This document shows positions 1 to 64,000 of a DNA stretch of 64,000 nt, piece by piece (the stretch's first letter is position 1; each line of letters starts with the position of its first letter). The notes under the pieces were generated by a model that was not told the DNA's origin, ran no database searches, and saw only the letters and a list, made by a program, of their open reading frames with translations. The DNA is from an uncultured Ruminococcus sp. (GTDB lineage: Bacteria; Bacillota; Clostridia; Oscillospirales; Ruminococcaceae). The translations under genes were made by a program, and so were the position numbers. The stretch lies in NCBI GenBank assembly GCA_949291125.1, contig CASEUJ010000018.1, positions 124,001-188,000 of the forward strand, given 5' to 3'.

Positions 1-2
1 CA

Positions 3-266
3 GAGACTAGCCAGATGGAGCGCATGGATCAGCTTGTGATCCGCAATGGTGGCAGCGACGCCGTCCGCGACTACCTTAACCGGTGGGAACACGGCGAGAG
101 CAGCATTGCTGTGTGGCTCATTGCCGGCGGTGTGGTGGTGATACTGGCGGCCGGTATCATAACGCTTGTGCTTATACGCCGCAATCACAATCGCATTCGA
201 CCCACAAGCCGCCATGCGCCGGAACGCGGCACACATGGATCTGCGAAAAAGCATCACAAACGATAA
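3..266 (+). CDS. C-terminal end of a membrane-anchored protein (partial)
   Basis: The reading frame is open to the left window edge, so the gene starts outside; the ATG at 15 lacks a ribosome binding site and is probably internal. About 87 residues are visible. A hydrophobic segment (AVWLIAGGVVVILAAGII, about residues 36-55 of the visible part) is followed by a short strongly basic tail rich in R, H and K. This is the pattern of a surface protein held by a C-terminal membrane helix with a cytoplasmic basic tail, as in the next gene, which also ends in a membrane segment. No domain can be recognised in the visible part. It ends 61 bp before the LRR gene and may be co-transcribed with it. Confidence 0.6.
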   Translation, partial: ETSQMERMDQLVIRNGGSDAVRDYLNRWEHGESSIAVWLIAGGVVVILAAGIITLVLIRRNHNRIRPTSRHAPERGTHGSAKKHHKR

Positions 267-327
267 TATTTGTGTAAAGCAACTCTAGTGCCGGTATCAT
301 ACCAATCCGGCGGAAAGGAAACAAAAC

Positions 328-2025
328 ATGAAGCAGAATAATCGTAGCATGGGAATGCTGCGAACCGGGATAGCTTTGCTGACCAGCATCTTGCTGACGG
401 GATTTTGTGCAGTGATGGCTGCGCCGGGTCTTGTCTGGGCAGAAGAGGAAAGCGAAAGCACCAATACTTTTGATGACGGCACGCTGACCTATACGATCCT
501 GAACAATACTGATGTTGCCGTAACGGCGTGCAGTGATGCGGCAACCCATGTCAGCATTATGCCAAAGATTGATGGCTATAATATTGTTTCGATCGGTGAA
601 GAGGCATTTGCACAATGCAGTTCGCTCCAAGCCATCACGATCCCGACCTCCGTCACAGAAATCGGAGATGCGGCATTTTACGGATGTACCAGCCTGACCT
701 CTATGACGATCCCGGACAGCGTGACAGAAATTCCGGCAGGATGCTTTTTCAACTGCACAGCGCTCACGGATCTGACGCTTGGCAACGACACCGTTTCGAT
801 CGGTGATATGGCATTTGGCTATTGTACTTCGCTCAAAGAAGTAACACTGCCAGAAAGCGTGGAAACGCTTGGCGATCAGGTGTTTTATTACTGTATTGCA
901 CTAGAAACGGCAGAGATCCCGGAAAATGTGACCGCTCTCGGCAACTATACATTCTATGGCTGTATGGGTATGACTGAATTTGTGATTCCTGCCACGCTCG
1001 AAGATATCGGCGCAATGACATTCATCGGCTGCCAGTCGCTCGAAACGATCCTTGTGCAGGACGGCAATCCGAATTATACGGTACAGGACAACACCCTATA
1101 TAATACCGACCAGACGATCCTCTACCTCTACCCTGCCGGACGCACGGATGCCGGATTTTCCATTCCAGACGGAACACTTGTGATCTATGCCGGCGCATTT
1201 TTCTCCGCCACACATCTCGAACAGGTGACATTCAACGATGATCTGCAATATATCGGCGAAATGGCTTTTGAATTTTGTACATCGCTCGATTCGGTCACGA
1301 TCCCGGAAACTGTAACAACCATTGGCACAACGGCTTTTTCTGACTGTACGGCGCTTTCCTCTGTGACATTTGCCGGTGCAGATGAAGAAGACGGCGGGGA
1401 AGGCGATGCGCTAGAGATCGGCGACTATGCATTCTTCTGCTGCGATGCACTTTCAGAAGTGCGTTTACCAAAACGTGTTTCTGCGATCGGTGACTATGCC
1501 TTTGGCTGCACTTCACCGGAAGAAGACGCAGAGGTAGATGAAGACGATGTGATCACAGTCAATTCCGATTCAGGCACAACGCTTGAAATCATAGCAGTAG
1601 ATGGCTTTGTGCTGCGGGGATTCACTGGCGCAGCATCGGACTATGTAGACAACTGTGAAGTTAAGGTGAATTTTGACTCCATCAACTTTGACTGGACAGC
1701 ATTCTTATTCTATGCCGGCGTGGCCGTTGTGATCGTGGTTGTCGTATTTGTGGCGGTACGTATTGTCAAACACAACATGCTGACTGCCGAAGAGCGTGCT
1801 CGCCGGAAAGAGCTGGCAGAAAAGCAGGCAGAAAAGGTCCGCCCGGACGACGGCTATCGCGGAATCCTCGAAGAAACGGATGCAGAAGATGATGAAGCAA
1901 CAGAACAAGTGGCATCCTATGAACAGACGCTGACACATGCGAGTCTCCACCAGATTGGGCACGCATCTGCGGTCGAAGATGACACAAAATCCGCAGCCGA
2001 TCCAGAAGAACAGACGAAAGAATAA
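328..2025 (+). CDS. BspA-like leucine-rich-repeat surface protein, membrane anchored
   Basis: A 565-residue protein. An N-terminal signal sequence (about 1-39) precedes a run of about ten LRR_5 (BspA/Treponema pallidum-type) repeats between about residues 85 and 395, seen as repeated IG..AF..C.SL..VTIP..V units. An acidic stretch interrupts the last repeats. A single transmembrane helix at about 456-478 is followed by a charged cytoplasmic tail of about 90 residues. The start has a GGAAAGGA site upstream. BspA-like proteins act in adhesion or binding at the cell surface; the ligand here is unknown. Unlike the two LRR proteins at 43.6-47 kb it has no dockerin, so it is tethered to the membrane, not to a scaffoldin. 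A strong terminator follows at 2056-2101. Confidence 0.85.
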   Translation: MKQNNRSMGMLRTGIALLTSILLTGFCAVMAAPGLVWAEEESESTNTFDDGTLTYTILNNTDVAVTACSDAATHVSIMPKIDGYNIVSIGEEAFAQCSSLQAITIPTSVTEIGDAAFYGCTSLTSMTIPDSVTEIPAGCFFNCTALTDLTLGNDTVSIGDMAFGYCTSLKEVTLPESVETLGDQVFYYCIALETAEIPENVTALGNYTFYGCMGMTEFVIPATLEDIGAMTFIGCQSLETILVQDGNPNYTVQDNTLYNTDQTILYLYPAGRTDAGFSIPDGTLVIYAGAFFSATHLEQVTFNDDLQYIGEMAFEFCTSLDSVTIPETVTTIGTTAFSDCTALSSVTFAGADEEDGGEGDALEIGDYAFFCCDALSEVRLPKRVSAIGDYAFGCTSPEEDAEVDEDDVITVNSDSGTTLEIIAVDGFVLRGFTGAASDYVDNCEVKVNFDSINFDWTAFLFYAGVAVVIVVVVFVAVRIVKHNMLTAEERARRKELAEKQAEKVRPDDGYRGILEETDAEDDEATEQVASYEQTLTHASLHQIGHASAVEDDTKSAADPEEQTKE

Positions 2026-2055
2026 CCACACATTCTCTTCAATTATAATAGCCAA

Positions 2056-2101
2056 GCCGCTGTACCTTATGATTCGTATAAAAGGTGCAGCGGCAGTTTT
2101 T
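2056..2101 (+). terminator. Rho-independent terminator after the LRR gene
   Basis: A 13-bp stem (GCCGCTGTACCTT pairs with AAGGTGCAGCGGC, one G-T pair) with a 13-base loop, followed by a run of T. It ends transcription of the LRR gene. Confidence 0.85.
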
Positions 2102-2114
2102 GTATGATTTTGGC

Positions 2115-2143
2115 TTGCAATCTATCTGAGATTATGGTATAAT
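2115..2143 (+). promoter_or_regulatory. Sigma-A promoter of the DtxR-family gene
   Basis: TTGCAA (2115-2120), 17-bp spacer, TATAAT (2138-2143). It lies between the upstream terminator and the regulator gene and should drive the regulator and the kinase after it. Confidence 0.8.
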
Positions 2144-2176
2144 GAAATACAAATTCGGACAACGGAGGAGATGCAT

Positions 2177-2578
2177 TTGAAAATCCAGAAATCTGCAGAA
2201 GATTATTTAGAAACCATCCTAATCTTGTATAATCGCAATGGAAGTGTTCACGCCGTTGATATTGCAAATCAAATGGAATTCTCCAAACCGAGCGTGAGTA
2301 TTGCCATGAAAAATCTGAGAGAAAACGGTCTGGTCGCCGTAGACGAATCAAACGCAATTACCCTAACAGATGCCGGGCGCAGGATTGCCGAAAAAATCTA
2401 TGAACGCCATCTGCTTCTGACCAGCTGGCTCGAAGCGCTCGGCGTTTCGCCGAAAACTGCCGCAGAGGATGCGTGCCGCATGGAACACGTCATCAGCGAA
2501 GAGAGTTTTACGGCAATGAAAGCACATGTTCAGCATATGCTTGTAAAATCCAATCAACCCATAGAAAAAGAGGAATAA
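2177..2578 (+). CDS. DtxR/MntR-family metal-dependent transcriptional regulator
   Basis: About 133 residues. It has an N-terminal winged helix (SAEDYLETI, then a helix-turn-helix at about residues 25-55) and a dimerisation/metal domain. Metal ligands of the family can be picked out: D and E of AEDYLE, H of ERHLLL, and C, E and H of ACRMEH. A Cys at this place is the DtxR/IdeR (iron) arrangement, where MntR has Glu. There is no C-terminal SH3-like domain, so the length is MntR-like. I chose TTG at 2177 as start because the GGAGGAG site directly abuts the ATG at 2171; TTG gives a normal spacer of about 6 bases. The kinase gene follows after 3 bp. Metal specificity and targets cannot be read from the sequence. 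Confidence 0.85.
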   Translation: MKIQKSAEDYLETILILYNRNGSVHAVDIANQMEFSKPSVSIAMKNLRENGLVAVDESNAITLTDAGRRIAEKIYERHLLLTSWLEALGVSPKTAAEDACRMEHVISEESFTAMKAHVQHMLVKSNQPIEKEE

Positions 2579-2581
2579 ACT

Positions 2582-3457
2582 ATGCTTAAACGAATTGTAA
2601 CCATCCAGGATATTTCCTGTTTCGGAAAATGTTCCCTGACGGTGGCATTGCCGCTGATTTCTGCCATGGGTGTGGAAACGGCTGTGATTCCGACAGCAGT
2701 GCTTTCTACCCACACCGGCGGATTTACCGGATATACGTTCCGCGACCTAACCACCGATATTCCGGAGATCACGGCGCACTGGAATAGCCTGAAGCTCCAC
2801 TTTGATGGTATCTACACTGGCTATCTCGGCTCACGCGAACAGGTGCAGATGGTGGCTGATTTTATTGACACCTTTGGCGAAGAAAACACCCGGATCGTGG
2901 TCGATCCTGTTATGGGCGACGCCGGAAAGCTCTATGCCGGATTCACGCCGGACTTTGCTTCCCAGATGCGCAAGCTTTGCGAAAAGGCAGATGTCATCGT
3001 CCCGAACCTCACGGAGGCAGCACTGCTGCTTGAACAGCCCTATATGGAAGCATATAAGGAAAAGGATATTACAACCTATCTGCGTGCGCTGACGGATCTC
3101 GGATGCCGTACGGCAGTGCTGACGGGCATCCGCTATGACAATACTCATCACGGTGCAGTTGCCTATGACAGAGAAACAGACACATTTTGCAGTGCATTCC
3201 GCAACCATGTCCCAAGAGCAATGCACGGCACGGGCGATGTCTTTTCAAGTGTACTGTCTGGTGCATTGGTGCGCGGGGCATCGATGGAACAGGCACTCTC
3301 CATCGCGGTCAACTTCACCGCAGACACCATGGAGACAACGCTGCCGGATCTTGAAACTCTGCCGCATGACCAGGCACCGTGGTATGGCGTGGAATTTGAA
3401 GCATGCATGGACAAGCTTGTGGCATATACCAGACAGATCACCACAGATACTGACTGA
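2582..3457 (+). CDS. pdxY: Pyridoxal/pyridoxamine kinase (PfkB/ribokinase-like fold)
   Basis: A 291-residue kinase that phosphorylates the 5' hydroxyl of B6 vitamers with ATP to feed the pyridoxal phosphate pool. The N-terminus (IQDISCFGKCSLT), the THTGG motif, the DPVMGD segment and the GTGDVFSS anion-hole/catalytic Asp motif near residue 218 mark the PdxY/PdxK family. It starts 3 bp after the DtxR-type gene and is probably co-transcribed. Whether it prefers pyridoxal, pyridoxamine or pyridoxine, or acts in hydroxymethylpyrimidine salvage, is not decidable here, so the symbol is by family only. A terminator follows. Confidence 0.85.
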   Translation: MLKRIVTIQDISCFGKCSLTVALPLISAMGVETAVIPTAVLSTHTGGFTGYTFRDLTTDIPEITAHWNSLKLHFDGIYTGYLGSREQVQMVADFIDTFGEENTRIVVDPVMGDAGKLYAGFTPDFASQMRKLCEKADVIVPNLTEAALLLEQPYMEAYKEKDITTYLRALTDLGCRTAVLTGIRYDNTHHGAVAYDRETDTFCSAFRNHVPRAMHGTGDVFSSVLSGALVRGASMEQALSIAVNFTADTMETTLPDLETLPHDQAPWYGVEFEACMDKLVAYTRQITTDTD

Positions 3458-3506
3458 TCCGCGATTTGCCACTCCCCCTAATCGGGAGTGCATGCAATGA
3501 TCAGAT

Positions 3507-3541
3507 AAAAAGCAGCCCTCTTTCCCAGACGGCTGCTTTTT
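3507..3541 (+). terminator. Rho-independent terminator after the kinase gene
   Basis: An 11-bp perfect stem (AAAAAGCAGCC with GGCTGCTTTTT) ending in a T run. A smaller ACTCCC/GGGAGT hairpin lies just upstream at about 3471-3490. Confidence 0.9.
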
Positions 3542-3621
3542 GCATAGGCAGCTATTCGGATTGTTTCCACTTAAAATGGGGAGGAGCTGTTGGAAAGATC
3601 GCACCATTTGCGAAAATTCTA

Positions 3622-3650
3622 TTGAAATTTTCAATGGCTTATGTTATAAT
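3622..3650 (+). promoter_or_regulatory. Sigma-A promoter with extended -10
   Basis: TTGAAA (3622-3627), 17-bp spacer, TATAAT (3645-3650) preceded by TG (ATGTTATAAT). It should drive the isomerase-like gene, nrdR and the two membrane-protein genes that overlap in series. Confidence 0.85.
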
Positions 3651-3695
3651 GATAGCAGGATCATGGGGAATATTGGTTCGAAAGGAGTGATCTGC

Positions 3696-4508
3696 ATGCT
3701 GCGTGCCGGCGTTTCGACGGCATGTCTTTATCCGCGTGTGGTCGAAGAAGCACTTTATGATCTGGCGCTTGCTGGCGTAGGACATGTTGAAATTTTCATC
3801 AACACCCATAGTGAGCTGCGCACCGGCTTTATCGATACACTTTCAAAACTCATGCGGCGATTTGAAATAACCTGTCATTCGCTGCATCCCTATACCGGTG
3901 AGATTGAGCCAATGATGCTCTTTTCCAATTATCCACGCCGCCTTGAAGATTATCTCGAATACTGCCGACTCTACTTTACGGCGATGCAGCGCCTTGGTGC
4001 AACAATCTTTGTGCTCCACGGCAATAAGGTTCCGGCTTCGTCCATGAACACGGCGCTCTATTTCGAACGTTTCCTGCGGCTTGTAGAGCTTGGAAAAAGC
4101 TATGGCATTACGGTGGCGCAGGAAAATGTCGCACGTTGTACCAGCGCGTCCCTTTCATTTCTCAAACAAATGCGCGATGCGCTCGGTAGTGATGCAAAAT
4201 TTGTTCTTGATATCAAACAAGCGGTACGTGCCGGCGAATCCCCAATGACAATGCTGCGTACCCTCGGCAGCAGCATTGTGCATGTCCACATCAGCGACCA
4301 CGGAGAATACGGCGACTGTCTGCCCATTGGAAAAGGCAGGTTTCAGGTCGATGCATTTTTGCAGGAACTCGCACGCGTCAGCCCGGATTGTTCTGTCATC
4401 CTGGAACTATACCGCAGCGGCTTTTCCGACCTGCCAGAGCTTGTAAGCAATTATACGCTGCTGCAAAGCCGGATCCGTGCAGCAGAGAAAGGGGCGAGCA
4501 AAACATGA
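3696..4508 (+). CDS. Sugar phosphate isomerase/epimerase-like TIM-barrel protein
   Basis: A 270-residue protein of the xylose isomerase-like TIM-barrel (AP endonuclease 2) superfamily. Supporting motifs are GHVEIFINT, CHSLHPY, FVLHGNK, ENV near the middle, VLDIKQA, HVHISDHGEYGDCLPIGKG and VILELYRS, which carry the His, Glu and Asp residues that usually bind the divalent metal. The start at 3696 is chosen because AAAGGAG lies 10 bases upstream. The substrate is unknown; endonuclease IV is less likely because the protein resembles the sugar epimerase branch. Its stop overlaps the nrdR start (ATGA), which implies translational coupling. Confidence 0.8.
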   Translation: MLRAGVSTACLYPRVVEEALYDLALAGVGHVEIFINTHSELRTGFIDTLSKLMRRFEITCHSLHPYTGEIEPMMLFSNYPRRLEDYLEYCRLYFTAMQRLGATIFVLHGNKVPASSMNTALYFERFLRLVELGKSYGITVAQENVARCTSASLSFLKQMRDALGSDAKFVLDIKQAVRAGESPMTMLRTLGSSIVHVHISDHGEYGDCLPIGKGRFQVDAFLQELARVSPDCSVILELYRSGFSDLPELVSNYTLLQSRIRAAEKGASKT

Positions 4509-5020
4509 ATTGTCCATATTGTGGGGAAGATGATACCCGCGTCATGGATTCACGTCCGACGGAAACTAAGATCCGCCGCCGCCGGGAATGTGCACGCTGT
4601 GGGAAGCGATTCACGACCTATGAAGTCGTAGAACGCCCACTTCTAATGGTACAAAAGCGCAACGGATCGTTCGAAGCATTTGATCGCGATAAGCTCATGA
4701 TCGGCATCCTAAACGCCATCAAAAAGCGTCCGGTGAGCGCAGAACAAATCGATGCGCTAATTGATCGCATGGAATCACAATATGCCAATGAAATGCGCAG
4801 CACTGTGACTTCTGTGGAGATCGGCAATGCGGTGATGGAACAGCTCAAGGCGATCGATGCCGTTTCATACATCCGATTCGCCTCTGTCTATCAGGATTTC
4901 ACAGATGTGGCTGGATTTATCGCGGCAATCAGTGCCCTCGATCCGCCGCCGTCCGAAAAATCCGTCTCAAAAAAACTTCAAACCAAAGGAGATCATAACT
5001 ATGTCAAAAAATCTGAATGA
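4505..5020 (+). CDS. nrdR: Transcriptional repressor NrdR
   Basis: A 171-residue zinc-ribbon plus ATP-cone protein that represses ribonucleotide reductase genes in response to dATP/ATP. The N-terminal zinc ribbon MNCPYCG...CARCGKRF supplies the CxxC pairs, followed by FTTYEVVE and the ATP cone (VQKRNGSFEAFDRDKL, about residues 47-137). The length is slightly above the usual 150 because of a Ser/Lys-rich tail. Start ATG overlaps the preceding stop. Its 3' end overlaps the next gene by 20 bp. No ribonucleotide reductase gene lies in the window. Confidence 0.95.
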   Translation: MNCPYCGEDDTRVMDSRPTETKIRRRRECARCGKRFTTYEVVERPLLMVQKRNGSFEAFDRDKLMIGILNAIKKRPVSAEQIDALIDRMESQYANEMRSTVTSVEIGNAVMEQLKAIDAVSYIRFASVYQDFTDVAGFIAAISALDPPPSEKSVSKKLQTKGDHNYVKKSE

Positions 5021-5381
5021 TTATCTGAACACACCCGATCAATCAACCATGTATGACACCCAAGACATCCAGAGCAATAAGATCTGGGCGGCGCTGTCAT
5101 ATGTGGGCATCTTATTTATTCTGCCACTTCTGGTCAATGGCGGAAGTTCGCGCTATGCCAAATACCACGCCAACCAGGGTTTTATCCTGTTTTTATTCAA
5201 CATCATTTGTATGGTTGCCGGTGCAGTGCTTGGCTGGATCCCAGTGGTTGGCGATATCATCTCGCTGGTGCTGCCGCTTGCGGTACTGGCACTAATGATC
5301 CTGGGTATCGTCAATGCTGCCACCGGCAAGGCAAAGGAACTGCCGTTTATCGGTGGGCTCTTACATGTCTTTGACAAATAA
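5001..5381 (+). CDS. DUF4870-like small membrane protein
   Basis: A 126-residue protein. A polar N-terminus (about 30 residues) precedes the KIWAALSYVGILFILPLLV segment, then YHANQGFILFLFN, and two or more further hydrophobic segments ending in GIVNAATGKAKELPFIG. This is the layout of DUF4870/Tic20-like proteins with three to four membrane helices, widespread in Clostridia and of unknown function. The start at 5001 has AAAGGAG at 4985-4991. The gene overlaps nrdR upstream and the next gene downstream by 17 bp, so these four genes form one tightly coupled unit. Confidence 0.8.
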   Translation: MSKNLNDYLNTPDQSTMYDTQDIQSNKIWAALSYVGILFILPLLVNGGSSRYAKYHANQGFILFLFNIICMVAGAVLGWIPVVGDIISLVLPLAVLALMILGIVNAATGKAKELPFIGGLLHVFDK

Positions 5382-6252
5382 ACCATTCAACTTTTTTGAC
5401 ACCAATCCGACAGACTATCTTGAATACGGCTTTGCATTTCGTGCCAGTTCTCTCTCGTGGGGACGTGCACGGCGACAGGCAGGCGCATCGATCCAGGCAG
5501 AAGAATCGGAGATTCGGCAGGCGGCGGAAGACCAGCTATATCTCTGTGAAAAGCTGCGCAAATGCGCTGCGGCGCTGATCGTGTTTGGCATTCTGATGAG
5601 CTTTCGCCTGCTTGCGGCGGTGCTAAAGGCAGATCGTCTCCCGTTTTTGCCGCTGGTGTATCTGCCAGTGATGATTGGTGTGTTGATGTTTCCTGCGACG
5701 CGTTGGTATGAAAAGCACTACAACCGGCAGTGGAAACAAAAGATGACGAAACTCTATTACGGCGCAATGCACCAAACCTACCGCAATTTCAGCAAACAGC
5801 GACAGGAGGCTGGCGTGCCGGAACAGTGCCCCCAGATTGATGTCCTTCACCATGAGACAACAGATTCGGATAACGGCGAAACCTGGTTTACCAATACGTC
5901 GCTTTCGATCTGGCGGCAGGAAGAGCAGCTGTGTCTAATGGACGACGAACGAGAACTCATCTGGAAAATTCCCATCCGCGCAATTCACGAAGCCGATCGC
6001 ATCGAACGGCGCGTCGGACTCGCACGATGGAATAAAGGTGATGGCCCGTTGCGCGGCTGGGTTACAAAAGATCGGGACGCAGAGATTATCACAGAGGACA
6101 CACCCTATGAAATTTATGGACTCACATACAACGCTTCTGGTACGCGCGTGACAATTCCGGCGTATTATCCGATCGAGATTGGCGGGGCAGCTGTGCCGCT
6201 TGTGCTGCTTGTGCCGGAATATGACATCGATGTTCTGCGGCGGACATTATGA
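5365..6252 (+). CDS. Membrane protein of unknown function
   Basis: A 295-residue protein that I do not recognise. An N-terminal cytoplasmic stretch (about 60 residues, basic and Ala-rich) is followed by two adjacent membrane segments (about residues 72-115) and a soluble C-terminal domain of about 170 residues rich in Trp, Glu and Arg. The tail resembles a beta-rich PH/YcxB-like sensor domain, but only loosely. The start at 5365 overlaps the upstream gene by 17 bp. It is the last gene of the nrdR unit. No clear terminator separates it from the convergent gene whose stop codon is 4 bp away. Confidence 0.6.
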   Translation: MSLTNKPFNFFDTNPTDYLEYGFAFRASSLSWGRARRQAGASIQAEESEIRQAAEDQLYLCEKLRKCAAALIVFGILMSFRLLAAVLKADRLPFLPLVYLPVMIGVLMFPATRWYEKHYNRQWKQKMTKLYYGAMHQTYRNFSKQRQEAGVPEQCPQIDVLHHETTDSDNGETWFTNTSLSIWRQEEQLCLMDDERELIWKIPIRAIHEADRIERRVGLARWNKGDGPLRGWVTKDRDAEIITEDTPYEIYGLTYNASGTRVTIPAYYPIEIGGAAVPLVLLVPEYDIDVLRRTL

Positions 6253-6256
6253 TCCT

Positions 6257-6700
6257 TTAGGGGTTATCTGACACCGTATACAATGTCTGTGTATCCCGGG
6301 TTATCGGGTCATATCGAATCGCACCGATCAGTTGATCCGTATCGCTCAGAAGCAGTTCTGTGCGCCATGTATCTACCCCATTGTCTTCCTGCGATGTAAA
6401 GGTATAGCGCGTTGCAGACTCTCCCAGATGCGTCATCAGCGGCAACCCTTGAGAATCTTGCATTGCGGCATATTCTTGATATGCGCCCTCTGCCGTGCCC
6501 GGGAGACGCACCGTTTCGGTCGCAATACAGACTGGTTCGGGAACGCCCTGTGCCTCTAAAAATGCAGCGCGTGCTGTCCCATCGGCAAGTACGATCGGCA
6601 CCGGTTCAGTATCTTTCTGCAGTGACACCAAACGACATAGCCATATACTTCCCAATGCAAACCCCAAAATTCCCAAAATCAATACGCCACGTCTTCCCAT
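6257..6700 (-). CDS. DUF4830-like exported or membrane-tethered protein
   Basis: A 147-residue protein with an N-terminal hydrophobic signal/anchor (GVLILGILGFALGSIWLC, residues 5-22) and an extracytoplasmic domain. The pattern (FLEAQGVPEP.....VRLP....GAYQEYAAMQDSQGLPL....G....RYTF, then LIGAIRYDP) matches what I remember of DUF4830, a small domain common in Ruminococcaceae. The function is unknown. It is convergent with the gene at 5365-6252 and divergent from the pseudouridine synthase gene. Confidence 0.65.
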   Translation of the reverse strand: MGRRGVLILGILGFALGSIWLCRLVSLQKDTEPVPIVLADGTARAAFLEAQGVPEPVCIATETVRLPGTAEGAYQEYAAMQDSQGLPLMTHLGESATRYTFTSQEDNGVDTWRTELLLSDTDQLIGAIRYDPITRDTQTLYTVSDNP

Positions 6701-6791
6701 GCCTGCATTTTCCTCCCCTACAGAATTTGTTGTGGTATGTATATGCGGACAAACCGGAAAACAGAACCGCCAGAAAGAGGTGATCCCCCTT

Positions 6792-7547
6792 ATGCGCTTA
6801 GATCAGTTTCTATCCGCCCGAACCATGTATACGCGCCGTCAGCTGCGCCAGATGATCCAGAATGGGGCAGTAACTGTCGACGACATAGTAGTCCGTCAGG
6901 CTGGTCAGACAATCCAGCCGCAGCGCCAGCGGATCTGCCTTGAAGGCAAACATGTGCCAGGAGATACTTATTTGTATATACTGCTCAATAAGCCCCGGGG
7001 CTATGTCTGTTCCGCACATGAACCGGGACAGCACATTGTCTTCGAACTGATACCGCCAGAACTGATGCGAAAAGATCTTCAACCCGTCGGTCGGCTTGAC
7101 AAAGACTCTACTGGCATGCTGCTTCTGACCGATGACGGCCAGCTCTCGCACCAGATCACCGCCGCACGCAGCCACGCAGAAAAGTATTACGTCATTGAGC
7201 TTGCTCGTCCATGGGAGTCGTTCTATGCACAGCGCTTTGCAGACGGCATTACCCTTGCCGATGGCGCACACTGTATACCGGCGAAGGCCGCATGCATTCC
7301 CGGGACAGAAAACAAAGTGCTCGTACAGCTCCATGAAGGGAAATATCATCAGGTGCGGCGCATGATGGCGGCGCTTGGCAATCATGTTCAATCGCTGCAG
7401 CGCATTGCCATTGGCGGACTGATTTTGCCCCCGGATCTGCCTTGCGGCGCATGCCGAAGGCTCGGTGATGAAGATATCCAAAAAATCTTGAAAAGTCGGA
7501 GCGATTTTGCAACCATGCTACAAATTCTAAAAAAAAGTTCGTCATAA
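6792..7547 (+). CDS. rsuA: RsuA-family 16S rRNA pseudouridine synthase
   Basis: A 251-residue enzyme that isomerises uridine to pseudouridine in rRNA (U516 of 16S rRNA in the E. coli relative). An N-terminal S4 RNA-binding domain (MRLDQFLSARTMYTRRQLRQ, residues 1-58) precedes the catalytic domain with LNKPRGYVCS, the catalytic-Asp motif VGRLDKDSTGMLLLT, and the C-terminal GKYHQVRRMMAALGNHV. The start at 6792 follows an AAAGAGGTGAT site. The rRNA position in this organism is inferred from family. The gene stands alone between a divergent gene and the ATPase promoter. Confidence 0.9.
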   Translation: MRLDQFLSARTMYTRRQLRQMIQNGAVTVDDIVVRQAGQTIQPQRQRICLEGKHVPGDTYLYILLNKPRGYVCSAHEPGQHIVFELIPPELMRKDLQPVGRLDKDSTGMLLLTDDGQLSHQITAARSHAEKYYVIELARPWESFYAQRFADGITLADGAHCIPAKAACIPGTENKVLVQLHEGKYHQVRRMMAALGNHVQSLQRIAIGGLILPPDLPCGACRRLGDEDIQKILKSRSDFATMLQILKKSSS

Positions 7548-7586
7548 TTGATAAATGTAACCGCAGAAATTTGGGCAATAAACGAC

Positions 7587-7615
7587 TTGAAAATTGTTTT
7601 ATAATTTGGTATGAT
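7587..7615 (+). promoter_or_regulatory. Sigma-A promoter of the sugar ABC ATPase gene
   Basis: TTGAAA (7587-7592), 17-bp spacer, TATGAT (7610-7615). The gene has its own promoter and terminator, so it is monocistronic. Confidence 0.8.
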
Positions 7616-7699
7616 TATATTGTCACCGAAAGCGGATCCGCATGAACCCCAATGCGATTCGCCGGATCGGAAAATCTGTTTTTAGGAGGAACTGCACGA

Positions 7700-8836
7700 A
7701 TGGCAAGTTTATCACTTCGACATATTTATAAGAAGTATCCGGGAAACGTTGTTGCAGTAAAGGACGTTAACCTCGAAATCAAGGATAAGGAATTTATCGT
7801 ACTGGTTGGTCCTTCTGGCTGTGGTAAGTCTACTACGTTGCGTATGATCGCAGGTCTGGAAGAAATCTCGGAAGGTGAGCTGTATATCGGCGATCGTCTG
7901 GTCAATGATATCGCACCGAAGGACAGAGATATCGCCATGGTATTCCAGAACTACGCGCTGTATCCGCACATGACCGTATTTGACAATATGGCATTTGGTC
8001 TGAAACTGCGTAAGGTTCCGAAGGATGAGATTGCAAGAAAGGTAGAAGAGGCTGCAAAGATCCTCGACCTGAGCCACCTGCTCGACCGTAAGCCGAAGGC
8101 GATGTCCGGTGGTCAAAGACAGCGTGTTGCGCTGGGTCGTGCAATCGTTCGTAACCCGCAGGTGTTCCTGCTTGACGAGCCGTTGTCAAACCTCGACGCA
8201 AAGCTCCGTGCACAGATGAGAACGGAAATTGCAAAACTGCATAAGAAGCTGGGTACGACCTTTATCTACGTAACCCACGACCAGACCGAGGCTATGACCA
8301 TGGGTGACCGCATCGTGGTTATGAAGGATGGTGTCATCCAGCAGATCGATACCCCGCAGACCCTGTACGAGAAGCCGGGCAACAAGTTCGTTGCTGGATT
8401 CCTTGGCTCACCGCAGATGAATTTCGTAGACGCTGTTCTGAAGAAGGCAGATCACTACTACGTTGAATTCGGTGCAGAAGCAACCAAGACTTCAAAGGCT
8501 GTAAAGTATCAAATCGAGATCCCGGCTGCAAAGGTAACACCGGCTCTGGCAGACTATGTCGACAAGGAAGTCATCCTTGGCATCCGTCCGGAGGCACTGC
8601 ACGACGATGAGATGTTCCTGTCGAATGCAACCACTGGTATCATTGACTGTACAGTAGAAATTACGGAAATGATGGGTGCAGAAACCTTCTTGTACCTCAA
8701 CTGTGTTGGCATTCCACTGACAGCACGCGTTGACCCGCGCTCGACTGCACGTCCACAGGATGAGATCAAGATTGCGCTTGACCCGAACAAGATTCACCTG
8801 TTTGACAAGGACAGCGAAGTTACTATTATTAACTGA
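7700..8836 (+). CDS. msmX: Carbohydrate ABC transporter ATP-binding protein (MsmX/UgpC type)
   Basis: A 378-residue ATPase of the CUT1 sugar-importer class. The nucleotide-binding domain (residues 1-235) shows Walker [11 protein letters not shown]-loop [13 protein letters not shown], signature MSGGQRQR, Walker [13 protein letters not shown] and the H-loop YVTHD. A C-terminal TOBE/OB regulatory domain (about 245-378, IRPEAL) is typical of MalK/MsmX. The start at 7700 follows TAGGAGGA. No permease or binding protein is adjacent. In Firmicutes a single MsmX-type ATPase serves several sugar importers, and the orphan binding lipoprotein at 23.9 kb could be one partner (inference). Codon use looks highly biased, which suggests strong expression. 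Confidence 0.92.
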
Positions 8837-8864
8837 TCATTTTATATTTTCGATTTATATTCTG

Positions 8865-8899
8865 AAAAAGGGTTGCCGTTTTGTGCGGTGACTCTTTTT
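8865..8899 (+). terminator. Rho-independent terminator of msmX
   Basis: AAAAAGGGTTGCCG pairs with CGGTGACTCTTTTT through 14 positions, three of them G-T, with a T run on the + strand. Confidence 0.75.
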
Positions 8900-8918
8900 G
8901 CATGAAATTCTAACATAA

Positions 8919-8957
8919 ATGCCCTTTCCAAATCATCCCTGACTTGGAAAGGGCATT
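8919..8957. terminator. Perfect 14-bp inverted repeat between convergent genes
   Basis: AATGCCCTTTCCAA and TTGGAAAGGGCATT flank an 11-base loop. T-rich sequence follows on the + side (CATATTTTATTTT). It probably ends deoD transcripts from the right and read-through of msmX from the left. Confidence 0.7.
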
Positions 8958-9039
8958 CATATTTTATTTTAGCTTGTATTCGCATAACACCATCTTACAA
9001 ACATTTCTTCTGTGTGTATGCTGTGAATCACCGCAAGCC

Positions 9040-9753
9040 TTACTCCGTTGCATCTGCCGCAGTTTCCAACGCCAGCCGCATCATATCCACAAACGTGGTC
9101 TGACGCTCTTGTGCAGTGGTGAATTCGCCCCGCAGTGGACAATCAGAAACCGTCGCAATACAGAGCGCCTCTTTCCCAGCATATGCCGCATTCATATAGA
9201 GCGCCGCAGCCTCCATTTCTGTCGCAAGCACCCCCATCTTTGCCCATTTTGGCAGTGGGCTCGGCTCGCAATAGAAACAGTCAGTCGACAACAAATTGCC
9301 CACATGTACTGAAATGCCAAGACGTTTTGCCGCAGACACCGCTTTCTCAAGTAGTGCATAGGATGCAATCGGCGCATAGGTGCCAGGCAGTCCGAACTGC
9401 GCCGCATATTTGGAATCAGTACATGCCGCCTGACCCAGCACAACATCGCGCAGCTGGATTTCGTCAGAAACGCCACCGGCAGTACCTACACGCAGAATGC
9501 GCTTTACGCCGTATTCATGATAGAGTTCATAGGAATAAATGCCGATCGAGGGCATGCCCATGCCGCTGCCCTGTACAGAAAGCCGCACGCCGCGATATGT
9601 TCCCGTATAACCATACATTCCGCGTACGGTGTTGTAACAGACTGCGTCTTCCAGAAATTGTTCTGCAATAAACTTCGCCCGAAGCGGATCACCCGGCATC
9701 AGGACGGTTTCGGCAATCTCACCGGGAGATGCCGCGTTGTGTGGGGTTGCCAT
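9040..9753 (-). CDS. deoD: Purine-nucleoside phosphorylase, DeoD type
   Basis: A 237-residue hexameric-type phosphorylase that cleaves purine nucleosides with phosphate into base and ribose 1-phosphate. Family motifs are MPGDPLRAKFIAE near the N-terminus, the phosphate-binding RVGTAGG, and the substrate-binding MEMEAAALY-like segment (TEMEAAALYMNA), followed by VSDCPLRGE with the catalytic Asp. ATG at 9753 is the better start: AAGGAGG lies 8 bases upstream, whereas the TTG at 9759 would be only 2 bases from it. It lies 37 bp downstream of the flippase gene on the same strand, so the two are probably co-transcribed. Confidence 0.95.
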   Translation of the reverse strand: MATPHNAASPGEIAETVLMPGDPLRAKFIAEQFLEDAVCYNTVRGMYGYTGTYRGVRLSVQGSGMGMPSIGIYSYELYHEYGVKRILRVGTAGGVSDEIQLRDVVLGQAACTDSKYAAQFGLPGTYAPIASYALLEKAVSAAKRLGISVHVGNLLSTDCFYCEPSPLPKWAKMGVLATEMEAAALYMNAAYAGKEALCIATVSDCPLRGEFTTAQERQTTFVDMMRLALETAADATE

Positions 9754-9790
9754 AGTCAAGACCTCCTTGTTTGCGTTTCGTTATATGGAA

Positions 9791-11212
9791 TCACCGACGA
9801 TGTCTGAGCTTTTGCAGGGTCGGAATTACCTCGCTGAAATTATATGCCACCATAAAGACAAGCCCGACAGCAAGAATCAGGATCCACAGCGGCGGCGCAT
9901 CAACGACCACAATGCCAAGCAGGAACAGAATGCCAGTGTTTGCAACAAATTTCGCATGATTTACCGGAAACGGCACATAGCGTCTGGCGTCCACAATTCG
10001 AATACAATAGCTCACAAAATAGCTGATGAATGTGGCGATCGCGGCGCCCATAATGCCCCAGAGATAAATCATCACAATATTCAGCACCACATTTACCACT
10101 GCTGCCACAAGACTTGTCCAAAACGAGTGTGTGGTGTGCTGTGTGGCAGTGTAGATACTGCTCAAAAACTGGTTAAAACACATCATGAGTACGCCGATAA
10201 TCAACACCGGCGTATAGCGAAATGCCGTGGCATACTCCGGATATGTATCCGAATTGATCAAAATATCCGAGAGCACCCGCACAAATACGATCAGGAATGC
10301 ACTAGCAATGAACATAAACGACTGGTATGCGTCAAAGATGCGCTGATAAAAATGGCTGCGGTCTTTAGAGTTGTTCTCCTCGATCGCCGACATATTCCAT
10401 GCTTGAAAAAAGATCGTTGAGATCGTTGAGATCAGGTTCGGGATCTTAGTCGAAACACCGTAAATACCGGCAGCCGTTTCACCGACCAGTCCGCTCGGTC
10501 CCGGCATGTAACGGATGAAAAGACGATCAGAAAAGCCCGTTACGAGCCAGAGCAGTGCCGATGGAATCAATGGGATGGAAAAGCCCAGCATCATCCGTGT
10601 GACACGCTTATCAAGATAGCGCAGCCGGAAAAACTGCGGCAGCCCTGCCACTGCCCAAAGAAAAATCCCAGAGAGCAGGTCGGAGAGAATAACCGAGATC
10701 ATAAAGCCCGTAACACCCAAATGGAATCCAGCGATAAACGTCACGTTGAAGATAAAGAGCGTCAGCGTCGCTAAGATTCCATCCACGGCAAATAGCTTAA
10801 CCAGTCCCCTGGCGCGGACAAATTGGGATGCAATTTGGCGGAATCCGGATGTGATGCAATAGATCACTAAGAGCGCCACATACCCTTCGGTATAGGGCAG
10901 AAACATCAACAGCGGCGACAGCACCAGCAAAAGCAGAATCCCCATGGCCTCAACCACACAGGCAGAGGTAAAGATCTTACGATTGTCATAATTACGGTCT
11001 ACGCCATAGCGGATCACAGCCTCTGCAATAGAGAATGTAATAATGGGGATTAAGAAATTTGCCGTCAGTTCCAGCAGCTCTTTGGTACTGTTGTCACTCG
11101 GATTGATATTTCCCGTATAAAGTCTTGTCAACAATAACAGCAGGATCTTAGAGCCGAATGAGCCGATCGCGAAAATTAAAGTGTTCGAAACCAGCTTCTT
11201 ATATTTGTTCAT
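9791..11212 (-). CDS. Wzx-like polysaccharide flippase (MOP exporter superfamily)
   Basis: A 473-residue integral membrane protein with 12 or more predicted hydrophobic helices. The N-terminal MNKYKKLVSNTLIFAIGSFGSKIL is the typical polysaccharide biosynthesis/oligosaccharide flippase start. Such proteins move undecaprenyl-linked repeat units across the membrane for capsule or exopolysaccharide. The ATG at 11212 is preceded by AAAGGTGG. A TGTTATAAT extended -10 lies upstream (TATAAT at 11287-11292 on the minus strand) without a good -35. deoD follows in the same direction. The nearest sugar transferase gene in the window is at 47 kb, so its substrate is not evident from context. Confidence 0.85.
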   Translation of the reverse strand: MNKYKKLVSNTLIFAIGSFGSKILLLLLTRLYTGNINPSDNSTKELLELTANFLIPIITFSIAEAVIRYGVDRNYDNRKIFTSACVVEAMGILLLLVLSPLLMFLPYTEGYVALLVIYCITSGFRQIASQFVRARGLVKLFAVDGILATLTLFIFNVTFIAGFHLGVTGFMISVILSDLLSGIFLWAVAGLPQFFRLRYLDKRVTRMMLGFSIPLIPSALLWLVTGFSDRLFIRYMPGPSGLVGETAAGIYGVSTKIPNLISTISTIFFQAWNMSAIEENNSKDRSHFYQRIFDAYQSFMFIASAFLIVFVRVLSDILINSDTYPEYATAFRYTPVLIIGVLMMCFNQFLSSIYTATQHTTHSFWTSLVAAVVNVVLNIVMIYLWGIMGAAIATFISYFVSYCIRIVDARRYVPFPVNHAKFVANTGILFLLGIVVVDAPPLWILILAVGLVFMVAYNFSEVIPTLQKLRHRR

Positions 11213-11630
11213 GAGAACCACCTTTCTGTATTCTCAGACGATTGTGAATACAAGTTCTGCACGCGAAAACGCGTAGATTCCCTTTTATTATAACACAATT
11301 CCGCCTTAAAAGAAACCTTTTTCTGACTTTCTTCGAGAAATGTCGTAAAACTGTTGCATTTGTATAAAAATAAGATCGTTTTTTTGTTGAATCCTACAAA
11401 CTTTTTCATTACTTGAATTGGAATGCAACATTCTGATGCACAAAATTGTATCTGTTATGAAGGGATTTTCCTGCCTGATTGCAGAATTCGGCGGCAGACG
11501 GAAACAACGATGTGTAAAAGGAAATGCACTTCGTCATCTGCCACCGGAACAGAAAGGATACAAATTATGGGATAGGCTGCGCGGATTATGCACAGCCTAC
11601 CCGATATTTGTGTATTCACAGATAAATTGC
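11213..11630. other. Intergenic region between divergent genes
   Basis: About 420 bp without a convincing gene. It holds the extended -10 for the flippase gene (minus strand, 11287-11292) and a 7-bp stem hairpin (TAGGCTG/CAGCCTA, 11573-11599) just upstream of the sigma-factor promoter. A 125-codon open frame spanning 11418-11795 lacks a ribosome binding site and overlaps the sigma gene, so I do not call it. Confidence 0.5.
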
Positions 11631-11660
11631 TTGCAATTCGATCGGATTTCATGTTATAAT
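11631..11660 (+). promoter_or_regulatory. Promoter of the ECF sigma/anti-sigma operon
   Basis: TTGCAA (11631-11636), 18-bp spacer, TATAAT (11655-11660) with an upstream TG (ATGTTATAAT). It looks like a housekeeping promoter; I see no obvious separate ECF-type autoregulated promoter. Confidence 0.75.
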
Positions 11661-11713
11661 CAGAATCGAGACGCAAAAAAGCTGCAACACAGAAAGATGG
11701 GAGGAAATACGAC

Positions 11714-12223
11714 ATGCCGCAGGAAGAGATCGACTTTGCACAGTTTTATGCGCGGCATGTGGACGCCGTATACCGGCTTTGTTATATCCGAATGAAAAAT
11801 CAGATGGACGCCGAGGATCTCACACAAGAAACCTTTGTCCGTGCCATGCAGCAACCACTCCACCGGTGGGAATCGGATGAACACGCCAGAGCGTGGCTCA
11901 TCGTCACCGCCTCGAATCTCTGTAAAAATGCTCTGCGCAATTGGACGCGCACAAGACGAAGCGATTTCAAGAACTGGTCGCCGCCCAACGAATCGGCAAA
12001 TATGGCAGAACATCAGATGCGCCAAGAAGTCTTGGAAGCTGTGATACGTCTGCCCGATCAATATAAAACTGTGATCTATCTGTTCTATTATGAGGGCTAT
12101 TCCGGCGCAGAGATCGCCGAGCTGCTCGGAAAGAAAGAATCCACTGTGCGTTCGCTGCTGCACCGCGGCAGAAAACGCCTGTCCAAACTTCTGGGAGGTG
12201 AATCGGATGACAAAGAATCATAA
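11714..12223 (+). CDS. ECF-type RNA polymerase sigma factor
   Basis: A 169-residue sigma-70 family protein with only regions 2 and 4. Region 2 (about 10-75) holds YARHVDAVYRLCY and the DAEDLTQETFVRAM core-binding segment. Region 4 (about 110-160) holds LPDQYKTVIYLFYYEGYSG and the helix-turn-helix AEIAELLGKKESTVRSLLHRGR. GGGAGG lies upstream of the ATG. Its stop overlaps the start of the membrane protein that follows by 17 bp, the usual arrangement for an ECF sigma and its anti-sigma factor. The regulon is not visible in the sequence. Confidence 0.92.
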   Translation: MPQEEIDFAQFYARHVDAVYRLCYIRMKNQMDAEDLTQETFVRAMQQPLHRWESDEHARAWLIVTASNLCKNALRNWTRTRRSDFKNWSPPNESANMAEHQMRQEVLEAVIRLPDQYKTVIYLFYYEGYSGAEIAELLGKKESTVRSLLHRGRKRLSKLLGGESDDKES

Positions 12224-13139
12224 CACCATGCGCAGTCAAATTCGAAATGCGCTCGAACCGATCCGACCTGATACAGATGCAAGAGAACGCATGTATCATG
12301 CAATCCTGAAGAGCAGCGCACAGCAGGTCAAGCCAAAAAAGCCATGGTATCTGCGATGGCAGGTCAGTGTCGGAATCGGTGCGGCAGCGATGGCTTGTGT
12401 GATGATGGTCATCTTTTCTGCACACACCCGACTGCCGCAAGATAGCACACAACAGCTTGAAGTTCTACCGCCGACTGTCACAGAACAGCAACCCGATATT
12501 CCGGGCACTGAGGTAACGCGTCATACACAAACACAAACCATCGCTATGACAACCGATACCGCGCAATGCGAGTCGACAGTACAAGCCGATGCATCCGTAC
12601 CGCCGTCAATGGAAACGACACAGGCAGACCGCGATGCACAGCCCATTACGGATACAATGGCACACATGCAAAACAACACCGAACCAGCCGGCATGACAAC
12701 AAAATCATCTCCGACACAAACGACAAATGCGGCAACGCAAACTGAGCCCCATCATGCACAGCATCCGGAAACATCCCCACCCGGAACGACAATGGCATCT
12801 GCAACCGGTGCAACAGATACAACAGTAGCTGTCACTGAAACGGCTCCGGTCACACAACCAACAAGCGCCCAGACAGAACCAGTAAACGACGCCCCGCCGA
12901 TCCGCCAGAACATCTATCTCTACAATATGCTCACATGGGACAAAGCACGCTATCAGACAAATTATGAAACCGTAGATAGCAGTACACTCACCTATCTGGG
13001 TGCTGGCATAACAGACGGAAAGGACGTCAGTGATACGTATACTGTGCTGGTATATGAAATCGAAGGCGTTGATCCATCAAAGGCACTTGCAGTGCAATAC
13101 GCCGGTGAAAATTGTTATTATCGATTTACGCTGTTGTAA
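12207..13139 (+). CDS. Putative anti-sigma factor with Thr-rich extracytoplasmic region
   Basis: A 310-residue single-pass membrane protein. Residues 1-48 are cytoplasmic and should bind the sigma factor; a membrane helix at about 51-69 (VSVGIGAAAMACVMMVIFS) follows. About 170 residues rich in Thr, Gln, Pro and Ser then form a likely wall-spanning linker, ending in a compact C-terminal domain of about 70 residues (IYLYNMLTWDKARY ... YTVLVYEIEGVDP). No zinc-binding HxxxCxxC motif is present, so it is not a classical ZAS anti-sigma. GGGAGGTG precedes ATG 12207, inside the end of the sigma gene. The role is inferred from gene order and topology. A bidirectional terminator follows. Confidence 0.7.
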   Translation: MTKNHNTMRSQIRNALEPIRPDTDARERMYHAILKSSAQQVKPKKPWYLRWQVSVGIGAAAMACVMMVIFSAHTRLPQDSTQQLEVLPPTVTEQQPDIPGTEVTRHTQTQTIAMTTDTAQCESTVQADASVPPSMETTQADRDAQPITDTMAHMQNNTEPAGMTTKSSPTQTTNAATQTEPHHAQHPETSPPGTTMASATGATDTTVAVTETAPVTQPTSAQTEPVNDAPPIRQNIYLYNMLTWDKARYQTNYETVDSSTLTYLGAGITDGKDVSDTYTVLVYEIEGVDPSKALAVQYAGENCYYRFTLL

Positions 13140-13163
13140 TGATTCACATGCTGTTCCTCTTAT

Positions 13164-13225
13164 AAAAAAGTCACCTGACTGTATGCATGCAGGAAAATTG
13201 CAGCCATACTGTCAGGTGATTTTTT
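13164..13225. terminator. Bidirectional terminator between anti-sigma gene and metY
   Basis: AAAAAAGTCACCTGAC on the left pairs with GTCAGGTGATTTTTT on the right, extended by TGTATG/CATAC pairing. A and T runs on both sides suit termination of both convergent transcripts. Confidence 0.85.
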
Positions 13226-13239
13226 ATATTTTGCCGTCT

Positions 13240-14532
13240 TCAGGACATCACTGCCTGGAATCCTGCTTCAAGATCCTGAAGCAGGTCGTCAATATGCTCG
13301 GTTCCAATCGAAAGACGGATCGTCATTGGAGAGATCCCGGCATGATGCAATTCAGATTCGGTCATCTGTGCGTGTGTGGTAGACGCCGGATGGATCACCA
13401 GCGACTTGACATCCGCCACATTCGCCAAAAGCGAGAACAACCGAAGCGATTCCGTGAATTTCTGTGCCTGAGTCCTTGTACCGCGCAGCTCAAATGTAAA
13501 GATCGAGCCGCCGCCGTAGGGATAATAGCTGTCGTATCGTTCCTTTTCCCTGCCTGTGGAAAGAGAAGGATGATTGACACGTGCCACCATCGGATGATCC
13601 TTCAGAAACGCCACGACTTTCAGTGCGTTTTCCACATGCCGCTCGACACGAAGCGACAGCGTTTCCAGTCCCTGTAACAACAAGAATGAATGAAATGGCG
13701 AGAGCGCTGCACCGGTATCACGCATCAGCGTCGTGCGCAGTTTCATGATATAGGCAAGGTTTCCACATGCTTTCGCAAACACCACGCCATGATACGATGC
13801 ATTCGGCGCAGTAAGACCGGGAAATTTGTCATTTTGCATCCAATCAAATGTTCCGCCGTCAATCACAACGCCGCCCATCACTGTCCCATGCCCACCGATA
13901 AATTTGGTTGCCGAGTGTACGACGATATCTGCACCGTGTTCAATCGGCCGAAAGAGAAATGGAGTTGCAAACGTGTTATCCACAATCAAAGGGATGCCAC
14001 TTTGATGCGCGATCTCCGCAATGGCGTCAATATCGGAAACATCGGAATTCGGATTGCCGAGCGATTCCACAAAGACCGCTTTCGTATTCGGCAAGATAGC
14101 ATCAGCAATGGACTGTGGATCGTGCGCATTGACAAAAGTCACATCGATCCCAATCTCCTGAAATGTGTGGGCAAAGAGGTTGTATGTGCCGCCATAAATC
14201 GTCTGCGATGCAACAATATGATCACCTGCCACCGCAATATTGCGTATCGCATAATCAATCGCCGCAGAACCAGATGCCGTCGCAAGTGCAGCTGCGCCGT
14301 TTTCAAGCGCCGCGATCCGCTTTTCAAAAACATCTGTTGTCGGATTCATCAGACGCGTATAGATATTTCCCGGTTCTTCAAGCGAAAAGCGCTTTGCCGC
14401 ACATTCGGCACTCGGAAAGACATAAGATGTTGTGGCATAGATCGGGACAGCACGTGCATCTGTCGTCGGATCCGGCGTTTCCTGACCGGCGTGAAGCTGT
14501 TTGGTTTCAAAATGATCGGTGTTGGATATCAT
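13240..14532 (-). CDS. metY: O-acetylhomoserine sulfhydrylase (aminocarboxypropyltransferase)
   Basis: A 430-residue Cys/Met-metabolism pyridoxal-phosphate enzyme that makes homocysteine from O-acetylhomoserine and sulfide. The N-terminal [10 protein letters not shown] and YATTSYVF, the [17 protein letters not shown] segment, [13 protein letters not shown] and the cofactor lysine in [11 protein letters not shown] are characteristic of MetY rather than cystathionine beta-lyase or gamma-synthase, as is the length. GAAAGGAACG lies upstream of the start. It has its own strong promoter (14637-14665) with a leader of about 100 bases that shows no SAM-riboswitch core. Confidence 0.92.
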
Positions 14533-14636
14533 AACGGGATCGTTCCTTTCTGTGAAAAAATTGCAGCATGTCTGGAGTAAGACTATTGTGCCCCTTTGAA
14601 ACAGGACTTATACGCTTTATGTATGCTCTGACTTGT

Positions 14637-14665
14637 ATTATAACATATAATTCCTATAGTGTCAA
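14637..14665 (-). promoter_or_regulatory. Sigma-A promoter of metY
   Basis: On the minus strand: TTGACA (14665-14660), 17-bp spacer, TATAAT (14642-14637), with the TG of an extended -10 (TGTTATAAT). Confidence 0.88.
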
Positions 14666-14711
14666 TAGGCTTTATATAAAATTGCAACGTGTCGCGGTAG
14701 GGAATTTTCTC

Positions 14712-14740
14712 TTGACATTTTTCGCTTTTTCCGTTACAAT
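14712..14740 (+). promoter_or_regulatory. Sigma-A promoter of glyS
   Basis: TTGACA (14712-14717), 17-bp spacer, TACAAT (14735-14740). It is divergent from the metY promoter 47 bp away. The leader of about 100 bases has no T-box sequence. Confidence 0.85.
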
Positions 14741-14847
14741 ATCATATAGATATCCACAGGCAACACCGCACAAAGAGCGCCCAAGAGCTTTGCGCGCTGT
14801 CGCCTTATCGGATGCCCCAATCTTTCACAATCAAGGGAGAATCATCT

Positions 14848-16236
14848 ATGCTGAAAAATGAACAGAAAAATATGGATCAGATCGTGGATCTGTGTAAGTC
14901 CCGTGGCTTTGTCTATCCCGGATCGGAGATCTATGGCGGTCTGGCGAATTCATGGGACTATGGTCCGCTCGGTGCGGAACTGAAAAATAACATCAAGCGC
15001 GCCTGGTGGAAGCGTTTTGTCCAGGAATCGCCGTATAATGTCGGACTCGATGCCTCGATCCTCATGAATCCGGAAACCTGGGTGGCATCCGGTCACCTTG
15101 GCGGCTTTTCGGATCCGCTGATGGACTGTAAAGCTTGTAAAACTCGTCACCGCGCCGACAACCTCATCGAAAACTTTGATGGCACGAATCCTGCAGGCTG
15201 GTCCAATGATGAGATGATGGCATATATCCGCGACAAAGGCATCACCTGTCCGAACTGCGGCAAGGCGGACTTCACCGATATCCGTCAGTTTAACTTGATG
15301 TTCAAGACCTTCCAAGGCGTCACGGAGGACTCGAAGTCCGAGCTGTATCTGCGTCCGGAAACAGCACAGGGCATCTTTGTCAACTTTGCCAACATCCAGC
15401 GCACCACCCGGAAAAAGCTGCCATTCGGCGTTGCACAGATCGGAAAGTCCTTCCGCAACGAGATCACACCGGGCAACTTTATCTTCCGTGTGCGTGAATT
15501 CGAACAGATGGAACTCGAATTCTTCTGTAAACCGGACACGGATCTCGAGTGGTTCCAATATTGGCGCGGTTATTGCCGGGATTTTCTACTCTCCGTTGGA
15601 CTGACGGAAGAAAACTTGCGGCTGCGTGACCATGAACAGGATGAGCTGTCCTTCTACTCCAAGGCGACCACGGATTTTGAATACCGCTTCTCCTTCGGCT
15701 GGGGTGAACTCTGGGGCGTCGCAGACAGAACCGACTATGACCTGACCCAGCATCAGACTCATAGCGGCAAGTCGCTCGAATATTTTGATCCAGAAACAAA
15801 TACAAAATATATTCCCTATGTCATCGAACCGTCACTGGGCGTTGAACGTCTGTTCTTGGCAATCGTCACCGAGGCGTATGACGAAGAAATCGTCGATGCG
15901 GAGAAGAACGACAAGCGCGTGGTGATGCACTTCCATCCGGCACTGGCACCGTTTAAAGCTGCTGTGTTGCCGCTTTCAAAAAAACTCAGCGAAAAGGCAC
16001 AGGAAGTATACACCATGTTGGCAAAGCACTTCCCGGTCGACTTCGACGAAACCGGCTCAATCGGCAAGCGCTATCGCCGTCAAGACGAAATCGGCACGCC
16101 GTTCTGCATCACCTATGACTTTGATACTTTGGAAAAAGACAACTGCGTCACCGTCCGCGATCGCGACACCATGGAACAGATACGTATGCCGATCGACGAA
16201 CTGGTAGAATATCTCAGCAAGAAAATTGCATATTGA
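14848..16236 (+). CDS. glyS: Glycine--tRNA ligase, single-chain class II
   Basis: A 462-residue enzyme that charges tRNA-Gly. It is the alpha2 (eukaryote/Thermus-like) form, not the bacterial alpha2beta2 form. Motifs include [14 protein letters not shown] near the N-terminus, the [12 protein letters not shown] class II segment, [26 protein letters not shown] and a C-terminal anticodon-binding domain ([19 protein letters not shown] ... [14 protein letters not shown]). A Zn-binding insertion ([11 protein letters not shown]...CPNCGK, about residues 90-145) is visible. The start at 14848 follows AGGGAG. A 14-bp hairpin follows at 16259-16294. Confidence 0.95.
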
Positions 16237-16258
16237 TGCATTCTTACAAATGAAATCA

Positions 16259-16294
16259 GAGGGTGCTGTATGGCAATGTACATACAGCACCCTC
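16259..16294 (+). terminator. Hairpin downstream of glyS with a degenerate T tract
   Basis: A perfect 14-bp stem (GAGGGTGCTGTATG/CATACAGCACCCTC) with an 8-base loop. Only CTCTT follows instead of a full T run. It looks like the glyS terminator with its T tract interrupted, where the TetR gene now begins. Confidence 0.6.
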
Positions 16295-16838
16295 TTACGC
16301 AGCACTTACGCTGGTGCGAGAACAGGGAATCGGGGCACTAACTGCACGGACTTTGGGCGAACGCCTTAACAGCTCTGCCAGACCGATCTTCACCGTGTTT
16401 CAGAATATGGAAGCAGTGCGCCACGCCACAGTTGATGCCGCCAAATCCATCTATGCCGCCTATGTCAGACAGGGGCTGCAGCAAAGGGACATGCCAGCCT
16501 TCAAAGGCGTAGGGATGGCGTATCTCCACTTTGCTGAAGAAGAACCTGAACTGTTCCGGCTGTTATTTATGACTGGATGGCAAGATGCGCCCCCTATGGG
16601 ACAAATTCTCCCCCAGATCGAGGAACACTATCCCCAGATTCTGGCATCGATTATAGAGGGATATGGTCTATCTCACGTTGATGCTGAAGGGCTATACCGC
16701 CACCTCTGGATCTACACCCATGGCATTGCGGTGTTGTGCGTCACCGGCCTATGCCACTTTTCCCATGCGGAGATGGGGCAGATGCTGACACAGGTATGTC
16801 GTGCAATACTTCAGGATTATCAGGAGGGAACAATATGA
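16263..16838 (+). CDS. TetR-family regulator, apparently truncated at its 5' end
   Basis: A frame of up to 191 codons. From ALTLVREQGIGALTARTLGERL and SSARPIFTVFQNMEAV onward it is a normal TetR/AcrR helix-turn-helix, followed by a ligand domain (residues 60-191, with ELFRLLFMTGW and an IYTHGIAVLCVTG segment). The usual first 12-14 residues that form the start of helix 1 are missing. In their place the frame reads through the glyS hairpin, with GTG at 16263 inside the stem and no ribosome binding site. It may be poorly expressed or inactive. Its stop overlaps the start of the ABC ATPase gene (ATGA), so it was the first gene of this operon and the likely local regulator. Confidence 0.65.
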   Translation: MLYGNVHTAPSYAALTLVREQGIGALTARTLGERLNSSARPIFTVFQNMEAVRHATVDAAKSIYAAYVRQGLQQRDMPAFKGVGMAYLHFAEEEPELFRLLFMTGWQDAPPMGQILPQIEEHYPQILASIIEGYGLSHVDAEGLYRHLWIYTHGIAVLCVTGLCHFSHAEMGQMLTQVCRAILQDYQEGTI

Positions 16839-17527
16839 TTCGGATCGATGGGATCACCAAATCTTACGGCACCCGGGAATTTCCCCAGCCGGTGCTAAAG
16901 GGCATTTCCACCGAGATCGCCGACAGCGAATTTGTGGTGCTCTTAGGGCCCTCCGGCTCCGGCAAATCGACGCTGTTACACATTGTCGCCGGACTGGATA
17001 CCCCCGATAGCGGCAGCGTCTGGTACGGCGATACCGACATCGCCGCCCTTTCAGAAAAACAGCGCACCGACTTTCGCCGGCGACACATCGGCTTTGTCTT
17101 TCAGCAGTACGACCTATTACCTCACATGACAGTAGAGCAAAACGTGCGGATGGGAGCAGACTTGGTACAAAATGCACAGTATTCTTCCGTCATTTCCGCC
17201 GTGGGATTAGGGGAAAAGCGTCATGCCTATCCGGGGGAATTGTCCGGCGGCGAGATGCAGCGGGTGGCCATTGCCCGGGCACTAGCGAAAGTACCAGAAA
17301 TCCTCTTTCTGGACGAACCCACCGGGGCACTGGATGAGGCGACCGGACGCCAGGTATTGGCACTGCTCCAACAACTCCAACGAGAACAGGGATGTACCAT
17401 GATGATGGTGACCCACAATGGTCACATCGCCGACATGGCCAATACGGTACTCCACATCAACAGCGGCAAGATCGTCTCTTGTGAGAAAAATCCCTCTCCC
17501 AAGTCAGCAGATGAGATCGGATGGTGA
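16835..17527 (+). CDS. ABC transporter ATP-binding protein, LolD/MacB/SalX type
   Basis: A 230-residue ATPase with Walker A GPSGSGKSTLLH, Q-loop FVFQQYDLLPHMTV, signature LSGGEMQR, Walker B ILFLDEPTGALDE and H-loop VTHN. It belongs to the class that pairs with FtsX-like permeases (lipoprotein release, antimicrobial-peptide export or sensing). It overlaps the TetR gene by 4 bp and the permease gene by 7 bp, so the three form one operon. The GGG- and CCC-rich codon use looks unlike the neighbouring genes. Its substrate is unknown. Confidence 0.9.
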   Translation: MIRIDGITKSYGTREFPQPVLKGISTEIADSEFVVLLGPSGSGKSTLLHIVAGLDTPDSGSVWYGDTDIAALSEKQRTDFRRRHIGFVFQQYDLLPHMTVEQNVRMGADLVQNAQYSSVISAVGLGEKRHAYPGELSGGEMQRVAIARALAKVPEILFLDEPTGALDEATGRQVLALLQQLQREQGCTMMMVTHNGHIADMANTVLHINSGKIVSCEKNPSPKSADEIGW

Positions 17528-18675
17528 GGAAAATGGTCATAGGAATTCGGGATGCCATCCGGCGTGTCAGCATTGCCATTGTAGCCGATTGTGCGGTGCT
17601 GGTGTGCACCATGTTCTGGAACTTTTACCTGGATATCCAACAGATCGCCGATCAGGTGCAGCCGGGTAAGCCGACGGCATTCTATACGGCGCAGGTGGCC
17701 ACGGCGAAGGTAGTGTGCCTGCTCAGCGGCGGCTGTCTCTTTGCCACAGCGGTGGTGCTGTTGGTGTTTGAGATTCGCCGCTATGTAGACAGCCGCAGCC
17801 GGGAACTGGGGATCTTAAAGGCACTGGGCTATTCTAGCTTGTACATTGCCCGGTACTTTTGGGTATTTGGACTGCCGGTGCTGGTAGGCGGAGGTATCGG
17901 CTATCTGGGAGCATGGGGACTGATGCCATGGTTCTACCAGCTGCAAAATAAGAATCAGATCCTGCCGGAGATCGGGATATACCTGCACGTGGTAGTCCCG
18001 GTGTGTCTAGTGGTCGTGCCGGCGGTGGGGTTCGGTGCGCTGGCAGTGGCATTTGCTGGGCTGACCCTGCGAAAGCCTGCGCTGTCCCTGATGCGTGGCG
18101 GCGCACCAAAGTTACCGAAGTATCCCAAGCGCCGCCGAAACGTGCGCCGTTCTTGCCCTTTCTTGACAGAGCTGAGACGCCACACCTTGCGCAGTCGAAA
18201 GCTGTTGGCGTTTTTCGTGTGCTTCGGCAGCTTTTGCTTCTCCGCCATGACTCAGATGTCCACCAGCATGTTAGACTTATCCAGCGCCATGATGGGCGGG
18301 ATGATGCTGATGATCGGGTGGGTATTGGCGACGACGTCGCTATATCTGGCAATTTCCACCATTGTCCGAGGCAACCGGCAGACCATCCGCATGATGCGAA
18401 TTCTCGGCTATCCGGAAGCGGTGTGTATCCACACAATTCTCGGCGGCTATCGGCCACTGGCGTATCTAGGTTTTTTGATGGGGACGATTTATCAATATGC
18501 GCTGCTGCGAATCATGGTGGACGTGGTATTCCGGGAGATCGATGGCGTTCCAACGTACACGTTTGATGTGCCGGTGTGCCTAGTAAGCCTTATGTGCTTT
18601 GGGGCATTATATGAGGGATTACTGTACGGCATTGCAAGGCACATGCAGCCCCTTGCAACAGAAATTGTTCCATAA
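17521..18675 (+). CDS. FtsX-like ABC transporter permease
   Basis: A 384-residue membrane protein with about seven hydrophobic helices. The segment EIRRYVDSRSRELGILKALGYS, followed by hydrophobic helices, is the coupling-helix signature of FtsX/MacB permeases; a similar pattern (IMRILGYPEAV) recurs near the C-terminus, so the protein carries two FtsX half-modules. It lacks the large extracellular domain of MacB and of lantibiotic BceB permeases. It is the partner of the upstream ATPase. A shared terminator follows at 18689-18728. Confidence 0.85.
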   Translation: MVRKMVIGIRDAIRRVSIAIVADCAVLVCTMFWNFYLDIQQIADQVQPGKPTAFYTAQVATAKVVCLLSGGCLFATAVVLLVFEIRRYVDSRSRELGILKALGYSSLYIARYFWVFGLPVLVGGGIGYLGAWGLMPWFYQLQNKNQILPEIGIYLHVVVPVCLVVVPAVGFGALAVAFAGLTLRKPALSLMRGGAPKLPKYPKRRRNVRRSCPFLTELRRHTLRSRKLLAFFVCFGSFCFSAMTQMSTSMLDLSSAMMGGMMLMIGWVLATTSLYLAISTIVRGNRQTIRMMRILGYPEAVCIHTILGGYRPLAYLGFLMGTIYQYALLRIMVDVVFREIDGVPTYTFDVPVCLVSLMCFGALYEGLLYGIARHMQPLATEIVP

Positions 18676-18688
18676 TTTATATTGCAAC

Positions 18689-18728
18689 AAAAAGCTTGTC
18701 CAGCATCAAACGCTGCACAAGCTTTTTT
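18689..18728. terminator. Bidirectional terminator
   Basis: AAAAAGCTTGTCCAGC pairs with GCTGCACAAGCTTTTTT with one mismatch. A and T runs on both sides serve the permease gene (+) and the GH5 gene (-). Confidence 0.85.
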
Positions 18729-18767
18729 CAAATTCGGTTGTGTTTAATTGTATGAAATCACACCCTC

Positions 18768-19943
18768 TCAGGATGCTATCGCCTCACAAAGGGCTTCGAT
18801 CAGACCATCGGTACGCCAGACGTAGTTCACCCGGTCGTACTCGCTGCCGTTGTCCCAGAAATAGGTGGCAATGCCATAGTCGTGACAGATCCGGGTCAGG
18901 GTTTCGCTGAACAGCACCCGGCTTTCCACATCGGTGGACACCATGCCATACTCACCCACGATAACCGGTACACCCTGGCTGACAAAGTTCACGTTCATCT
19001 TATCGATCAGTCCCTGCATCCGGCTGATGTCTGCGTCAGTGCCCCAGGTGCGTTCTTCGCCGGTGATGCAGAATTGATACGGCGTGTAATAGTGGACAGA
19101 GACGATCAAGTGGTTTGCCGGATCGTCTGGCATCTGAAACTTTTCGTCGCAGGTCATCTCAATGTCTGTCCAGTACCCGGCGATCAGAAGATGGCGTGTG
19201 TCGTTATTGCCGCCGCTTTCGCGCACCAGATCCACAAAGTCCTGATTGAGGGTACCCAGCATCTCATAAGCACGCGGCTCTGCCACGGTGTCAAATCCCA
19301 CCTCATTCATGGACTCGAAAATGAGTTTTTCGTCATAGCCTGAGAAGTAGGTGGCAATCTGCTGCCACACCTGTTTGTATTTGGTGCGGACGTCCTCAAA
19401 ACCCGGCGCATCGGTGCGAATCCAAGCGCCGAAGTCCGGATCTCCGCCGCCATCGTGGTGGATATTCAGGATCACATACATATCCCGATCATAGGCATAG
19501 TCCACTACTTCTTGTACCCGTGCCATCCAGTCAGGATCAATGGTGTTGTTGCCGTCGTCGCTGAGGTGATCGCGCCAGGTAACGGGAATGCGCACTGATT
19601 TCACACCGTCTGCCTTCAAATGGTCGAACAGCTCTGGAGTGGTGCGAACATTGCCCCATAGGGTCTCGTCCACCTTCTCGCCCTCTGCTGGGGTCTCGTT
19701 GACGATGCCATCGCCATCGCGGTCTGCCGCACAAACGTCAAGGGTATCGCCTAAGTTCCAGCCGACACCCATATCCTCCACCAGTGCCTGGGAGGTCATG
19801 TCGGTGATGGTATCGGATTTGCCGGCAGTTTTGGCAAAGTTGCCACTGGATTCGCCACAACCCGCTGTCATCAGCACAGCCGCCGTCAATAGTACTGCCG
19901 CCAAACGCCGAAGCCCAAGGAATTTTATTTTTTTGTGAGTCAT
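18768..19943 (-). CDS. Glycoside hydrolase family 5 lipoprotein (endoglucanase-like)
   Basis: A 391-residue secreted lipoprotein. A signal peptide ends in the lipobox LMTAGC, so the protein is anchored to the outer face of the membrane. The GH5 catalytic domain starts at MGVGWNLGDTLD and contains VRIPVTWRDH, VILNIHHDGG, the acid/base Glu214 in MNEVG, HYYTPYQF and the nucleophile Glu331 in VGEYGM, ending with FWDNGSEYDRVN. Between WNLGDTLD and LWGN there is an insertion with ADRDGDGIVNE, which looks like a calcium-binding loop. It has no dockerin or carbohydrate-binding module. AGGAGG precedes ATG 19943. It is the last gene of the purB-led run. Confidence 0.88.
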   Translation of the reverse strand: MTHKKIKFLGLRRLAAVLLTAAVLMTAGCGESSGNFAKTAGKSDTITDMTSQALVEDMGVGWNLGDTLDVCAADRDGDGIVNETPAEGEKVDETLWGNVRTTPELFDHLKADGVKSVRIPVTWRDHLSDDGNNTIDPDWMARVQEVVDYAYDRDMYVILNIHHDGGGDPDFGAWIRTDAPGFEDVRTKYKQVWQQIATYFSGYDEKLIFESMNEVGFDTVAEPRAYEMLGTLNQDFVDLVRESGGNNDTRHLLIAGYWTDIEMTCDEKFQMPDDPANHLIVSVHYYTPYQFCITGEERTWGTDADISRMQGLIDKMNVNFVSQGVPVIVGEYGMVSTDVESRVLFSETLTRICHDYGIATYFWDNGSEYDRVNYVWRTDGLIEALCEAIAS

Positions 19944-19962
19944 AGGGTTGTCCTCCTGTGGA

Positions 19963-20586
19963 TCATAGCGGCCGCAGCTCTGGTCGGTTGGCAACGCTGT
20001 CTGCCTGAGTGATGGGACGGATAACCCGACAGGGACTGCCTGCGGCGAAGGAGTGAGGCGGAATATCCCGGGTCACGACGCTGCCTGCGCCGATGACACA
20101 GCCCTCGCCGATAGTCACGCCGCCACAGACGGTGACATTGCTTCCAAACCAACAATCACTTCCGATAGTAATAGGCCTACCGTATTCCAAGTCATAGAGC
20201 GAGCCGTCGGGACGCGTACGCTGATTGCGTTCTCCCGGCAGCATGGGATGAACCGGTGCGGCCAAGGTACAGTTGGAGCCAAAAAAGACATTGTCGCCAA
20301 TGGTGATGGGACAGATGTCCAATACCGTAAAGTTAAAGTTGGCATAACACCGTTTGCCAAAAGTGGTATAGATGCCATAGTCAAACTGGATTGGTCCTTG
20401 CAGGAATGTCCCTTCGCCCCGGTGGGGGAGCAGCTGGTCGAGAATGGCCGTACGTGTTTCAACATCAGTGTCATAGGTGTCGTTATAGTCTTTGGAAAGC
20501 CGGTGCGCCGTAAGGCGCTGGCGCTCTAATACCGGGTCGGTAGGGTCATATAGACGCCCGGCAAGCATGTTTTCTTGTTGGGTCAT
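19963..20586 (-). CDS. Sugar O-acetyltransferase, LacA/Maa type (left-handed beta helix)
   Basis: A 207-residue hexapeptide-repeat acetyltransferase that transfers acetyl from acetyl-CoA to a sugar hydroxyl. The N-terminal Maa domain (MLAGRLYDPTDPVLERQR) is followed by FDYGIYTTFGKRCYANFNFTV, the catalytic His in LAAPVHPM, and hexapeptide repeats ending in IGEGCVIGAGSVVTRDIPPH. The start overlaps the stop of the pyruvyl transferase gene by 4 bp, so translation is coupled. With that neighbour it probably decorates a surface glycan (inference), although free-sugar acetylation is also possible. Confidence 0.9.
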   Translation of the reverse strand: MTQQENMLAGRLYDPTDPVLERQRLTAHRLSKDYNDTYDTDVETRTAILDQLLPHRGEGTFLQGPIQFDYGIYTTFGKRCYANFNFTVLDICPITIGDNVFFGSNCTLAAPVHPMLPGERNQRTRPDGSLYDLEYGRPITIGSDCWFGSNVTVCGGVTIGEGCVIGAGSVVTRDIPPHSFAAGSPCRVIRPITQADSVANRPELRPL

Positions 20587-22250
20587 AGTTTATTCTCCTT
20601 TGGGGTTAGCGGCTCGATCTTAATCTTTCGCTCTTTCGGCAAAAACAGATTCCGCAGCCGGATGGTATAGCGAATCGATCGGCAGTTGAGCACATTCTGA
20701 GAATAATTGTACTTTTCCATAAGCAACTTTAATTCCCTCTTGTGGGATTTGAGTTCTGCGTCCTTCGCCTTTTCCGCAGATTGAAGCTGATCCACACGCA
20801 ACTTAAGCTCTGCATGTTGCCGCGAAAGTCTGTCGTTTGCCTGCTTCAGTTTGGTACAGCTGGTTCGGAGTTTCGTCAGATCCTGCATAAGCGTTTTTTG
20901 CTTTTCGTGATCTGCTTTTTTCTGCTTGGAACACTGATCGCGTGTGCTTTTTGCCTCATCCTGATAGTAGCAGACAGAAGCCAGCATCCGGTTTGCAATT
21001 TCTCTGCCGGTACAGATGGCCGCCGGCTTGAATTCATTGTGTACGCTGTTCTGCGCAAGCATATCATCGAGCGGTGCATCTCTACGATCGATATCGTCAT
21101 CATAGATGGTTTGCATTCCATTCTGATGCAGAAAGCGAAGAAAATGCAGAAAGTTTTTGCGCTGATGCTGTTCGGGCGCGTGAAAATTCTGTGCGGCGAT
21201 CATCGCCCAGATGTCCGGATATTGCGCCAATTGACATTCATCGATGGCATTTAGCCCATGAAACGCAGCAACCTCACGCATACGCACATCTTTAGTAATC
21301 ATTAGCGATGGTGTTCCGGCAAGCGTCGCAGCAATGTTGCCGTGGAGACGTGTTCCAAAGACAAAGTCCCGGGTGCGCAGAAAGTCCAGCCAGTCGTTTT
21401 CATTGACAAAAAACCGCACACGATTCTGAGCATACATTGGATGGCTCAACGAATCGGGATAATCGCTTTTTTGAGCGACAGTTTCTTCCGCCTCGGTGTC
21501 CCACGCTTGTTCCCGATAGATCTTATCATAGTCCACACCCCAATACACCGTCTTCAGTTCCGACACCAGCTGTGGAATGAATATGATATCCGAAAACTGT
21601 GCGGCGCTGCGCTCAACAAAACGAAGCGTCTGTGCATCCGTGTGATATGTCGCATTATATGCTACGCGACAGTCCGGATCAATTACCGTGTCCCGAATCG
21701 CCAGATGCGTCCCGAAGGTGTACATAGAAGGACAACCGATTACCGTAAAATGACGCCCTTCGGCAAAGCCCAGATATTCTAGAAACTGGGCGGTAACGGC
21801 ACCACGCACCCCGATGATCGCCGATTTTTCCAGTACCGCGCCCACAAAGGCACGCGCATCGTCCTCAAAGCCGAAATCATGGGCGGCAAGCTTTTCCTCT
21901 GCACCGGCCTGTACGCCTACACCAATGATGTAACAGGGAATGTTTAGCTTTTTCACCAGTGCCGTAAGCCCACGCATTTCCTTGAGAAAGGGTGCACGAA
22001 AGGCATCCGCCAACGGAATCACAAAGCCATCATATTCTGCATTGATCCGGTCGATCTCCTTATCGCTGTAGTGATAGCGATAGCGCGTCGGCTCAAACAA
22101 AACGTCCTTGTCAGTAACCAGGGTGCGGAGAATGGCGTTTAAGTAGAGAAAGTTCCCCACATTCGAGCCCATGAGATTGCGGTGGAGATAATCCACGGTT
22201 TCGAATTGTTCGGTGGGCAGTCGCCCGCCGCGGATTAGATAACGTTTCAT
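20583..22250 (-). CDS. Polysaccharide pyruvyl transferase family protein with C-terminal coiled coil
   Basis: A 555-residue protein. The N-terminal part (about 1-370) has the polysaccharide pyruvyl transferase pattern: GSNVGNFLYLNAI, IPCYIIGVGVQAG, IGVRGAVTAQFLEYLGF, VIGCPSMYTFG and FGTRLHGNIAATLAGTPSLMI. This family (CsaB/WcaK-like) transfers pyruvate from phosphoenolpyruvate to sugars. A Lys/Gln-rich coiled coil of about 100 residues (about 420-520) and a basic tail with RSIRYTIRLRN follow; such tails are seen on surface-glycan glycosyltransferases. It is 41 bp downstream of purB and overlaps the acetyltransferase gene. Confidence 0.85.
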   Translation of the reverse strand: MKRYLIRGGRLPTEQFETVDYLHRNLMGSNVGNFLYLNAILRTLVTDKDVLFEPTRYRYHYSDKEIDRINAEYDGFVIPLADAFRAPFLKEMRGLTALVKKLNIPCYIIGVGVQAGAEEKLAAHDFGFEDDARAFVGAVLEKSAIIGVRGAVTAQFLEYLGFAEGRHFTVIGCPSMYTFGTHLAIRDTVIDPDCRVAYNATYHTDAQTLRFVERSAAQFSDIIFIPQLVSELKTVYWGVDYDKIYREQAWDTEAEETVAQKSDYPDSLSHPMYAQNRVRFFVNENDWLDFLRTRDFVFGTRLHGNIAATLAGTPSLMITKDVRMREVAAFHGLNAIDECQLAQYPDIWAMIAAQNFHAPEQHQRKNFLHFLRFLHQNGMQTIYDDDIDRRDAPLDDMLAQNSVHNEFKPAAICTGREIANRMLASVCYYQDEAKSTRDQCSKQKKADHEKQKTLMQDLTKLRTSCTKLKQANDRLSRQHAELKLRVDQLQSAEKAKDAELKSHKRELKLLMEKYNYSQNVLNCRSIRYTIRLRNLFLPKERKIKIEPLTPKENKL

Positions 22251-22291
22251 GGTCTATACTCCTAAGTGTTGGAGAAGCTACCAGATGGCAC

Positions 22292-23728
22292 TTAATTTTT
22301 CATCTCAAAGTGCTCGCCCAGCATCTCCTGATTGGCATCTAAAATCGGCTGGATACACTGTTCCACGAATTCTTCTGTCTGCTGTGCGCTGCGGCCGGTA
22401 AAGTTTTCCGGCTGTAAGATCGCATCCAGTTCTTCCCGAGTGATCATAAAGATGGGATCGGCAAGAATCATTTCGCACAGATCATTTTCTAAGCCATCTT
22501 CTTTCACATGTTTACCGGCAATCATGGAGTATTCCCGGATCTTCTCATGAAGCTCCTGGCGGTCGCCGCCCTTTTCTACGGCGTCCATCATAATGTTTTC
22601 CGTCGCCATAAATGGCAGTTCCCGCATGACGCGCTGGCGGATCATCTTAGGATATACTACGAGTCCGTCGGTAACGTTGAGCATGATGTTCAGGATCGCA
22701 TCCACGCCTAAAAATGCCTCCGGTACGGAAATCCGCTTGTTTGCCGAGTCGTCCAAGGTACGCTCAAACCACTGGGTGCCGGCAGTAAAGGCTGGATTCA
22801 AGCTGTCAATCATGACATAGCGTGCCAGAGAGGTGATCCGCTCACAGCGCATCGGGTTGCGCTTATATGCCATAGCTGATGAGCCGATCTGCGTCTTTTC
22901 AAACGGTTCTTCCATCTCCTTAAAGCTCTGGAGCAGCCGCATGTCATTCGAGAACTTGCTGCAAGACTGAGCAATGCCGCTTAAGGTCGCCAGAATCTGG
23001 GCGTCTACCTTTCGGGAATAAGTCTGACCAGATACCGGCACTACGCCATCAAAGCCCATTTCGGCGGCGACCTTTTTCTCAAGCTCCTTGACCTTATCGG
23101 TATCACCTTTGAATAATTCCATAAAGGATGCCTGTGTGCCGGTCGTTCCCTTCGAGCCCAACAGCTTGAGATTTGCGATGCGGTATTCCAGCTCTTCCAG
23201 ATCCATCAGCAGTTCGTTCATCCACAGTGTGGCACGCTTGCCGACTGTGGTCAGCTGTGCCGGCTGAAGATGGGTATATGCCAGCGCTGGCATGTCCTTG
23301 TATTCCAGCGCGAACTTCGAGAGATTTGCCAGCACGTTAATCAACTTGCGGCGGACAATCTGCATGGCGTCGCGCATAATAATGACATCAGTGTTGTCTC
23401 CCACATAACAAGACGTGGCGCCTAGGTGGATGATGCCCTTGGCGCCCGGACAAACCTGGCCATAGGCATAGACGTGGGACATGACATCATGGCGGCGGCG
23501 CTTTTCTTCCGCCTCGGCCACGTCATAGTCGATGTTTTCGATGTTGGCCTCCAGCTCGTCCACCTGTGCCTGGGTCACCGGCAGGCCAAGCTCCATTTCC
23601 GCCCGTGCCAGCGCCACCCAGAGCCGACGCCAGGTTGTGAACTTCTTATCGGCGGAAAAGACATACTGCATCTCTTCGCTGGCATAGCGGGTGCAGAACG
23701 GACTTTCATAGCTTGTGGTATTACGCAT
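22292..23728 (-). CDS. purB: Adenylosuccinate lyase
   Basis: A 478-residue enzyme of the fumarase/aspartase superfamily that acts twice in purine synthesis (SAICAR to AICAR, adenylosuccinate to AMP). The signature SSAMAYKRNPMRCERI, with the flexible catalytic Ser loop, and HLGATSCYVGDNTD and TYSRKVD are present. The start at 23728 (MRNTTSYESPF) follows AAGAGG. A strong promoter lies upstream. No other pur gene is nearby; instead the glycan-modification genes follow in the same direction. Confidence 0.95.
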   Translation of the reverse strand: MRNTTSYESPFCTRYASEEMQYVFSADKKFTTWRRLWVALARAEMELGLPVTQAQVDELEANIENIDYDVAEAEEKRRRHDVMSHVYAYGQVCPGAKGIIHLGATSCYVGDNTDVIIMRDAMQIVRRKLINVLANLSKFALEYKDMPALAYTHLQPAQLTTVGKRATLWMNELLMDLEELEYRIANLKLLGSKGTTGTQASFMELFKGDTDKVKELEKKVAAEMGFDGVVPVSGQTYSRKVDAQILATLSGIAQSCSKFSNDMRLLQSFKEMEEPFEKTQIGSSAMAYKRNPMRCERITSLARYVMIDSLNPAFTAGTQWFERTLDDSANKRISVPEAFLGVDAILNIMLNVTDGLVVYPKMIRQRVMRELPFMATENIMMDAVEKGGDRQELHEKIREYSMIAGKHVKEDGLENDLCEMILADPIFMITREELDAILQPENFTGRSAQQTEEFVEQCIQPILDANQEMLGEHFEMKN

Positions 23729-23794
23729 AAATTTGTACCTCTTTCTGATTTCATGAGATATGACGCATTGGCGCAATATCTATTGTATAGTAAG

Positions 23795-23823
23795 ATTATA
23801 GCATATTCCGTCGGCGTTGGCAA
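23795..23823 (-). promoter_or_regulatory. Sigma-A promoter of purB
   Basis: Minus strand: TTGCCA (23823-23818), 17-bp spacer, TATAAT (23800-23795). It probably also feeds the pyruvyl transferase, acetyltransferase and GH5 genes. Confidence 0.82.
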
Positions 23824-23874
23824 GACATAAAATCTAAAGTCGGATGGAAAACAAAACATTTTCCACAAAAATGC

Positions 23875-23904
23875 TTGCCAAACCAGAGGATTTTATGATA
23901 TAAT
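23875..23904 (+). promoter_or_regulatory. Promoter of the solute-binding lipoprotein gene
   Basis: TTGCCA (23875-23880), 18-bp spacer, TATAAT (23899-23904). Confidence 0.75.
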
Positions 23905-23957
23905 AGGAAAAAGTATCTGTGTATCCCGAAACGCACAGAAAGGAAGGAACGATCTAC

Positions 23958-25358
23958 ATGAAAAAATACGCAAGAACAGCACTTTGCTGTTTGCTCGCGA
24001 CAATACTGATGACGCCTCTGATGGCATGCGGCGGCACAGAAGAAAGCGATACCACGCCGAAAAAAGACATGGCGACCGAAACGCGCGAATCCCTCGCAGA
24101 ACTTGCCAAGACAGATGAGCGCCTGACCGGTGAACTCGAAAACAAGACCATCAAGTGGCTGTCGGACTGGGATATCAACTCCGATGACACTGGCAAAACC
24201 ACGCCAATTGAACTTGCGATCTTTCAGGAACGCTATGGCGGTGAAGTCGAGTGGTATCAAACGACCTATGGCGCACGCTATGACAACTTAGCGAACTATA
24301 TCAACAGCGACGAGGGCATTGACTTCTTCTACGGCGGCAACTGGGATGCATTTCCGAAGGGCGCAGTACGGGGGATGTTTGTGCCGTATGACGACTATAT
24401 CGACCTGGATTCTGAACTGTGGGCAGATGTGAAGGATGCAAATGATGCCATGATGTGGGATGGCAGCCACTATATGGCGGTGGTAGACGTCACCGGCGAC
24501 TATTGTGCGATCATTTATAACCGCAAGACCATTGATGAATACGGTCTGGAAGATCCGGCAGAGCTGTTTGAAGATGACGAATGGACATGGGATGCCTTTG
24601 AGGAGATGCTGTCAGAATATGTGGATACCTCACAAGAGCGCTACGGCATCGATAGCTGGTACTTTGAGTCGGGTCTTTCGGCATCCACCGGCGTACCATA
24701 TATCGGCATGGAGGATGGTAAACTCGTAAACAACCTGCGAAATGAGGCGATCGAAGACTATCAGAACTGGATGTATGGGCTGTGGCAGTCCGACTATATC
24801 GCGCTTGGTGTCGGCGACTATGGCTGGGAATCACGAGACTATTACATTGGCGAAGGAAAGCTCTTATTCTATCCGTGCGGTCTGTGGGCACTCGGAAACT
24901 CCAAAGATCAGTGGTCGACAACCTTTGGCGAAGATGTATTCTTTGTACCGGTACCGCGTTATGAAAAGGCGGATGAATATTATATGCCGACCAGCGTCAA
25001 CGCTTATCTCTTTGTGAAGGGCGGCGACAACCCGGAGGGCGTCGGGAAATTCCTCGACTGTTTCCGGTTCAGCAAAATCAGCGAGGGCGCACAGGCGATC
25101 AGCGACCAGCAATTTATCGAGGACTACGAATGGACCGACGAAATGATCGAGATGAAGAACACCATGAACGAAATGGCGCTAGAGAATCCGGTGTTCGACT
25201 TCTATAACGGCATCTCCACCGACATGACCAAGGTTCTCGACAACAGCGAACATGGCGTGCGCGCCACTTCCCGCGGTACGCCGTGGAACGAATCGGTCAA
25301 CGCCATCTATGATCAGGTACAGGGTTATATCGACGAGGCGAATGAATCGCAGAATTAA
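23958..25358 (+). CDS. Extracellular solute-binding lipoprotein (ABC importer, family 1-like)
   Basis: A 466-residue lipoprotein with signal sequence and lipobox LMAC. The mature part is rich in Trp, Tyr, Asp and Glu, with the two-lobe binding protein pattern (TIKWLSDWDIN..., GDYCAIIYNRKTIDEYGLEDP, EWTWDAFEEML, YFVKGGDNPEG-like LFVKGGDNPEG). Family 1 proteins deliver sugars or oligosaccharides to CUT1 importers. The start at 23958 follows AGGAAGGA. No permease genes are adjacent: it has its own promoter and terminator, so its membrane partners must be elsewhere. The ATPase at 7.7 kb could power such an importer (inference). Confidence 0.88.
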   Translation: MKKYARTALCCLLATILMTPLMACGGTEESDTTPKKDMATETRESLAELAKTDERLTGELENKTIKWLSDWDINSDDTGKTTPIELAIFQERYGGEVEWYQTTYGARYDNLANYINSDEGIDFFYGGNWDAFPKGAVRGMFVPYDDYIDLDSELWADVKDANDAMMWDGSHYMAVVDVTGDYCAIIYNRKTIDEYGLEDPAELFEDDEWTWDAFEEMLSEYVDTSQERYGIDSWYFESGLSASTGVPYIGMEDGKLVNNLRNEAIEDYQNWMYGLWQSDYIALGVGDYGWESRDYYIGEGKLLFYPCGLWALGNSKDQWSTTFGEDVFFVPVPRYEKADEYYMPTSVNAYLFVKGGDNPEGVGKFLDCFRFSKISEGAQAISDQQFIEDYEWTDEMIEMKNTMNEMALENPVFDFYNGISTDMTKVLDNSEHGVRATSRGTPWNESVNAIYDQVQGYIDEANESQN

Positions 25359-25399
25359 ACCGGTATCTGAAAAGACAATTCCACTGCAAAACAATTATA

Positions 25400-25439
25400 A
25401 AACAAGCAGCCATCCGGATCAACGGGCGGCTGCTTGTTT
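25400..25439 (+). terminator. Terminator after the solute-binding lipoprotein gene
   Basis: Perfect 12-bp stem (AAACAAGCAGCC/GGCTGCTTGTTT) with a 16-base loop and a T-rich end. It may also stop the convergent LysR gene. Confidence 0.85.
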
Positions 25440-25465
25440 GTTTATAAGCCTGAATCTTTCAAAAA

Positions 25466-26380
25466 TCACTGGCTGCGATATCCGGCAATATATGCGCGCA
25501 AATGTTCGAGATAGCGCTGTGCAATCGGACTGAGCGGCTGGCCAGCAGGATGAATATAACCGATTTCCATTTCTTCATCACTCTCCAGCGGCAGCGACAC
25601 AATGTCTGTGCCATTAAGGTCACTGCTGAGAATACCGGAGGAGATTGTATAGCCATCGAGCCCGATCAGAAGGTTGAACAACGTAGCACGATCAGAGACG
25701 ATAATACTCTTGGGGCTTTCGTCCGTACTATGCAGTTCCTCAGAGAAGTAAAACGAATTATTGACACCCTGATCATATGTCAGCCGCGGATATGCGCGCA
25801 AGTCATCCCTGGACACCGATGTCTGCCCGGCAAGCGGGTTACTCCGGCTGACAAAGACATGCGGCTTTGCAGTAAATTCCGGGACAAATTCCAGATCATA
25901 GTTTTGCAGGATACGAAGCAGCACCTCTCGATTAAACTTGCTCAAAAACAAGATCCCCAATTCACTGCGCATGGCGCGGACATCTTCAATGATATCATGT
26001 GTGCGCAGTTCGCGCAGAGAGAATTCATAGCGATCCTGTTCATATTCCCGCACCAGTGCCACAAATGCATTGATCGCAAAAGCATAGTGCTGTGCCGAAA
26101 CCGCAAACACGCGCCGGATCGGCTGACGATGCTTATAGGTCTGTTCCAGAAGCTCCGCCTGTTCCACAACAAGACGTGCATAGGAGAGGAACTTCGTCCC
26201 CTCTTCAGTGAGTGTCACACCCTTGCTGCTCCGGTGAAAAATGGAAATCCCCATTTCCTGTTCGAGTTCAGCAATGGTCTTTGACAAACTCGGCTGCGTA
26301 ATATATAGCTTTTGTGCTGCCATAGTCATGGAACCACATTGTACGATCTCGATGACATATTTGAGTTGCTGCAGCGTCAT
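25466..26380 (-). CDS. LysR-family transcriptional regulator
   Basis: A 304-residue regulator. The N-terminal winged helix (QQLKYVIEIVQCGSMTMAAQKLYITQPSLSKTI in its core, residues 1-60; key residues are the Q, S and L of ITQPSLS) precedes a two-lobed effector domain (about 90-300). GAAAGGAAG lies upstream of the ATG. It lies 74 bp after rnfB in the same direction, so read-through from the rnf operon is possible. LysR proteins are usually divergent from their target, which is not the case here; target and effector are unknown. Confidence 0.9.
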   Translation of the reverse strand: MTLQQLKYVIEIVQCGSMTMAAQKLYITQPSLSKTIAELEQEMGISIFHRSSKGVTLTEEGTKFLSYARLVVEQAELLEQTYKHRQPIRRVFAVSAQHYAFAINAFVALVREYEQDRYEFSLRELRTHDIIEDVRAMRSELGILFLSKFNREVLLRILQNYDLEFVPEFTAKPHVFVSRSNPLAGQTSVSRDDLRAYPRLTYDQGVNNSFYFSEELHSTDESPKSIIVSDRATLFNLLIGLDGYTISSGILSSDLNGTDIVSLPLESDEEMEIGYIHPAGQPLSPIAQRYLEHLRAYIAGYRSQ

Positions 26381-26454
26381 GCTATTTTCGCTTCCTTTCT
26401 CCTATGGTGAATGCCGGACGATATCCAACGCCGATCATCGCGATAAAAGCCGGA

Positions 26455-27246
26455 TCAAATTGACAGTTTCGCGATACATCCGCGCGGACATGCCGTTACG
26501 CACAGACCGCAGGACTTACATGCATCATAATCAATAATGGCAACACCGTCTTTGACATGAATCGCATCGAACTTGCACGCCTTTTCGCACTTCTTACAAC
26601 CGATACAGGAATTGCTGCAACTGCGCATGGCAATCTTGCCAACATCATGAGAAGAACAACGTACATCCACGCGCTTTTTCTCATCCCGCAGTTCAATAAG
26701 ATGATTTGGACAGGCTTTTGCACACTTACCGCAGGAAACACACTTTTCTGTGCAGAACACCGCAATGCCATCGCGAATGGAAATGACATCGTAATCACAC
26801 ACCGCAATACAGTCGCCCAGTCCCAGACAGCCATCCGTGCAAAGCCCCGTGCCGCCGTAAAACCGCTTGGCGGCAGCACAAGTCTGAATGCCGTCATAGT
26901 CCACTTTCCGCGGTGCAGCCGCACAGATCCCATGACAATGCAACACCGGTACTTTTCTGGCCGCCGCAGCGACCGATACGCCCATGATCTCACCAATGGC
27001 AGACGCTGCATTTGTGCCGCCTGGCAGACAGGCGTTCATCGGCGCACCCTGATTGACGATGGCATCGGCATAGTCGGCACAGCCAGCATAGCCGCATGCA
27101 CCGCAGTTTGCGCCCGGCAGCGACTCGGCAATCTCCGCCGCACGCGGATCGGTTTCCACGGCAAACACCTTTGAGATCACCACAAGTAGTATGCCGAACA
27201 CCAGCCCCATCGCCGCAAAAATCAGAATCGGATAGAGATATGCCAT
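26455..27246 (-). CDS. rnfB: Rnf complex subunit RnfB, iron-sulfur electron-transfer protein
   Basis: A 263-residue subunit of the ferredoxin:NAD+ oxidoreductase. An N-terminal membrane helix (about 5-27) precedes the 4Fe-4S domain GANCGACGYAGC with a later C-L-P-G-G, then several ferredoxin-like clusters: CLGLGDCIAVC, CVSCGKCAKACP, CIGCKKCEKAC and CKSCGLCVTACP. RnfB is the likely entry point for electrons from reduced ferredoxin. It is the last rnf gene, as in other Clostridia, after rnfA with an 18-bp gap. Confidence 0.96.
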   Translation of the reverse strand: MAYLYPILIFAAMGLVFGILLVVISKVFAVETDPRAAEIAESLPGANCGACGYAGCADYADAIVNQGAPMNACLPGGTNAASAIGEIMGVSVAAAARKVPVLHCHGICAAAPRKVDYDGIQTCAAAKRFYGGTGLCTDGCLGLGDCIAVCDYDVISIRDGIAVFCTEKCVSCGKCAKACPNHLIELRDEKKRVDVRCSSHDVGKIAMRSCSNSCIGCKKCEKACKFDAIHVKDGVAIIDYDACKSCGLCVTACPRGCIAKLSI

Positions 27247-27264
27247 ATTCTTTCTCCCTCCTTC

Positions 27265-27849
27265 TTATTGTCCGAGGCCGCCAAAGCCCAGAAAGCTCAT
27301 GGACACGATCGCCGCCGCAATGAGTGTTGCCGGCACGCCGCGGAATAACGCAGGCGTTTCTGTTTCGGCGTCATCCACACGCGAACGAACACCGGAAAAA
27401 ATCACCATTGCAAGTGCAAAGCCCAGTCCGGAAAAGACGGCGTTTACAAGCGACTGACCAAACGTATACCCCTCGTCGATATTCATAATCGTCACACCCA
27501 ATACGGCGCAGTTTGTGGTGATCAGCGGCAAATATACGCCCAGCGTTTTGTAAAGCGGCGGCATCAGCTTTTTGATCACCATTTCCAACAGCTGTACGAA
27601 TACAGCAATGACGAGAATAAACGCCACTGTGCGCAGATATTCAAGCGATAGCGGCACTAAGATGAAGTAATAAATTGGATAGGTCAGCAGCGAGGAACAC
27701 AGCATCACAAAAACGACTGCCGCGCCCATGCCGATACTGGAATCCAGCTTTTTCGAAACGCCCAGAAACGGGCAACAGCCGTAAAATTTCGACAATACAA
27801 AGTTGTTGGTCAAAACAGCGGCAATGATAATCGCAATATAAGTACTCAT
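27265..27849 (-). CDS. rnfA: Rnf complex membrane subunit RnfA
   Basis: A 194-residue integral membrane subunit with six hydrophobic helices. The N-terminal MSTYIAIIIAAVLTNNFVLSKFYG and CPFLGVSKKLDSSIGM, then YLPLITTNCAVLG, are family signatures; the Cys residues are thought to hold a membrane-embedded 2Fe-2S centre with RnfE. Its start overlaps the rnfE stop by 4 bp. Confidence 0.96.
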   Translation of the reverse strand: MSTYIAIIIAAVLTNNFVLSKFYGCCPFLGVSKKLDSSIGMGAAVVFVMLCSSLLTYPIYYFILVPLSLEYLRTVAFILVIAVFVQLLEMVIKKLMPPLYKTLGVYLPLITTNCAVLGVTIMNIDEGYTFGQSLVNAVFSGLGFALAMVIFSGVRSRVDDAETETPALFRGVPATLIAAAIVSMSFLGFGGLGQ

Positions 27850-28511
27850 GCGTCCGCCTCCTCACATTTTGCACCGCACGCCCCAGCATGGGGACAGGAT
27901 GCGCAGCCGATGGTCTTGGGCGGTTTTTTCTTTGACAGTGCACAAACCACAGCAATGACAAAGCCCAGCACCAGAAATCCGCCGGCAGGCATTACAAACA
28001 GCGAGATCGTATGCCCCGACATGCCCGGGATCGTAAGCCCGAACCAGCTCCCGGAGCCGAAGATCTCACGAATGCTGCCCATGAGAAAGAGCGCGAGCGT
28101 AAAGCCCAGACCCATGCCTGCACCGTCAAGGGCAGACGCCAGAACGTTGTGCTTCGAAGCAAACATTTCGGCGCGGCCTAAAATGATGCAGTTAACTGTG
28201 ATCAACTCTAAGAATGCACCGAGACTCGTATACAGCGACGGTACAAAGCCATGTACCAAAAACTGAATCATAGTTACAAACGATGCAATGATGACGATAT
28301 AACACGGCAGCTTGACCTGCTCCGGAATTACCTTTCGCAGCAGAGAGATCACCACATTCGAACAAATCAGCACGAACATGGTGGAAAGTCCCATGCCTAT
28401 GCCGTTGAATGCACCGGTCGTCACCGCAAGCGTCGGACACATACCCAGAAGTCCCACCAGCGTAGGGTTCTCTCGGATGATACCCTTCAAAAATTCTCTT
28501 CCATAGTTCAT
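27846..28511 (-). CDS. rnfE: Rnf complex membrane subunit RnfE
   Basis: A 221-residue integral membrane subunit homologous to RnfA in inverted topology. Motifs are NPTLVGLLGMCPTLAVTTGAFNGIGMG and ELITVNCIILGRAE. A Cys-rich tail (CASCPHAGACGAKC) follows the last helix, which I do not remember as a fixed part of the family and which could bind metal or a cluster. It overlaps rnfG and rnfA by 4 bp each. Confidence 0.95.
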   Translation of the reverse strand: MNYGREFLKGIIRENPTLVGLLGMCPTLAVTTGAFNGIGMGLSTMFVLICSNVVISLLRKVIPEQVKLPCYIVIIASFVTMIQFLVHGFVPSLYTSLGAFLELITVNCIILGRAEMFASKHNVLASALDGAGMGLGFTLALFLMGSIREIFGSGSWFGLTIPGMSGHTISLFVMPAGGFLVLGFVIAVVCALSKKKPPKTIGCASCPHAGACGAKCEEADA

Positions 28512-29077
28512 GTGCTGCTCACCTCCCTGTTGCTGGCAACGGTGTCAATGGCACAGGACACCGCTGCTTTCAGGCCTCGCGATGAATAGGTCGCACCGGA
28601 AATGTTATCAACGCCTTCTACTGACGCAGTATCGGATAGACCGATTAAATGATCGAGGAGCAGCGCCGGTTCGGACTGAACTTTTGTCCCGAGTCCAGGC
28701 GTTTCGGTCACAGAAACGAATGTCACGCCGGTAACCGCACCCTGTGCATCCACGCCAACGATCACCTGAAGGCCGCCCTTGTTATAGCCGTCTGCGGTAA
28801 CCAATACCGCCATTTGTCCCTTTTCGTCCTGATAGAGCGCCGTGGCTGTCGCTCTGTCATGATCGGCAGCGGTAAATTCGGCTATCTCCGTGAAATTCCC
28901 GGCATCAGGAAGCTGCTGTAAGCTCGACTGGATCGCATCGGCTTCGGCGGCTGCGATCTTATCCTCCGTCACTGCGTTTGCGACCGCGAGGATACCGCAG
29001 CAGATCACACAAATGAGCATCAGTACCAGTGGCGGTAAAAGCATCTTGCGAACCGGCATTTTCGATGTATCAGCCAT
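28508..29077 (-). CDS. rnfG: Rnf complex FMN-binding subunit RnfG
   Basis: A 189-residue subunit with one N-terminal membrane helix (about 13-35) and an extracytoplasmic FMN-binding domain. The flavinylation motif SGATYSS places covalent FMN on Thr163. TPGLG and the GVDNISGATYS context are typical. The start at 29077 (MADTSK) is preferred over upstream in-frame codons, and it lies inside the end of rnfD (8-bp overlap). Confidence 0.95.
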   Translation of the reverse strand: MADTSKMPVRKMLLPPLVLMLICVICCGILAVANAVTEDKIAAAEADAIQSSLQQLPDAGNFTEIAEFTAADHDRATATALYQDEKGQMAVLVTADGYNKGGLQVIVGVDAQGAVTGVTFVSVTETPGLGTKVQSEPALLLDHLIGLSDTASVEGVDNISGATYSSRGLKAAVSCAIDTVASNREVSST

Positions 29078-30071
29078 GTTGTTTCGCCTGCCTTTCTTTC
29101 GGTTTTGCGCCAAAAGGCTGTGTTGCGGTAAATCGGTCAATGTACGGGGTCAACAAATTCATCAGCAGGATTGAGAATGAACATCCTTCCGGCATGCTGG
29201 CAAATTCACGAATGACAAAAGTCAATACCGCACAGCCGACACCAAAGATAAGCTTTCCCCTTCCGGTGATGGGCGTTGTGACATAGTCAGTCGCCATAAA
29301 GAAGGCGCCGAGGATCACACCGCCACTGAGTAGCGCATAGGGCACCGCTATCAGTTCTCCGCCAGTTAATAGCACATAGATGAGTTCTAACACCGCAAGA
29401 CCACCCAAGTATGCCACCGGCGTGTGCCACGAGATCACGCGCATCACCAACAGAAATGCACCGCCAATCAGCAGCGCCAGCGCCGAAGTTTCTCCGAGCG
29501 AACCGCCGATATTCCCGAGGAATAGTTCCAACAATCCGGCATCCCTTGTCACAAGTGGTGTTGCGCCGGTAACGCCGTCCACAAGGTCGCCGGTCGTAGA
29601 GAATACGCCGAAATACGATAAATCCCGATAGGCAAACGGCTTGACCCATGTAGTCATATCACTGGCGAAGCTAAGCAGCAGAAAAATGCGTCCGGTGATC
29701 GCCGGATTCGCAAAGTTACAGCCCAATCCGCCGAAGAGCTGTTTCACCACCGCTACGGCGAAAATACATCCAACCGCAGCCTCCCAAAGCGGCAACGTTG
29801 CTGGCAGGTTCAGTGCAAGCAGCACACCGGTAAGCAGCGCACTGCCATCGGAGATGGTCACGTTTTTTTTCATCAGCTTTTGACAGACCAGCTCTGTCAA
29901 AACACTGATCAGTCCACAGAACAGCACCAGAAGCAGTGCACGCAGCCCGAATACGATCGTCCCCGCAACGATTGCCGGTACAAGCGCCACGATCACCAAT
30001 AACATAATGGACTGGGTCGTTCTGCCACCGCGGATGTGCGGCGATGGGGACAGAGTAAATTTTGATGACAT
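29070..30071 (-). CDS. rnfD: Rnf complex membrane subunit RnfD
   Basis: A 333-residue integral membrane subunit with about nine to ten helices. SPSPHIRGGRTTQSIML near the N-terminus and the covalent-FMN motif TGATPLV (Thr171) identify it. FANPAITGRIFLLLSF and the C-terminal MATDYVTTPITGRGKLIFG are also family features. The start at 30071 follows AAAGGAGG. Confidence 0.96.
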   Translation of the reverse strand: MSSKFTLSPSPHIRGGRTTQSIMLLVIVALVPAIVAGTIVFGLRALLLVLFCGLISVLTELVCQKLMKKNVTISDGSALLTGVLLALNLPATLPLWEAAVGCIFAVAVVKQLFGGLGCNFANPAITGRIFLLLSFASDMTTWVKPFAYRDLSYFGVFSTTGDLVDGVTGATPLVTRDAGLLELFLGNIGGSLGETSALALLIGGAFLLVMRVISWHTPVAYLGGLAVLELIYVLLTGGELIAVPYALLSGGVILGAFFMATDYVTTPITGRGKLIFGVGCAVLTFVIREFASMPEGCSFSILLMNLLTPYIDRFTATQPFGAKPKERQAKQHG

Positions 30072-30087
30072 CAGGTTTCTCCCTCCT

Positions 30088-31377
30088 TTATCTTTTGGTC
30101 TGCGCTGTATAAAACGCCTTGGCAAGCTGATTTGTTTCTGCCACCGGACGTTTTGCCGGACAGGCATAGGTACAGCAGCCGCAATTCATACAGAGCATGA
30201 CCTTGTTTGCTTCCAGTGCAGCCGTGTCTTTCCGTCGAAAAGCTTTTGCGATCTCCGTGGGCATCAGTCTAAGTGGACATGCTGCGATACATCTACCGCA
30301 GTGGATGCAGGCGGATGCTTCCGGCAATGCAAAGTCTTTGGAAAGCGCCAGGATCGCGTTATTCGCCTTGAGAACCGGGTCATCGAGATCGGGGATGGCG
30401 ACGCCCATCATCGGGCCGCCATAGAGCAGTTTTTTCACCCGATCCAGATCACACTGCGCATATGTCAACACATCCCGAACTGGCGTCCCGATGGGGACAA
30501 TCACATTACAAGGCTTGTCCACAGTGTCACCATCAACGGTAAGCATACGGCTAACCATGGGCATACCGGTCTGGAAATAACGACTGACGAATGCCACAGA
30601 CGAAACATTCATGACAATTACGCCTTGATCTGCGGGAAGCTGGCCCTCCATGACGATGCGGCCGAGCGTATGGTAGATAATGACCTTTTCTGCGCCCTGT
30701 GGATAGAGCGTAGGTAGAACGCAGACGCGGATCTCTGGATGCGACGCCGTGCGTTCGGTCAGAAGACGGATGGCTTCTGGCTTATTCTTTTCAATGCCAA
30801 TGACTGCCTTCGGGATCGAAAGGCATCGCATCACCTGCAAGATCCCATCGATAACCTCGTCCGGCGCTTCCACCATCTGGCGATTGTCAGAAGTGATATA
30901 CGGCTCACATTCGGCGGCATTGATCAACAAGGTGTCGATGCGTTGCTGTGCCGCAAGCTTGACATGCGTGGGGAAGCTCGCGCCGCCCATGCCCACGAGT
31001 CCGCTTTCGCGGATCACGGTCAGAAAATCGGTTTTGTCATAAATCACCGGTGGATGAATGCCGGGACTGACAGTCTGTGCGCCGTCGGATTCAATCTCGA
31101 CCATAGGACAAGTCGTACCGTTAGAGGCGCGATACGTGCCGATCGCCTTGACTGTCCCAGAAACACTGCTGTGGATAGGGGCAGAAACAAAACCGGTGCT
31201 ATCACCGATTTTTTGACCGACCAAAACAGTGTCGCCGGGTTTTACAAGCGGCGAACAGGGAGCACCAATGTGCATCTGCATCGGGATGCGCACCAATTTC
31301 GGCAGCGGGAGGGGTGCGCTAGCGTAGGTTTGTGTGTTCTTGTGGTGTGCCAGACGGACACCATGCAATTTTTTCAT
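30088..31377 (-). CDS. rnfC: Rnf complex NADH-binding/iron-sulfur subunit RnfC
   Basis: A 429-residue soluble subunit, first gene of the operon. It holds the NADH/FMN-binding fold with GMGGASFPTHVKL, an SLBB-like region, and two 4Fe-4S clusters: CIHCGRCIAACP and CMNCGCCTYACP. It faces the cytoplasm and passes electrons to NAD+. The start at 31377 follows AAAGGAG. The leader from the promoter at 31539-31567 is about 155 bases. Confidence 0.96.
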   Translation of the reverse strand: MKKLHGVRLAHHKNTQTYASAPLPLPKLVRIPMQMHIGAPCSPLVKPGDTVLVGQKIGDSTGFVSAPIHSSVSGTVKAIGTYRASNGTTCPMVEIESDGAQTVSPGIHPPVIYDKTDFLTVIRESGLVGMGGASFPTHVKLAAQQRIDTLLINAAECEPYITSDNRQMVEAPDEVIDGILQVMRCLSIPKAVIGIEKNKPEAIRLLTERTASHPEIRVCVLPTLYPQGAEKVIIYHTLGRIVMEGQLPADQGVIVMNVSSVAFVSRYFQTGMPMVSRMLTVDGDTVDKPCNVIVPIGTPVRDVLTYAQCDLDRVKKLLYGGPMMGVAIPDLDDPVLKANNAILALSKDFALPEASACIHCGRCIAACPLRLMPTEIAKAFRRKDTAALEANKVMLCMNCGCCTYACPAKRPVAETNQLAKAFYTAQTKR

Positions 31378-31538
31378 AGCATAGCTCCTTTCTGAAGGGA
31401 AGATTTTGATGCCACGGAAAAGGAGATGATTTGCGCAAACATTCAAAATCCTCTTTTCATTTCCGAAAAAATATGATATAATAAATACTGGACTGTGCCG
31501 AATTCCATTACACGGCGCTAGTCAGCGAATACTACTTT

Positions 31539-31567
31539 ATTATAAACCATTTTACCTGAAATGTAAA
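31539..31567 (-). promoter_or_regulatory. Promoter of the rnfCDGEAB operon
   Basis: Minus strand: TTTACA (31567-31562), 17-bp spacer, TATAAT (31544-31539). It is the only strong promoter upstream of rnfC. Confidence 0.8.
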
Positions 31568-31707
31568 TTGAAATTCGTTGTCTTTTTTTCATGAAAACTA
31601 TGAGTTGTGTTTGAGTTTGTTTTTTCAAGAATAACCAATAATGTAAAATTCATTTTTAACATTTGTGAAAGAAATGAACAATATTTTATCGCGAGGAGGC
31701 ATATGCC

Positions 31708-32319
31708 ATGCAAAAAGCAATGACCATCACTTATGAAGTAGGAGAAAATCTCTATCTCAACATCACCAACCGCTGTCCCTGTGCATGTACATTCTGTATC
31801 CGCACCCACGGTGACAATGCCTATGGTTCCGAACCACTTTGGCTCGATCATGAGCCGCCGTTGGAAGAAATCTGTGCAGCATTGGATCAGCGCGATCTGT
31901 CCCGCTATCGCGAAATCGTCTTCTGCGGTTTCGGTGAGCCAACAGAGCGACTGGAAGTATTACAGCAGACCGCTGCATATGCCAAGGCACATGGCGCAAA
32001 GTCAATCCGCCTCAACACCAACGGACTTTCGGATCTCATCCATAGCAAGCCCACTGCAGCGGCACTCAAAGGCTATGTCGACACCGTTTCCATTAGTCTG
32101 AATGCCGGCACAAAAGAGGGCTATCTTGCGGTGACGCGTCCGAAATTCGGCGAAGGGGCATTCGATGCTATGCAGGCATATGCCGTGGATTGCAAGGCAT
32201 ATGTGCCGCAGGTCATGCTGACCGTAGTCGATGTATTGTCGCCGGATGAAATTGCAGCATCACAGGCACTTGCACAAAAGCTTGATATCCCGCTGCGTGT
32301 GCGGCGGTATGACGGCTGA
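31708..32319 (+). CDS. Radical SAM protein of the TatD-linked type
   Basis: A 203-residue protein. The N-terminal LYLNITNRCPCACTFCIRTHG contains the CxxxCxxC cluster motif (Cys of CPCACTFC) that binds the 4Fe-4S centre. FCGFGEPTER is the GGE-like SAM-binding strand, and RLNTNG and VSISLNAGT complete the barrel. Size and motifs fit the small TatD-associated radical SAM family, usually fused to or next to a TatD nuclease gene. No tatD lies nearby. GAGGAGG precedes the ATG. The reaction is unknown. Confidence 0.85.
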   Translation: MQKAMTITYEVGENLYLNITNRCPCACTFCIRTHGDNAYGSEPLWLDHEPPLEEICAALDQRDLSRYREIVFCGFGEPTERLEVLQQTAAYAKAHGAKSIRLNTNGLSDLIHSKPTAAALKGYVDTVSISLNAGTKEGYLAVTRPKFGEGAFDAMQAYAVDCKAYVPQVMLTVVDVLSPDEIAASQALAQKLDIPLRVRRYDG

Positions 32320-32396
32320 GCGTTACTACACGAAGCACTCGCATCAAAACCCCATCCCGAAACTTGTATTTCATTATGCACAAAGGAGCAATCACC

Positions 32397-34562
32397 TTGA
32401 ATATTACGCAAAAACTCGCAGACGAATTCCAGTTAACCCCCGAACAAATCGACCGAACCATTGCCCTTCTGGACGATGGAAAGACCATTCCATTCATTGC
32501 ACGATATCGCAAAGAAGTCACCGGCTCGCTCGATGACCAGGTGTTGCGTACGCTCGATACGCGGTTGCAATACCTGCGCAAACTCGAACAGCGTAAGAAT
32601 GAGATCATCTCGGCGATCCATGCACAGCAAAAGCTGACGCCAGAACTTTCTGCCCAGATCGAAGCCGCACAGACGCTTGTCGAGGCAGAAGATCTCTATC
32701 TTCCCTTCCGCCCCAAACGCAAGACCCGTGCATCTGCGGCGATCGCACGCGGTTTAGAACCGCTTGCACACCAGATCATGACGCAACAGCCCGGCACAGA
32801 CCCCGAACAGGCGGCTGCGGCTTTTGTGGATACAGAAAAGGACGTTACCGACATTGCCACGGCACTACAGGGTGCAAAGGACATCCTCGCCGAAGAAATG
32901 GCAAATGATGCAGATGTGCGCAAACAACTGCGGCGGCTCTGTCAGATGACGGGTTCGATCGAATCGCACGCCACCGACCCGGAGGCGGAAACCCCTTATC
33001 AGAACTATTACGACTACAGCGAACCCATCCGTAAAATCGCCGGACACCGCGTCCTAGCGCTGGATCGCGGCGAGCGCGAAGGCGCACTCAAAGTGAGCGT
33101 CACGTTGCCCGAAGGCCACGGTACATCCATTGTAATGCACAAGTTTGTGAAAAACGACGCCCCATGTGGAAAACTGGTGACAGAAGCAGCAGAAGACGCC
33201 TATCGACGGCTGCTCTTCCCGGCAATTGAGCGCGAAACACGCCGCAGCCTTACCGAACAGGCAGCCGCAGCCGCAATTCGTGTGTTTGCGTCTAATCTGC
33301 GTCAGCTTTTGATGGCATCACCGCTCAAGGGACAAACTGTATTAGGCGTCGATCCGGGTTATCGCACGGGATGTAAGCTTGCGGTAGTAGATGAAACGGG
33401 CAAAGTGCTCGACACCGGTGTCGCATATATTACGATCGGATCTGGCGCAAAGCTTGAACAGGGCAAGGAAATCATCCGCCGGATGATGATCAGTCACCAT
33501 GCCACTGCCGTTGCCATCGGAAACGGCACCGCTTCCCGCGAGGCAGAAGCGGTTGTGGCAGAGCTGTTACAGCAGTTTCCCTATCCTGCGGCATACATGG
33601 TAGTGTCCGAAGCGGGCGCGTCGGTCTATTCCGCCTCCAAACTCGCCGCAGAAGAGTTTCCAGAATACGATGTATCCCTACGCAGCGCTGTTTCCATTGC
33701 GCGGCGATTACAGGATCCGCTGGCAGAACTTGTGAAGATCGATCCGCAGGCGATCGGCGTAGGACAATATCAGCACGACATGCCAAAGGCAGAACTGACA
33801 GCGGCGCTCGACGGCGTCGTCGAGGACTGTGTGAACCATGTGGGCGTTGATCTGAACACAGCGTCACAGTCACTTTTATCCCATGTTTCGGGCATCAGCC
33901 AGACACTTGCGAAAAATATTGTCGCATACCGCACCGAAAACGGTGCATTCACCGACCGCAGGCAGCTCAAAAAGGTGGCAAAACTCGGCCCGAAAGCGTT
34001 TGAACAGTGTGCCGGATTTTTGCGTGTGCCTGGCGCGAAAAATCCACTTGACAACACCGCAGTCCATCCGGAGAGCTATACTGCGGCAGAAGAGATCCTG
34101 CACCTGTGCGGTTTTCAGCTTGCCGATCTCGAAAACGAACAACAGCGCAACACCATCCCGACGCTGATACAGCAACACGGCATGCAACAGATCGCCACAC
34201 AGACCGGCGTAGGTGTACCAACAGTGACGGATATTGTCAAAGAACTCACAAAGCCCGGCCGAGATCCGCGAGACGAACTTCCACCGCCACTAATGCGCAG
34301 TGGTGCCGTCATGGAACTCAAGGACTTAAAACCGGGCATGGAACTTGTGGGCACTGTGCGCAATGTCATCGACTTTGGCTGCTTTGTAGATATTGGTGTA
34401 CACGAGGACGGCTTAGTGCACATCTCCCAAATCTGTGACCGGTATATCAAACATCCGCTGGAGGCAGTAAAAGTCGGAGATGTTGTCAAGGTACGCGTCC
34501 TAGATGTCGATCTAAAACGCAAGCGCATTTCCCTGACCATGCGACAGAATACAGCAAAATAA
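32397..34562 (+). CDS. tex: RNA-binding transcriptional accessory protein Tex
   Basis: About 721 residues. N-terminal helical region with IPFIARYRKEVTGSLDD, a YqgF/RNase H-like domain (about 320-450, VLGVDPGYRTGCKLAVVD), two helix-hairpin-helix motifs (about 490-560) and a C-terminal S1 RNA-binding domain (about 640-715, GMELVGTVRNVIDFGCFVDIG). The best start is TTG at 32397, which has AAAGGAG 8 bases upstream; in-frame ATG 32376 and others further left lack one. Tex acts in transcription and RNA quality control in several bacteria. It is preceded by the radical SAM gene with a 77-bp gap. Confidence 0.93.
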   Translation: MNITQKLADEFQLTPEQIDRTIALLDDGKTIPFIARYRKEVTGSLDDQVLRTLDTRLQYLRKLEQRKNEIISAIHAQQKLTPELSAQIEAAQTLVEAEDLYLPFRPKRKTRASAAIARGLEPLAHQIMTQQPGTDPEQAAAAFVDTEKDVTDIATALQGAKDILAEEMANDADVRKQLRRLCQMTGSIESHATDPEAETPYQNYYDYSEPIRKIAGHRVLALDRGEREGALKVSVTLPEGHGTSIVMHKFVKNDAPCGKLVTEAAEDAYRRLLFPAIERETRRSLTEQAAAAAIRVFASNLRQLLMASPLKGQTVLGVDPGYRTGCKLAVVDETGKVLDTGVAYITIGSGAKLEQGKEIIRRMMISHHATAVAIGNGTASREAEAVVAELLQQFPYPAAYMVVSEAGASVYSASKLAAEEFPEYDVSLRSAVSIARRLQDPLAELVKIDPQAIGVGQYQHDMPKAELTAALDGVVEDCVNHVGVDLNTASQSLLSHVSGISQTLAKNIVAYRTENGAFTDRRQLKKVAKLGPKAFEQCAGFLRVPGAKNPLDNTAVHPESYTAAEEILHLCGFQLADLENEQQRNTIPTLIQQHGMQQIATQTGVGVPTVTDIVKELTKPGRDPRDELPPPLMRSGAVMELKDLKPGMELVGTVRNVIDFGCFVDIGVHEDGLVHISQICDRYIKHPLEAVKVGDVVKVRVLDVDLKRKRISLTMRQNTAK

Positions 34563-34803
34563 AGGCGACAGCCGAAAATTTTCCTATCTAAGCGCCGACC
34601 CGAAGTGTGGTCAGCACATGTATTCACAGGAATCCATAAAAAGCGCAAGCCCTAGGGGAATCGTCGAAATTGCGCAGTTCTACAAATTTTACAGTTACAA
34701 AACAGGTAACTGAAAAAGCTGATTTCTCGAACTTTTCCCCAGAATATACAGCACTAATTTGAATCATCAACGACGTCAGGCACAGACAAAAAATCATATG
34801 AGC
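34563..34803. other. Intergenic region between convergent genes
   Basis: About 240 bp between the tex stop and the minus-strand terminator. I see no gene. A 72-codon minus-strand frame (34624-34842) contains the terminator and has no ribosome binding site. Confidence 0.5.
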
Positions 34804-34840
34804 AAAAAGCCGGACAGCTTCCCTTAGGAAAGCGCCCGGC
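34804..34840 (-). terminator. Terminator of the L,D-transpeptidase operon
   Basis: On the minus strand GCCGGGCGCTTTCC pairs imperfectly with GGGAAGCTGTCCGGC and a TTTTT run follows. It ends the transcript of the transpeptidase and acidic-protein genes. Confidence 0.75.
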
Positions 34841-34872
34841 AATTGATCATGCGCATTGCACTGTTTTCGGGA

Positions 34873-35079
34873 TCAGTCATAGTCCTCATCCGTTTCAAGG
34901 TGGCGGCTACGGGAAAAATTACGCTTTTTCGGAGAACGTCGTATCGTCGTCGATCCAAACAGATCTGCAAGAATGCCACTGGATCTTGTGCTATGGCGAT
35001 CAGCAAGCTCTTCCTCAATGAAGTCATCCTCATCTTCTTCATCAAAGTCAAAATCATCCCATTCAAAATCATCAGGCAT
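34873..35079 (-). CDS. Small acidic/basic bipartite protein of unknown function
   Basis: A 68-residue protein that I do not recognise. The first 25 residues are almost all Asp, Glu, Phe and Trp (FEWDDFDFDEEDEDDF), the middle is neutral (SSGILADLFGS), and the rest is basic with RRSPKKRNFSRSRH before a short acidic end. It has no membrane segment. AAGGAGG precedes the ATG at a good distance, and the gene is 23 bp downstream of the transpeptidase gene with a terminator behind it, so I take it as real. The shape suggests a disordered, charge-binding adaptor (inference). Confidence 0.65.
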   Translation of the reverse strand: MPDDFEWDDFDFDEEDEDDFIEEELADRHSTRSSGILADLFGSTTIRRSPKKRNFSRSRHLETDEDYD

Positions 35080-35102
35080 CGTTCATTCCTCCTTACTAGA
35101 TC

Positions 35103-36938
35103 TCAATCGACAATGACAACCGGCATGCCGATGACTGTTTTTTCATAGATTTTCGCCGCCATATCAAGCGGCAGGTTGATGCATCCATGAGAACCATTGG
35201 TGAGATAAATATCGCCGCCATATGCGCTTCGATACAGGTCGTGTAAACCAATGCCCGTGTGGTCGATCGGCATCCAGTAGGAAACCGGTGCTTCGTATCC
35301 CTGTACTTCATATGTACCAAGAACAACATCGCGATACTTAGCGCGGATCTTGAAGATCCCTGTGTTCGTAATGCGTGATGGGTCGGAGGCAAGTCCGGTC
35401 ACGACGTCGGTATCCAGATAAAGTTCACCGTTGACATAGAACCATAGATGTTGTTCACTAATATCGATCTCAATGTACGTGCCTTCTTCAAAGACAGTAC
35501 CATCCGAGGTATGCGGTCGGAATCCCGCCTGTACCCATTCCGGCTCTGTGGTAATGCTCTCGCCATCGCGGAGATATTGCTCGATCATGTCTGCGGTGGC
35601 CTCGACATCTGTCCGCCAGCCGTAAGTGCTGGTCGGCGTCAGCGTCACCTGTACCGGGCCGTCCGCAGTGGAATCAAATGTGCGTGTATAGCCATCTGAA
35701 CAGAAGGTGTCATATGGATCTGCGATATTCTCCTGCACCCACTGCGCCGCCGCTTCTTTATCGAGGCTAAGCGTGCCGTCATCGTCAAACGTAATCCAGT
35801 CCATATAGGTTTCGTGGTCAAGTACAACTGTGCCGACCGGATCGAACAGTTCTTCGCGATTGGTCATATCGAAGGTGATCTCTACTGTGCCATACTGTTC
35901 ATACAGCGACAGCACATCCTGAAGGCTTGCTGCAGTGACTGCCGCCTTCATATAACAGCCACTGGATACCATGTCGATCGTCGTAGCCCCGTTACGAACT
36001 TGTTCTAAGGTATAATCCGACAACACTTCTGTATCGACCATATTGCCGTCATCTTCTTTTTGGATATAGAAGTTGCCGTTTTCATCTTCTTCGATCGATG
36101 CATCAGTTGGCGGTATATTGCCCCAGTCGTATGCCGCAATCAGACTTGCAAGATCATCTTCGGAATAGGTCTGATCCAGTGTGACCACATATTCACTGGT
36201 GGTGAACAGCTTTGAGAACCACACCGCATGACTTTCCTCGATCTGATCAAAGGCATCATCCGGCACAGATGACTCACATCCAAACGATGCACCGTTGAAA
36301 GTGATCTTTTCGCCGTCTTTGGTGACAAATGTAACACCCATGTCATCGGCAGATGCAACAACAGTGGCTTCTGCTTCATCGCGGGTCATGCCGCTAACAT
36401 TGATGCCATTGACAATGGTATTCGGTAGATATTTGCCGCTGTAAAATGCCATACCGCCAAAATAAAACAACGCCAGAATCAGAATAAGGACAATGCCGAC
36501 GATCAGAAAGATTTTTTTCAGACTGACAGGATCGCGCCGTGCCGCCGGTCGAACACCAGCTGGTCTGAACGAAACGGAGGGCGGCGGCGGTGTCGGTCTT
36601 TTCGGCGAGGATTGCAGCTGTGAATGTTTTGCTGCGCTGCCGGAAGACGCCGATCGCTGTGATTCCATCGATTCACGAATCTGACGCGCCTTGTTCATAT
36701 TTGCAGGATTCAAAGAGGTGGCCGACGCACTGCCGCCTTTCCCAGAAGACGCTGCGGCGTAAGCCGGAACTGGTTCGGACTTCTGTTGAGCTGCTTGTTC
36801 TGCTTCATTTCTTGCCGCAAGCGAAGCGCGGATCTTCTGTCGCATCTCTTCTTTGGTCAGCTGTACCGGTGCATCTGTTTGTGCGCCGGATCGTCCCGTA
36901 TTTTGTTTCAAATCCTGATTTTTCTGATTCAATGCCAT
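35103..36938 (-). CDS. L,D-transpeptidase (YkuD) with peptidoglycan-binding domain
   Basis: A 611-residue single-pass membrane protein that should make 3-3 cross-links in peptidoglycan. A cytoplasmic N-terminus of about 140 residues, rich in Gln, Ser and Pro, precedes a membrane helix (about 143-165). PG_binding_4-type modules follow (about 170-470; VNGINVSGMTRDEA), then the YkuD domain (about 480-605) with the catalytic motif GSHGCINLP; the nucleophile is Cys586. The start at 36938 (MALNQ) is nearest a GGGAAAGGG site. The long disordered cytoplasmic tail is unusual for the class and could serve protein contacts or regulation. The acidic small protein is co-transcribed. Confidence 0.9.
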   Translation of the reverse strand: MALNQKNQDLKQNTGRSGAQTDAPVQLTKEEMRQKIRASLAARNEAEQAAQQKSEPVPAYAAASSGKGGSASATSLNPANMNKARQIRESMESQRSASSGSAAKHSQLQSSPKRPTPPPPSVSFRPAGVRPAARRDPVSLKKIFLIVGIVLILILALFYFGGMAFYSGKYLPNTIVNGINVSGMTRDEAEATVVASADDMGVTFVTKDGEKITFNGASFGCESSVPDDAFDQIEESHAVWFSKLFTTSEYVVTLDQTYSEDDLASLIAAYDWGNIPPTDASIEEDENGNFYIQKEDDGNMVDTEVLSDYTLEQVRNGATTIDMVSSGCYMKAAVTAASLQDVLSLYEQYGTVEITFDMTNREELFDPVGTVVLDHETYMDWITFDDDGTLSLDKEAAAQWVQENIADPYDTFCSDGYTRTFDSTADGPVQVTLTPTSTYGWRTDVEATADMIEQYLRDGESITTEPEWVQAGFRPHTSDGTVFEEGTYIEIDISEQHLWFYVNGELYLDTDVVTGLASDPSRITNTGIFKIRAKYRDVVLGTYEVQGYEAPVSYWMPIDHTGIGLHDLYRSAYGGDIYLTNGSHGCINLPLDMAAKIYEKTVIGMPVVIVD

Positions 36939-37272
36939 CGTCCCTTTCCCATACGCTTTCATTCATTGCTATTGCAAATTCTTACCCACATGCCAAAAAA
37001 CGCCAGAAGAAGATCATCGGTTCAAATTCGACACATACTCCATTCTAACTTCTATTATATCCGGCATAAACACCTTTGTCAACAGTTTTCGCAGCCGAAG
37101 CGCAGAGAAAATGAGAATTGTAAACATTTTCATCGATTTGTAGTATTCCCTTTATAAATGTCTGCGCTTCTTTACCATATGCTTAAAAAGTAGTTCCTAT
37201 GACATCGGCAAGAAGACGCAAATATTGTTTCGTTTGTTGAAAAAATATAGTTAGATTTATGCAAATTGCACA
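36939..37272. other. Intergenic region between divergent genes
   Basis: Holds the transpeptidase promoter and leader on the minus strand (37054-37082). No gene is visible. Confidence 0.5.
37054..37082 (-). promoter_or_regulatory. Sigma-A promoter of the L,D-transpeptidase operon
   Basis: Minus strand: TTGACA (37082-37077), 17-bp spacer, TATAAT (37059-37054), a full consensus match. Confidence 0.9.
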
Positions 37273-37301
37273 TTGACAATACCTGAAATTAGGACTATAA
37301 T
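37273..37301 (+). promoter_or_regulatory. Sigma-A promoter of the pectate lyase gene
   Basis: TTGACA (37273-37278), 17-bp spacer, TATAAT (37296-37301), a full consensus match. Transcription should start near 37308, giving a leader of about 275 bases. Confidence 0.88.
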
Positions 37302-37307
37302 TAAATC

Positions 37308-37582
37308 AGCATTATAATGCTGTATTTATGAGAGTCCCGGATCAATCAAGCCGGTCGATAGGGTCATATCATGAATCTTCGGTGATACTTGTAGCACTTG
37401 CCGGAGATTGGGATCTTGTATCACATATGTAAACAGGCTTGTATGTTGTCTGTGGAAAATCCGCCGGTGCGATCTGCGCACCAGATCGCATCCGTATTTC
37501 CAAAACGATATGGAATACAACCGGGTGCGATCGTTTACTGTCGCAAAAAAATGGCGGAAGGATCACTTAGGAGGAATGCATT
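37308..37582 (+). promoter_or_regulatory. Long structured 5' leader of the pectate lyase gene
   Basis: About 275 bases between the predicted start of transcription and the ATG. It contains a perfect 9-bp stem with a 5-base loop (TGCGATCTG at 37468-37476, CAGATCGCA at 37482-37490), and GTGCGATCG recurs further on. It ends in TAGGAGG. It does not match a riboswitch class I know. It may regulate expression or mRNA stability (inference). Confidence 0.5.
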
Positions 37583-40500
37583 ATGAAGGTAAAAAAATGG
37601 GGCAGAGGTGTCCTTGCGGTGGCAATTGCAGCGACAATGGCAGTATCTGCAATTCCGTCGGTGTCGGCTGTGACATTTGATGCAGCAGATACGGCGAAGA
37701 ATCTGGTTGCAGCAAACAGTGCGTCGGTAGAGCTGATCGCGTCTGCCGGCGTGGCCGAGGCGGCATATGCCGAATGGGGCGCAGTGGCAGGTGCGACCGG
37801 CTATAATGTCTATGTAGACGGCGAACAGATCGACAGCATGCTGATCCGTCAGTACCCGGATCGTTTCCGTGCAGACGCCGTCGGTCTCAAGGCAGGCAGC
37901 CATACGATGAAGATTGTCCCGATCATTGATGGCAAAGAAGTCGGCACAAAGGCGGTAGAGACTTCTATAAGCGTGACGGCGCATGATAGAAGTGGGTTTG
38001 GCTTTGTCAACGGCACTTCATCCGGTGCGTATAATGATGACGGTACCTTAAAGAGCAATGCAGTGGTTCTCTATGTCACCGAGGACACCAAAGACACTGT
38101 AACCATGGATGTTGTCACCAAAAAGGACGGCACCACCGAAACATTCACCGGCATTCAGAACATTCTGAACGCCATCAAGAGTAACAGCGATCTGGAGACT
38201 CGTCCGATCTGCGTGCGCTTTATCGGCAATATCACCGACCCAGCCACCCTGGACAAAGGCGATATGCTGATCGACGGCAACAAGGAATTCAACGCTGGTA
38301 TCACCTTAGAGGGCATTGGCAACGATGCTACCTTCAATGGATTTGGTCTGCGGCTGAAAAACTGCATCAACGTCGAGGTGCGCAACCTGGGCTTTATGAA
38401 CTGTAACAGCGGTGAAGGCGACAACGTCGGGCTTCAGCAGAATAATGACCATGTCTGGGTACATAATTGTGACTTTTTCTATGGCGATGCCGGCTCGGAT
38501 GCAGATCAAGTAAAGGGTGATGGCGCACTGGATACTAAGACTTCTTCTTATGTCACACACTCGTATAACCATTTCTGGGACAATGGAAAGTGTAATTTGC
38601 AGGGCATGAAGAGTGAATCCACAGAGAATTACATTACCTATCACCACAATTGGTATGACCACTCTGACTCACGTCATCCGCGTATCCGGACTTGTACCGT
38701 ACATGTCTATAACAATTACTATGACGGCAATTCCAAATACGGAATTGGCTCGACAATGGGCTCGTCGGTTTTCTCAGAGAACAACTATTTCCGCAACTGT
38801 AAATACCCGATGCTAATTTCCATGCAGGGATCAGATATTGCAAATGGCGAAGAAGGCACATTCTCCGAAGAAGACGGCGGCGTTATCAAGTCTTACGGCA
38901 ACTATATCGAGGGCGCAAAGGCATATGTCTCCTATCAGCAAAACAGCACCGAATTCGATGCCTATGAGGCTTCGTCGAGAGATGAAAAAGTTCCGTCGAG
39001 TGTCACTACAAAACAGGGCGGCACAACCTATAATAACTTCGACACTGATTCCAGCATTATGTATTCGTATACTGCCGACAAGGCAGAAGATGTTCCATCG
39101 ATTGTCATGGCAAACGCCGGCAGAGTGCAGGGCGGCGACTTCCAGTGGACATTTGATGACAGCGTCGACGACGAGAGCTATGATGTCAATCAGGCACTGA
39201 AAGATGCACTTGTCGCATATGACGATTCCATTGTCGCAATCGGCAGCGGCTTTACCGACGACACCGATGTCCCGGCAACGACAACTGCGCCACAGACAAC
39301 CACAGGCGCAGCAATCACCACAACTGTCAGCGCAACAGGCGAGGCAACATCGCCGGTTGTCACAACTAATGCAACGATTGTAACGACACCAGTCGAACCG
39401 CAGGCGGGCGATATTTTCTGCGCACCGGGTGCAACTGGCAGCGGTGAAAGTGCAAACGACCCGGCATCTGTCACCGATGCGATCGCAAAATTGTCCGCCG
39501 GCAATACCATTTGGCTGTTAGAGGGAACCTATGAATTTTCGGAGACAATCGTGATTTCTGAGAATAACAGCGGTACGGCGGATGCAATGAAATCCATCCG
39601 CGCATATAACGATGCAGATGTTGTCTTTGATTTCACTGGTCAGGGCGCGCCAAGTGACTCTGGACGGGGCATTGTTCTTGACGGCGACTATTGGCACTTC
39701 TATGGCTTTGAGATCACAAAGGCAGCGGATAACGGCATGCTGCTCTCTGGTAACAACAACATCATTGAACGCATGATCTTCAACGACAACCAGGATAGCG
39801 GTCTTCAGCTGTCGCGCTATAATACCAGTGCGGCAACGATTGCAGACTGGCCAACCAATAACCTCATTCTCAACTGCACTTCCAAGAATAACTGTGATAA
39901 CGAGTCCATGGAAAATGCAGACGGCTTTGCAGCAAAGCTGACCTGTGGCGAAGGCAATGTCTTTGACGGTTGCCTCTCGTACAACAACAGCGACGATGGA
40001 TGGGATCTTTATGCAAAAGAAGAAACCGGTCCGATCGGCGTCGTGACCATTCAGAATTGCATCGCAATGCGTAACGGCTATACCGAATTCGGCGAGGGCT
40101 ATGGCGATTGTGACGGTAACGGCTTTAAGCTCGGTGGCGCAGGCGTTGGCTCTGCACACATTGTCAAGAATTGTCTGGCATTTGAAAATCTCAACTGTGG
40201 CTTTACTGATAACAACAACCCGAAGCTTGAAAGCCTCACCAACTGCACCGCATACAACAACGGCGTTGGTTCAAACGGCAAGCCGAACATCAGCTGTTAT
40301 CGCTGCACCGATGACGGCGCTGACTTCTCGAACATCATCTCGTACTACAGCGCAGATAATGTTACCTCGAACCTGGGCGCAGATGGTCTTAAGATTACCA
40401 ATGATAAGTTTGTTGGTACGATTCAGAATGCCATCTACTATAACTCCGGCTATTATCTGGTAACGGACAAAGTTGCAATTGACAATGGTGCAAAGCTTGG

Positions 40501-41290
40501 TACAAAGGGCAATTTTATCACAGACAGCGATTTTGTCAGCGTGACTGCACCGGAAATGGGCACCGACTTCGACACCGCATGGCGTAATGCAGACGGTTCA
40601 ATCACAACCCATGGCTTTATGGAACTGAAAGATTCGAGTGCGTATGCATCGGTAGAGGGTGCATCCTTTGAAGCATATGACGGCATTATTGTAACAACAC
40701 CGATTGTCACCACACCGGTAGAAGAAACCACCACAACGGCTGCTGGAACAACAATGGCACCCATCGAAACTGACACACCGACCGGGACAACAACAGCTGC
40801 ACCGGTCGACACCAATACGCCAGACGATACAACAACAGCCACACCGATCGATACGGATACGCCGGATGAAACAACGACTGTGCCAGTCGATACGGATACG
40901 TCGGCTGGGACAACGATGACTGCACCGGTTGATACGGATACACCGGATGAAACATCGACCGCTCCAATCGACACCGATACGCCGGATAACACGACGTCTG
41001 GCTCGGGAGATGTCTCGACAACCACAACCACAGCAGTATCCACAACTTCTGAGACTATTCCGGATGGCGTCAGCACACTCTGCGGCGATGTCAACCTCGA
41101 TGGCACAATCAATATGGCAGACGTAATTCTGCTGAGCAAGGCGTCCGTCAATATGGTTGAACTTTCGGCGGCACAGCGTGCAAACGCAGACTGTTTTGAC
41201 GATAGTCAGAATCAGGTAGACGGCAATGACGCGATGACACTGCTGCGTTTCCAGGTACAGCTGATCTCGTCCATTCCAGTACAGGCATGA
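37583..41290 (+). CDS. Cellulosomal double pectate lyase: PL1, PL9 and type I dockerin
   Basis: A 1235-residue secreted enzyme. Order: signal peptide (1-29); a fibronectin-like N-terminal region (about 40-130); a PL1 pectate lyase beta helix (about 140-540) with YHHNWYDHSDSRHPRIRT near 353 and VHVYNNYYDG; a Thr-rich linker (about 560-605); a PL9 beta helix (about 607-1030) with NADGFAAKLTCGEGN near 780, where the Lys is the expected catalytic base, and YNNSDDGWDLY; a second linker of tandem PVDTDTPDETTT-like units (about 1035-1160); and a dockerin (about 1163-1235) with two calcium-binding repeats (GDVNLDGTINMADVILLSK and CFDDSQNQVDGNDAMTLLR). Both lyases cleave polygalacturonate by beta elimination; the dockerin would dock the enzyme to a scaffoldin cohesin. 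TAGGAGG precedes the ATG. Confidence 0.92.
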   Translation: MKVKKWGRGVLAVAIAATMAVSAIPSVSAVTFDAADTAKNLVAANSASVELIASAGVAEAAYAEWGAVAGATGYNVYVDGEQIDSMLIRQYPDRFRADAVGLKAGSHTMKIVPIIDGKEVGTKAVETSISVTAHDRSGFGFVNGTSSGAYNDDGTLKSNAVVLYVTEDTKDTVTMDVVTKKDGTTETFTGIQNILNAIKSNSDLETRPICVRFIGNITDPATLDKGDMLIDGNKEFNAGITLEGIGNDATFNGFGLRLKNCINVEVRNLGFMNCNSGEGDNVGLQQNNDHVWVHNCDFFYGDAGSDADQVKGDGALDTKTSSYVTHSYNHFWDNGKCNLQGMKSESTENYITYHHNWYDHSDSRHPRIRTCTVHVYNNYYDGNSKYGIGSTMGSSVFSENNYFRNCKYPMLISMQGSDIANGEEGTFSEEDGGVIKSYGNYIEGAKAYVSYQQNSTEFDAYEASSRDEKVPSSVTTKQGGTTYNNFDTDSSIMYSYTADKAEDVPSIVMANAGRVQGGDFQWTFDDSVDDESYDVNQALKDALVAYDDSIVAIGSGFTDDTDVPATTTAPQTTTGAAITTTVSATGEATSPVVTTNATIVTTPVEPQAGDIFCAPGATGSGESANDPASVTDAIAKLSAGNTIWLLEGTYEFSETIVISENNSGTADAMKSIRAYNDADVVFDFTGQGAPSDSGRGIVLDGDYWHFYGFEITKAADNGMLLSGNNNIIERMIFNDNQDSGLQLSRYNTSAATIADWPTNNLILNCTSKNNCDNESMENADGFAAKLTCGEGNVFDGCLSYNNSDDGWDLYAKEETGPIGVVTIQNCIAMRNGYTEFGEGYGDCDGNGFKLGGAGVGSAHIVKNCLAFENLNCGFTDNNNPKLESLTNCTAYNNGVGSNGKPNISCYRCTDDGADFSNIISYYSADNVTSNLGADGLKITNDKFVGTIQNAIYYNSGYYLVTDKVAIDNGAKLGTKGNFITDSDFVSVTAPEMGTDFDTAWRNADGSITTHGFMELKDSSAYASVEGASFEAYDGIIVTTPIVTTPVEETTTTAAGTTMAPIETDTPTGTTTAAPVDTNTPDDTTTATPIDTDTPDETTTVPVDTDTSAGTTMTAPVDTDTPDETSTAPIDTDTPDNTTSGSGDVSTTTTTAVSTTSETIPDGVSTLCGDVNLDGTINMADVILLSKASVNMVELSAAQRANADCFDDSQNQVDGNDAMTLLRFQVQLISSIPVQA
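40760..41000 (+). repeat. Tandem Thr/Asp/Pro repeats in the linker of the pectate lyase
   Basis: Five to six imperfect copies of a 39-45 bp unit encoding APVDTDTPDETTT variants. It is a flexible, probably glycosylated linker between the PL9 module and the dockerin. Copy number is likely to vary between strains. Confidence 0.8.
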
Positions 41291-41399
41291 TCATCGGTTC
41301 AAAGCTCACCAAAAACTATTTGAAAAAATAAGCGGATCTATAAAATCAGTTTCTTTATCAAAAAACAATTCCATTATGTGAAAAACGGAAGAATTTTAC

Positions 41400-41428
41400 T
41401 TGACAATCCAGTGAAAATCTGCTATAGT
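41400..41428 (+). promoter_or_regulatory. Sigma-A promoter upstream of the amt leader
   Basis: TTGACA (41400-41405), 17-bp spacer, TATAGT (41423-41428). Predicted transcription start near 41435, only a few bases before a terminator hairpin. Confidence 0.8.
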
Positions 41429-41435
41429 AGCATAT

Positions 41436-41488
41436 AGAAACAGCAAAGGCGCTGCGTGGTTTTACGCTTGGCGCTTTTGCTGTTTTTT
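41436..41488 (+). terminator. Promoter-proximal terminator: attenuator or end of a mini-RNA
   Basis: AAACAGCAAAGGCGC (41438-41452) pairs with GCGCTTTTGCTGTTT (41471-41485), with an inner GCGT/ACGC stem, and runs into TTTTTT. The hairpin covers almost all RNA made from the promoter at 41400-41428. It may attenuate amt, define a small RNA of about 53 bases, or simply end the pectate lyase transcript; no other terminator lies between that gene and here. Confidence 0.75.
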
Positions 41489-41570
41489 ATTTCTTCCCTT
41501 CTGTCCTTAATAGCAGACCCGCATTACACTGCTGTGGACAGTAAATAAAACATGGAGAGGGTGCATATTT

Positions 41571-43289
41571 ATGAATGAAACAACGATTCTTGAAATGATC
41601 AGCGGCGAAGTCTATGCTGTCTGGTTTCTGATCGGTGCGGCACTGGTATTCTTTATGCAGTGTGGCTTTGCAATGGTGGAAGCGGGATTTACACGCGCGA
41701 AAAATGCCGGCAACATCATCATGAAAAACCTCATGGACTTCTGCATCGGCACAGTTTTGTTTTTCCTAATCGGTTTTGCAATTTTGTGCGGCGAGGATCT
41801 GGTCGGCTTTATCGGTAAGCCGGGTATGGATATCTTTACGGATTATGCATCGTTCCCATGGTCGAATTTTGTGTTCAACCTAGTGTTCTGCGCAACGGCC
41901 GCAACGATCGTCTCCGGCGCAATGGCAGAGCGCACCAAGTTTATCTCCTACTGCATTTATTCCGCAATCATTTCAGCTGTGATCTATCCGATCGAAGCCC
42001 ACTGGGTATGGGGCGGCGGATGGCTATCCACGCTGTCGACACCGTTCCATGATTTTGCCGGATCGGGCGTCATCCATATGGTCGGCGGCCTTTCGGCGCT
42101 AATCGGTGCAGCAATGCTCGGCGCACGCATCGGCAAATTCACCAAAGGCAAGGACGGTAAGACAAAAGTACACGCCATTCCTGGTCACTCACTGACGATC
42201 GGCGCACTTGGCGTATTCATCCTGTGGTTCGGCTGGTACGGATTCAATGGTGCGGCCGCGACCTCGATCGATCAATTGGGTTCAATTTTCGTGACAACGA
42301 CCATTGCGCCGACTGTTGCGACAGTTGTCTGCATGGTCTTCACATGGCTCAAATATGGCAAGCCGGATGTTTCCATGTGCCTGAATGCATCTCTGGCCGG
42401 TCTGGTCGGTATCACCGCTGGATGCGATGTCATGGATGGATTTGGTGCAATCGGCGTTGGTATCATTTCTGGTTTCCTCGTATGTTTCGGCGTATGGTTC
42501 TTGGATCATGTGCTCCATGTAGACGATCCAGTCGGTGCAGTTGCGGTTCACTTCTTCAACGGCATCTGGGGCGTAATCGCAGTCGGTCTGTTTGCAACAA
42601 CTTCCGCACCGGGCAACAATTCTGTGGTCGGTCTGTTCTATGGCGGCGGTTTCACGCTGCTTGGCGTACAGCTATTGGGAATGATCTGTATTCTTGCATG
42701 GACGGCGATCACCGTTGGTCTGACGTTCCTGATCATCAAGAAAACGATCGGTCTGCGTGTTTCCGCAGAAGATGAGATCCGCGGTCTGGATACAACGGAA
42801 CACAATCTGCCGTCGGCATATGCAGACTTTATGCCATCTATGGTTTCGATGTCATCGGATGCCGCCAATGCGGAGGCAGTCGGCGTAGAGATCCCGGAAT
42901 CGGAAATGATACTCAAGCCAGCAAGTGGCAAGGCAAAGATGACAAAGCTCTCGATCCTTTGCAATCCGGATCGGCTCGAAACATTACAGATGACGCTCTC
43001 CGCAATGGGCATCAACGGTATCACCGTAACGCATGTCATGGGATATGGTTCACAAAAGGGCAACGAAAGCTATTACCGTGGCGTCAGAACGCAGGGTACA
43101 AAGCTGTTGGAAAAGGTCAAGGTCGAAGCAGTAGTTGCAAAGATCCCACCACAGAAGATCGTCGATGCAGTCAAGAAGGTACTTTACACCGGACAGATCG
43201 GGGATGGAAAAATCTTCATCTACGATGTGGAAGATGTTGTGAAGATCCGAACAGGTGAGACCGGATATGATGCATTGCAGGATATCTGA
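41571..43289 (+). CDS. amt: Ammonium transporter fused to a PII signalling domain
   Basis: A 572-residue fusion. Residues 1-410 form the Amt/MEP channel with 11 helices: EAGFTRAKNAGNIIMKN, the conserved AHWVWGGGW, GSGVIHMVGG and HFFNGIWGVIAVGLF carry the twin-His and Phe-gate context. A cytoplasmic linker (about 410-455) leads to a complete PII domain (457-572, MTKLSILCNPDRLE). It keeps the T-loop QKG and YYRG, the B-loop TGQIGDGKIFIYDVED and the IRTGETG end, so nucleotide and 2-oxoglutarate binding look intact. In unfused systems GlnK blocks AmtB when nitrogen is plentiful; here the regulator is covalently attached. GGAGAGGG precedes the ATG. Confidence 0.93.
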   Translation: MNETTILEMISGEVYAVWFLIGAALVFFMQCGFAMVEAGFTRAKNAGNIIMKNLMDFCIGTVLFFLIGFAILCGEDLVGFIGKPGMDIFTDYASFPWSNFVFNLVFCATAATIVSGAMAERTKFISYCIYSAIISAVIYPIEAHWVWGGGWLSTLSTPFHDFAGSGVIHMVGGLSALIGAAMLGARIGKFTKGKDGKTKVHAIPGHSLTIGALGVFILWFGWYGFNGAAATSIDQLGSIFVTTTIAPTVATVVCMVFTWLKYGKPDVSMCLNASLAGLVGITAGCDVMDGFGAIGVGIISGFLVCFGVWFLDHVLHVDDPVGAVAVHFFNGIWGVIAVGLFATTSAPGNNSVVGLFYGGGFTLLGVQLLGMICILAWTAITVGLTFLIIKKTIGLRVSAEDEIRGLDTTEHNLPSAYADFMPSMVSMSSDAANAEAVGVEIPESEMILKPASGKAKMTKLSILCNPDRLETLQMTLSAMGINGITVTHVMGYGSQKGNESYYRGVRTQGTKLLEKVKVEAVVAKIPPQKIVDAVKKVLYTGQIGDGKIFIYDVEDVVKIRTGETGYDALQDI

Positions 43290-43356
43290 GCCGCTCCAAT
43301 GAGAAAAAGAACGAAAACTGAAAGAAATCACGATAGACATTCTACCTTCTGATATT

Positions 43357-43405
43357 GGTAGCATTGCACACGGCAGCAACCACCCCGGGTGCAATGCTGC
43401 CTTTT
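43357..43405 (+). terminator. Terminator of amt
   Basis: GGTAGCATTGCAC pairs with GTGCAATGCTGCC (13 bp, one G-T) around a 19-base loop, followed by CTTTT. Confidence 0.82.
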
Positions 43406-43455
43406 CCATGTCTGTCCGACTCAACGAAACAATCTTTCTACTGTTGCAAAACCCC

Positions 43456-43495
43456 AAAAAAAGAGGTGCCGGACGTTTTGTCCAATGACACCTCT
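43456..43495 (-). terminator. Terminator of the LRR-dockerin gene
   Basis: On the minus strand AGAGGTG pairs with CACCTCT, with an inner GGAC/GTCC stem, and seven T follow. It sits between the convergent amt and LRR-dockerin genes. Confidence 0.8.
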
Positions 43496-43586
43496 CTTTT
43501 ATGTGATCCGAAATTCTTGCATATGTACATTTTCCATTCTTGTCTTCAGGGTAATGTACGAAACTTCGCCATCTCCGCGGCAGCGT

Positions 43587-45602
43587 CTAGCAATGACGCA
43601 GCATCCCTTGGACAATCTCATTCATATCCACATCATAGCCAGCACACTGCATAGAATAGTACAATAGGATATAGTAAGTATCTTGCATGGTGATCCGTCC
43701 ATCACATGTGACGTCCATGCAAAGGAACTGCGCTGCGGTAAGCTGCGGCATGTTTCCGACGGAGATCTCCGCATAAATGCGAAGCGTCAGATAGGCATCC
43801 CATATTGTCACAGTGCCGTCCTGATCGGCATCGCCAGGAAGCGCTTTATGATCATCTGGCGTCGGATCCGTTGAAACAGAGGTACTCTCTGTCACTGTGG
43901 TGATCTGCGTCAAATATGATGGCTCTGTCAGTTGCGATGTCATGGCTGTAGTTGTTTCCAGCGTCAGATCGGTTGTGGCGGATGTCGCAATGGTTACCGT
44001 AGTCGCTGTTTCCCATGGCGTAGTCACCGTCGTCGCGGTCGTCGCCGTTGTCCGGATTGTCGCGGCAGTTGTCGTCGTAACAATCGTCCATATTGTAACT
44101 GCCTCTGTCGTTGCTTCCGGCACGGTTGTACAGCTCGTTTCCGATCCCGTCGATACAATACCGTCGTTGTTATCAAGCGTGGTCGTTGTTTGCGTCGTTT
44201 CTAAGGGCAGTTCTCCTGACGCCATATCTGTTGTCGCAACTGTTGTCTGCGTTGTTACAACCGGAAAGGTAGAAGTAGCGTTTTCCACAGTTGTTTCCTG
44301 GTTCATTCCATCTTCCGTATCCGTCCCCATAGGCGGCATCTCCGCTGTCACAGTCGTTGTTGTAACAGCCGCCATCTCTATTTCCTCAAATGCACACGCC
44401 CATTTCACGGCATATGCCTCCAGCGTAGAATTCAGATATCCAACAAGCAGCGTGCTTTCCGGAAAGACATCTGGCGAATCTGCAATCTCGCAGTCTTCGC
44501 TCAAGCATAACACAACACTGAGCATATTACAATCAGCAAATGCATTGGCGCCGATATAGGAAACGTGCTCCGGGATCTCAATGTCCCAAAGCTGTATACA
44601 CCCCCGAAAGGCACCATCATCGATGATCTCCAGCGAATCCGGAAGTGTAAGATCGGAGATACTAAGACAATCCATAAAGGCATTTTTTCCGATTTCCGCT
44701 ATGCCCTCCGGCAAATCGATCTGCTGTATCGTCGTCGAGCCGCAGAAGGCATTGTCAGCAATCCGCATCATACCACTCGGAATCACAACAGCATTGACCG
44801 TCTGATTGCTGCTTAAAAATCCACCGGCAAGCAGACGCACTTCTGATGGAATCTCGATCCAACTGCTGCTGCCCTGATAGGTGAGCAGAACGCCATCACA
44901 GATGACAAAATCGGAATCCTGCACCGACATAAATCCGCTTTGCCAGAACGCATCCACACCAACGGCTTCCACGCTTTGCGGAATCGAAAATTCCTTTAGA
45001 CTCGAGCACATGGAATACGCATAATCGCCGATCGATTCGAGCCCTTCCGGCATCCGTACCGCACGCAGACTCGTACAGCGGCTGAATGCATATGCCCCGA
45101 TCGTTTTCAGCCCGCTTCCGCAATCGATCTGTTCGAGCGTTTCACATCCATAAAAGGCATAGTTTCCAAGCTGGGTCAACGTATCCGGCAGATATACTGA
45201 TCGGAGTGCTGTACAACCTTCAAACGCATGCCCACCGATCGTTTCCAGTCCATCGGAAATTGTAACGCGTTCGAGTGCAGCACAGTTTGCAAATGCACCA
45301 TTTCCGATGATTGTAACGGTAATGGGAACAGAAACTGTTTCCAGTGTTTCACTCCCTTGAAACGCCTGTGGCGCAATTTCCGTCACGGGAAAGCCATCAA
45401 TTGTTTCCGGAATCACAGCCTGCGTGGTACCCTCTTCCACACCTGTTATCGTCAGCGTTCCAGATGACGACTGGGTGTAATACAGCACACTGTCAGATTG
45501 CTCTGCCACCTCCGCATGGCACTGCAACGGACTCAGAAAAGCCGCCACCAGCATCGAAGCCATCCCGACCGCAAGCAATTTTTGTAATATGGCGTTGTGC
45601 AT
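43587..45602 (-). CDS. Secreted LRR (BspA-like) protein with type I dockerin
   Basis: A 671-residue secreted protein: signal peptide (1-30), about nine LRR_5 repeats (about 60-395; units such as IG.HAFEGCTALRSVYLP), a Thr-rich linker of about 180 residues (about 410-590), and a C-terminal dockerin (about 592-655) with GDADQDGTVTIWDAYLTLRIY and MDVTCDGRITMQDTYYILLYY as the calcium repeats. It has no catalytic domain. It should be carried on the cellulosome or on a cell-surface cohesin, acting as a binding or adhesion module (inference). AAGGAAG precedes the ATG. It lies 70 bp downstream of a similar LRR-dockerin gene. Confidence 0.88.
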   Translation of the reverse strand: MHNAILQKLLAVGMASMLVAAFLSPLQCHAEVAEQSDSVLYYTQSSSGTLTITGVEEGTTQAVIPETIDGFPVTEIAPQAFQGSETLETVSVPITVTIIGNGAFANCAALERVTISDGLETIGGHAFEGCTALRSVYLPDTLTQLGNYAFYGCETLEQIDCGSGLKTIGAYAFSRCTSLRAVRMPEGLESIGDYAYSMCSSLKEFSIPQSVEAVGVDAFWQSGFMSVQDSDFVICDGVLLTYQGSSSWIEIPSEVRLLAGGFLSSNQTVNAVVIPSGMMRIADNAFCGSTTIQQIDLPEGIAEIGKNAFMDCLSISDLTLPDSLEIIDDGAFRGCIQLWDIEIPEHVSYIGANAFADCNMLSVVLCLSEDCEIADSPDVFPESTLLVGYLNSTLEAYAVKWACAFEEIEMAAVTTTTVTAEMPPMGTDTEDGMNQETTVENATSTFPVVTTQTTVATTDMASGELPLETTQTTTTLDNNDGIVSTGSETSCTTVPEATTEAVTIWTIVTTTTAATIRTTATTATTVTTPWETATTVTIATSATTDLTLETTTAMTSQLTEPSYLTQITTVTESTSVSTDPTPDDHKALPGDADQDGTVTIWDAYLTLRIYAEISVGNMPQLTAAQFLCMDVTCDGRITMQDTYYILLYYSMQCAGYDVDMNEIVQGMLRHC

Positions 45603-45672
45603 ACCGTTTCTTCCTTTCTTTCAAATTTCCTTTTCCTCTTAAAAATTCGGGTTAATCCATCTGTTTTGGTTA

Positions 45673-46995
45673 TCAGGGTATGATCCCGGCGGAAACCTTT
45701 GCATAGTGCAGCAGGATTTGATAGGAATCCTTTAAGGTAATCTCGCCGTCATTGTCATAATCGGCGGTATACTGCTGTACTTTTGTCAGCTCCGTTGGTT
45801 TCCCGACACTGCGAAGCGCATATTCCACCAGAACCAGAAAGGAATCCTGGATCGTGATGATTCCGTTTTCATCAAAATCGCCGCGCAGATAATCGAGCGC
45901 ATAGAAAGTGCGGCAGTATTTTTCCGCATATGTATTCGCAGTCGAAACAAGCATGCCATGGATATCGGCAGTAGAGAGCGTAGCAGCATCATCGCAGATT
46001 TGACATGCCGCATTGGGAATAGAGATATACGTCAAACTAGTACAACCGTCAAATACACCGCTGTCGATCTTGGTGAGTGTTTCTGGCAGCAGGATCGTTT
46101 CGATGAAGGTACAATCCTGAAATGCAAAACTGCCGATCGTTGTTATCCCCTCTGGAATGGTGACCTCATACAGTTCTGTGCAGCCATGAAATGTCATATT
46201 GGCAATCTGCGTCATCGATGCAGAAAGCTTTACCGTTTCCAGTGATTTGCAATAGCTGAATGCATGATTGCCCAGACGCGTCACGCTATCCGGAAGTATG
46301 GCAGATCGCAGCGATGTGCACCAATGAAAGGCATATTCCCCGATCGTCTTCAACTCGTGCGGCAGCTCAATTTGCTGTAGGGCAGTACACTGATCAAAGG
46401 CAAATGCATCAATTGCAAGCAGCGTTTCGGGCAACGTGATCTCCACGATCGCATCACAGCCGGAAAAGGCAAATCCAGCTATGGTACGGACACCGTCCGG
46501 GACGGTGACACGTGCATCACTCCCACAATACGCAAGCAAAATACCATCGCCGGCAAGAACGAAGTCCGTTTGCTGCTGCGAAATCCATGGTGTCCCCTGT
46601 ACAATGCCCCAACCGATCTCTGTCACTGTGTCAGGAATCCTAAGTTCGGTCAGCCTTGTGCAATTCTGAAAGGCAAATTCTCCAATCCTGCGCAGCGAAT
46701 CCGGCAGCGTGACTGTGGTCAGATAGGTACAGTCTTTGAACGCATATCCCTCAATCTCCGTCACTGGGCAGCCATCGATCTGATCGGGAATGATCGCTTC
46801 ACGAATCGAAGCGCGTGCATTCTGAATAATGACCTCACCGGCAGATGAAATGGTATAGTAAATATAATTGTCATATAACAGCCGTTCGTCAGTCTGTGCT
46901 GCCGCAAAAAACGGCTGTATGTGCAACAGCATACATGTAAGTGCGGTCAGAACACAAGCCATACGCCGCATCCATTTGAATTGCAATTTTGTCAT
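45673..46995 (-). CDS. Secreted LRR (BspA-like) protein with type I dockerin, shorter paralogue
   Basis: A 440-residue secreted protein. Signal peptide (about 1-33), about ten LRR_5 repeats (about 60-350) and a dockerin directly after a short spacer (about 372-440), with GDFDENGIITIQDSFLVLVEYA and ADYDNDGEITLKDSYQILLHYA. In contrast to the 671-residue paralogue there is no Thr-rich linker. ATG 46995 has a G-rich site (GGGGGG) directly upstream. The two are probably co-transcribed and arose by duplication. Confidence 0.87.
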   Translation of the reverse strand: MTKLQFKWMRRMACVLTALTCMLLHIQPFFAAAQTDERLLYDNYIYYTISSAGEVIIQNARASIREAIIPDQIDGCPVTEIEGYAFKDCTYLTTVTLPDSLRRIGEFAFQNCTRLTELRIPDTVTEIGWGIVQGTPWISQQQTDFVLAGDGILLAYCGSDARVTVPDGVRTIAGFAFSGCDAIVEITLPETLLAIDAFAFDQCTALQQIELPHELKTIGEYAFHWCTSLRSAILPDSVTRLGNHAFSYCKSLETVKLSASMTQIANMTFHGCTELYEVTIPEGITTIGSFAFQDCTFIETILLPETLTKIDSGVFDGCTSLTYISIPNAACQICDDAATLSTADIHGMLVSTANTYAEKYCRTFYALDYLRGDFDENGIITIQDSFLVLVEYALRSVGKPTELTKVQQYTADYDNDGEITLKDSYQILLHYAKVSAGIIP

Positions 46996-47041
46996 CCCCC
47001 CTTCTGTCCATCTGATCAAAAGACATTGCGCCCTAAACAAA

Positions 47042-47073
47042 ATGAGCCGTCGCCAAAAACGGCGGCAGCTCAT
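47042..47073 (-). terminator. Terminator after the priming sugar transferase gene
   Basis: On the minus strand ATGAGCTGCCGCC pairs with GGCGACGGCTCAT, followed by TTTTGTTT. Confidence 0.7.
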
Positions 47074-47136
47074 GACAATATTGCACAATTTTCAGGCACA
47101 ACCGCAACATATTCCTGCGGTATTGTGATATCTGAT

Positions 47137-47838
47137 CTATACGGCGCCGTCTTTGCGCAAAACAGCTCGAACTGTGCGAAGCAGAATCTTTACATCAACT
47201 GGAACAGAACGCTCGCGGATGTATTTCAAGTCGAGTTCCACCCACTCATCAAACATGATGTTACTTCTGCCGGAGCACTGCCAAAAACAGGTGATCCCGC
47301 CCTTGACATCCAGACGGTGCATCTGATATGGTGTATACTGTTCCACTTCGCGCGGAAGCGGCGGACGCGGTCCCACAAGACTCATTGAGCCACCAAGTAC
47401 ATTGAAAAACTGTGGCAATTCATCGAGACTTGTTTTACGCAGGACCTTGCCAATCGGCGTAACACGCGGATCATTTTTGATTTTGAAAACCGGACCTCTT
47501 GCTTCATTCTGCTCGCGCAATTCCTCCAGGCGGCGCTCCGCATCGATGTGCATCGTGCGAAACTTGTACATGGTAAAGAACCTGCCGTCCTTGGTGACAC
47601 GCGTCTGCTTAAAGATGGGATTGTGAAAATCCTGCAAAAAGATCATCAGTGCGATCAACAGCATCGGTACACTAAAGGCAACGATCGCCGCAATTGCACC
47701 ACAGATATCCATCAGACGTTTGCAGATCAAATAAGATCTCGTCTTTTTCTCCACAAGAACAAATTCTTTTCTGGCTTCCTCTGCCTGAGAAACGATCGAT
47801 ACATCATCGTCGTTTAATAAAACTCCTATATTTTCCAT
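47137..47838 (-). CDS. Undecaprenyl-phosphate sugar phosphotransferase (priming transferase)
   Basis: A 233-residue polyprenyl glycosylphosphotransferase (WcaJ/PglC-like catalytic unit). After about 35 polar residues comes KRLMDICGAIAAIVAFSVPML (the membrane or re-entrant helix), then FKQTRVTKDGRFFTMYKFRTM, the catalytic Asp-Glu of KTSLDELPQFFNVLGGSMSLVGPRPPL and KGGITCFWQCSGR. It starts surface-polysaccharide repeat units by moving a sugar phosphate onto undecaprenyl phosphate. It stands alone: other polysaccharide genes are not adjacent. It has a long leader. Confidence 0.9.
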   Translation of the reverse strand: MENIGVLLNDDDVSIVSQAEEARKEFVLVEKKTRSYLICKRLMDICGAIAAIVAFSVPMLLIALMIFLQDFHNPIFKQTRVTKDGRFFTMYKFRTMHIDAERRLEELREQNEARGPVFKIKNDPRVTPIGKVLRKTSLDELPQFFNVLGGSMSLVGPRPPLPREVEQYTPYQMHRLDVKGGITCFWQCSGRSNIMFDEWVELDLKYIRERSVPVDVKILLRTVRAVLRKDGAV

Positions 47839-48158
47839 AAAAACCCTTGTCCTCTCCTTGAAACAGTCTGATGAGGCTTAGTCAGGATCTTATGCCAAAA
47901 TAGAAGATGTTCTCTGTCGGATTTGATTTGTCGGGAAGTGGCAATCAGGAAAGTGGTGTCACACCGACATATATGTACAAAGAACAAGGCATAAAACCTG
48001 TATTCTCATACAGACCCCTGTTTGGCTGGAATGTCCCGTCGATCTTATACGAAAGACCCAAAACAGCATATCACATCATACTCATCCATTGTATGGTGCG
48101 TGCTTTTTACGGACCATTGCGGCGCATCCCCTCAAATGTACCGCTCTAAAGTGTTATC
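47839..48158 (-). promoter_or_regulatory. Long 5' leader of the priming sugar transferase gene
   Basis: About 315 bases from the predicted transcription start (near 48152) to the ATG. It has no convincing protein gene and matches no riboswitch I can recognise. An 11-codon frame beginning ATGGTCCGTAAAAAG near the 5' end might be a leader peptide, but it has no clear ribosome binding site. Confidence 0.45.
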
Positions 48159-48188
48159 ATTATAGCACTTTTTGCAGTATTTTGTCAA
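48159..48188 (-). promoter_or_regulatory. Promoter of the priming sugar transferase gene
   Basis: Minus strand: TTGACA (48188-48183), 18-bp spacer, TATAAT (48164-48159). Confidence 0.82.
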
Positions 48189-48305
48189 CGTCATATTTTC
48201 ACAATAAACAGAGAAATACAAGGGCACTTTTATGCAAACAGACAGAAATCTCGTCGAAATTGCGTGAACTTCTGGAAATACCGTCAAGATTTTCCAGCAA
48301 ATCAT

Positions 48306-48548
48306 TTAGGACAGGACAGTATAGAGCGATGCAGTGTCCTCTTTCTTTACAAATTCAGGGGTCTGTTCCACCCGAACCGTGAGTGCCTTTTGTCCCATCT
48401 GGATCTCCAACACATCGCCAGGTTTTACGGCATAGGATGCACGTGCGACTTTGCCGTTGACCAAGATCTTTCCAGCGTCACACGCTTCGTTTGCCACAGT
48501 CCGGCGCTTGATGAGCCGGGAAATTTTCAGGTATTTATCGAGTCGCAT
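48306..48548 (-). CDS. rqcP: RqcP-like S4-domain RNA-binding protein
   Basis: An 80-residue protein made of one S4 domain (MRLDKYLKISRLIKRRTVANEACDAG, then VNGKVARASYAVKPGD). It matches RqcP (YabO/Hsp15-like), which helps the RqcH system add C-terminal tails to stalled peptides on 50S subunits. It lies 6 bp downstream of mazG and is the last gene of the operon, a common mazG-rqcP linkage in Firmicutes. Confidence 0.92.
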   Translation of the reverse strand: MRLDKYLKISRLIKRRTVANEACDAGKILVNGKVARASYAVKPGDVLEIQMGQKALTVRVEQTPEFVKKEDTASLYTVLS

Positions 48549-48554
48549 GATGAT

Positions 48555-49358
48555 CTATACTCCTTCCGTCTGGCTAGTGATGTCTGTTATGTTGTTCCAC
48601 CGTGCTTCTGAGAGCGTGTCCATCGATACGCCGACATCACAGCAGAGCGTTTCCGCTGCGGCAAACCGCCGGATGAAATCATTTGTTTCGTCGGTCAGTG
48701 TCTGTTCAGACTGAATGCCGCCAGTTTGGGCTATGCCAGTGCAGATAAACAGCAACTTCCCCAGTGCCTCTCCGAGAGCTGCGATATCGCCATTGGCGTT
48801 TGCCGCTTTGATTCTTGCGGTGTATCGCTCCAAAGCATCATAGAGCGCGTCTTCTTCCAGAAATGGCATTCTTGCCTTGGAGGCACGTTTATAGACCTTC
48901 TGTGCCCGCATTAACGCCGGCAGCGTCTTTGCCACAGATTCTAGCGTTTCGGTGCGCGTAGTCTGGTGCTTGGTAGCTTCTTTAATGGTATCCCAGTTCT
49001 GAAGCACCTGTTCCGTGGTATCTGCCTGAACTGTGCTGAACACATGAGGATGGCGCACGATCATTTTGTCACAGATATCGGTACAGACATCATCGAGTGT
49101 AAAATGTTCCTGTTCCCGTTCGATCTGAGCGTGAAACACCACTTGCAGCAGCAAATCCCCCAGTTCTTCTCTTAATAGTACCGGATCATCTTGATCAATC
49201 GCCTCAATGACCTCATAGGTTTCTTCGATCAGTCCGCTGCGAATAGATTTGTGCGTTTGTTCCTTATCCCACGGACAGCCCTCTTCACTGCGCAGAAGCC
49301 GGACAATTTCAACCAGATCATCGATGGTATAGCGTTCTTTGCGTTCATAGGGTATCAT
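48555..49358 (-). CDS. mazG: Nucleoside triphosphate pyrophosphohydrolase MazG
   Basis: A 267-residue protein with two MazG domains. The N-terminal one has CPWDKEQTHKSI, EETYEVIEAI and the EELGDLLLQVVFH metal-binding motif; the C-terminal one is more divergent (LGEALGKLLFI in place of the EE..D pattern), so it may be structural. It hydrolyses nucleoside triphosphates to monophosphates and pyrophosphate, cleaning the nucleotide pool. Confidence 0.92.
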   Translation of the reverse strand: MIPYERKERYTIDDLVEIVRLLRSEEGCPWDKEQTHKSIRSGLIEETYEVIEAIDQDDPVLLREELGDLLLQVVFHAQIEREQEHFTLDDVCTDICDKMIVRHPHVFSTVQADTTEQVLQNWDTIKEATKHQTTRTETLESVAKTLPALMRAQKVYKRASKARMPFLEEDALYDALERYTARIKAANANGDIAALGEALGKLLFICTGIAQTGGIQSEQTLTDETNDFIRRFAAAETLCCDVGVSMDTLSEARWNNITDITSQTEGV

Positions 49359-49393
49359 ATTGCATTACGCCCTCCTTTGAAAGCAGCGATCAG

Positions 49394-50401
49394 TTATCTT
49401 GCATCCACAAAGCCCACCTTGCGATAGACCTTCTGAACAATGCGTGATGAATATGCTAGTGCCTTTGCATCAGATGCAGTGTAACACTCCTTCAAAAATG
49501 CTTTGTCAGCAATGAGCTTGGTATAAGTTTCCTGCATCGGACGAAGATGATCGGCAACCGCCTCGCCGACTGCAAGCTTAAAGTCACCATAACCTTTACC
49601 ATCAAACTCGCGCTCGATCTGGGCATAGGATTTGCCAGTGACGCTTGCATAGATCGACATTAGATTATTAATCCCATCCTTGCCATCGGCATAGCGCACG
49701 ACGGTTTCGCTGTCGGTGACAGCACGCTTACACTTGCGGATGATGGTATCCTTGTCGTCGAGAATGAGGATGCAGGCATTCGGGTTGGGATCGGACTTCG
49801 ACATCTTCTTCGCCGGATCCTGTAACGACATGATCTTGGCTCCCACCGGCGGGATATATGCCTCCGGCAGAGTGAAGAATTCGCCATAGCGCTGGTTAAA
49901 ACGTTGCGCAATATCCCGAGTCAGCTCGAGATGCTGCTTCTGATCGACGCCCACCGGTACGAGATCAGCATTATACGCTAAGATATCTGCCGCCATCAAC
50001 ACCGGATAGGTGAACAGTCCTGCATTGATATCGTCCGGGTGGCGCTGGCTCTTATCCTTGAACTGAGTCATGCGGGAGAGTTCGCCGAACTGAGTGTTAC
50101 AGCTTAAAACCCAGCTCAATTCCGCATGAGTGCGGACATGGCTCTGGATAAAGAGGATGGATTTTTCCAGGTCGATGCCGCATGCTAATAGCAGTGCATA
50201 TGCCTGTAGACTGTTCTGGCGCAGCTTAACCGGATCCTGACGCACGGTAATCGCGTGCATGTCAACAACGCAGTAAACACAGTTGTATTCATCCTGCAAA
50301 GGTCCCCAGTTGCGGATCGCGCCGATATAGTTGCCGAGTGTAAACGTGCCTGTCGGCTGAATGCCGCTAAAAATGAGTTTCTTTTTCTGTTGTTCTGCCA
50401 T
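49394..50401 (-). CDS. trpS: Tryptophan--tRNA ligase
   Basis: A 335-residue class I synthetase charging tRNA-Trp. The HIGH-like motif is TLGNYIGA and the KMSKS motif is intact (PAKKMSKSDPN). GIQPTGTFTLGN at the N-terminus is typical of bacterial TrpS. It is preceded by the unknown gene with only 5 bp between. No T-box leader is visible, as the gene is inside an operon. Confidence 0.96.
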   Translation of the reverse strand: MAEQQKKKLIFSGIQPTGTFTLGNYIGAIRNWGPLQDEYNCVYCVVDMHAITVRQDPVKLRQNSLQAYALLLACGIDLEKSILFIQSHVRTHAELSWVLSCNTQFGELSRMTQFKDKSQRHPDDINAGLFTYPVLMAADILAYNADLVPVGVDQKQHLELTRDIAQRFNQRYGEFFTLPEAYIPPVGAKIMSLQDPAKKMSKSDPNPNACILILDDKDTIIRKCKRAVTDSETVVRYADGKDGINNLMSIYASVTGKSYAQIEREFDGKGYGDFKLAVGEAVADHLRPMQETYTKLIADKAFLKECYTASDAKALAYSSRIVQKVYRKVGFVDAR

Positions 50402-50406
50402 CGTGA

Positions 50407-50979
50407 TTACACGCCTCCCTGATTTTTCTTCGATGCCGGATTGTGTGGTGCTGCCGCACGATCTTTCATCTGTGCGGTGCGCAGCTCCTGCATCACTCTC
50501 TGATAAAGCGCATAGATCGTTTGCATATCCCGGCTCGCATCGATTGCCTCTGTGGGAACAAAGACCTTGCGGTAAATGCCGTTTTTGGTCATCAGGAAGA
50601 TGTGGTGTTCCAGTCCGACCGGCAGATCGAGCTTTGTGGTCTTTTCTGCCTCGCCGAGGATGCGGCTGGCATTTGCCACTAACATGCGTCCTACCTGTAC
50701 CACCGCTGGATAACGTGTTGCCGCACCGGTATACGATCCACCATTGTTGAAATAGAGGTTCGATGCACCGTTGATATATACCACCAATGTGATCAATGCC
50801 TGCGGATTGACAGGGATGTCCACCACAACGCCGTAAATAGTGTCGTTGGACGGTACCATACCCTGAAATTGTTTTGCGGACAGGTGCAGCGATGCACCGC
50901 GTGTCATCAGATAATTTTCGGTGACAAGAAAGTGGGCGTCACCCGTTTTTCTCTTCTTTTGCTGTGCCATATGAAACAT
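50407..50979 (-). CDS. Protein of unknown function
   Basis: A protein of about 190 residues that I do not recognise. The start is ATG 50979 (AAAGGA 4-5 bases upstream); ATG 50970 (MAQQKKRK) is an alternative. A basic N-terminus is followed by a compact alpha/beta-looking region (VVVDIPVNPQALITLVVYINGAS, then NGGSYTG and VQVGRMLVANASRIL) and a Lys- and Asn-rich tail. There is no signal peptide or membrane helix, so it is probably cytoplasmic. Its place between an aminotransferase and trpS in a tight operon does not reveal a role. Confidence 0.65.
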   Translation of the reverse strand: MFHMAQQKKRKTGDAHFLVTENYLMTRGASLHLSAKQFQGMVPSNDTIYGVVVDIPVNPQALITLVVYINGASNLYFNNGGSYTGAATRYPAVVQVGRMLVANASRILGEAEKTTKLDLPVGLEHHIFLMTKNGIYRKVFVPTEAIDASRDMQTIYALYQRVMQELRTAQMKDRAAAPHNPASKKNQGGV

Positions 50980-51010
50980 CAATTCCTTTCGTTTTGAAAA
51001 AGTCATTTCG

Positions 51011-52204
51011 TTACGCTAAAAAGTCATGCGTCATCTTACCAAGGATCTCAACACCCCTGACGATCTGTTCGTCCGACGGCGTGGAGAAATTCAGGCGGAT
51101 CGAAGACGTCGGTGCGCTTTCGTCAACAAGGAATGCGTTACCCGGTACCACGGCGATTTTGTACTGTTCCACTGCCGTTTTACAGAATGCCGGCATGTCG
51201 GCATCCTCTGGAAGCGTACACCAGATAAACAGGCCGCCCTCAGGCATTTCCCACTGAATCTTCGGCGAGAAGTGTTCCCGGATGCCGTCTGCCATTAGAC
51301 CACACTTGTGGCGATAGATATCGCGCAACCCTTCAAGATACTGCGGCATGTCGGTGCGTTCGAGAAACTCCGCACAGATCGCCTGTGCCCAGATGTTAGT
51401 ATGTACGTCCGACACCTGTTTGCAAACGGTGATCTTCGAAGCTATCTCTGCCGGTGCAATGGCATAGCCAACACGCAGCCCCGGTGCAAGGATTTTAGAG
51501 AACGTGCCGGAATAGATGACGCGTCCCTCGGTATCCATACTCTTAATGGACGCCACCGGTTCACCGGCAAAGCGCAGGTCACCATAGGGGTTGTCTTCTA
51601 AGATGATCAGATCATACTTGCACGCCAGATCATAGAGTCCCTTCCGCTTTTCGAGCGACATAACCCGCCCGGTCGGATTCTGGAAGTTCGGGATGACATA
51701 GACCAGCTTGGGGTGTGCGCTTTTCCGGATCGCGTCCTCGAGCGCATTCAGATCCATGCCGTCGCGTTCCATCGGAACGCCCACTAAGTCTACACCATAA
51801 GAACGGAAGGCATTGAGCGAGCCAATAAAGCTCGGCGATTCACAAAACATCGTATCTCCCCGATTGAGCATCACCTTGCAGGAAAGCTCATTTGCCTGTT
51901 GTGCACCGGAAGTGATGATGAGATCGTCTACCGCTGGATCAAAACAATTTTGCTCTGCCATGCGTGCTTTCAAGAGGTCACGCAATTTCGGATAGCCTTC
52001 GGTAATGTTGTATTGCAGCGCCAGAATCGGATCTTTTGCAAACAGCTCTGCCGAGATCTCTCGAATTGTTTCAGTAGGGAATGCCTCGGGTGCCGGACTG
52101 CCGGCAGCGAAGGAAATCACGCCGGGCATGCCGGTGAACTTCAGAATCTCTCGGATCGCAGAGGGCTGTAGTGCGCTGACATTTTCAGAAAATGCATATT
52201 TCAT
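51011..52204 (-). CDS. PLP-dependent aminotransferase (class I, GntR-associated/2-aminoadipate type)
   Basis: A 397-residue fold-type I aminotransferase. Features are the N-terminal SAIREILKFTGMPGVISFAAGSP, YNITEGYPKLRDLL, IPNFQNPTGR, LEDNPYGDLRF with the cofactor-binding Asp and Tyr, and the Schiff-base Lys in SGTFSKILAPGLRVGY. The family includes 2-aminoadipate, aromatic and branched-chain aminotransferases; the substrate is not decided by the motifs. It lacks the GntR DNA-binding domain of the MocR regulators. It is the first gene of the five-gene operon. Confidence 0.9.
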   Translation of the reverse strand: MKYAFSENVSALQPSAIREILKFTGMPGVISFAAGSPAPEAFPTETIREISAELFAKDPILALQYNITEGYPKLRDLLKARMAEQNCFDPAVDDLIITSGAQQANELSCKVMLNRGDTMFCESPSFIGSLNAFRSYGVDLVGVPMERDGMDLNALEDAIRKSAHPKLVYVIPNFQNPTGRVMSLEKRKGLYDLACKYDLIILEDNPYGDLRFAGEPVASIKSMDTEGRVIYSGTFSKILAPGLRVGYAIAPAEIASKITVCKQVSDVHTNIWAQAICAEFLERTDMPQYLEGLRDIYRHKCGLMADGIREHFSPKIQWEMPEGGLFIWCTLPEDADMPAFCKTAVEQYKIAVVPGNAFLVDESAPTSSIRLNFSTPSDEQIVRGVEILGKMTHDFLA

Positions 52205-52293
52205 AGTTGCGTTTGCTCCTTTTTTTCAAGGTCACCGACGCGACGCAGGGCGGCATCAATAGCACTGCACCGCAAAGATCGGTCGGCAATTCT

Positions 52294-52322
52294 ATTATAA
52301 CACATATTTTCCGTTTCGGCAA
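52294..52322 (-). promoter_or_regulatory. Promoter of the aminotransferase-trpS-mazG-rqcP operon
   Basis: Minus strand: TTGCCG (52322-52317), 17-bp spacer, TATAAT (52299-52294), with TG upstream (TGTTATAAT). Confidence 0.82.
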
Positions 52323-52379
52323 CATAAATTTTCATTAACGCAGGAATTTTCATACGTCCGCCGGAAAGGAACGAACGCC

Positions 52380-54011
52380 ATGGAACAAAAGCAGTCTTTC
52401 TGGAGAGGTTCTGCTGTCCTGATCCTCTCCGCCATGTTGACAAAAGTACTGGGTGCATGCTTCAAAATTCCGCTGACCAATGTCTTGGGGGGCACGGGCA
52501 TGGGTTATTTCAGCTGTGCCTATGGATTATTTCTGCCGGTCTATGCGCTGTCCATTACAGGGCTTTCCGCATCGGTTGCCCAAACCGTGGCACATGCGGC
52601 AGCGCTTGGAAACTGGCACGAAGTCCGACGCATCCGGTGGACCGCACGGCTTTCATGTGGTTTGCTCGGACTGGTTCTCAGTGCCGGAATATTTCTTCTC
52701 GCCGAACCGTTTGCATCCGGTGTTGCCGCCCAGCCCTATGCGCTGTTCTCCGTTCTCGCCATTGCACCGGCGGCGCTGTTCGGCTGTCTGACGGCGGTCG
52801 AGCGCGGCTATTTCGAGGGGATGCAAAACATGACGCCGACGGCAGTATCACAGGCGATTGAGGCAATGGCAAAGTTGGGACTTGGTCTGTTTTTCTGTCA
52901 ATGGACGCTTGCGCATCCGGCGCAGGTCTGTACCCTTGTTCCGGCGGATGTCCCGCTTTCTGCACTTGCGGCGGCCGCCGCCGTTATGGGGGTAACGCTT
53001 TCGACTGTAGCCGGATATCTCTATTTTCTGATCAGAAATGCATGCTGTGTGCATAGCCGGCGCCGATCGACCGCAACATCTTCGCAAAAGCCAGCGCCGG
53101 TACGACAGATTTTGCGACGACTGATGTATGTCATGATCCCGGTCGCGCTGGGATCGTTAGTGACGAATCTGACCTCCCTGTTGGACCTTGTGACTATGAT
53201 GCGCAGTCTGGGGCGGCTGCAATTTTACCATATGGATGCCCTGATCGAACGTTTTGGGGAAACCGCTGCAAGTGCGGACTTTCCGGCGTTTGTTTATGGG
53301 TCGTTTACAGGAATGGCCGTGACGGTGTTTAACCTGGTGCCATCGGTAACGAATATGCTTGGAAAAAGTGCACTGCCATGTGCGGCAGCTCTCTGGGCAA
53401 AGGGCGACAAGACGGAAACGGCGACCCACACCTGCGCTGTTGTAACGGCGGCTGCGGCAATGGTGCTGCCAGCTGCGGGCGGTTTGTATGTACTGGCAGA
53501 GCCGGTAATGGAGCTTCTCTATCGAAGCCGCCCGGAAGAGGCCGTCATTGCGGCGCAGGCGCTGCGTGCGCTCTTACCGGGAATGGTGTGTTTGTGTCTA
53601 ACCTTTCCACTTTGCAGCATTTTACAGGGCATCGGAAAGGCAATCGTCCCGGTAGAATGTATGCTGGTCGGGGTCGGCGTAAAGCTAGTCGGAAATATAA
53701 CACTAATGCGGCTACCACAGTTTTGCGTCACAGGCGCGGGGATCTCGACAAGTATTTGTTATGCGGTGATGCTGGTTCTGATCCTGTACAGTCTGCGTCA
53801 TGCGCTGGATCAGCCGATGCATCTGGTAAAGCCGCTGATCCAAACGGGATTCGCGGCGGCGCTTTGCACCGCGACGGCATATGCGTGTCGGAGATGGACA
53901 ATGGCATATCCGTCGGCGCTTTCGCTGATCTGCTGTGTTGCCGCAGGAGGTGCGGTGTATCTGGCGGCACTGTGGCTGGTCGGAAGAAAACGGACGCGGC
54001 ACAGCAAATGA
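52380..54011 (+). CDS. SpoVB-like lipid flippase (MOP exporter superfamily)
   Basis: A 543-residue membrane protein with about 14 helices. The N-terminal FWRGSAVLILSAMLTKVLGACFKIPLTN and GTGMGYFSCAYGLFLPVYALS, and the later VPSVTNMLGKSALP and PLCSILQGIGKAIVPV, are typical of the stage V sporulation protein B/MurJ-like group in Clostridia. These proteins flip lipid-linked wall precursors or oligosaccharides. AAAGGAACG precedes the ATG. It is divergent from the aminotransferase operon. A short inverted repeat (54017-54043) follows. Confidence 0.88.
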   Translation: MEQKQSFWRGSAVLILSAMLTKVLGACFKIPLTNVLGGTGMGYFSCAYGLFLPVYALSITGLSASVAQTVAHAAALGNWHEVRRIRWTARLSCGLLGLVLSAGIFLLAEPFASGVAAQPYALFSVLAIAPAALFGCLTAVERGYFEGMQNMTPTAVSQAIEAMAKLGLGLFFCQWTLAHPAQVCTLVPADVPLSALAAAAAVMGVTLSTVAGYLYFLIRNACCVHSRRRSTATSSQKPAPVRQILRRLMYVMIPVALGSLVTNLTSLLDLVTMMRSLGRLQFYHMDALIERFGETAASADFPAFVYGSFTGMAVTVFNLVPSVTNMLGKSALPCAAALWAKGDKTETATHTCAVVTAAAAMVLPAAGGLYVLAEPVMELLYRSRPEEAVIAAQALRALLPGMVCLCLTFPLCSILQGIGKAIVPVECMLVGVGVKLVGNITLMRLPQFCVTGAGISTSICYAVMLVLILYSLRHALDQPMHLVKPLIQTGFAAALCTATAYACRRWTMAYPSALSLICCVAAGGAVYLAALWLVGRKRTRHSK

Positions 54012-54066
54012 AAAATGGCAGGGCAGCTCGCTGCTCTGCACCTTTGAACTCCGAACCTGTTCCATT

Positions 54067-54095
54067 TGACAAACTCACCATGCTCTGGTATAATA
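54067..54095 (+). promoter_or_regulatory. Sigma-A promoter of the uridine-kinase-like gene
   Basis: TTGACA (54067-54072), 17-bp spacer, TATAAT (54090-54095), a full consensus match. Confidence 0.88.
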
Positions 54096-54169
54096 ATTCT
54101 GATAAAATCGTATGCGGTTCGCCGGAGCGCTCTGTCTGTGCGCCGCAAAAAAAGCAGGTGACCCAAACA

Positions 54170-55093
54170 ATGATACAAACTGCCGAACTGGACAGACTCA
54201 ATCAGTTGACTGCAACAGATCCTACCGCCATGCAGCGTGCAAACGAAGCATTTTTAGAAACAGCAAAATCCATCGCCGCTTATATCCAGAAAAATGCCAC
54301 AACGCGTCCGATCATTCTTCTCTCCGGGCCATCTGGATCGGGAAAGACTACGACTGCCTATCTGATCGAACGCTGTCTGGATGATTGGAATATGGAAACG
54401 CATACCCTGTCAATGGATCACTTTTTTCGCACCATGACCCCACAACAGCGCGACCTTGCTGCACAGGGAAAGCTGGACTTAGAGTCGCCAGAACGGCTGG
54501 ATATCCCCTATCTGAACCAACAGCTGCACGGCATCATTGCCGGAAAGCCGACATGGATGCCGAAATATCACTTTTCGACCACCACGCGGGAAGATCATGA
54601 CTGGCTTTTGACACGAAAGCCGCGCGAACTTCTGATCTTAGAGGGCATTCACGCCCTGAATCCATCGGTCATCCGCATCCCGGATGCATTCACGATCCGA
54701 ATCTTCATCAGTGTACAGACCTGTGTGACAGCACATGGGACGACCCTTCTGCCGGAACATCTGCGTCTGATCCGGCGAATGATCCGCGACCGCAATTACC
54801 GCAGCCGGGATTTTGCCGAAACACTAAAGATGTTCGAGCACGTGCAGGAGGGTGAGCGCAACTATATCACACCCTATGAAGAGCGCGCAATGTTCTCTGT
54901 AGACACATTTGTACCATATGAGCTTGGCGTGTATCGCCGCGTCCTAGGAAGTGAATTCCAGTCAGTGCGCAATCATCCGCTGATGCAGCCGCTTTCGGCA
55001 ATGTGGGATGAGATTGTGCCGCTTTCTCCCGAAAATGTTCCAAAAGATTCCCTGGTGCGAGAATTTCTGGGCGGAAGCGTGTTTTGCTACTAG
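54170..55093 (+). CDS. Uridine kinase-like P-loop kinase
   Basis: A 307-residue protein. A short N-terminal region (about 45 residues) precedes a phosphoribulokinase/uridine-kinase domain: P-loop LSGPSGSGKTTTAYL, the MDHFFRTM segment, LDIPYLNQQL, and LLILEGIHALNPSV. It lacks the TGS/threonyl-tRNA-synthetase-like N-terminal domain found on many clostridial nucleoside kinases of this type. The start at 54170 has a weak AGGTG site. Its stop codon TAG overlaps the left edge of the MITE-like element: TA is the target dinucleotide and G the first base of the element. Confidence 0.85.
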   Translation: MIQTAELDRLNQLTATDPTAMQRANEAFLETAKSIAAYIQKNATTRPIILLSGPSGSGKTTTAYLIERCLDDWNMETHTLSMDHFFRTMTPQQRDLAAQGKLDLESPERLDIPYLNQQLHGIIAGKPTWMPKYHFSTTTREDHDWLLTRKPRELLILEGIHALNPSVIRIPDAFTIRIFISVQTCVTAHGTTLLPEHLRLIRRMIRDRNYRSRDFAETLKMFEHVQEGERNYITPYEERAMFSVDTFVPYELGVYRRVLGSEFQSVRNHPLMQPLSAMWDEIVPLSPENVPKDSLVREFLGGSVFCY

Positions 55094-55223
55094 AACGTGT
55101 TCACATAAAACAAATGTGCAGATCTCTGAGTAGAATTTTCACCGATACAAGGCAAAATTTTTCACATCGTAGCAGTGAAACTATACCGAAAATACATATA
55201 TACGTTTATGTGAACACGCTCTA
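55091..55223. mobile_element. MITE-like element with TA target duplication
   Basis: A 129-bp element (55093-55221) with terminal inverted repeats: the left end GAACGTGTTCACATAA and the inverted right end GAGCGTGTTCACATAA match at 15 of 16 positions, and pairing extends further in. TA flanks both sides (55091-55092 and 55222-55223). Removing the element and one TA rejoins TAC TAA, which restores an ordinary TAA stop for the kinase gene. It has no coding capacity, so it must move with a transposase from elsewhere; TA duplication suits IS630/Tc1-mariner-type transposases (inference). Confidence 0.75.
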
Positions 55224-55234
55224 AAGCCAGTTTC

Positions 55235-55570
55235 TCACCGAAGAAACCGGGTGAGCAACAAAATCAACCCGTTTATCGCATAGGAAATCAATGCGGCGCA
55301 GAGATAGTTGCGCCCGGCACGCACACGGTGATTCGAAAAAGCAATGATCGCAAGGATCAGACCGACCAACGGCAGAAGAAATGATAACACCACAAGCCGC
55401 TTGCTGCTGGGGGTCGTCGCCTGAGGGACCACAGTTTCATCTTTCCCGGACACCTGATAGATTTCATCCATTTCCTGTGCCATTTCGTGCATTTCGTTTT
55501 GCAGGCAGTCATCACAGATGCCATCCGCATTCCGGGTCGGCTATCCGCATTGTTTACAGTTTACGTTCAT
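55235..55570 (-). pseudogene. Zinc-ribbon membrane protein gene interrupted by an in-frame amber codon
   Basis: Reading from ATG 55570 (AAGGAG 8 bases upstream) the frame gives a zinc ribbon MNVNCKQCG, then TAG (55541-55543), then PTRNADGICDDC and a polar stretch, then two membrane helices (about residues 60-110 of the full frame) ending in LLLTRFLR. Both CxxC pairs of the ribbon are present on either side of the TAG. AAG to TAG is a single base change, and Lys is common at this place in such ribbons. The rest of the frame is intact. The internal ATG at 55492 has no ribosome binding site. Either it is a very recent pseudogene, a read-through gene, or a sequencing error. Confidence 0.75.
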
Positions 55571-55621
55571 CTCCATATCTCCTTCTTATTTTGAAATTGC
55601 TGACAAAATCCGCTTTGTTCA

Positions 55622-55650
55622 ATTATAGTATACACGACTGCCGCATGCAA
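55622..55650 (-). promoter_or_regulatory. Promoter of the zinc-ribbon gene
   Basis: Minus strand: TTGCAT (55650-55645), 17-bp spacer, TATAAT (55627-55622). Confidence 0.75.
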
Positions 55651-55736
55651 AGTCAAGCCTCTTTAATATTTAAGCGTTTCCGGCAAATTGTGTCCGCAAA
55701 GTACAGGAAACCAAAACAGAAAGGAACATCTTTTCC

Positions 55737-56435
55737 ATGAAACAGCACTGTCTTATGGCGCTATGCGTCATCTCTTGCATCCTCGGCGGATGCGTCGCTA
55801 CACCAGCAGAATCTTCCAACCCGACAGGATCTGCGACAACATCCACAGCAGAGTCCACATCGGCACAAGCCGGATCAGCCCCCACACTTTCCGCAGAATC
55901 GGCTGTATCAACCGAAAGCGAAACGCAGTCTTCACAGACAACTTCTACGACAGACGACGCTTTGCCGGAAATGTCCAATGCCGACTTACAGCTGATCGAC
56001 GCGCCGGAATACGACTGTCAGATCGAAGTGCCGCAGGACTGGGTCGCATCGGAAGGCGCGTCCGACGGCGTAGTCACAAGCGATATGTGTGTATTTCAGC
56101 CACAGCTGCCGAATGGCGACAGCATCTCACTCGTTGTGGCAGATCCCGAAACGCCGGCGTTTTTTGAAACTCTCACAGAATCGGATTTTATGGAGGTCTA
56201 TGAGCAGAGTTTCACGGCAGTGACGGCAGTGGAGATAGAATCGCTGACAGTCAGCGGCTGCCCGGCATATCGGGTCAATGTGACCGGCGAACTGGAAATC
56301 GACATGCCGATCGAGGTCACACAGCTTTTGATCAACCGCGAAGACAACCACCTCTATTCCTTCACTTACACCAACGTCAGTGGCAATGCGCCCGTCTATC
56401 TCGAAAACATCGAAACCTATTTCCACTTTATTTGA
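55737..56435 (+). CDS. Lipoprotein of unknown function
   Basis: A 232-residue lipoprotein: signal sequence with lipobox ILGGC (Cys19), a Ser/Thr-rich spacer of about 65 residues, then a folded domain (about 90-232) beginning YDCQIEVPQDWVAS. The pattern of a -P-x-D/G-W- start followed by beta strands resembles the PsbP/DUF1795-like lipoprotein group seen in clostridia, but I cannot name the family with confidence. GAAAGGAAC precedes the ATG. The SDR gene follows after 22 bp. Confidence 0.75.
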   Translation: MKQHCLMALCVISCILGGCVATPAESSNPTGSATTSTAESTSAQAGSAPTLSAESAVSTESETQSSQTTSTTDDALPEMSNADLQLIDAPEYDCQIEVPQDWVASEGASDGVVTSDMCVFQPQLPNGDSISLVVADPETPAFFETLTESDFMEVYEQSFTAVTAVEIESLTVSGCPAYRVNVTGELEIDMPIEVTQLLINREDNHLYSFTYTNVSGNAPVYLENIETYFHFI

Positions 56436-56457
56436 ATCAAAAACGGAGGATCTGCAT

Positions 56458-57174
56458 ATGCTGAAAACAGCAGTCGTCACCGGGGCATCCCGCGGCATCG
56501 GCGCAGCAATTGTGCGCAGTTTAGCAGCACAGGGCTATGAGATCGCCGGGATCTATGCCCGCCATACAGATGCTATGCAACAGTTATCAAAGGAGTATGG
56601 CGTGATTCCTTTTGCCGCGGATCTGGCACAAATGCAGGTATTTGCGCCACTTGCACAACAGATTCTGGAGCGCCTTGGACATGTCGATCTGCTGGTACAC
56701 AGCGCCGGCATCTCCTGTCATGGACTATTCCAGTCTATACCGCCGGAAGAAACACAACGGCTTTATACCGTCAATTTGGGCGCAGTGATCGAGCTGACGC
56801 GTGCATTGCTGCCGTCCATGCTCAAACGGCACAGCGGCAATGTGATCTGTATCTCGTCGATGTGGGGGGAGATCGGCGCATCGTGTGAGGTGGACTATTC
56901 TGTGACAAAAGGCGCACTCCTTGCCTTTGTCAAAGCACTCGCCAAAGAAGTCGGTCCATCCGGCATCCGTGTTAACGCCGTTTCCCCGGGGGCGATCCTC
57001 ACTGATATGACCACGTCGCTCGGCACAGAAGCGCTCGGCACACTCGCAGAGGAAACCGCACTCGGCAGACTCGGCACACCGGAAGAGGTCGCAGATGCCG
57101 TCTGTTTTCTGGCGTCGGAATATGCGGCTTACATCACCGGACAAAACCTTTCTGTGAATGGCGGCATTTTATAG
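56458..57174 (+). CDS. Short-chain dehydrogenase/reductase (SDR)
   Basis: A 238-residue classical SDR. It has the cofactor-binding TGASRGIG, the NNAG-equivalent HSAG, catalytic Ser in ISSM, and YSVTK with catalytic Tyr and Lys, ending in ITGQNLSVNGG. It resembles FabG 3-oxoacyl-ACP reductases, yet it stands apart from the fab genes and follows a lipoprotein gene, so the substrate is uncertain. GGAGG precedes ATG 56458. Confidence 0.88.
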   Translation: MLKTAVVTGASRGIGAAIVRSLAAQGYEIAGIYARHTDAMQQLSKEYGVIPFAADLAQMQVFAPLAQQILERLGHVDLLVHSAGISCHGLFQSIPPEETQRLYTVNLGAVIELTRALLPSMLKRHSGNVICISSMWGEIGASCEVDYSVTKGALLAFVKALAKEVGPSGIRVNAVSPGAILTDMTTSLGTEALGTLAEETALGRLGTPEEVADAVCFLASEYAAYITGQNLSVNGGIL

Positions 57175-57226
57175 CGCATCCGAGGTACGCATTTTGTGAA
57201 AAATAGATGATATTTCACGCAAGTGC

Positions 57227-57255
57227 TTGCAAATCTGCGGATTTTATGTTATAGT
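57227..57255 (+). promoter_or_regulatory. Promoter of the LtaS-like gene
   Basis: TTGCAA (57227-57232), 17-bp spacer, TATAGT (57250-57255) with TG upstream (TGTTATAGT). The leader of about 110 bases includes a small GGTA/TACC hairpin. Confidence 0.75.
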
Positions 57256-57372
57256 TGTGTTGTGGTATCGTAATTTCTTCGTACCATAAAAAAGGACAAC
57301 ATCTGTGCCAGATGGCTGCCTGTGTAGCAGATACATCTGGACGCTCTGAAAAACAAAAGGTGATACATAATC

Positions 57373-59250
57373 ATGGAAAAAATTCAAAACGCAGGAAATT
57401 GGTTGACGCGTTTGCGTGCATGGGCATTTGCGATCCATGAAAAGCGCTCGCATAACACCCAGCGCTTTCCAATGACAAACCGGCTTTTGCTGCTGTTATT
57501 TCCGATTTTTATCGTCTGCATGGCAGAACTCAATCAGGACAAATATCCCAGCAAGCTGGTGTTATTTATCGCAGAGCGACCGACGATCATGCTGTTTAAT
57601 GTGCTGATTGCGGCGCTGATCTTTGCGGGACTTTTGCTGCTATTGCGTTCTGGATGGATCGCGGCACTAGCGGAAAGCGTTCTATACATGGCGCTGAGCA
57701 TTACGGAGCTATTCAAATACAATACCAATGGTAACCACCTGATCATGACGGATATGAAGCTGGCGCGTAGTCTGAAAAGCCTGACGGCATTTGCGTACAT
57801 CAAGATCACGCCGCGGCTGATCCTGTATCTGAGCATCTGTGTACTTGTGATCGCACTGATGTTCTGGTTCAATCCGAAGCTCAACCTGCGTGTCAAGCTG
57901 CGCAAACGACTTGCGCCGGGCATCGCATGTCTGCTTGCGTGCGTAATGGTGGTAACAGTGCCGGCGATTTCAAACCCGGTTTATGCACTATTTCAACTCG
58001 ATACCAAAAGAGCAGACAACACCTTCATTCTGAATGAAAAATTTGAAAACAACGGCTTTCTGGCATTCTTCATGCAAACGGGCTCTGAGAACCTGTCAAA
58101 TCAACTTGAAGAGCCCGAAGCTTATGCTGAAAACGGCAGCGACCTTATCAGCGAATATCTGTCCGAACCGACAGAAAACGATGCGTTCGCAGACGGAATC
58201 AAGCCCAATGTGATCGAAATCATGTCGGAATCGTATGCTGACTTCCGCGTTTTTGAGGATGAATTAGCGGAACTTGGCTATACTGATCTGGATCAGTATT
58301 ACACCGGATTTGACGAGGTAATCTCGGAGAGTTGGTCGGGCAAGATGATCGTGCCAACATATGCAAGCTATACGGTGCGCACAGAATTCGAATTGCTCTT
58401 CGGACTTCCGGTCAAGTCGCTCAATGACCCGAATATGCCCCAGCGTTTATTACTCGAACGCAATCAGCCGACAGTACCTTCTTATTATAAGAGCTGGGGA
58501 TATACTACGGCATATGTTCATCCGTATCTCTCGAGCTTTTACAGCAGAAAACGGATCTATGGTCAGTTCAGCTTTGACACGATGATCTTTGAGGACGACT
58601 TCACTGTGCCGGTGGAGATGTACGGCGAATATTTCGATGACAATACAGTATATAACCAAATTGAAGCACTGATCGATTCGAGCAGCGAGCCGCTCTACCT
58701 CCATGCGACAACCATGCAGAACCACCAGCCGTATTCAGAGGGCGACAGCGATGATGAATTCCTCAATTACCTATCGCGCATCGCGCACTCGACCGAAGGT
58801 CTGGCGGCATTTCTCGATCGTCTTTCCGAGATCCACGAGCCGACGATCGTACTGTTTGTAGGAGATCACTTCCCGTCTCTGCGTGGCGATGACGGCATCT
58901 ACAGCCAGCTCGGCATCACCAGCGAAAATTGCAGTGATCTGTATGAGCAGACTTATATCATCTGGAGCAACTATGATCTTGACACCAGCATCATGCCAGA
59001 TGAGGCGGTTTCGACCTTCTACACGCCTTACCTGATCATGGAAATGATTGACGCACCGCGGGATTCGTTTACACAGGCAATGATGGATGAAATGGAAACC
59101 GAACCGGTTTATTCGACCAATTATATGCCTATGCAGGAATCCAATGAAATGCTCGACACATTGACATATGACCGTATTTTAGGTGATATTCTCTCACCGA
59201 GTGCACTGCCGGAGCTTTATGCAGACGAAGCGACAGAAACAACAGAATAA
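57373..59250 (+). CDS. LtaS-like sulfatase-fold phosphoglycerol transferase
   Basis: A 625-residue protein with five N-terminal membrane helices (about 35-205) and an extracellular sulfatase-fold domain (about 275-570). Metal ligands and the nucleophile expected for LtaS-type enzymes can be placed: Glu282 in NVIEIMSES, Thr337 in TVRTEFELLFG, and Asp498-His499 in FVGDHFPS. Such enzymes polymerise glycerol phosphate for lipoteichoic acid or add phosphoglycerol or phosphoethanolamine to glycans. Which of these applies cannot be read here. Confidence 0.88.
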   Translation: MEKIQNAGNWLTRLRAWAFAIHEKRSHNTQRFPMTNRLLLLLFPIFIVCMAELNQDKYPSKLVLFIAERPTIMLFNVLIAALIFAGLLLLLRSGWIAALAESVLYMALSITELFKYNTNGNHLIMTDMKLARSLKSLTAFAYIKITPRLILYLSICVLVIALMFWFNPKLNLRVKLRKRLAPGIACLLACVMVVTVPAISNPVYALFQLDTKRADNTFILNEKFENNGFLAFFMQTGSENLSNQLEEPEAYAENGSDLISEYLSEPTENDAFADGIKPNVIEIMSESYADFRVFEDELAELGYTDLDQYYTGFDEVISESWSGKMIVPTYASYTVRTEFELLFGLPVKSLNDPNMPQRLLLERNQPTVPSYYKSWGYTTAYVHPYLSSFYSRKRIYGQFSFDTMIFEDDFTVPVEMYGEYFDDNTVYNQIEALIDSSSEPLYLHATTMQNHQPYSEGDSDDEFLNYLSRIAHSTEGLAAFLDRLSEIHEPTIVLFVGDHFPSLRGDDGIYSQLGITSENCSDLYEQTYIIWSNYDLDTSIMPDEAVSTFYTPYLIMEMIDAPRDSFTQAMMDEMETEPVYSTNYMPMQESNEMLDTLTYDRILGDILSPSALPELYADEATETTE

Positions 59251-59299
59251 TTCTGGCAGTTAAAATCCAATCAGATCATAAGAAAAGGAGAAGCTTTGT

Positions 59300-59704
59300 A
59301 TGAAACCAATGACCATTGGTGCTTCAGGCATCGCAACGATAACTGTAGATGAAACAAATCTGGCAAAAACCGTGAAAAGCGGTTCGCTTGCAGTATTTGC
59401 AACGCCGATGATGGCGGCGCTGATGGAACAGGCGGCATGCAACGCAGTGCGTCCATTCCTCGAAGAGGGAGAAACTACTGTGGGAACAGCACTTGAAATA
59501 CAACACAACGCCGCCACACCTGTCGGGATGATGGTGACAGCGCGTGCAGAAGTGACGGCGGTGTGCGGCAGGGAGATCTCATTTCAGGTAACAGCACAGG
59601 ACGATGCCGGCGAGATCGGCGTTGGTACGCATAAGCGATTTCTGGTAAATGCCGAACGTTTCATGGAAAAGTCACAAAAACGCGGCAGACAGAACGGCGA
59701 ATAA
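59300..59704 (+). CDS. Hot-dog thioesterase, fluoroacetyl-CoA thioesterase (FlK)-like
   Basis: A 134-residue hot-dog fold protein. FlK-type catalytic residues align: Thr in FATPMMAALMEQAA, the Glu of that segment, and His in THKRFLV. VGTALEIQHNAATPVGM is the substrate strand. In this group of gut anaerobes the true substrate is an unknown acyl-CoA or acyl carrier, not fluoroacetyl-CoA (inference). AAAAGGAG precedes the ATG. It follows the LtaS-like gene with a 49-bp gap. Confidence 0.85.
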   Translation: MKPMTIGASGIATITVDETNLAKTVKSGSLAVFATPMMAALMEQAACNAVRPFLEEGETTVGTALEIQHNAATPVGMMVTARAEVTAVCGREISFQVTAQDDAGEIGVGTHKRFLVNAERFMEKSQKRGRQNGE

Positions 59705-59721
59705 TTCCTCTGACATGAAAA

Positions 59722-59760
59722 AAGGACAGCTCCTGTTTCCACACAGGGACGCTGTCCTCT
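59722..59760. terminator. Bidirectional terminator
   Basis: AGGACAGC pairs with GCTGTCCT, with an inner CCTGT/ACAGG stem. An A run precedes and T-rich sequence follows, so it can end both the thioesterase and the aroK transcripts. Confidence 0.8.
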
Positions 59761-59795
59761 TTCTGTTTATGGATCAAATCAGCGAACTTGCCGGT

Positions 59796-60296
59796 TTACT
59801 GCACTATACCGACCGCATTAATAATTCGGTCTGCCATCTTCTCCGGTGATGCGCCGCCGGAAATCACATGCGACGCATGGGCGCGATAGACCTTTGCACG
59901 CGTATCAAAGAGTGTGTGCAGTTCATCCTTGGTGCTGCGCTGAACAATGGGGCGATTGGCATCCCCCTGAATGCGCGCATAACACCGGTCAAAAGATTCG
60001 TCAATGAGTATCACTGCTCCGTGTTCTCGGGCATAGGCGGCACTCTCCGGATTGAGCATCGCACCGCCGCCACAGGCGATAACGGCATTTTCCCGGCATA
60101 GCGTCCGGATTGCCGCCGCTTCTTTTTCCCGGAAATAGGGTTCGCCGTCCTGCGCGAAAATTTCGGGGATGGACTTTCCCTCCTGCTCCACAAGATAGGC
60201 GTCGGTATCGATCAGCGGTAGCCCTAGCTTTTTCGCCAGCGCCTTCCCTACCGTCGTCTTGCCACAGCCCATAAAACCGCATAAAAAAATCGTCAT
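59796..60296 (-). CDS. aroK: Shikimate kinase
   Basis: A 166-residue P-loop kinase that phosphorylates shikimate in aromatic amino-acid synthesis. The Walker A is GFMGCGKTTVG; the shikimate-binding Asp lies in LIDTDAYL, and EPYFREKE and VIACGGGAMLN are characteristic. It is the last gene of the fabD-aroE-aroK run, 15 bp after aroE. Confidence 0.95.
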   Translation of the reverse strand: MTIFLCGFMGCGKTTVGKALAKKLGLPLIDTDAYLVEQEGKSIPEIFAQDGEPYFREKEAAAIRTLCRENAVIACGGGAMLNPESAAYAREHGAVILIDESFDRCYARIQGDANRPIVQRSTKDELHTLFDTRAKVYRAHASHVISGGASPEKMADRIINAVGIVQ

Positions 60297-60311
60297 AACT
60301 TCAGCATCCTC

Positions 60312-61145
60312 TCATGCGTTCTGTGCATCGATCTCCATTTCCATTTCGCGGATAATGGTATCGATCTGTTCCGGTGTATAGCTGTCGCCATTCCAGATCT
60401 CATGGGCACGTACTGCCTGTAATACCAGCATGGCTGCGCCGCCCTTAACAGTCTTGCCGAGTGCTTCTGCCTTACGCAACAGCAACGTCTTTGTCGGATT
60501 GTAGATCACATCAAAGAAATAATCCGCCTGTTCGATGAGCTTGTCCGGCACAGGGCATGCATCCACCTTCGGGAACATGCCGACCGGCGACGCGTTGATG
60601 ATGACATCAAACTTCTCGTCGAGCGTTTCGGTAAGGCAGTCGCACACTTTTGCTTCAGGCATTTTTGCACGAATCTCGGCAATAAAGGCATCCACCGCTT
60701 CCTTGTCTTGGGGAATGATGCCAATCGTGAGGTCTGCACCGCTGCGCAGTGCCTCTGTCGCAATCATTCTGCCGACACCGCCGCAACCAATGAGCAGCAC
60801 CTTGCCATCCATCGGATAGTCCTGCACCGACAGCGTAAAACCGTCACAGTCGGTGTTATAGCCGATCAAGACGCCGTCGCGGTTTTCCACACAGTTGACG
60901 GAATCATAGCGCTTTGCGCTCTCATCAAGACGATCGATCATCGGGATCACCGTCATCTTATGGGGAATTGTAATGTTAAAGCCCTGTAGGCTCCGCAGAA
61001 ACGGCTCTTCAGAAAGCAGCTTTTCCGGTGCAATATCCGTCAGGGTATAGTTCGCCTTGCGGTCGGACAGCGCAAACAGGCGTTCATGGATAAACGGCGA
61101 CATCGAATGCCCAAGGGGATGACCGATCAGAGTGTAATGTTCCAT
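60312..61145 (-). CDS. aroE: Shikimate dehydrogenase (NADP+)
   Basis: A 277-residue enzyme reducing 3-dehydroshikimate to shikimate. The N-terminal IGHPLGHSMSPFIHE and the catalytic Lys/Asp context NITIPHKMTVIPMID are present, with the cofactor-binding LIGCGGVGR. The start at 61145 overlaps the fabD stop by one base (TAATG), so it is translationally coupled to fabD; AAGGAG lies 10 bases upstream. Confidence 0.95.
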   Translation of the reverse strand: MEHYTLIGHPLGHSMSPFIHERLFALSDRKANYTLTDIAPEKLLSEEPFLRSLQGFNITIPHKMTVIPMIDRLDESAKRYDSVNCVENRDGVLIGYNTDCDGFTLSVQDYPMDGKVLLIGCGGVGRMIATEALRSGADLTIGIIPQDKEAVDAFIAEIRAKMPEAKVCDCLTETLDEKFDVIINASPVGMFPKVDACPVPDKLIEQADYFFDVIYNPTKTLLLRKAEALGKTVKGGAAMLVLQAVRAHEIWNGDSYTPEQIDTIIREMEMEIDAQNA

Positions 61146-62056
61146 TATGCAAATACTCCTTCCAGGGTTTCGCAATTTTCACAGTTTTTCGCAGTCACGC
61201 CCTTGAGGGTCTTCTTTACAAGTCCCGTCAGAACGTTTTTCGGGCCGAATTCCACAAAGGTGTCAATGCCGTTTGCCTGCATTGCCGCAAGCTCATCGGT
61301 AAAGCGCACCGGCGAAACCATGTGTTCTGCCAGCGCTTTTGGCATATCAGAAAAGTCCGTGCGCACATCGCCTAAGACATTCGAATAGAATGGCACCTTC
61401 GGTTCATGGAACTGCACATTCTTTATAGCTTCGTAGAAAGCATCTGCCGCAGGCTGCATCAGCTTGGTGTGGAATGCACTCGCCACTGCAAGCGGTACAG
61501 CACGCGCCTTCTTGGCAGCACAGGCAGCAGCGGCACGTTCTACCGCGTCCTTTTCGCCGGCAATGACAGTTTGGACACTGGAGTTATAGTTAGCCGGCAC
61601 CACATAGCCTTCCGTTTCTGCACAGATCTGTTCTACCTCTGCCGGCGCCAGCTTTAAAATGGCACACATGGCGCCATCAGAGACCTGTGCTGCGGCTTCC
61701 ATAGCTTCGGCACGCGCTTTGATCACCCGGAAACCATCTTCGAATGACAGCATACCCGATGCCACCATGGCTGCATATTCGCCGAGTGAATGGCCGGCAA
61801 CTGCATTGAAAGTGAAGCCCCGTTTTGTCGCAGCCTCTAAGCAGACCAGCGAAGTTGCCATAATTGCCGGCTGTGCGTAAATGGTTCGCGAAAGCGTCTG
61901 GGCATCTGCATCCGCCAGAATTGCATACAGATCAAATCCCAGTACCAGAGATGCGTCCTGTACAATGCGCTCCAGCGAAGCGTCCTGCTGCATCAGATCG
62001 AGTCCCATCTTTTCATATTGCGATCCTTGACCAGAAAACAGTGCAATTGTTCCCAT
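61145..62056 (-). CDS. fabD: Malonyl CoA-acyl carrier protein transacylase
   Basis: A 303-residue enzyme that loads malonyl groups onto acyl carrier protein. It has FSGQGSQYEKMG at the N-terminus, the nucleophile Ser90 in GHSLGEYAA, the GAMCAILKL segment and the catalytic-His region SAFHTKLMQPA. It is the first gene of the minus-strand run and is divergent from fabH, sharing an intergenic control region with it. Confidence 0.95.
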   Translation of the reverse strand: MGTIALFSGQGSQYEKMGLDLMQQDASLERIVQDASLVLGFDLYAILADADAQTLSRTIYAQPAIMATSLVCLEAATKRGFTFNAVAGHSLGEYAAMVASGMLSFEDGFRVIKARAEAMEAAAQVSDGAMCAILKLAPAEVEQICAETEGYVVPANYNSSVQTVIAGEKDAVERAAAACAAKKARAVPLAVASAFHTKLMQPAADAFYEAIKNVQFHEPKVPFYSNVLGDVRTDFSDMPKALAEHMVSPVRFTDELAAMQANGIDTFVEFGPKNVLTGLVKKTLKGVTAKNCENCETLEGVFA

Positions 62057-62083
62057 AGAAATCCTTCCTCTCTCATGGTTTTA

Positions 62084-62185
62084 TACAAAAGTGTACAAAA
62101 CAAATATTAAAAATTTGTGCAAAAAATAGGATTTCTTCCTGCCGCTCCGAAAAACTTTCCGAGAATCATTGCAAAATGTGCAAAA
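62084..62185. promoter_or_regulatory. Repeated TGTRCAAAA motifs in the divergent fab control region
   Basis: Full copies of TGTRCAAAA at 62092-62100, 62116-62124 and 62177-62185, plus shorter RCAAAA copies at 62085-62090 and 62171-62176 spaced 9-10 bp from their neighbours. The last pair overlaps the fabH promoter. They may be binding sites for a fatty-acid regulator; the motif is not the FapR or FabT consensus that I know. Confidence 0.4.
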
Positions 62186-62197
62186 ATCTTATATAAT
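62169..62197 (+). promoter_or_regulatory. Promoter of fabH-fabK
   Basis: TTGCAA (62169-62174), 17-bp spacer, TATAAT (62192-62197). Two of the TGTRCAAAA-type repeats overlap it. The leader to ATG 62319 is about 115 bases. Confidence 0.78.
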
Positions 62198-62318
62198 AGA
62201 AAGTGTATCCTGTGACTGCAGGAATCTATTTTTTGTCAGATACGACCAGAATGGTACGTTATCTATTATCATAACACAAAAAAGCGCATGTGACAAGAGG
62301 AACGGAGGAAATTTTTCC

Positions 62319-63326
62319 ATGGGTATTCGTGTTTTAGGGACAGGCAGCTATACGCCGGACTTTCAGGTGTCAAACGATGATATGGCAAAGATCGTTGAGA
62401 CAAACGATGAGTGGATCCGAACCCGCACGGGCATAGGAACGCGTCATATCTCGGATGGCGAGCCGACGTGGTATATGGGTGCACAGGCGGCAAAGCGTGC
62501 CATTGAGGCGGCAGGCATCAAGCCAGACGAGATCGGGCTTTTGATCGATACTACCATTACGCCGGAATACTGCACCCCCTCCATGGCGTGTATCATCCAG
62601 CGCGAAGTCGGCGCCATGCAGGCGGCTTGCTTTGATCTAAATGCTGCATGTTCCGGATTTGTCTATGCCATGGACACGGCACATCGCTTTTTACAAACCG
62701 ATCCACACATGAAGTATGTCCTTGTGGTGGCAAATGAAAGCTTGTCGAAAATCACTAACTACAGTGACCGATCGTCGTGCATTCTCTTCGGTGACGGCGC
62801 TGCGGCGGCAGTCATCGCATACGACCCGGACGCCCTCTACACCAGTTACTTGGGCGCCGACGGCACAGGGGCAAAATATCTCTATGCCCACAGTGCCCTG
62901 CCACATTCGCCGTTTGTCAAGACGGAACGTCTGGCACAGTATGATGACGGCATCGGCGCAGGACCGGAAGGCTGGGAACACACTATGCTTCAGGATGGTA
63001 GAGAAGTCTACAAGTTTGCCACCCACGCATTGGCAAAGGCGGCGACCCTTGCGGCGGAGAAGATCGGCTTTGACTTAAACGAACTGGACAAGATCGTGCC
63101 GCACCAGGCGAATATGCGTATCATTGAAACGGCAATGAAATATCTCAAACAGCCCATGGAAAAGGTGATCACGAATATCGAGTTTCACGGCAACACCTCC
63201 AGCGCATCGATCCCGATCGCATTTGATGAGGCAATCCGGTCAGGCAAGATTACACACGGCGATAAGGTGTGTCTGGTGGGCTTTGGCGCAGGGCTGACTT
63301 ATGCGGCGCTGATTATGGAATATTGA
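62319..63326 (+). CDS. fabH: 3-oxoacyl-ACP synthase III (KASIII)
   Basis: A 335-residue condensing enzyme that starts fatty-acid synthesis from acetyl- or branched acyl-CoA and malonyl-ACP. The catalytic triad is Cys111 (AACSGF), His262 (PHQAN) and Asn292 (HGNTSS). TNDEWIRTRTGIGTRHI near the N-terminus and VGFGAGLTYA at the end are typical. GGAGG lies upstream of ATG 62319. fabK follows after 47 bp. Confidence 0.96.
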   Translation: MGIRVLGTGSYTPDFQVSNDDMAKIVETNDEWIRTRTGIGTRHISDGEPTWYMGAQAAKRAIEAAGIKPDEIGLLIDTTITPEYCTPSMACIIQREVGAMQAACFDLNAACSGFVYAMDTAHRFLQTDPHMKYVLVVANESLSKITNYSDRSSCILFGDGAAAAVIAYDPDALYTSYLGADGTGAKYLYAHSALPHSPFVKTERLAQYDDGIGAGPEGWEHTMLQDGREVYKFATHALAKAATLAAEKIGFDLNELDKIVPHQANMRIIETAMKYLKQPMEKVITNIEFHGNTSSASIPIAFDEAIRSGKITHGDKVCLVGFGAGLTYAALIMEY

Positions 63327-63373
63327 TCTAGTAGAAATAGTATCATAAATCGCAAACGAAAGGATGTTTTTGA

Positions 63374-64000
63374 ATGGAAACCAGAATCACAAAGTTGTTG
63401 GGGACGAAATACCCAATGATCCAGGGCGGCATGGCATGGATTGCAGAGAGCACACTGGCATCTGCAGTATCGAATGCCGGCGCTTTGGGACTCATTGCCG
63501 GCGGCAGCGCGCCGATCGACTATCTGCGCGACCAGATCCGCATCTGCAAGTCCAAGACGGACAAACCCTTTGGCGTGAACATCATGCTCATGAGCCCGAA
63601 CGCCGATGATCTGGCACAGCTGGTGATTGATGAAGGTGTGCCGATCGTCACCACTGGTGCCGGGAATCCGGGCAAATATATGGACGCATGGAAAAATGCC
63701 GGGATCAAGGTCATTCCAGTTGTACCGTCCGTGGCGCTGGCAAAGCGCATGGAGCGTGCCGGAGCCGACGCACTGGTGGCAGAGGGCACCGAATCCGGCG
63801 GTCACATCGGCATGAACACGACCATGTGCCTAGTTCCCCAGGTGGTGGACGCCGTAGACATCCCGGTCATTGCAGCCGGCGGTATTGCAGACGGCAGAGG
63901 GATTGCGGCGGCATTTATGCTCGGTGCAGAGGGCGTACAGCTCGGCACACGCTTTTTGGCGACAGACGAATGCCAGATTAGCGACAAGTATAAAGAGCTT
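63374..64000 (+). CDS. fabK: Enoyl-ACP reductase II FabK (partial, runs off the window)
   Basis: The frame stays open to the right edge; 209 codons are visible of about 310 expected. The FMN-binding TIM barrel of the nitronate monooxygenase/FabK family shows IQGGMAWIAESTLASAVSNAGALG, FGVNIMLMSPN, VTTGAGNPGKY, EGTESGGHIG with the catalytic His, and VIAAGGIADGRGIAAAFMLGAEGVQ (in part). FabK performs the last reduction of fatty-acid elongation. An AAAGGATG site precedes the ATG. Together with fabH it suggests a type II fatty-acid gene set continuing beyond the window. Confidence 0.9.
   Translation, partial: METRITKLLGTKYPMIQGGMAWIAESTLASAVSNAGALGLIAGGSAPIDYLRDQIRICKSKTDKPFGVNIMLMSPNADDLAQLVIDEGVPIVTTGAGNPGKYMDAWKNAGIKVIPVVPSVALAKRMERAGADALVAEGTESGGHIGMNTTMCLVPQVVDAVDIPVIAAGGIADGRGIAAAFMLGAEGVQLGTRFLATDECQISDKYKEL

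Follow-up and report, generated by a model that had tools for sequence, protein, structure and literature searches.

The window, the whole 64,000-nucleotide stretch analysed here, contains a neat but ordinary MITE insertion at the end of a kinase gene, and the element inserted belongs to a family whose organisation seems to reverse the usual MITE pattern. MITEs usually have constant ends and a free middle; in this family it is the middle that is conserved and structured, and the ends that vary. The insertion in the window is real and was correctly read in the initial annotation except for the transposase family, and the conserved structured core with changing ends is the part worth following. 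The window copy very probably arose when a MITE of IS5 type, mobilised in trans, inserted into the TAA stop of the kinase gene at a Y-TA-R target, with duplication of the TA. The family is multicopy, its ends are common with those of an 824-bp IS, its TA flanks show a Y-TA-R preference, and a syntenic empty site is present in a relative; from these observations we infer an IS5-type transposase as the mover and the order of events given below.

An element at the kinase stop codon

The MITE-like element occupies 55091-55223, with 129 bp between two TAs and 133 bp including both, as initially annotated. Its left end (55091-55109) reads TAGAACGTGTTCACATAAA, and the reverse complement of its right end (55205-55223) reads TAGAGCGTGTTCACATAAA. 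These terminal inverted repeats are identical at 18 of 19 positions when the TAs are counted, and the previously reported match of 15 of 16 positions, which leaves the TAs out, is correct. They form the sole pair of 19-mer inverted repeats in the 64-kb window with at most one mismatch and starts 60 to 250 bp apart, and no 19-mer inverted repeats of equal quality occurred in any of 10 shuffles of the window in two-base blocks. DNA folding of 55085-55230 gave z = -3.86, with 0 of 200 shuffles as good. At 133 bp including its TAs, the element is too short to hold any transposase gene, in agreement with the claim that it has no gene of its own. It has the features of a MITE: it is short, lacks a transposase gene, carries terminal inverted repeats, has dispersed copies and ends common with an autonomous IS, and shows a target duplication by way of an empty site in another species. 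Alignment with a full-length relative shows it to lack 30 consecutive bp after 55156 and 2 bp at other positions. Full-length family copies measure ~165 bp, and the window copy is a worn, internally deleted member of this family. Coordinates of all features are collected in Table 1.

Table 1. Features of the insertion site and its flanking genes in the window
Feature	Positions	Strand	Remarks
P-loop kinase, 307 aa, phosphoribulokinase/uridine kinase family	54170..55093	+	PF00485, E 3.7e-19; last 3 bases are the rebuilt TAG
Left TA (target duplication, left copy)	55091..55092		With 55093 forms the TAG stop; G006 empty site has a single TA
Left terminal inverted repeat, GAACGTGTTCACATAAA	55093..55109	+	
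Hairpin core remnant; 30 bp with inner hairpin gone after 55156	55110..55204	+	Alignments
Right terminal inverted repeat, reverse complement GAGCGTGTTCACATAAA	55205..55221	-	
Right TA (target duplication, right copy)	55222..55223		With 55224 forms the ancestral TAA
Convergent 85-aa ORF, other side of insertion site	55235..55492	-	G006 homologue in the same place (tblastn 40% identity, E 7e-18)

The TAG stop of the kinase gene (55091-55093) takes its first two bases from the left TA and its third from the G of the element, as had been claimed and as the kinase frame of 54170-55093 bears out. Joined through one TA, the flanks read TGC TAC TAA AGC, which supports the earlier reading of TAA as the ancestral stop. 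Because the element starts with G, the kinase protein is unchanged and its gene now ends in TAG.

Besides the window's own genome, 8 of the 16 genus genomes have an orthologue of the kinase; the 3′ end is readable in 7, and one runs off its contig. A profile search of all orthologous loci found the element confined to the window's own kinase locus, and it was absent from the 7 orthologous 3′ ends, for which the stops and up to 157 bp downstream were read. The closest orthologue, in G006 (kinase 64% identical), reads TTT CAT TAC TAA with one TA, and there the kinase is followed by a homologue of the window's convergent 85-aa gene. This syntenic locus is the TACTAA empty site for which a search in a sister strain had been proposed, found with both flanking genes in place in a sister species: G006 is of the same genus and a different species, at species rather than strain distance. 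The kinases of G004 and G001 also have Tyr as their final residue, but their stop is TGA. Since the stops among the 7 readable orthologues comprise three TAA and four TGA, the ancestral reading TACTAA rests on one close orthologue. As to the claim of a precise TA-target insertion, the TA duplication and the empty site speak for it; the rebuilt stop, which had been offered as evidence of precision, adds little.

The same comparison bears on the alternative that the sequence is a conserved 3′ untranslated region of the kinase gene, a terminator or regulatory hairpin with no insertion involved. Its strong hairpin potential and its location between convergent genes would suit such a region, but the sequence is missing at all 7 orthologous loci whose 3′ end could be read, copies occur at unrelated loci across the genus, and no terminator-like site lies inside the element, the one in the region being at 55295-55314. 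We regard this alternative as extremely improbable. The initial annotation had named a single copy without an empty site, or conservation as a normal 3′ untranslated region, as findings that would tell against an insertion, and neither holds.

Beyond the convergent 85-aa ORF, the minus strand at 55493-55570, upstream of that ORF, encodes a Cys-rich, zinc-ribbon-like start with two C-x2-C pairs. The frame is interrupted by an in-frame TAG, perhaps because the gene is disrupted or the assembly is in error.

Distribution of the family

Searched with at most 2 mismatches, the 19-bp end gave 69 matches in 8 of the 16 genus genomes, including 42 in G003 and 5 in the window's own genome, and the reversed control gave 0. 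As a DNA query, the whole window element matched only 3 of 60 relatives, its own genome included, because most copies have diverged. The R1 sequence model, derived from 16 copies, detected the family in 11 of the 16 genus genomes (E <= 0.001), with up to 140 matches in one, counts that are rough since palindromic copies can match on both strands and no more than 150 candidates were scored per genome. The window's own genome holds nine distinct family places at E <= 1 (the weakest at E 0.003) as well as an additional 58-bp pair of ends on contig C38. Within the window's taxonomic family, 22 of 197 genomes matched R1. A second model (R2), built from an alignment (A2) of 21 representatives from different genomes and subfamilies, matched 25 of 295 genomes across the order (E <= 1e-6), representing 18 of 149 genera and eight families; many of the weaker matches span the core only. 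Twenty places outside the genus, from 11 genomes of the window's family and five others, were fetched for inspection.

Whole or partial copies were also present in 11 faecal scaffolds labelled Bacteriophage sp. (MT835604.1, MT837732.1, and nine more), the three records examined being marked unverified. Over the aligned part they are 92 to 100% identical to the G017 type, so human gut samples contain the family, and its movement may be recent. For three of these copies empty sites were sought, and the flanks were found in no other record spanning the site; two exact patterns had 0 matches in viral contigs. One compound repeat of G001 exists in an empty version (L063), which was set aside because its flanks differ by substitutions. 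A multicopy repeat of G001 other than this family hosts nested family copies (L063, L130, and L131). The family is apparently undescribed: among the papers listed by searches of a mainly open-access literature, none was seen to describe it or constant-core MITEs with exchanged ends.

An IS5-type element with matching ends

A single pair among the 69 end matches is spaced as in an IS. This 824-bp element (G015:C43:5520-6343), from a sister species and present in one complete copy, has TA on both sides and ends that each differ from TAGAGCGTGTTCACATAAA by one mismatch; it is thus an autonomous IS with nearly the same ends, of the kind the initial annotation had suggested looking for. It contains an ORF encoding a 139-aa N-terminal part, overlapped by a second open frame 145 codons long. 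The proteins match Pfam DUF4096 and DDE_Tnp_1_2, with PF13340 and PF13586 above their cut-offs. Against NCBIfam transpos_IS5_3 (NF033580) the IS scored 110.1 bits in the genome search, where the cut-off is 110, while the two ORFs scanned apart scored 107.1 and 72.6 bits, both below that cut-off. By these matches the IS encodes an IS5-type DDE transposase. The first ORF has plasmid relatives in 2117 records, all below 60% identity, and several of the best are annotated as IS5 family transposase.

The IS427 group of IS5 duplicates a 2-bp TA target, and 3-bp TNA duplications are known for IS5 subgroups and not for IS630. Because the IS with window-type ends carries DUF4096/DDE_Tnp_1_2 and matches transpos_IS5_3, the evidence from these sequence matches points to the IS5 family (IS427-like) rather than to IS630/Tc1. 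Members of the IS427 group have two overlapping ORFs with a frameshift motif, according to the accessible text of PMC3281130. The initial annotation had attributed the movement to an IS630/Tc1-mariner-type transposase. TA on both sides would fit that assignment too, and RUP, proposed to use IS630-Spn1 and TA (accessible text of PMC2229807), provides a precedent, but the transposase encoded by the only complete IS we found with these ends is split and of the IS5 family (IS427-like), and 3-bp TNA duplications occur in further subfamilies of this MITE. The attribution to IS630/Tc1-mariner is therefore unsupported, and we consider it very unlikely.

The window's own genome retains an IS5-type transposase remnant (L072, G000:C14:26457-26525; 23 residues, 74% identity, E 5e-6), which may once have supplied the mobilising enzyme. 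A search of the same genome for an intact IS5-type transposase gave 0 matches to NF033580 and 0 to PF01609, and since the assembly is 87% complete, a missing match is no proof of absence. An IS partner for the TNA-type ends was sought with PF01609 in 6 genomes, which gave 10 matches. Nine of these loci together with L201 showed no MITE-like end pair except that of the known G015 element, and among the end types only the window type has been matched to an IS.

For the window copy we propose that the GARCGTGTTCACATAAA ends of the element were recognised by a transposase of the IS5 family (IS427-like) acting in trans. The enzyme would then have inserted the element at a Y-TA-R target, by chance the kinase's TAA stop, with duplication of the TA, and the first base of the element, G, would have left the kinase ending in TAG with its protein unchanged. 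In the window's own genome the mobilising transposase would by now be lost, decayed, or unassembled. Counted against this scenario is that a single complete IS with these ends was found and that it comes from another species.

Target sites and stop codons

Target sites were read from 85 copies with flanks, consisting of 20 high-scoring places each from G001, G015, G007, and G003 plus 5 from the window's own genome, a sample that favours well-preserved copies because high-scoring places were chosen. Further copies with TA flanks, which had been anticipated, were found: TA was present on both sides of 26 of the 31 TA-type copies, and in 23 of those 26 the target was Y-TA-R. Among 48 TNA-type copies, 45 were scorable and 30 had the same three bases on both sides (TTA in 17, TAA in 13). 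Six of the 85 copies fell outside these two groups. Type-B copies L116, L118, L121, and L126 of G001 adjoin a short palindrome of the GAACnnGTTC kind, perhaps a terminator or else remnant ends that served as a target.

When the TA of a Y-TA-R target forms the first two bases of a codon, that codon is always TAA or TAG, and insertion of an element beginning with G always leaves TAG. Stop rebuilding is thus automatic, given such a target and such an element, and the window copy shows why a stop codon is a safe place for an element with a Y-TA-R or TNA target to land. We compared insertions exactly at stop codons with the sites available, taking as genes mechanically called ORFs of at least 80 codons and excluding the 11 of 56 clean insertions that lie inside called ORFs (7 TA type, 4 TNA type). 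Five of 19 non-coding TA-type insertions were at a stop (5.3 expected; P 0.78), as were 5 of 26 non-coding TNA-type insertions (3.9 expected; P 0.31); pooled, 10 of 45 clean non-coding insertions lay at stop codons versus 9.2 predicted by target availability. A special preference for stop codons was rejected, since the observed counts match the available sites, and the fair reading is recurrence at stops without preference. One orthologous gene in two species (~70% DNA identity) had the same stop codon hit by L117 (G001:C8) and L185 (G003:C78), copies of different subfamilies in opposite orientation. Orientation toward tandem genes was unbiased (19 versus 21; P 0.87).

A common core with changing ends

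Across the 21 representatives of A2 the core is common and the ends differ. The end types in this set are GAGCGTGTTCACATAAA (the window type), GGGCGTGTTGACACTAA, GAACTTGTTCTCATAGG, GAACCTGTCCACATAGA, GAACCTGTCTTCACAAG, GAGCCTGTTTAGTATC, and GAACCTGTTCCCATAGG. Mean pairwise identity within the family is 0.65 and 0.60 for the two ends and 0.72 for the core, a modest contrast. The outermost ten left columns, at 0.78, are above the core mean, and the worst kept stretches (0.43 to 0.54) lie just inside the ends; the best core blocks reach 0.94 and 0.85, and one core stretch has an identity of 0.54.

The contrast between core and ends is sharper outside the genus family set. Ends unlike the IS5 type were found in G354 (GGAACCTCTGAATAAATC), G456 (GGAGTCTCTGATTAAATG), G308 (TTAGGGCGTTTCTGAAAAC), G375 (AAGGGATTGCCGCATAATTC), and both G383 and G101 (GTTTTTACG), some of these outside ends coming from an inverted-repeat scan and some being read by eye. 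Family-like ends are retained in G309, G350, G445, and G036, and none were recognised at the core fetched from G255. The cores of L234-L237 (G383) and L245-L246 (G101) are framed by GTTTTTACG/CGTAAAAAC or close variants. Several copies in these two genomes precede a tRNA T-loop-like stretch, e.g., GGGTTCGACTCCCGCATGCC, and ARAGORN called no tRNA at these stretches.

If the family does reverse the usual MITE pattern, it would allow tests of how non-autonomous elements change from one transposase to another and of whether a hairpin or an RNA can be the unit kept by selection in a mobile element.

Structure of the core

Among 27 cores from across the order (A3), changes on both sides occur in 26 of 28 pairs, and 91.7% of cells are paired versus 68.8% for shuffled sequences and no more than 46.4% for slid pairings. 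The family set gives changes on both sides in 30 of 45 core pairs, and there 91.9% of cells are paired, compared with 79.2% after shuffling and a maximum of 52.4% after sliding. The CAAG and (A)CGCAG stretches, which stay unpaired, are conserved; each occurs twice, and they face each other in opposite order. With core orientation set by homology to the plus strand of the window rather than by energy, the forward strand is the better RNA fold in 20 of the 21 representatives, the window copy being the exception, in 76 of the 85 copies, and in 18 of the 20 fetched from outside the genus. The nine reverse-folding copies among the 85 include three of the five from the window's own genome, the window copy among them. 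Alifold on A3 gave -28.0 kcal/mol for the forward strand versus -13.0 kcal/mol for the reverse.

These patterns raise the possibility, which we find doubtful on present evidence, that the family is foremost a mobile structured-RNA module, with a ~100-nt core selected as a one-strand RNA, replaceable terminal repeats, and the window copy as a dead derivative. The covariation in 26 of 28 core pairs over 27 sequences, the conserved unpaired loops, and the forward-strand advantage in all three sets of copies and in the alifold energies argue for it. DNA-level upkeep of a palindrome can yield covariation too, however, and the representatives are related by descent. Furthermore, copies are unoriented relative to tandem genes, a promoter-like site is absent from the one 501-bp region scanned, and for three of the five own copies, including that in the window, the reverse strand gives the better fold. 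Counted in five groups of at least 6 copies each, the private mutations of resident copies also show no bias toward G-U over A-C, either in cores (82 versus 70; P 0.37) or in ends (44 versus 61; P 0.12). These counts give no sign that individual copies are currently selected as RNA; any selection there is acts on spreading copies and not on resident ones.

The RNA reading concerns the family and does not exclude the IS5-MITE explanation of the window copy. Stated for the core, our tentative proposal is that a ~100-nt hairpin, in which two oppositely oriented internal loops of like composition (CAAG opposite CGCAG) bound a freely covarying stem, could be a persistent mobile unit kept as a one-strand RNA and refitted repeatedly with different, partly unrelated ends that would match different resident transposases. 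The spread of the hairpin unit extends to up to eight bacterial families by model search, of which five besides the window's own were inspected. Rfam gave no match in the window at gathering score and, for 21 further loci at E <= 1, no near-threshold match over an element; the sole match over an element was MIR5048 on L229, at 19.2 bits versus a threshold of 160. In the main text of PMC8040213, a survey from 2021 that covers structured RNAs of human microbiomes, neither transpos- nor Ruminococc- occurs.

Comparison with known systems

One of the closest known systems is IS5/IS427 itself, represented by the G015:C43 element, which is like the window element in its terminal repeats and in having TA on both sides. 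The IS has a split DUF4096/DDE transposase, whereas the window element has no transposase; by eye, only the terminal repeats are common to the two, and the core is without an evident counterpart in the IS. RUP, a pneumococcal element of 107 bp for which use of IS630-Spn1 has been proposed, is likewise a MITE with TA targets and ends matching a resident IS, as described in the accessible text of PMC2229807. It differs in that its IS is an IS630 and not an IS5, and a constant core with exchanged ends is not part of that description.

The Correia/NEMIS elements of Neisseria, compared by their description in the same text (PMC2229807), have forms of ~107 and 155 bp that differ by an internal 50 bp, with TA ends and long stem-loop transcripts. 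They resemble the window family in size range, TA ends, stem-loop, and internally shortened forms, and differ in that the description does not include a set of end types on one core. ERIC/IRU, a 127-bp enterobacterial repeat with stem-loop transcripts, TA at its ends, and a target duplication (accessible text of PMC2229807), is like the window element in size class, TA ends, and target duplication. That comparison is by description rather than by sequence and is with an element of other bacteria; in contrast to ERIC/IRU, the window family has an IS with matching ends, and its terminal repeats vary between subfamilies.
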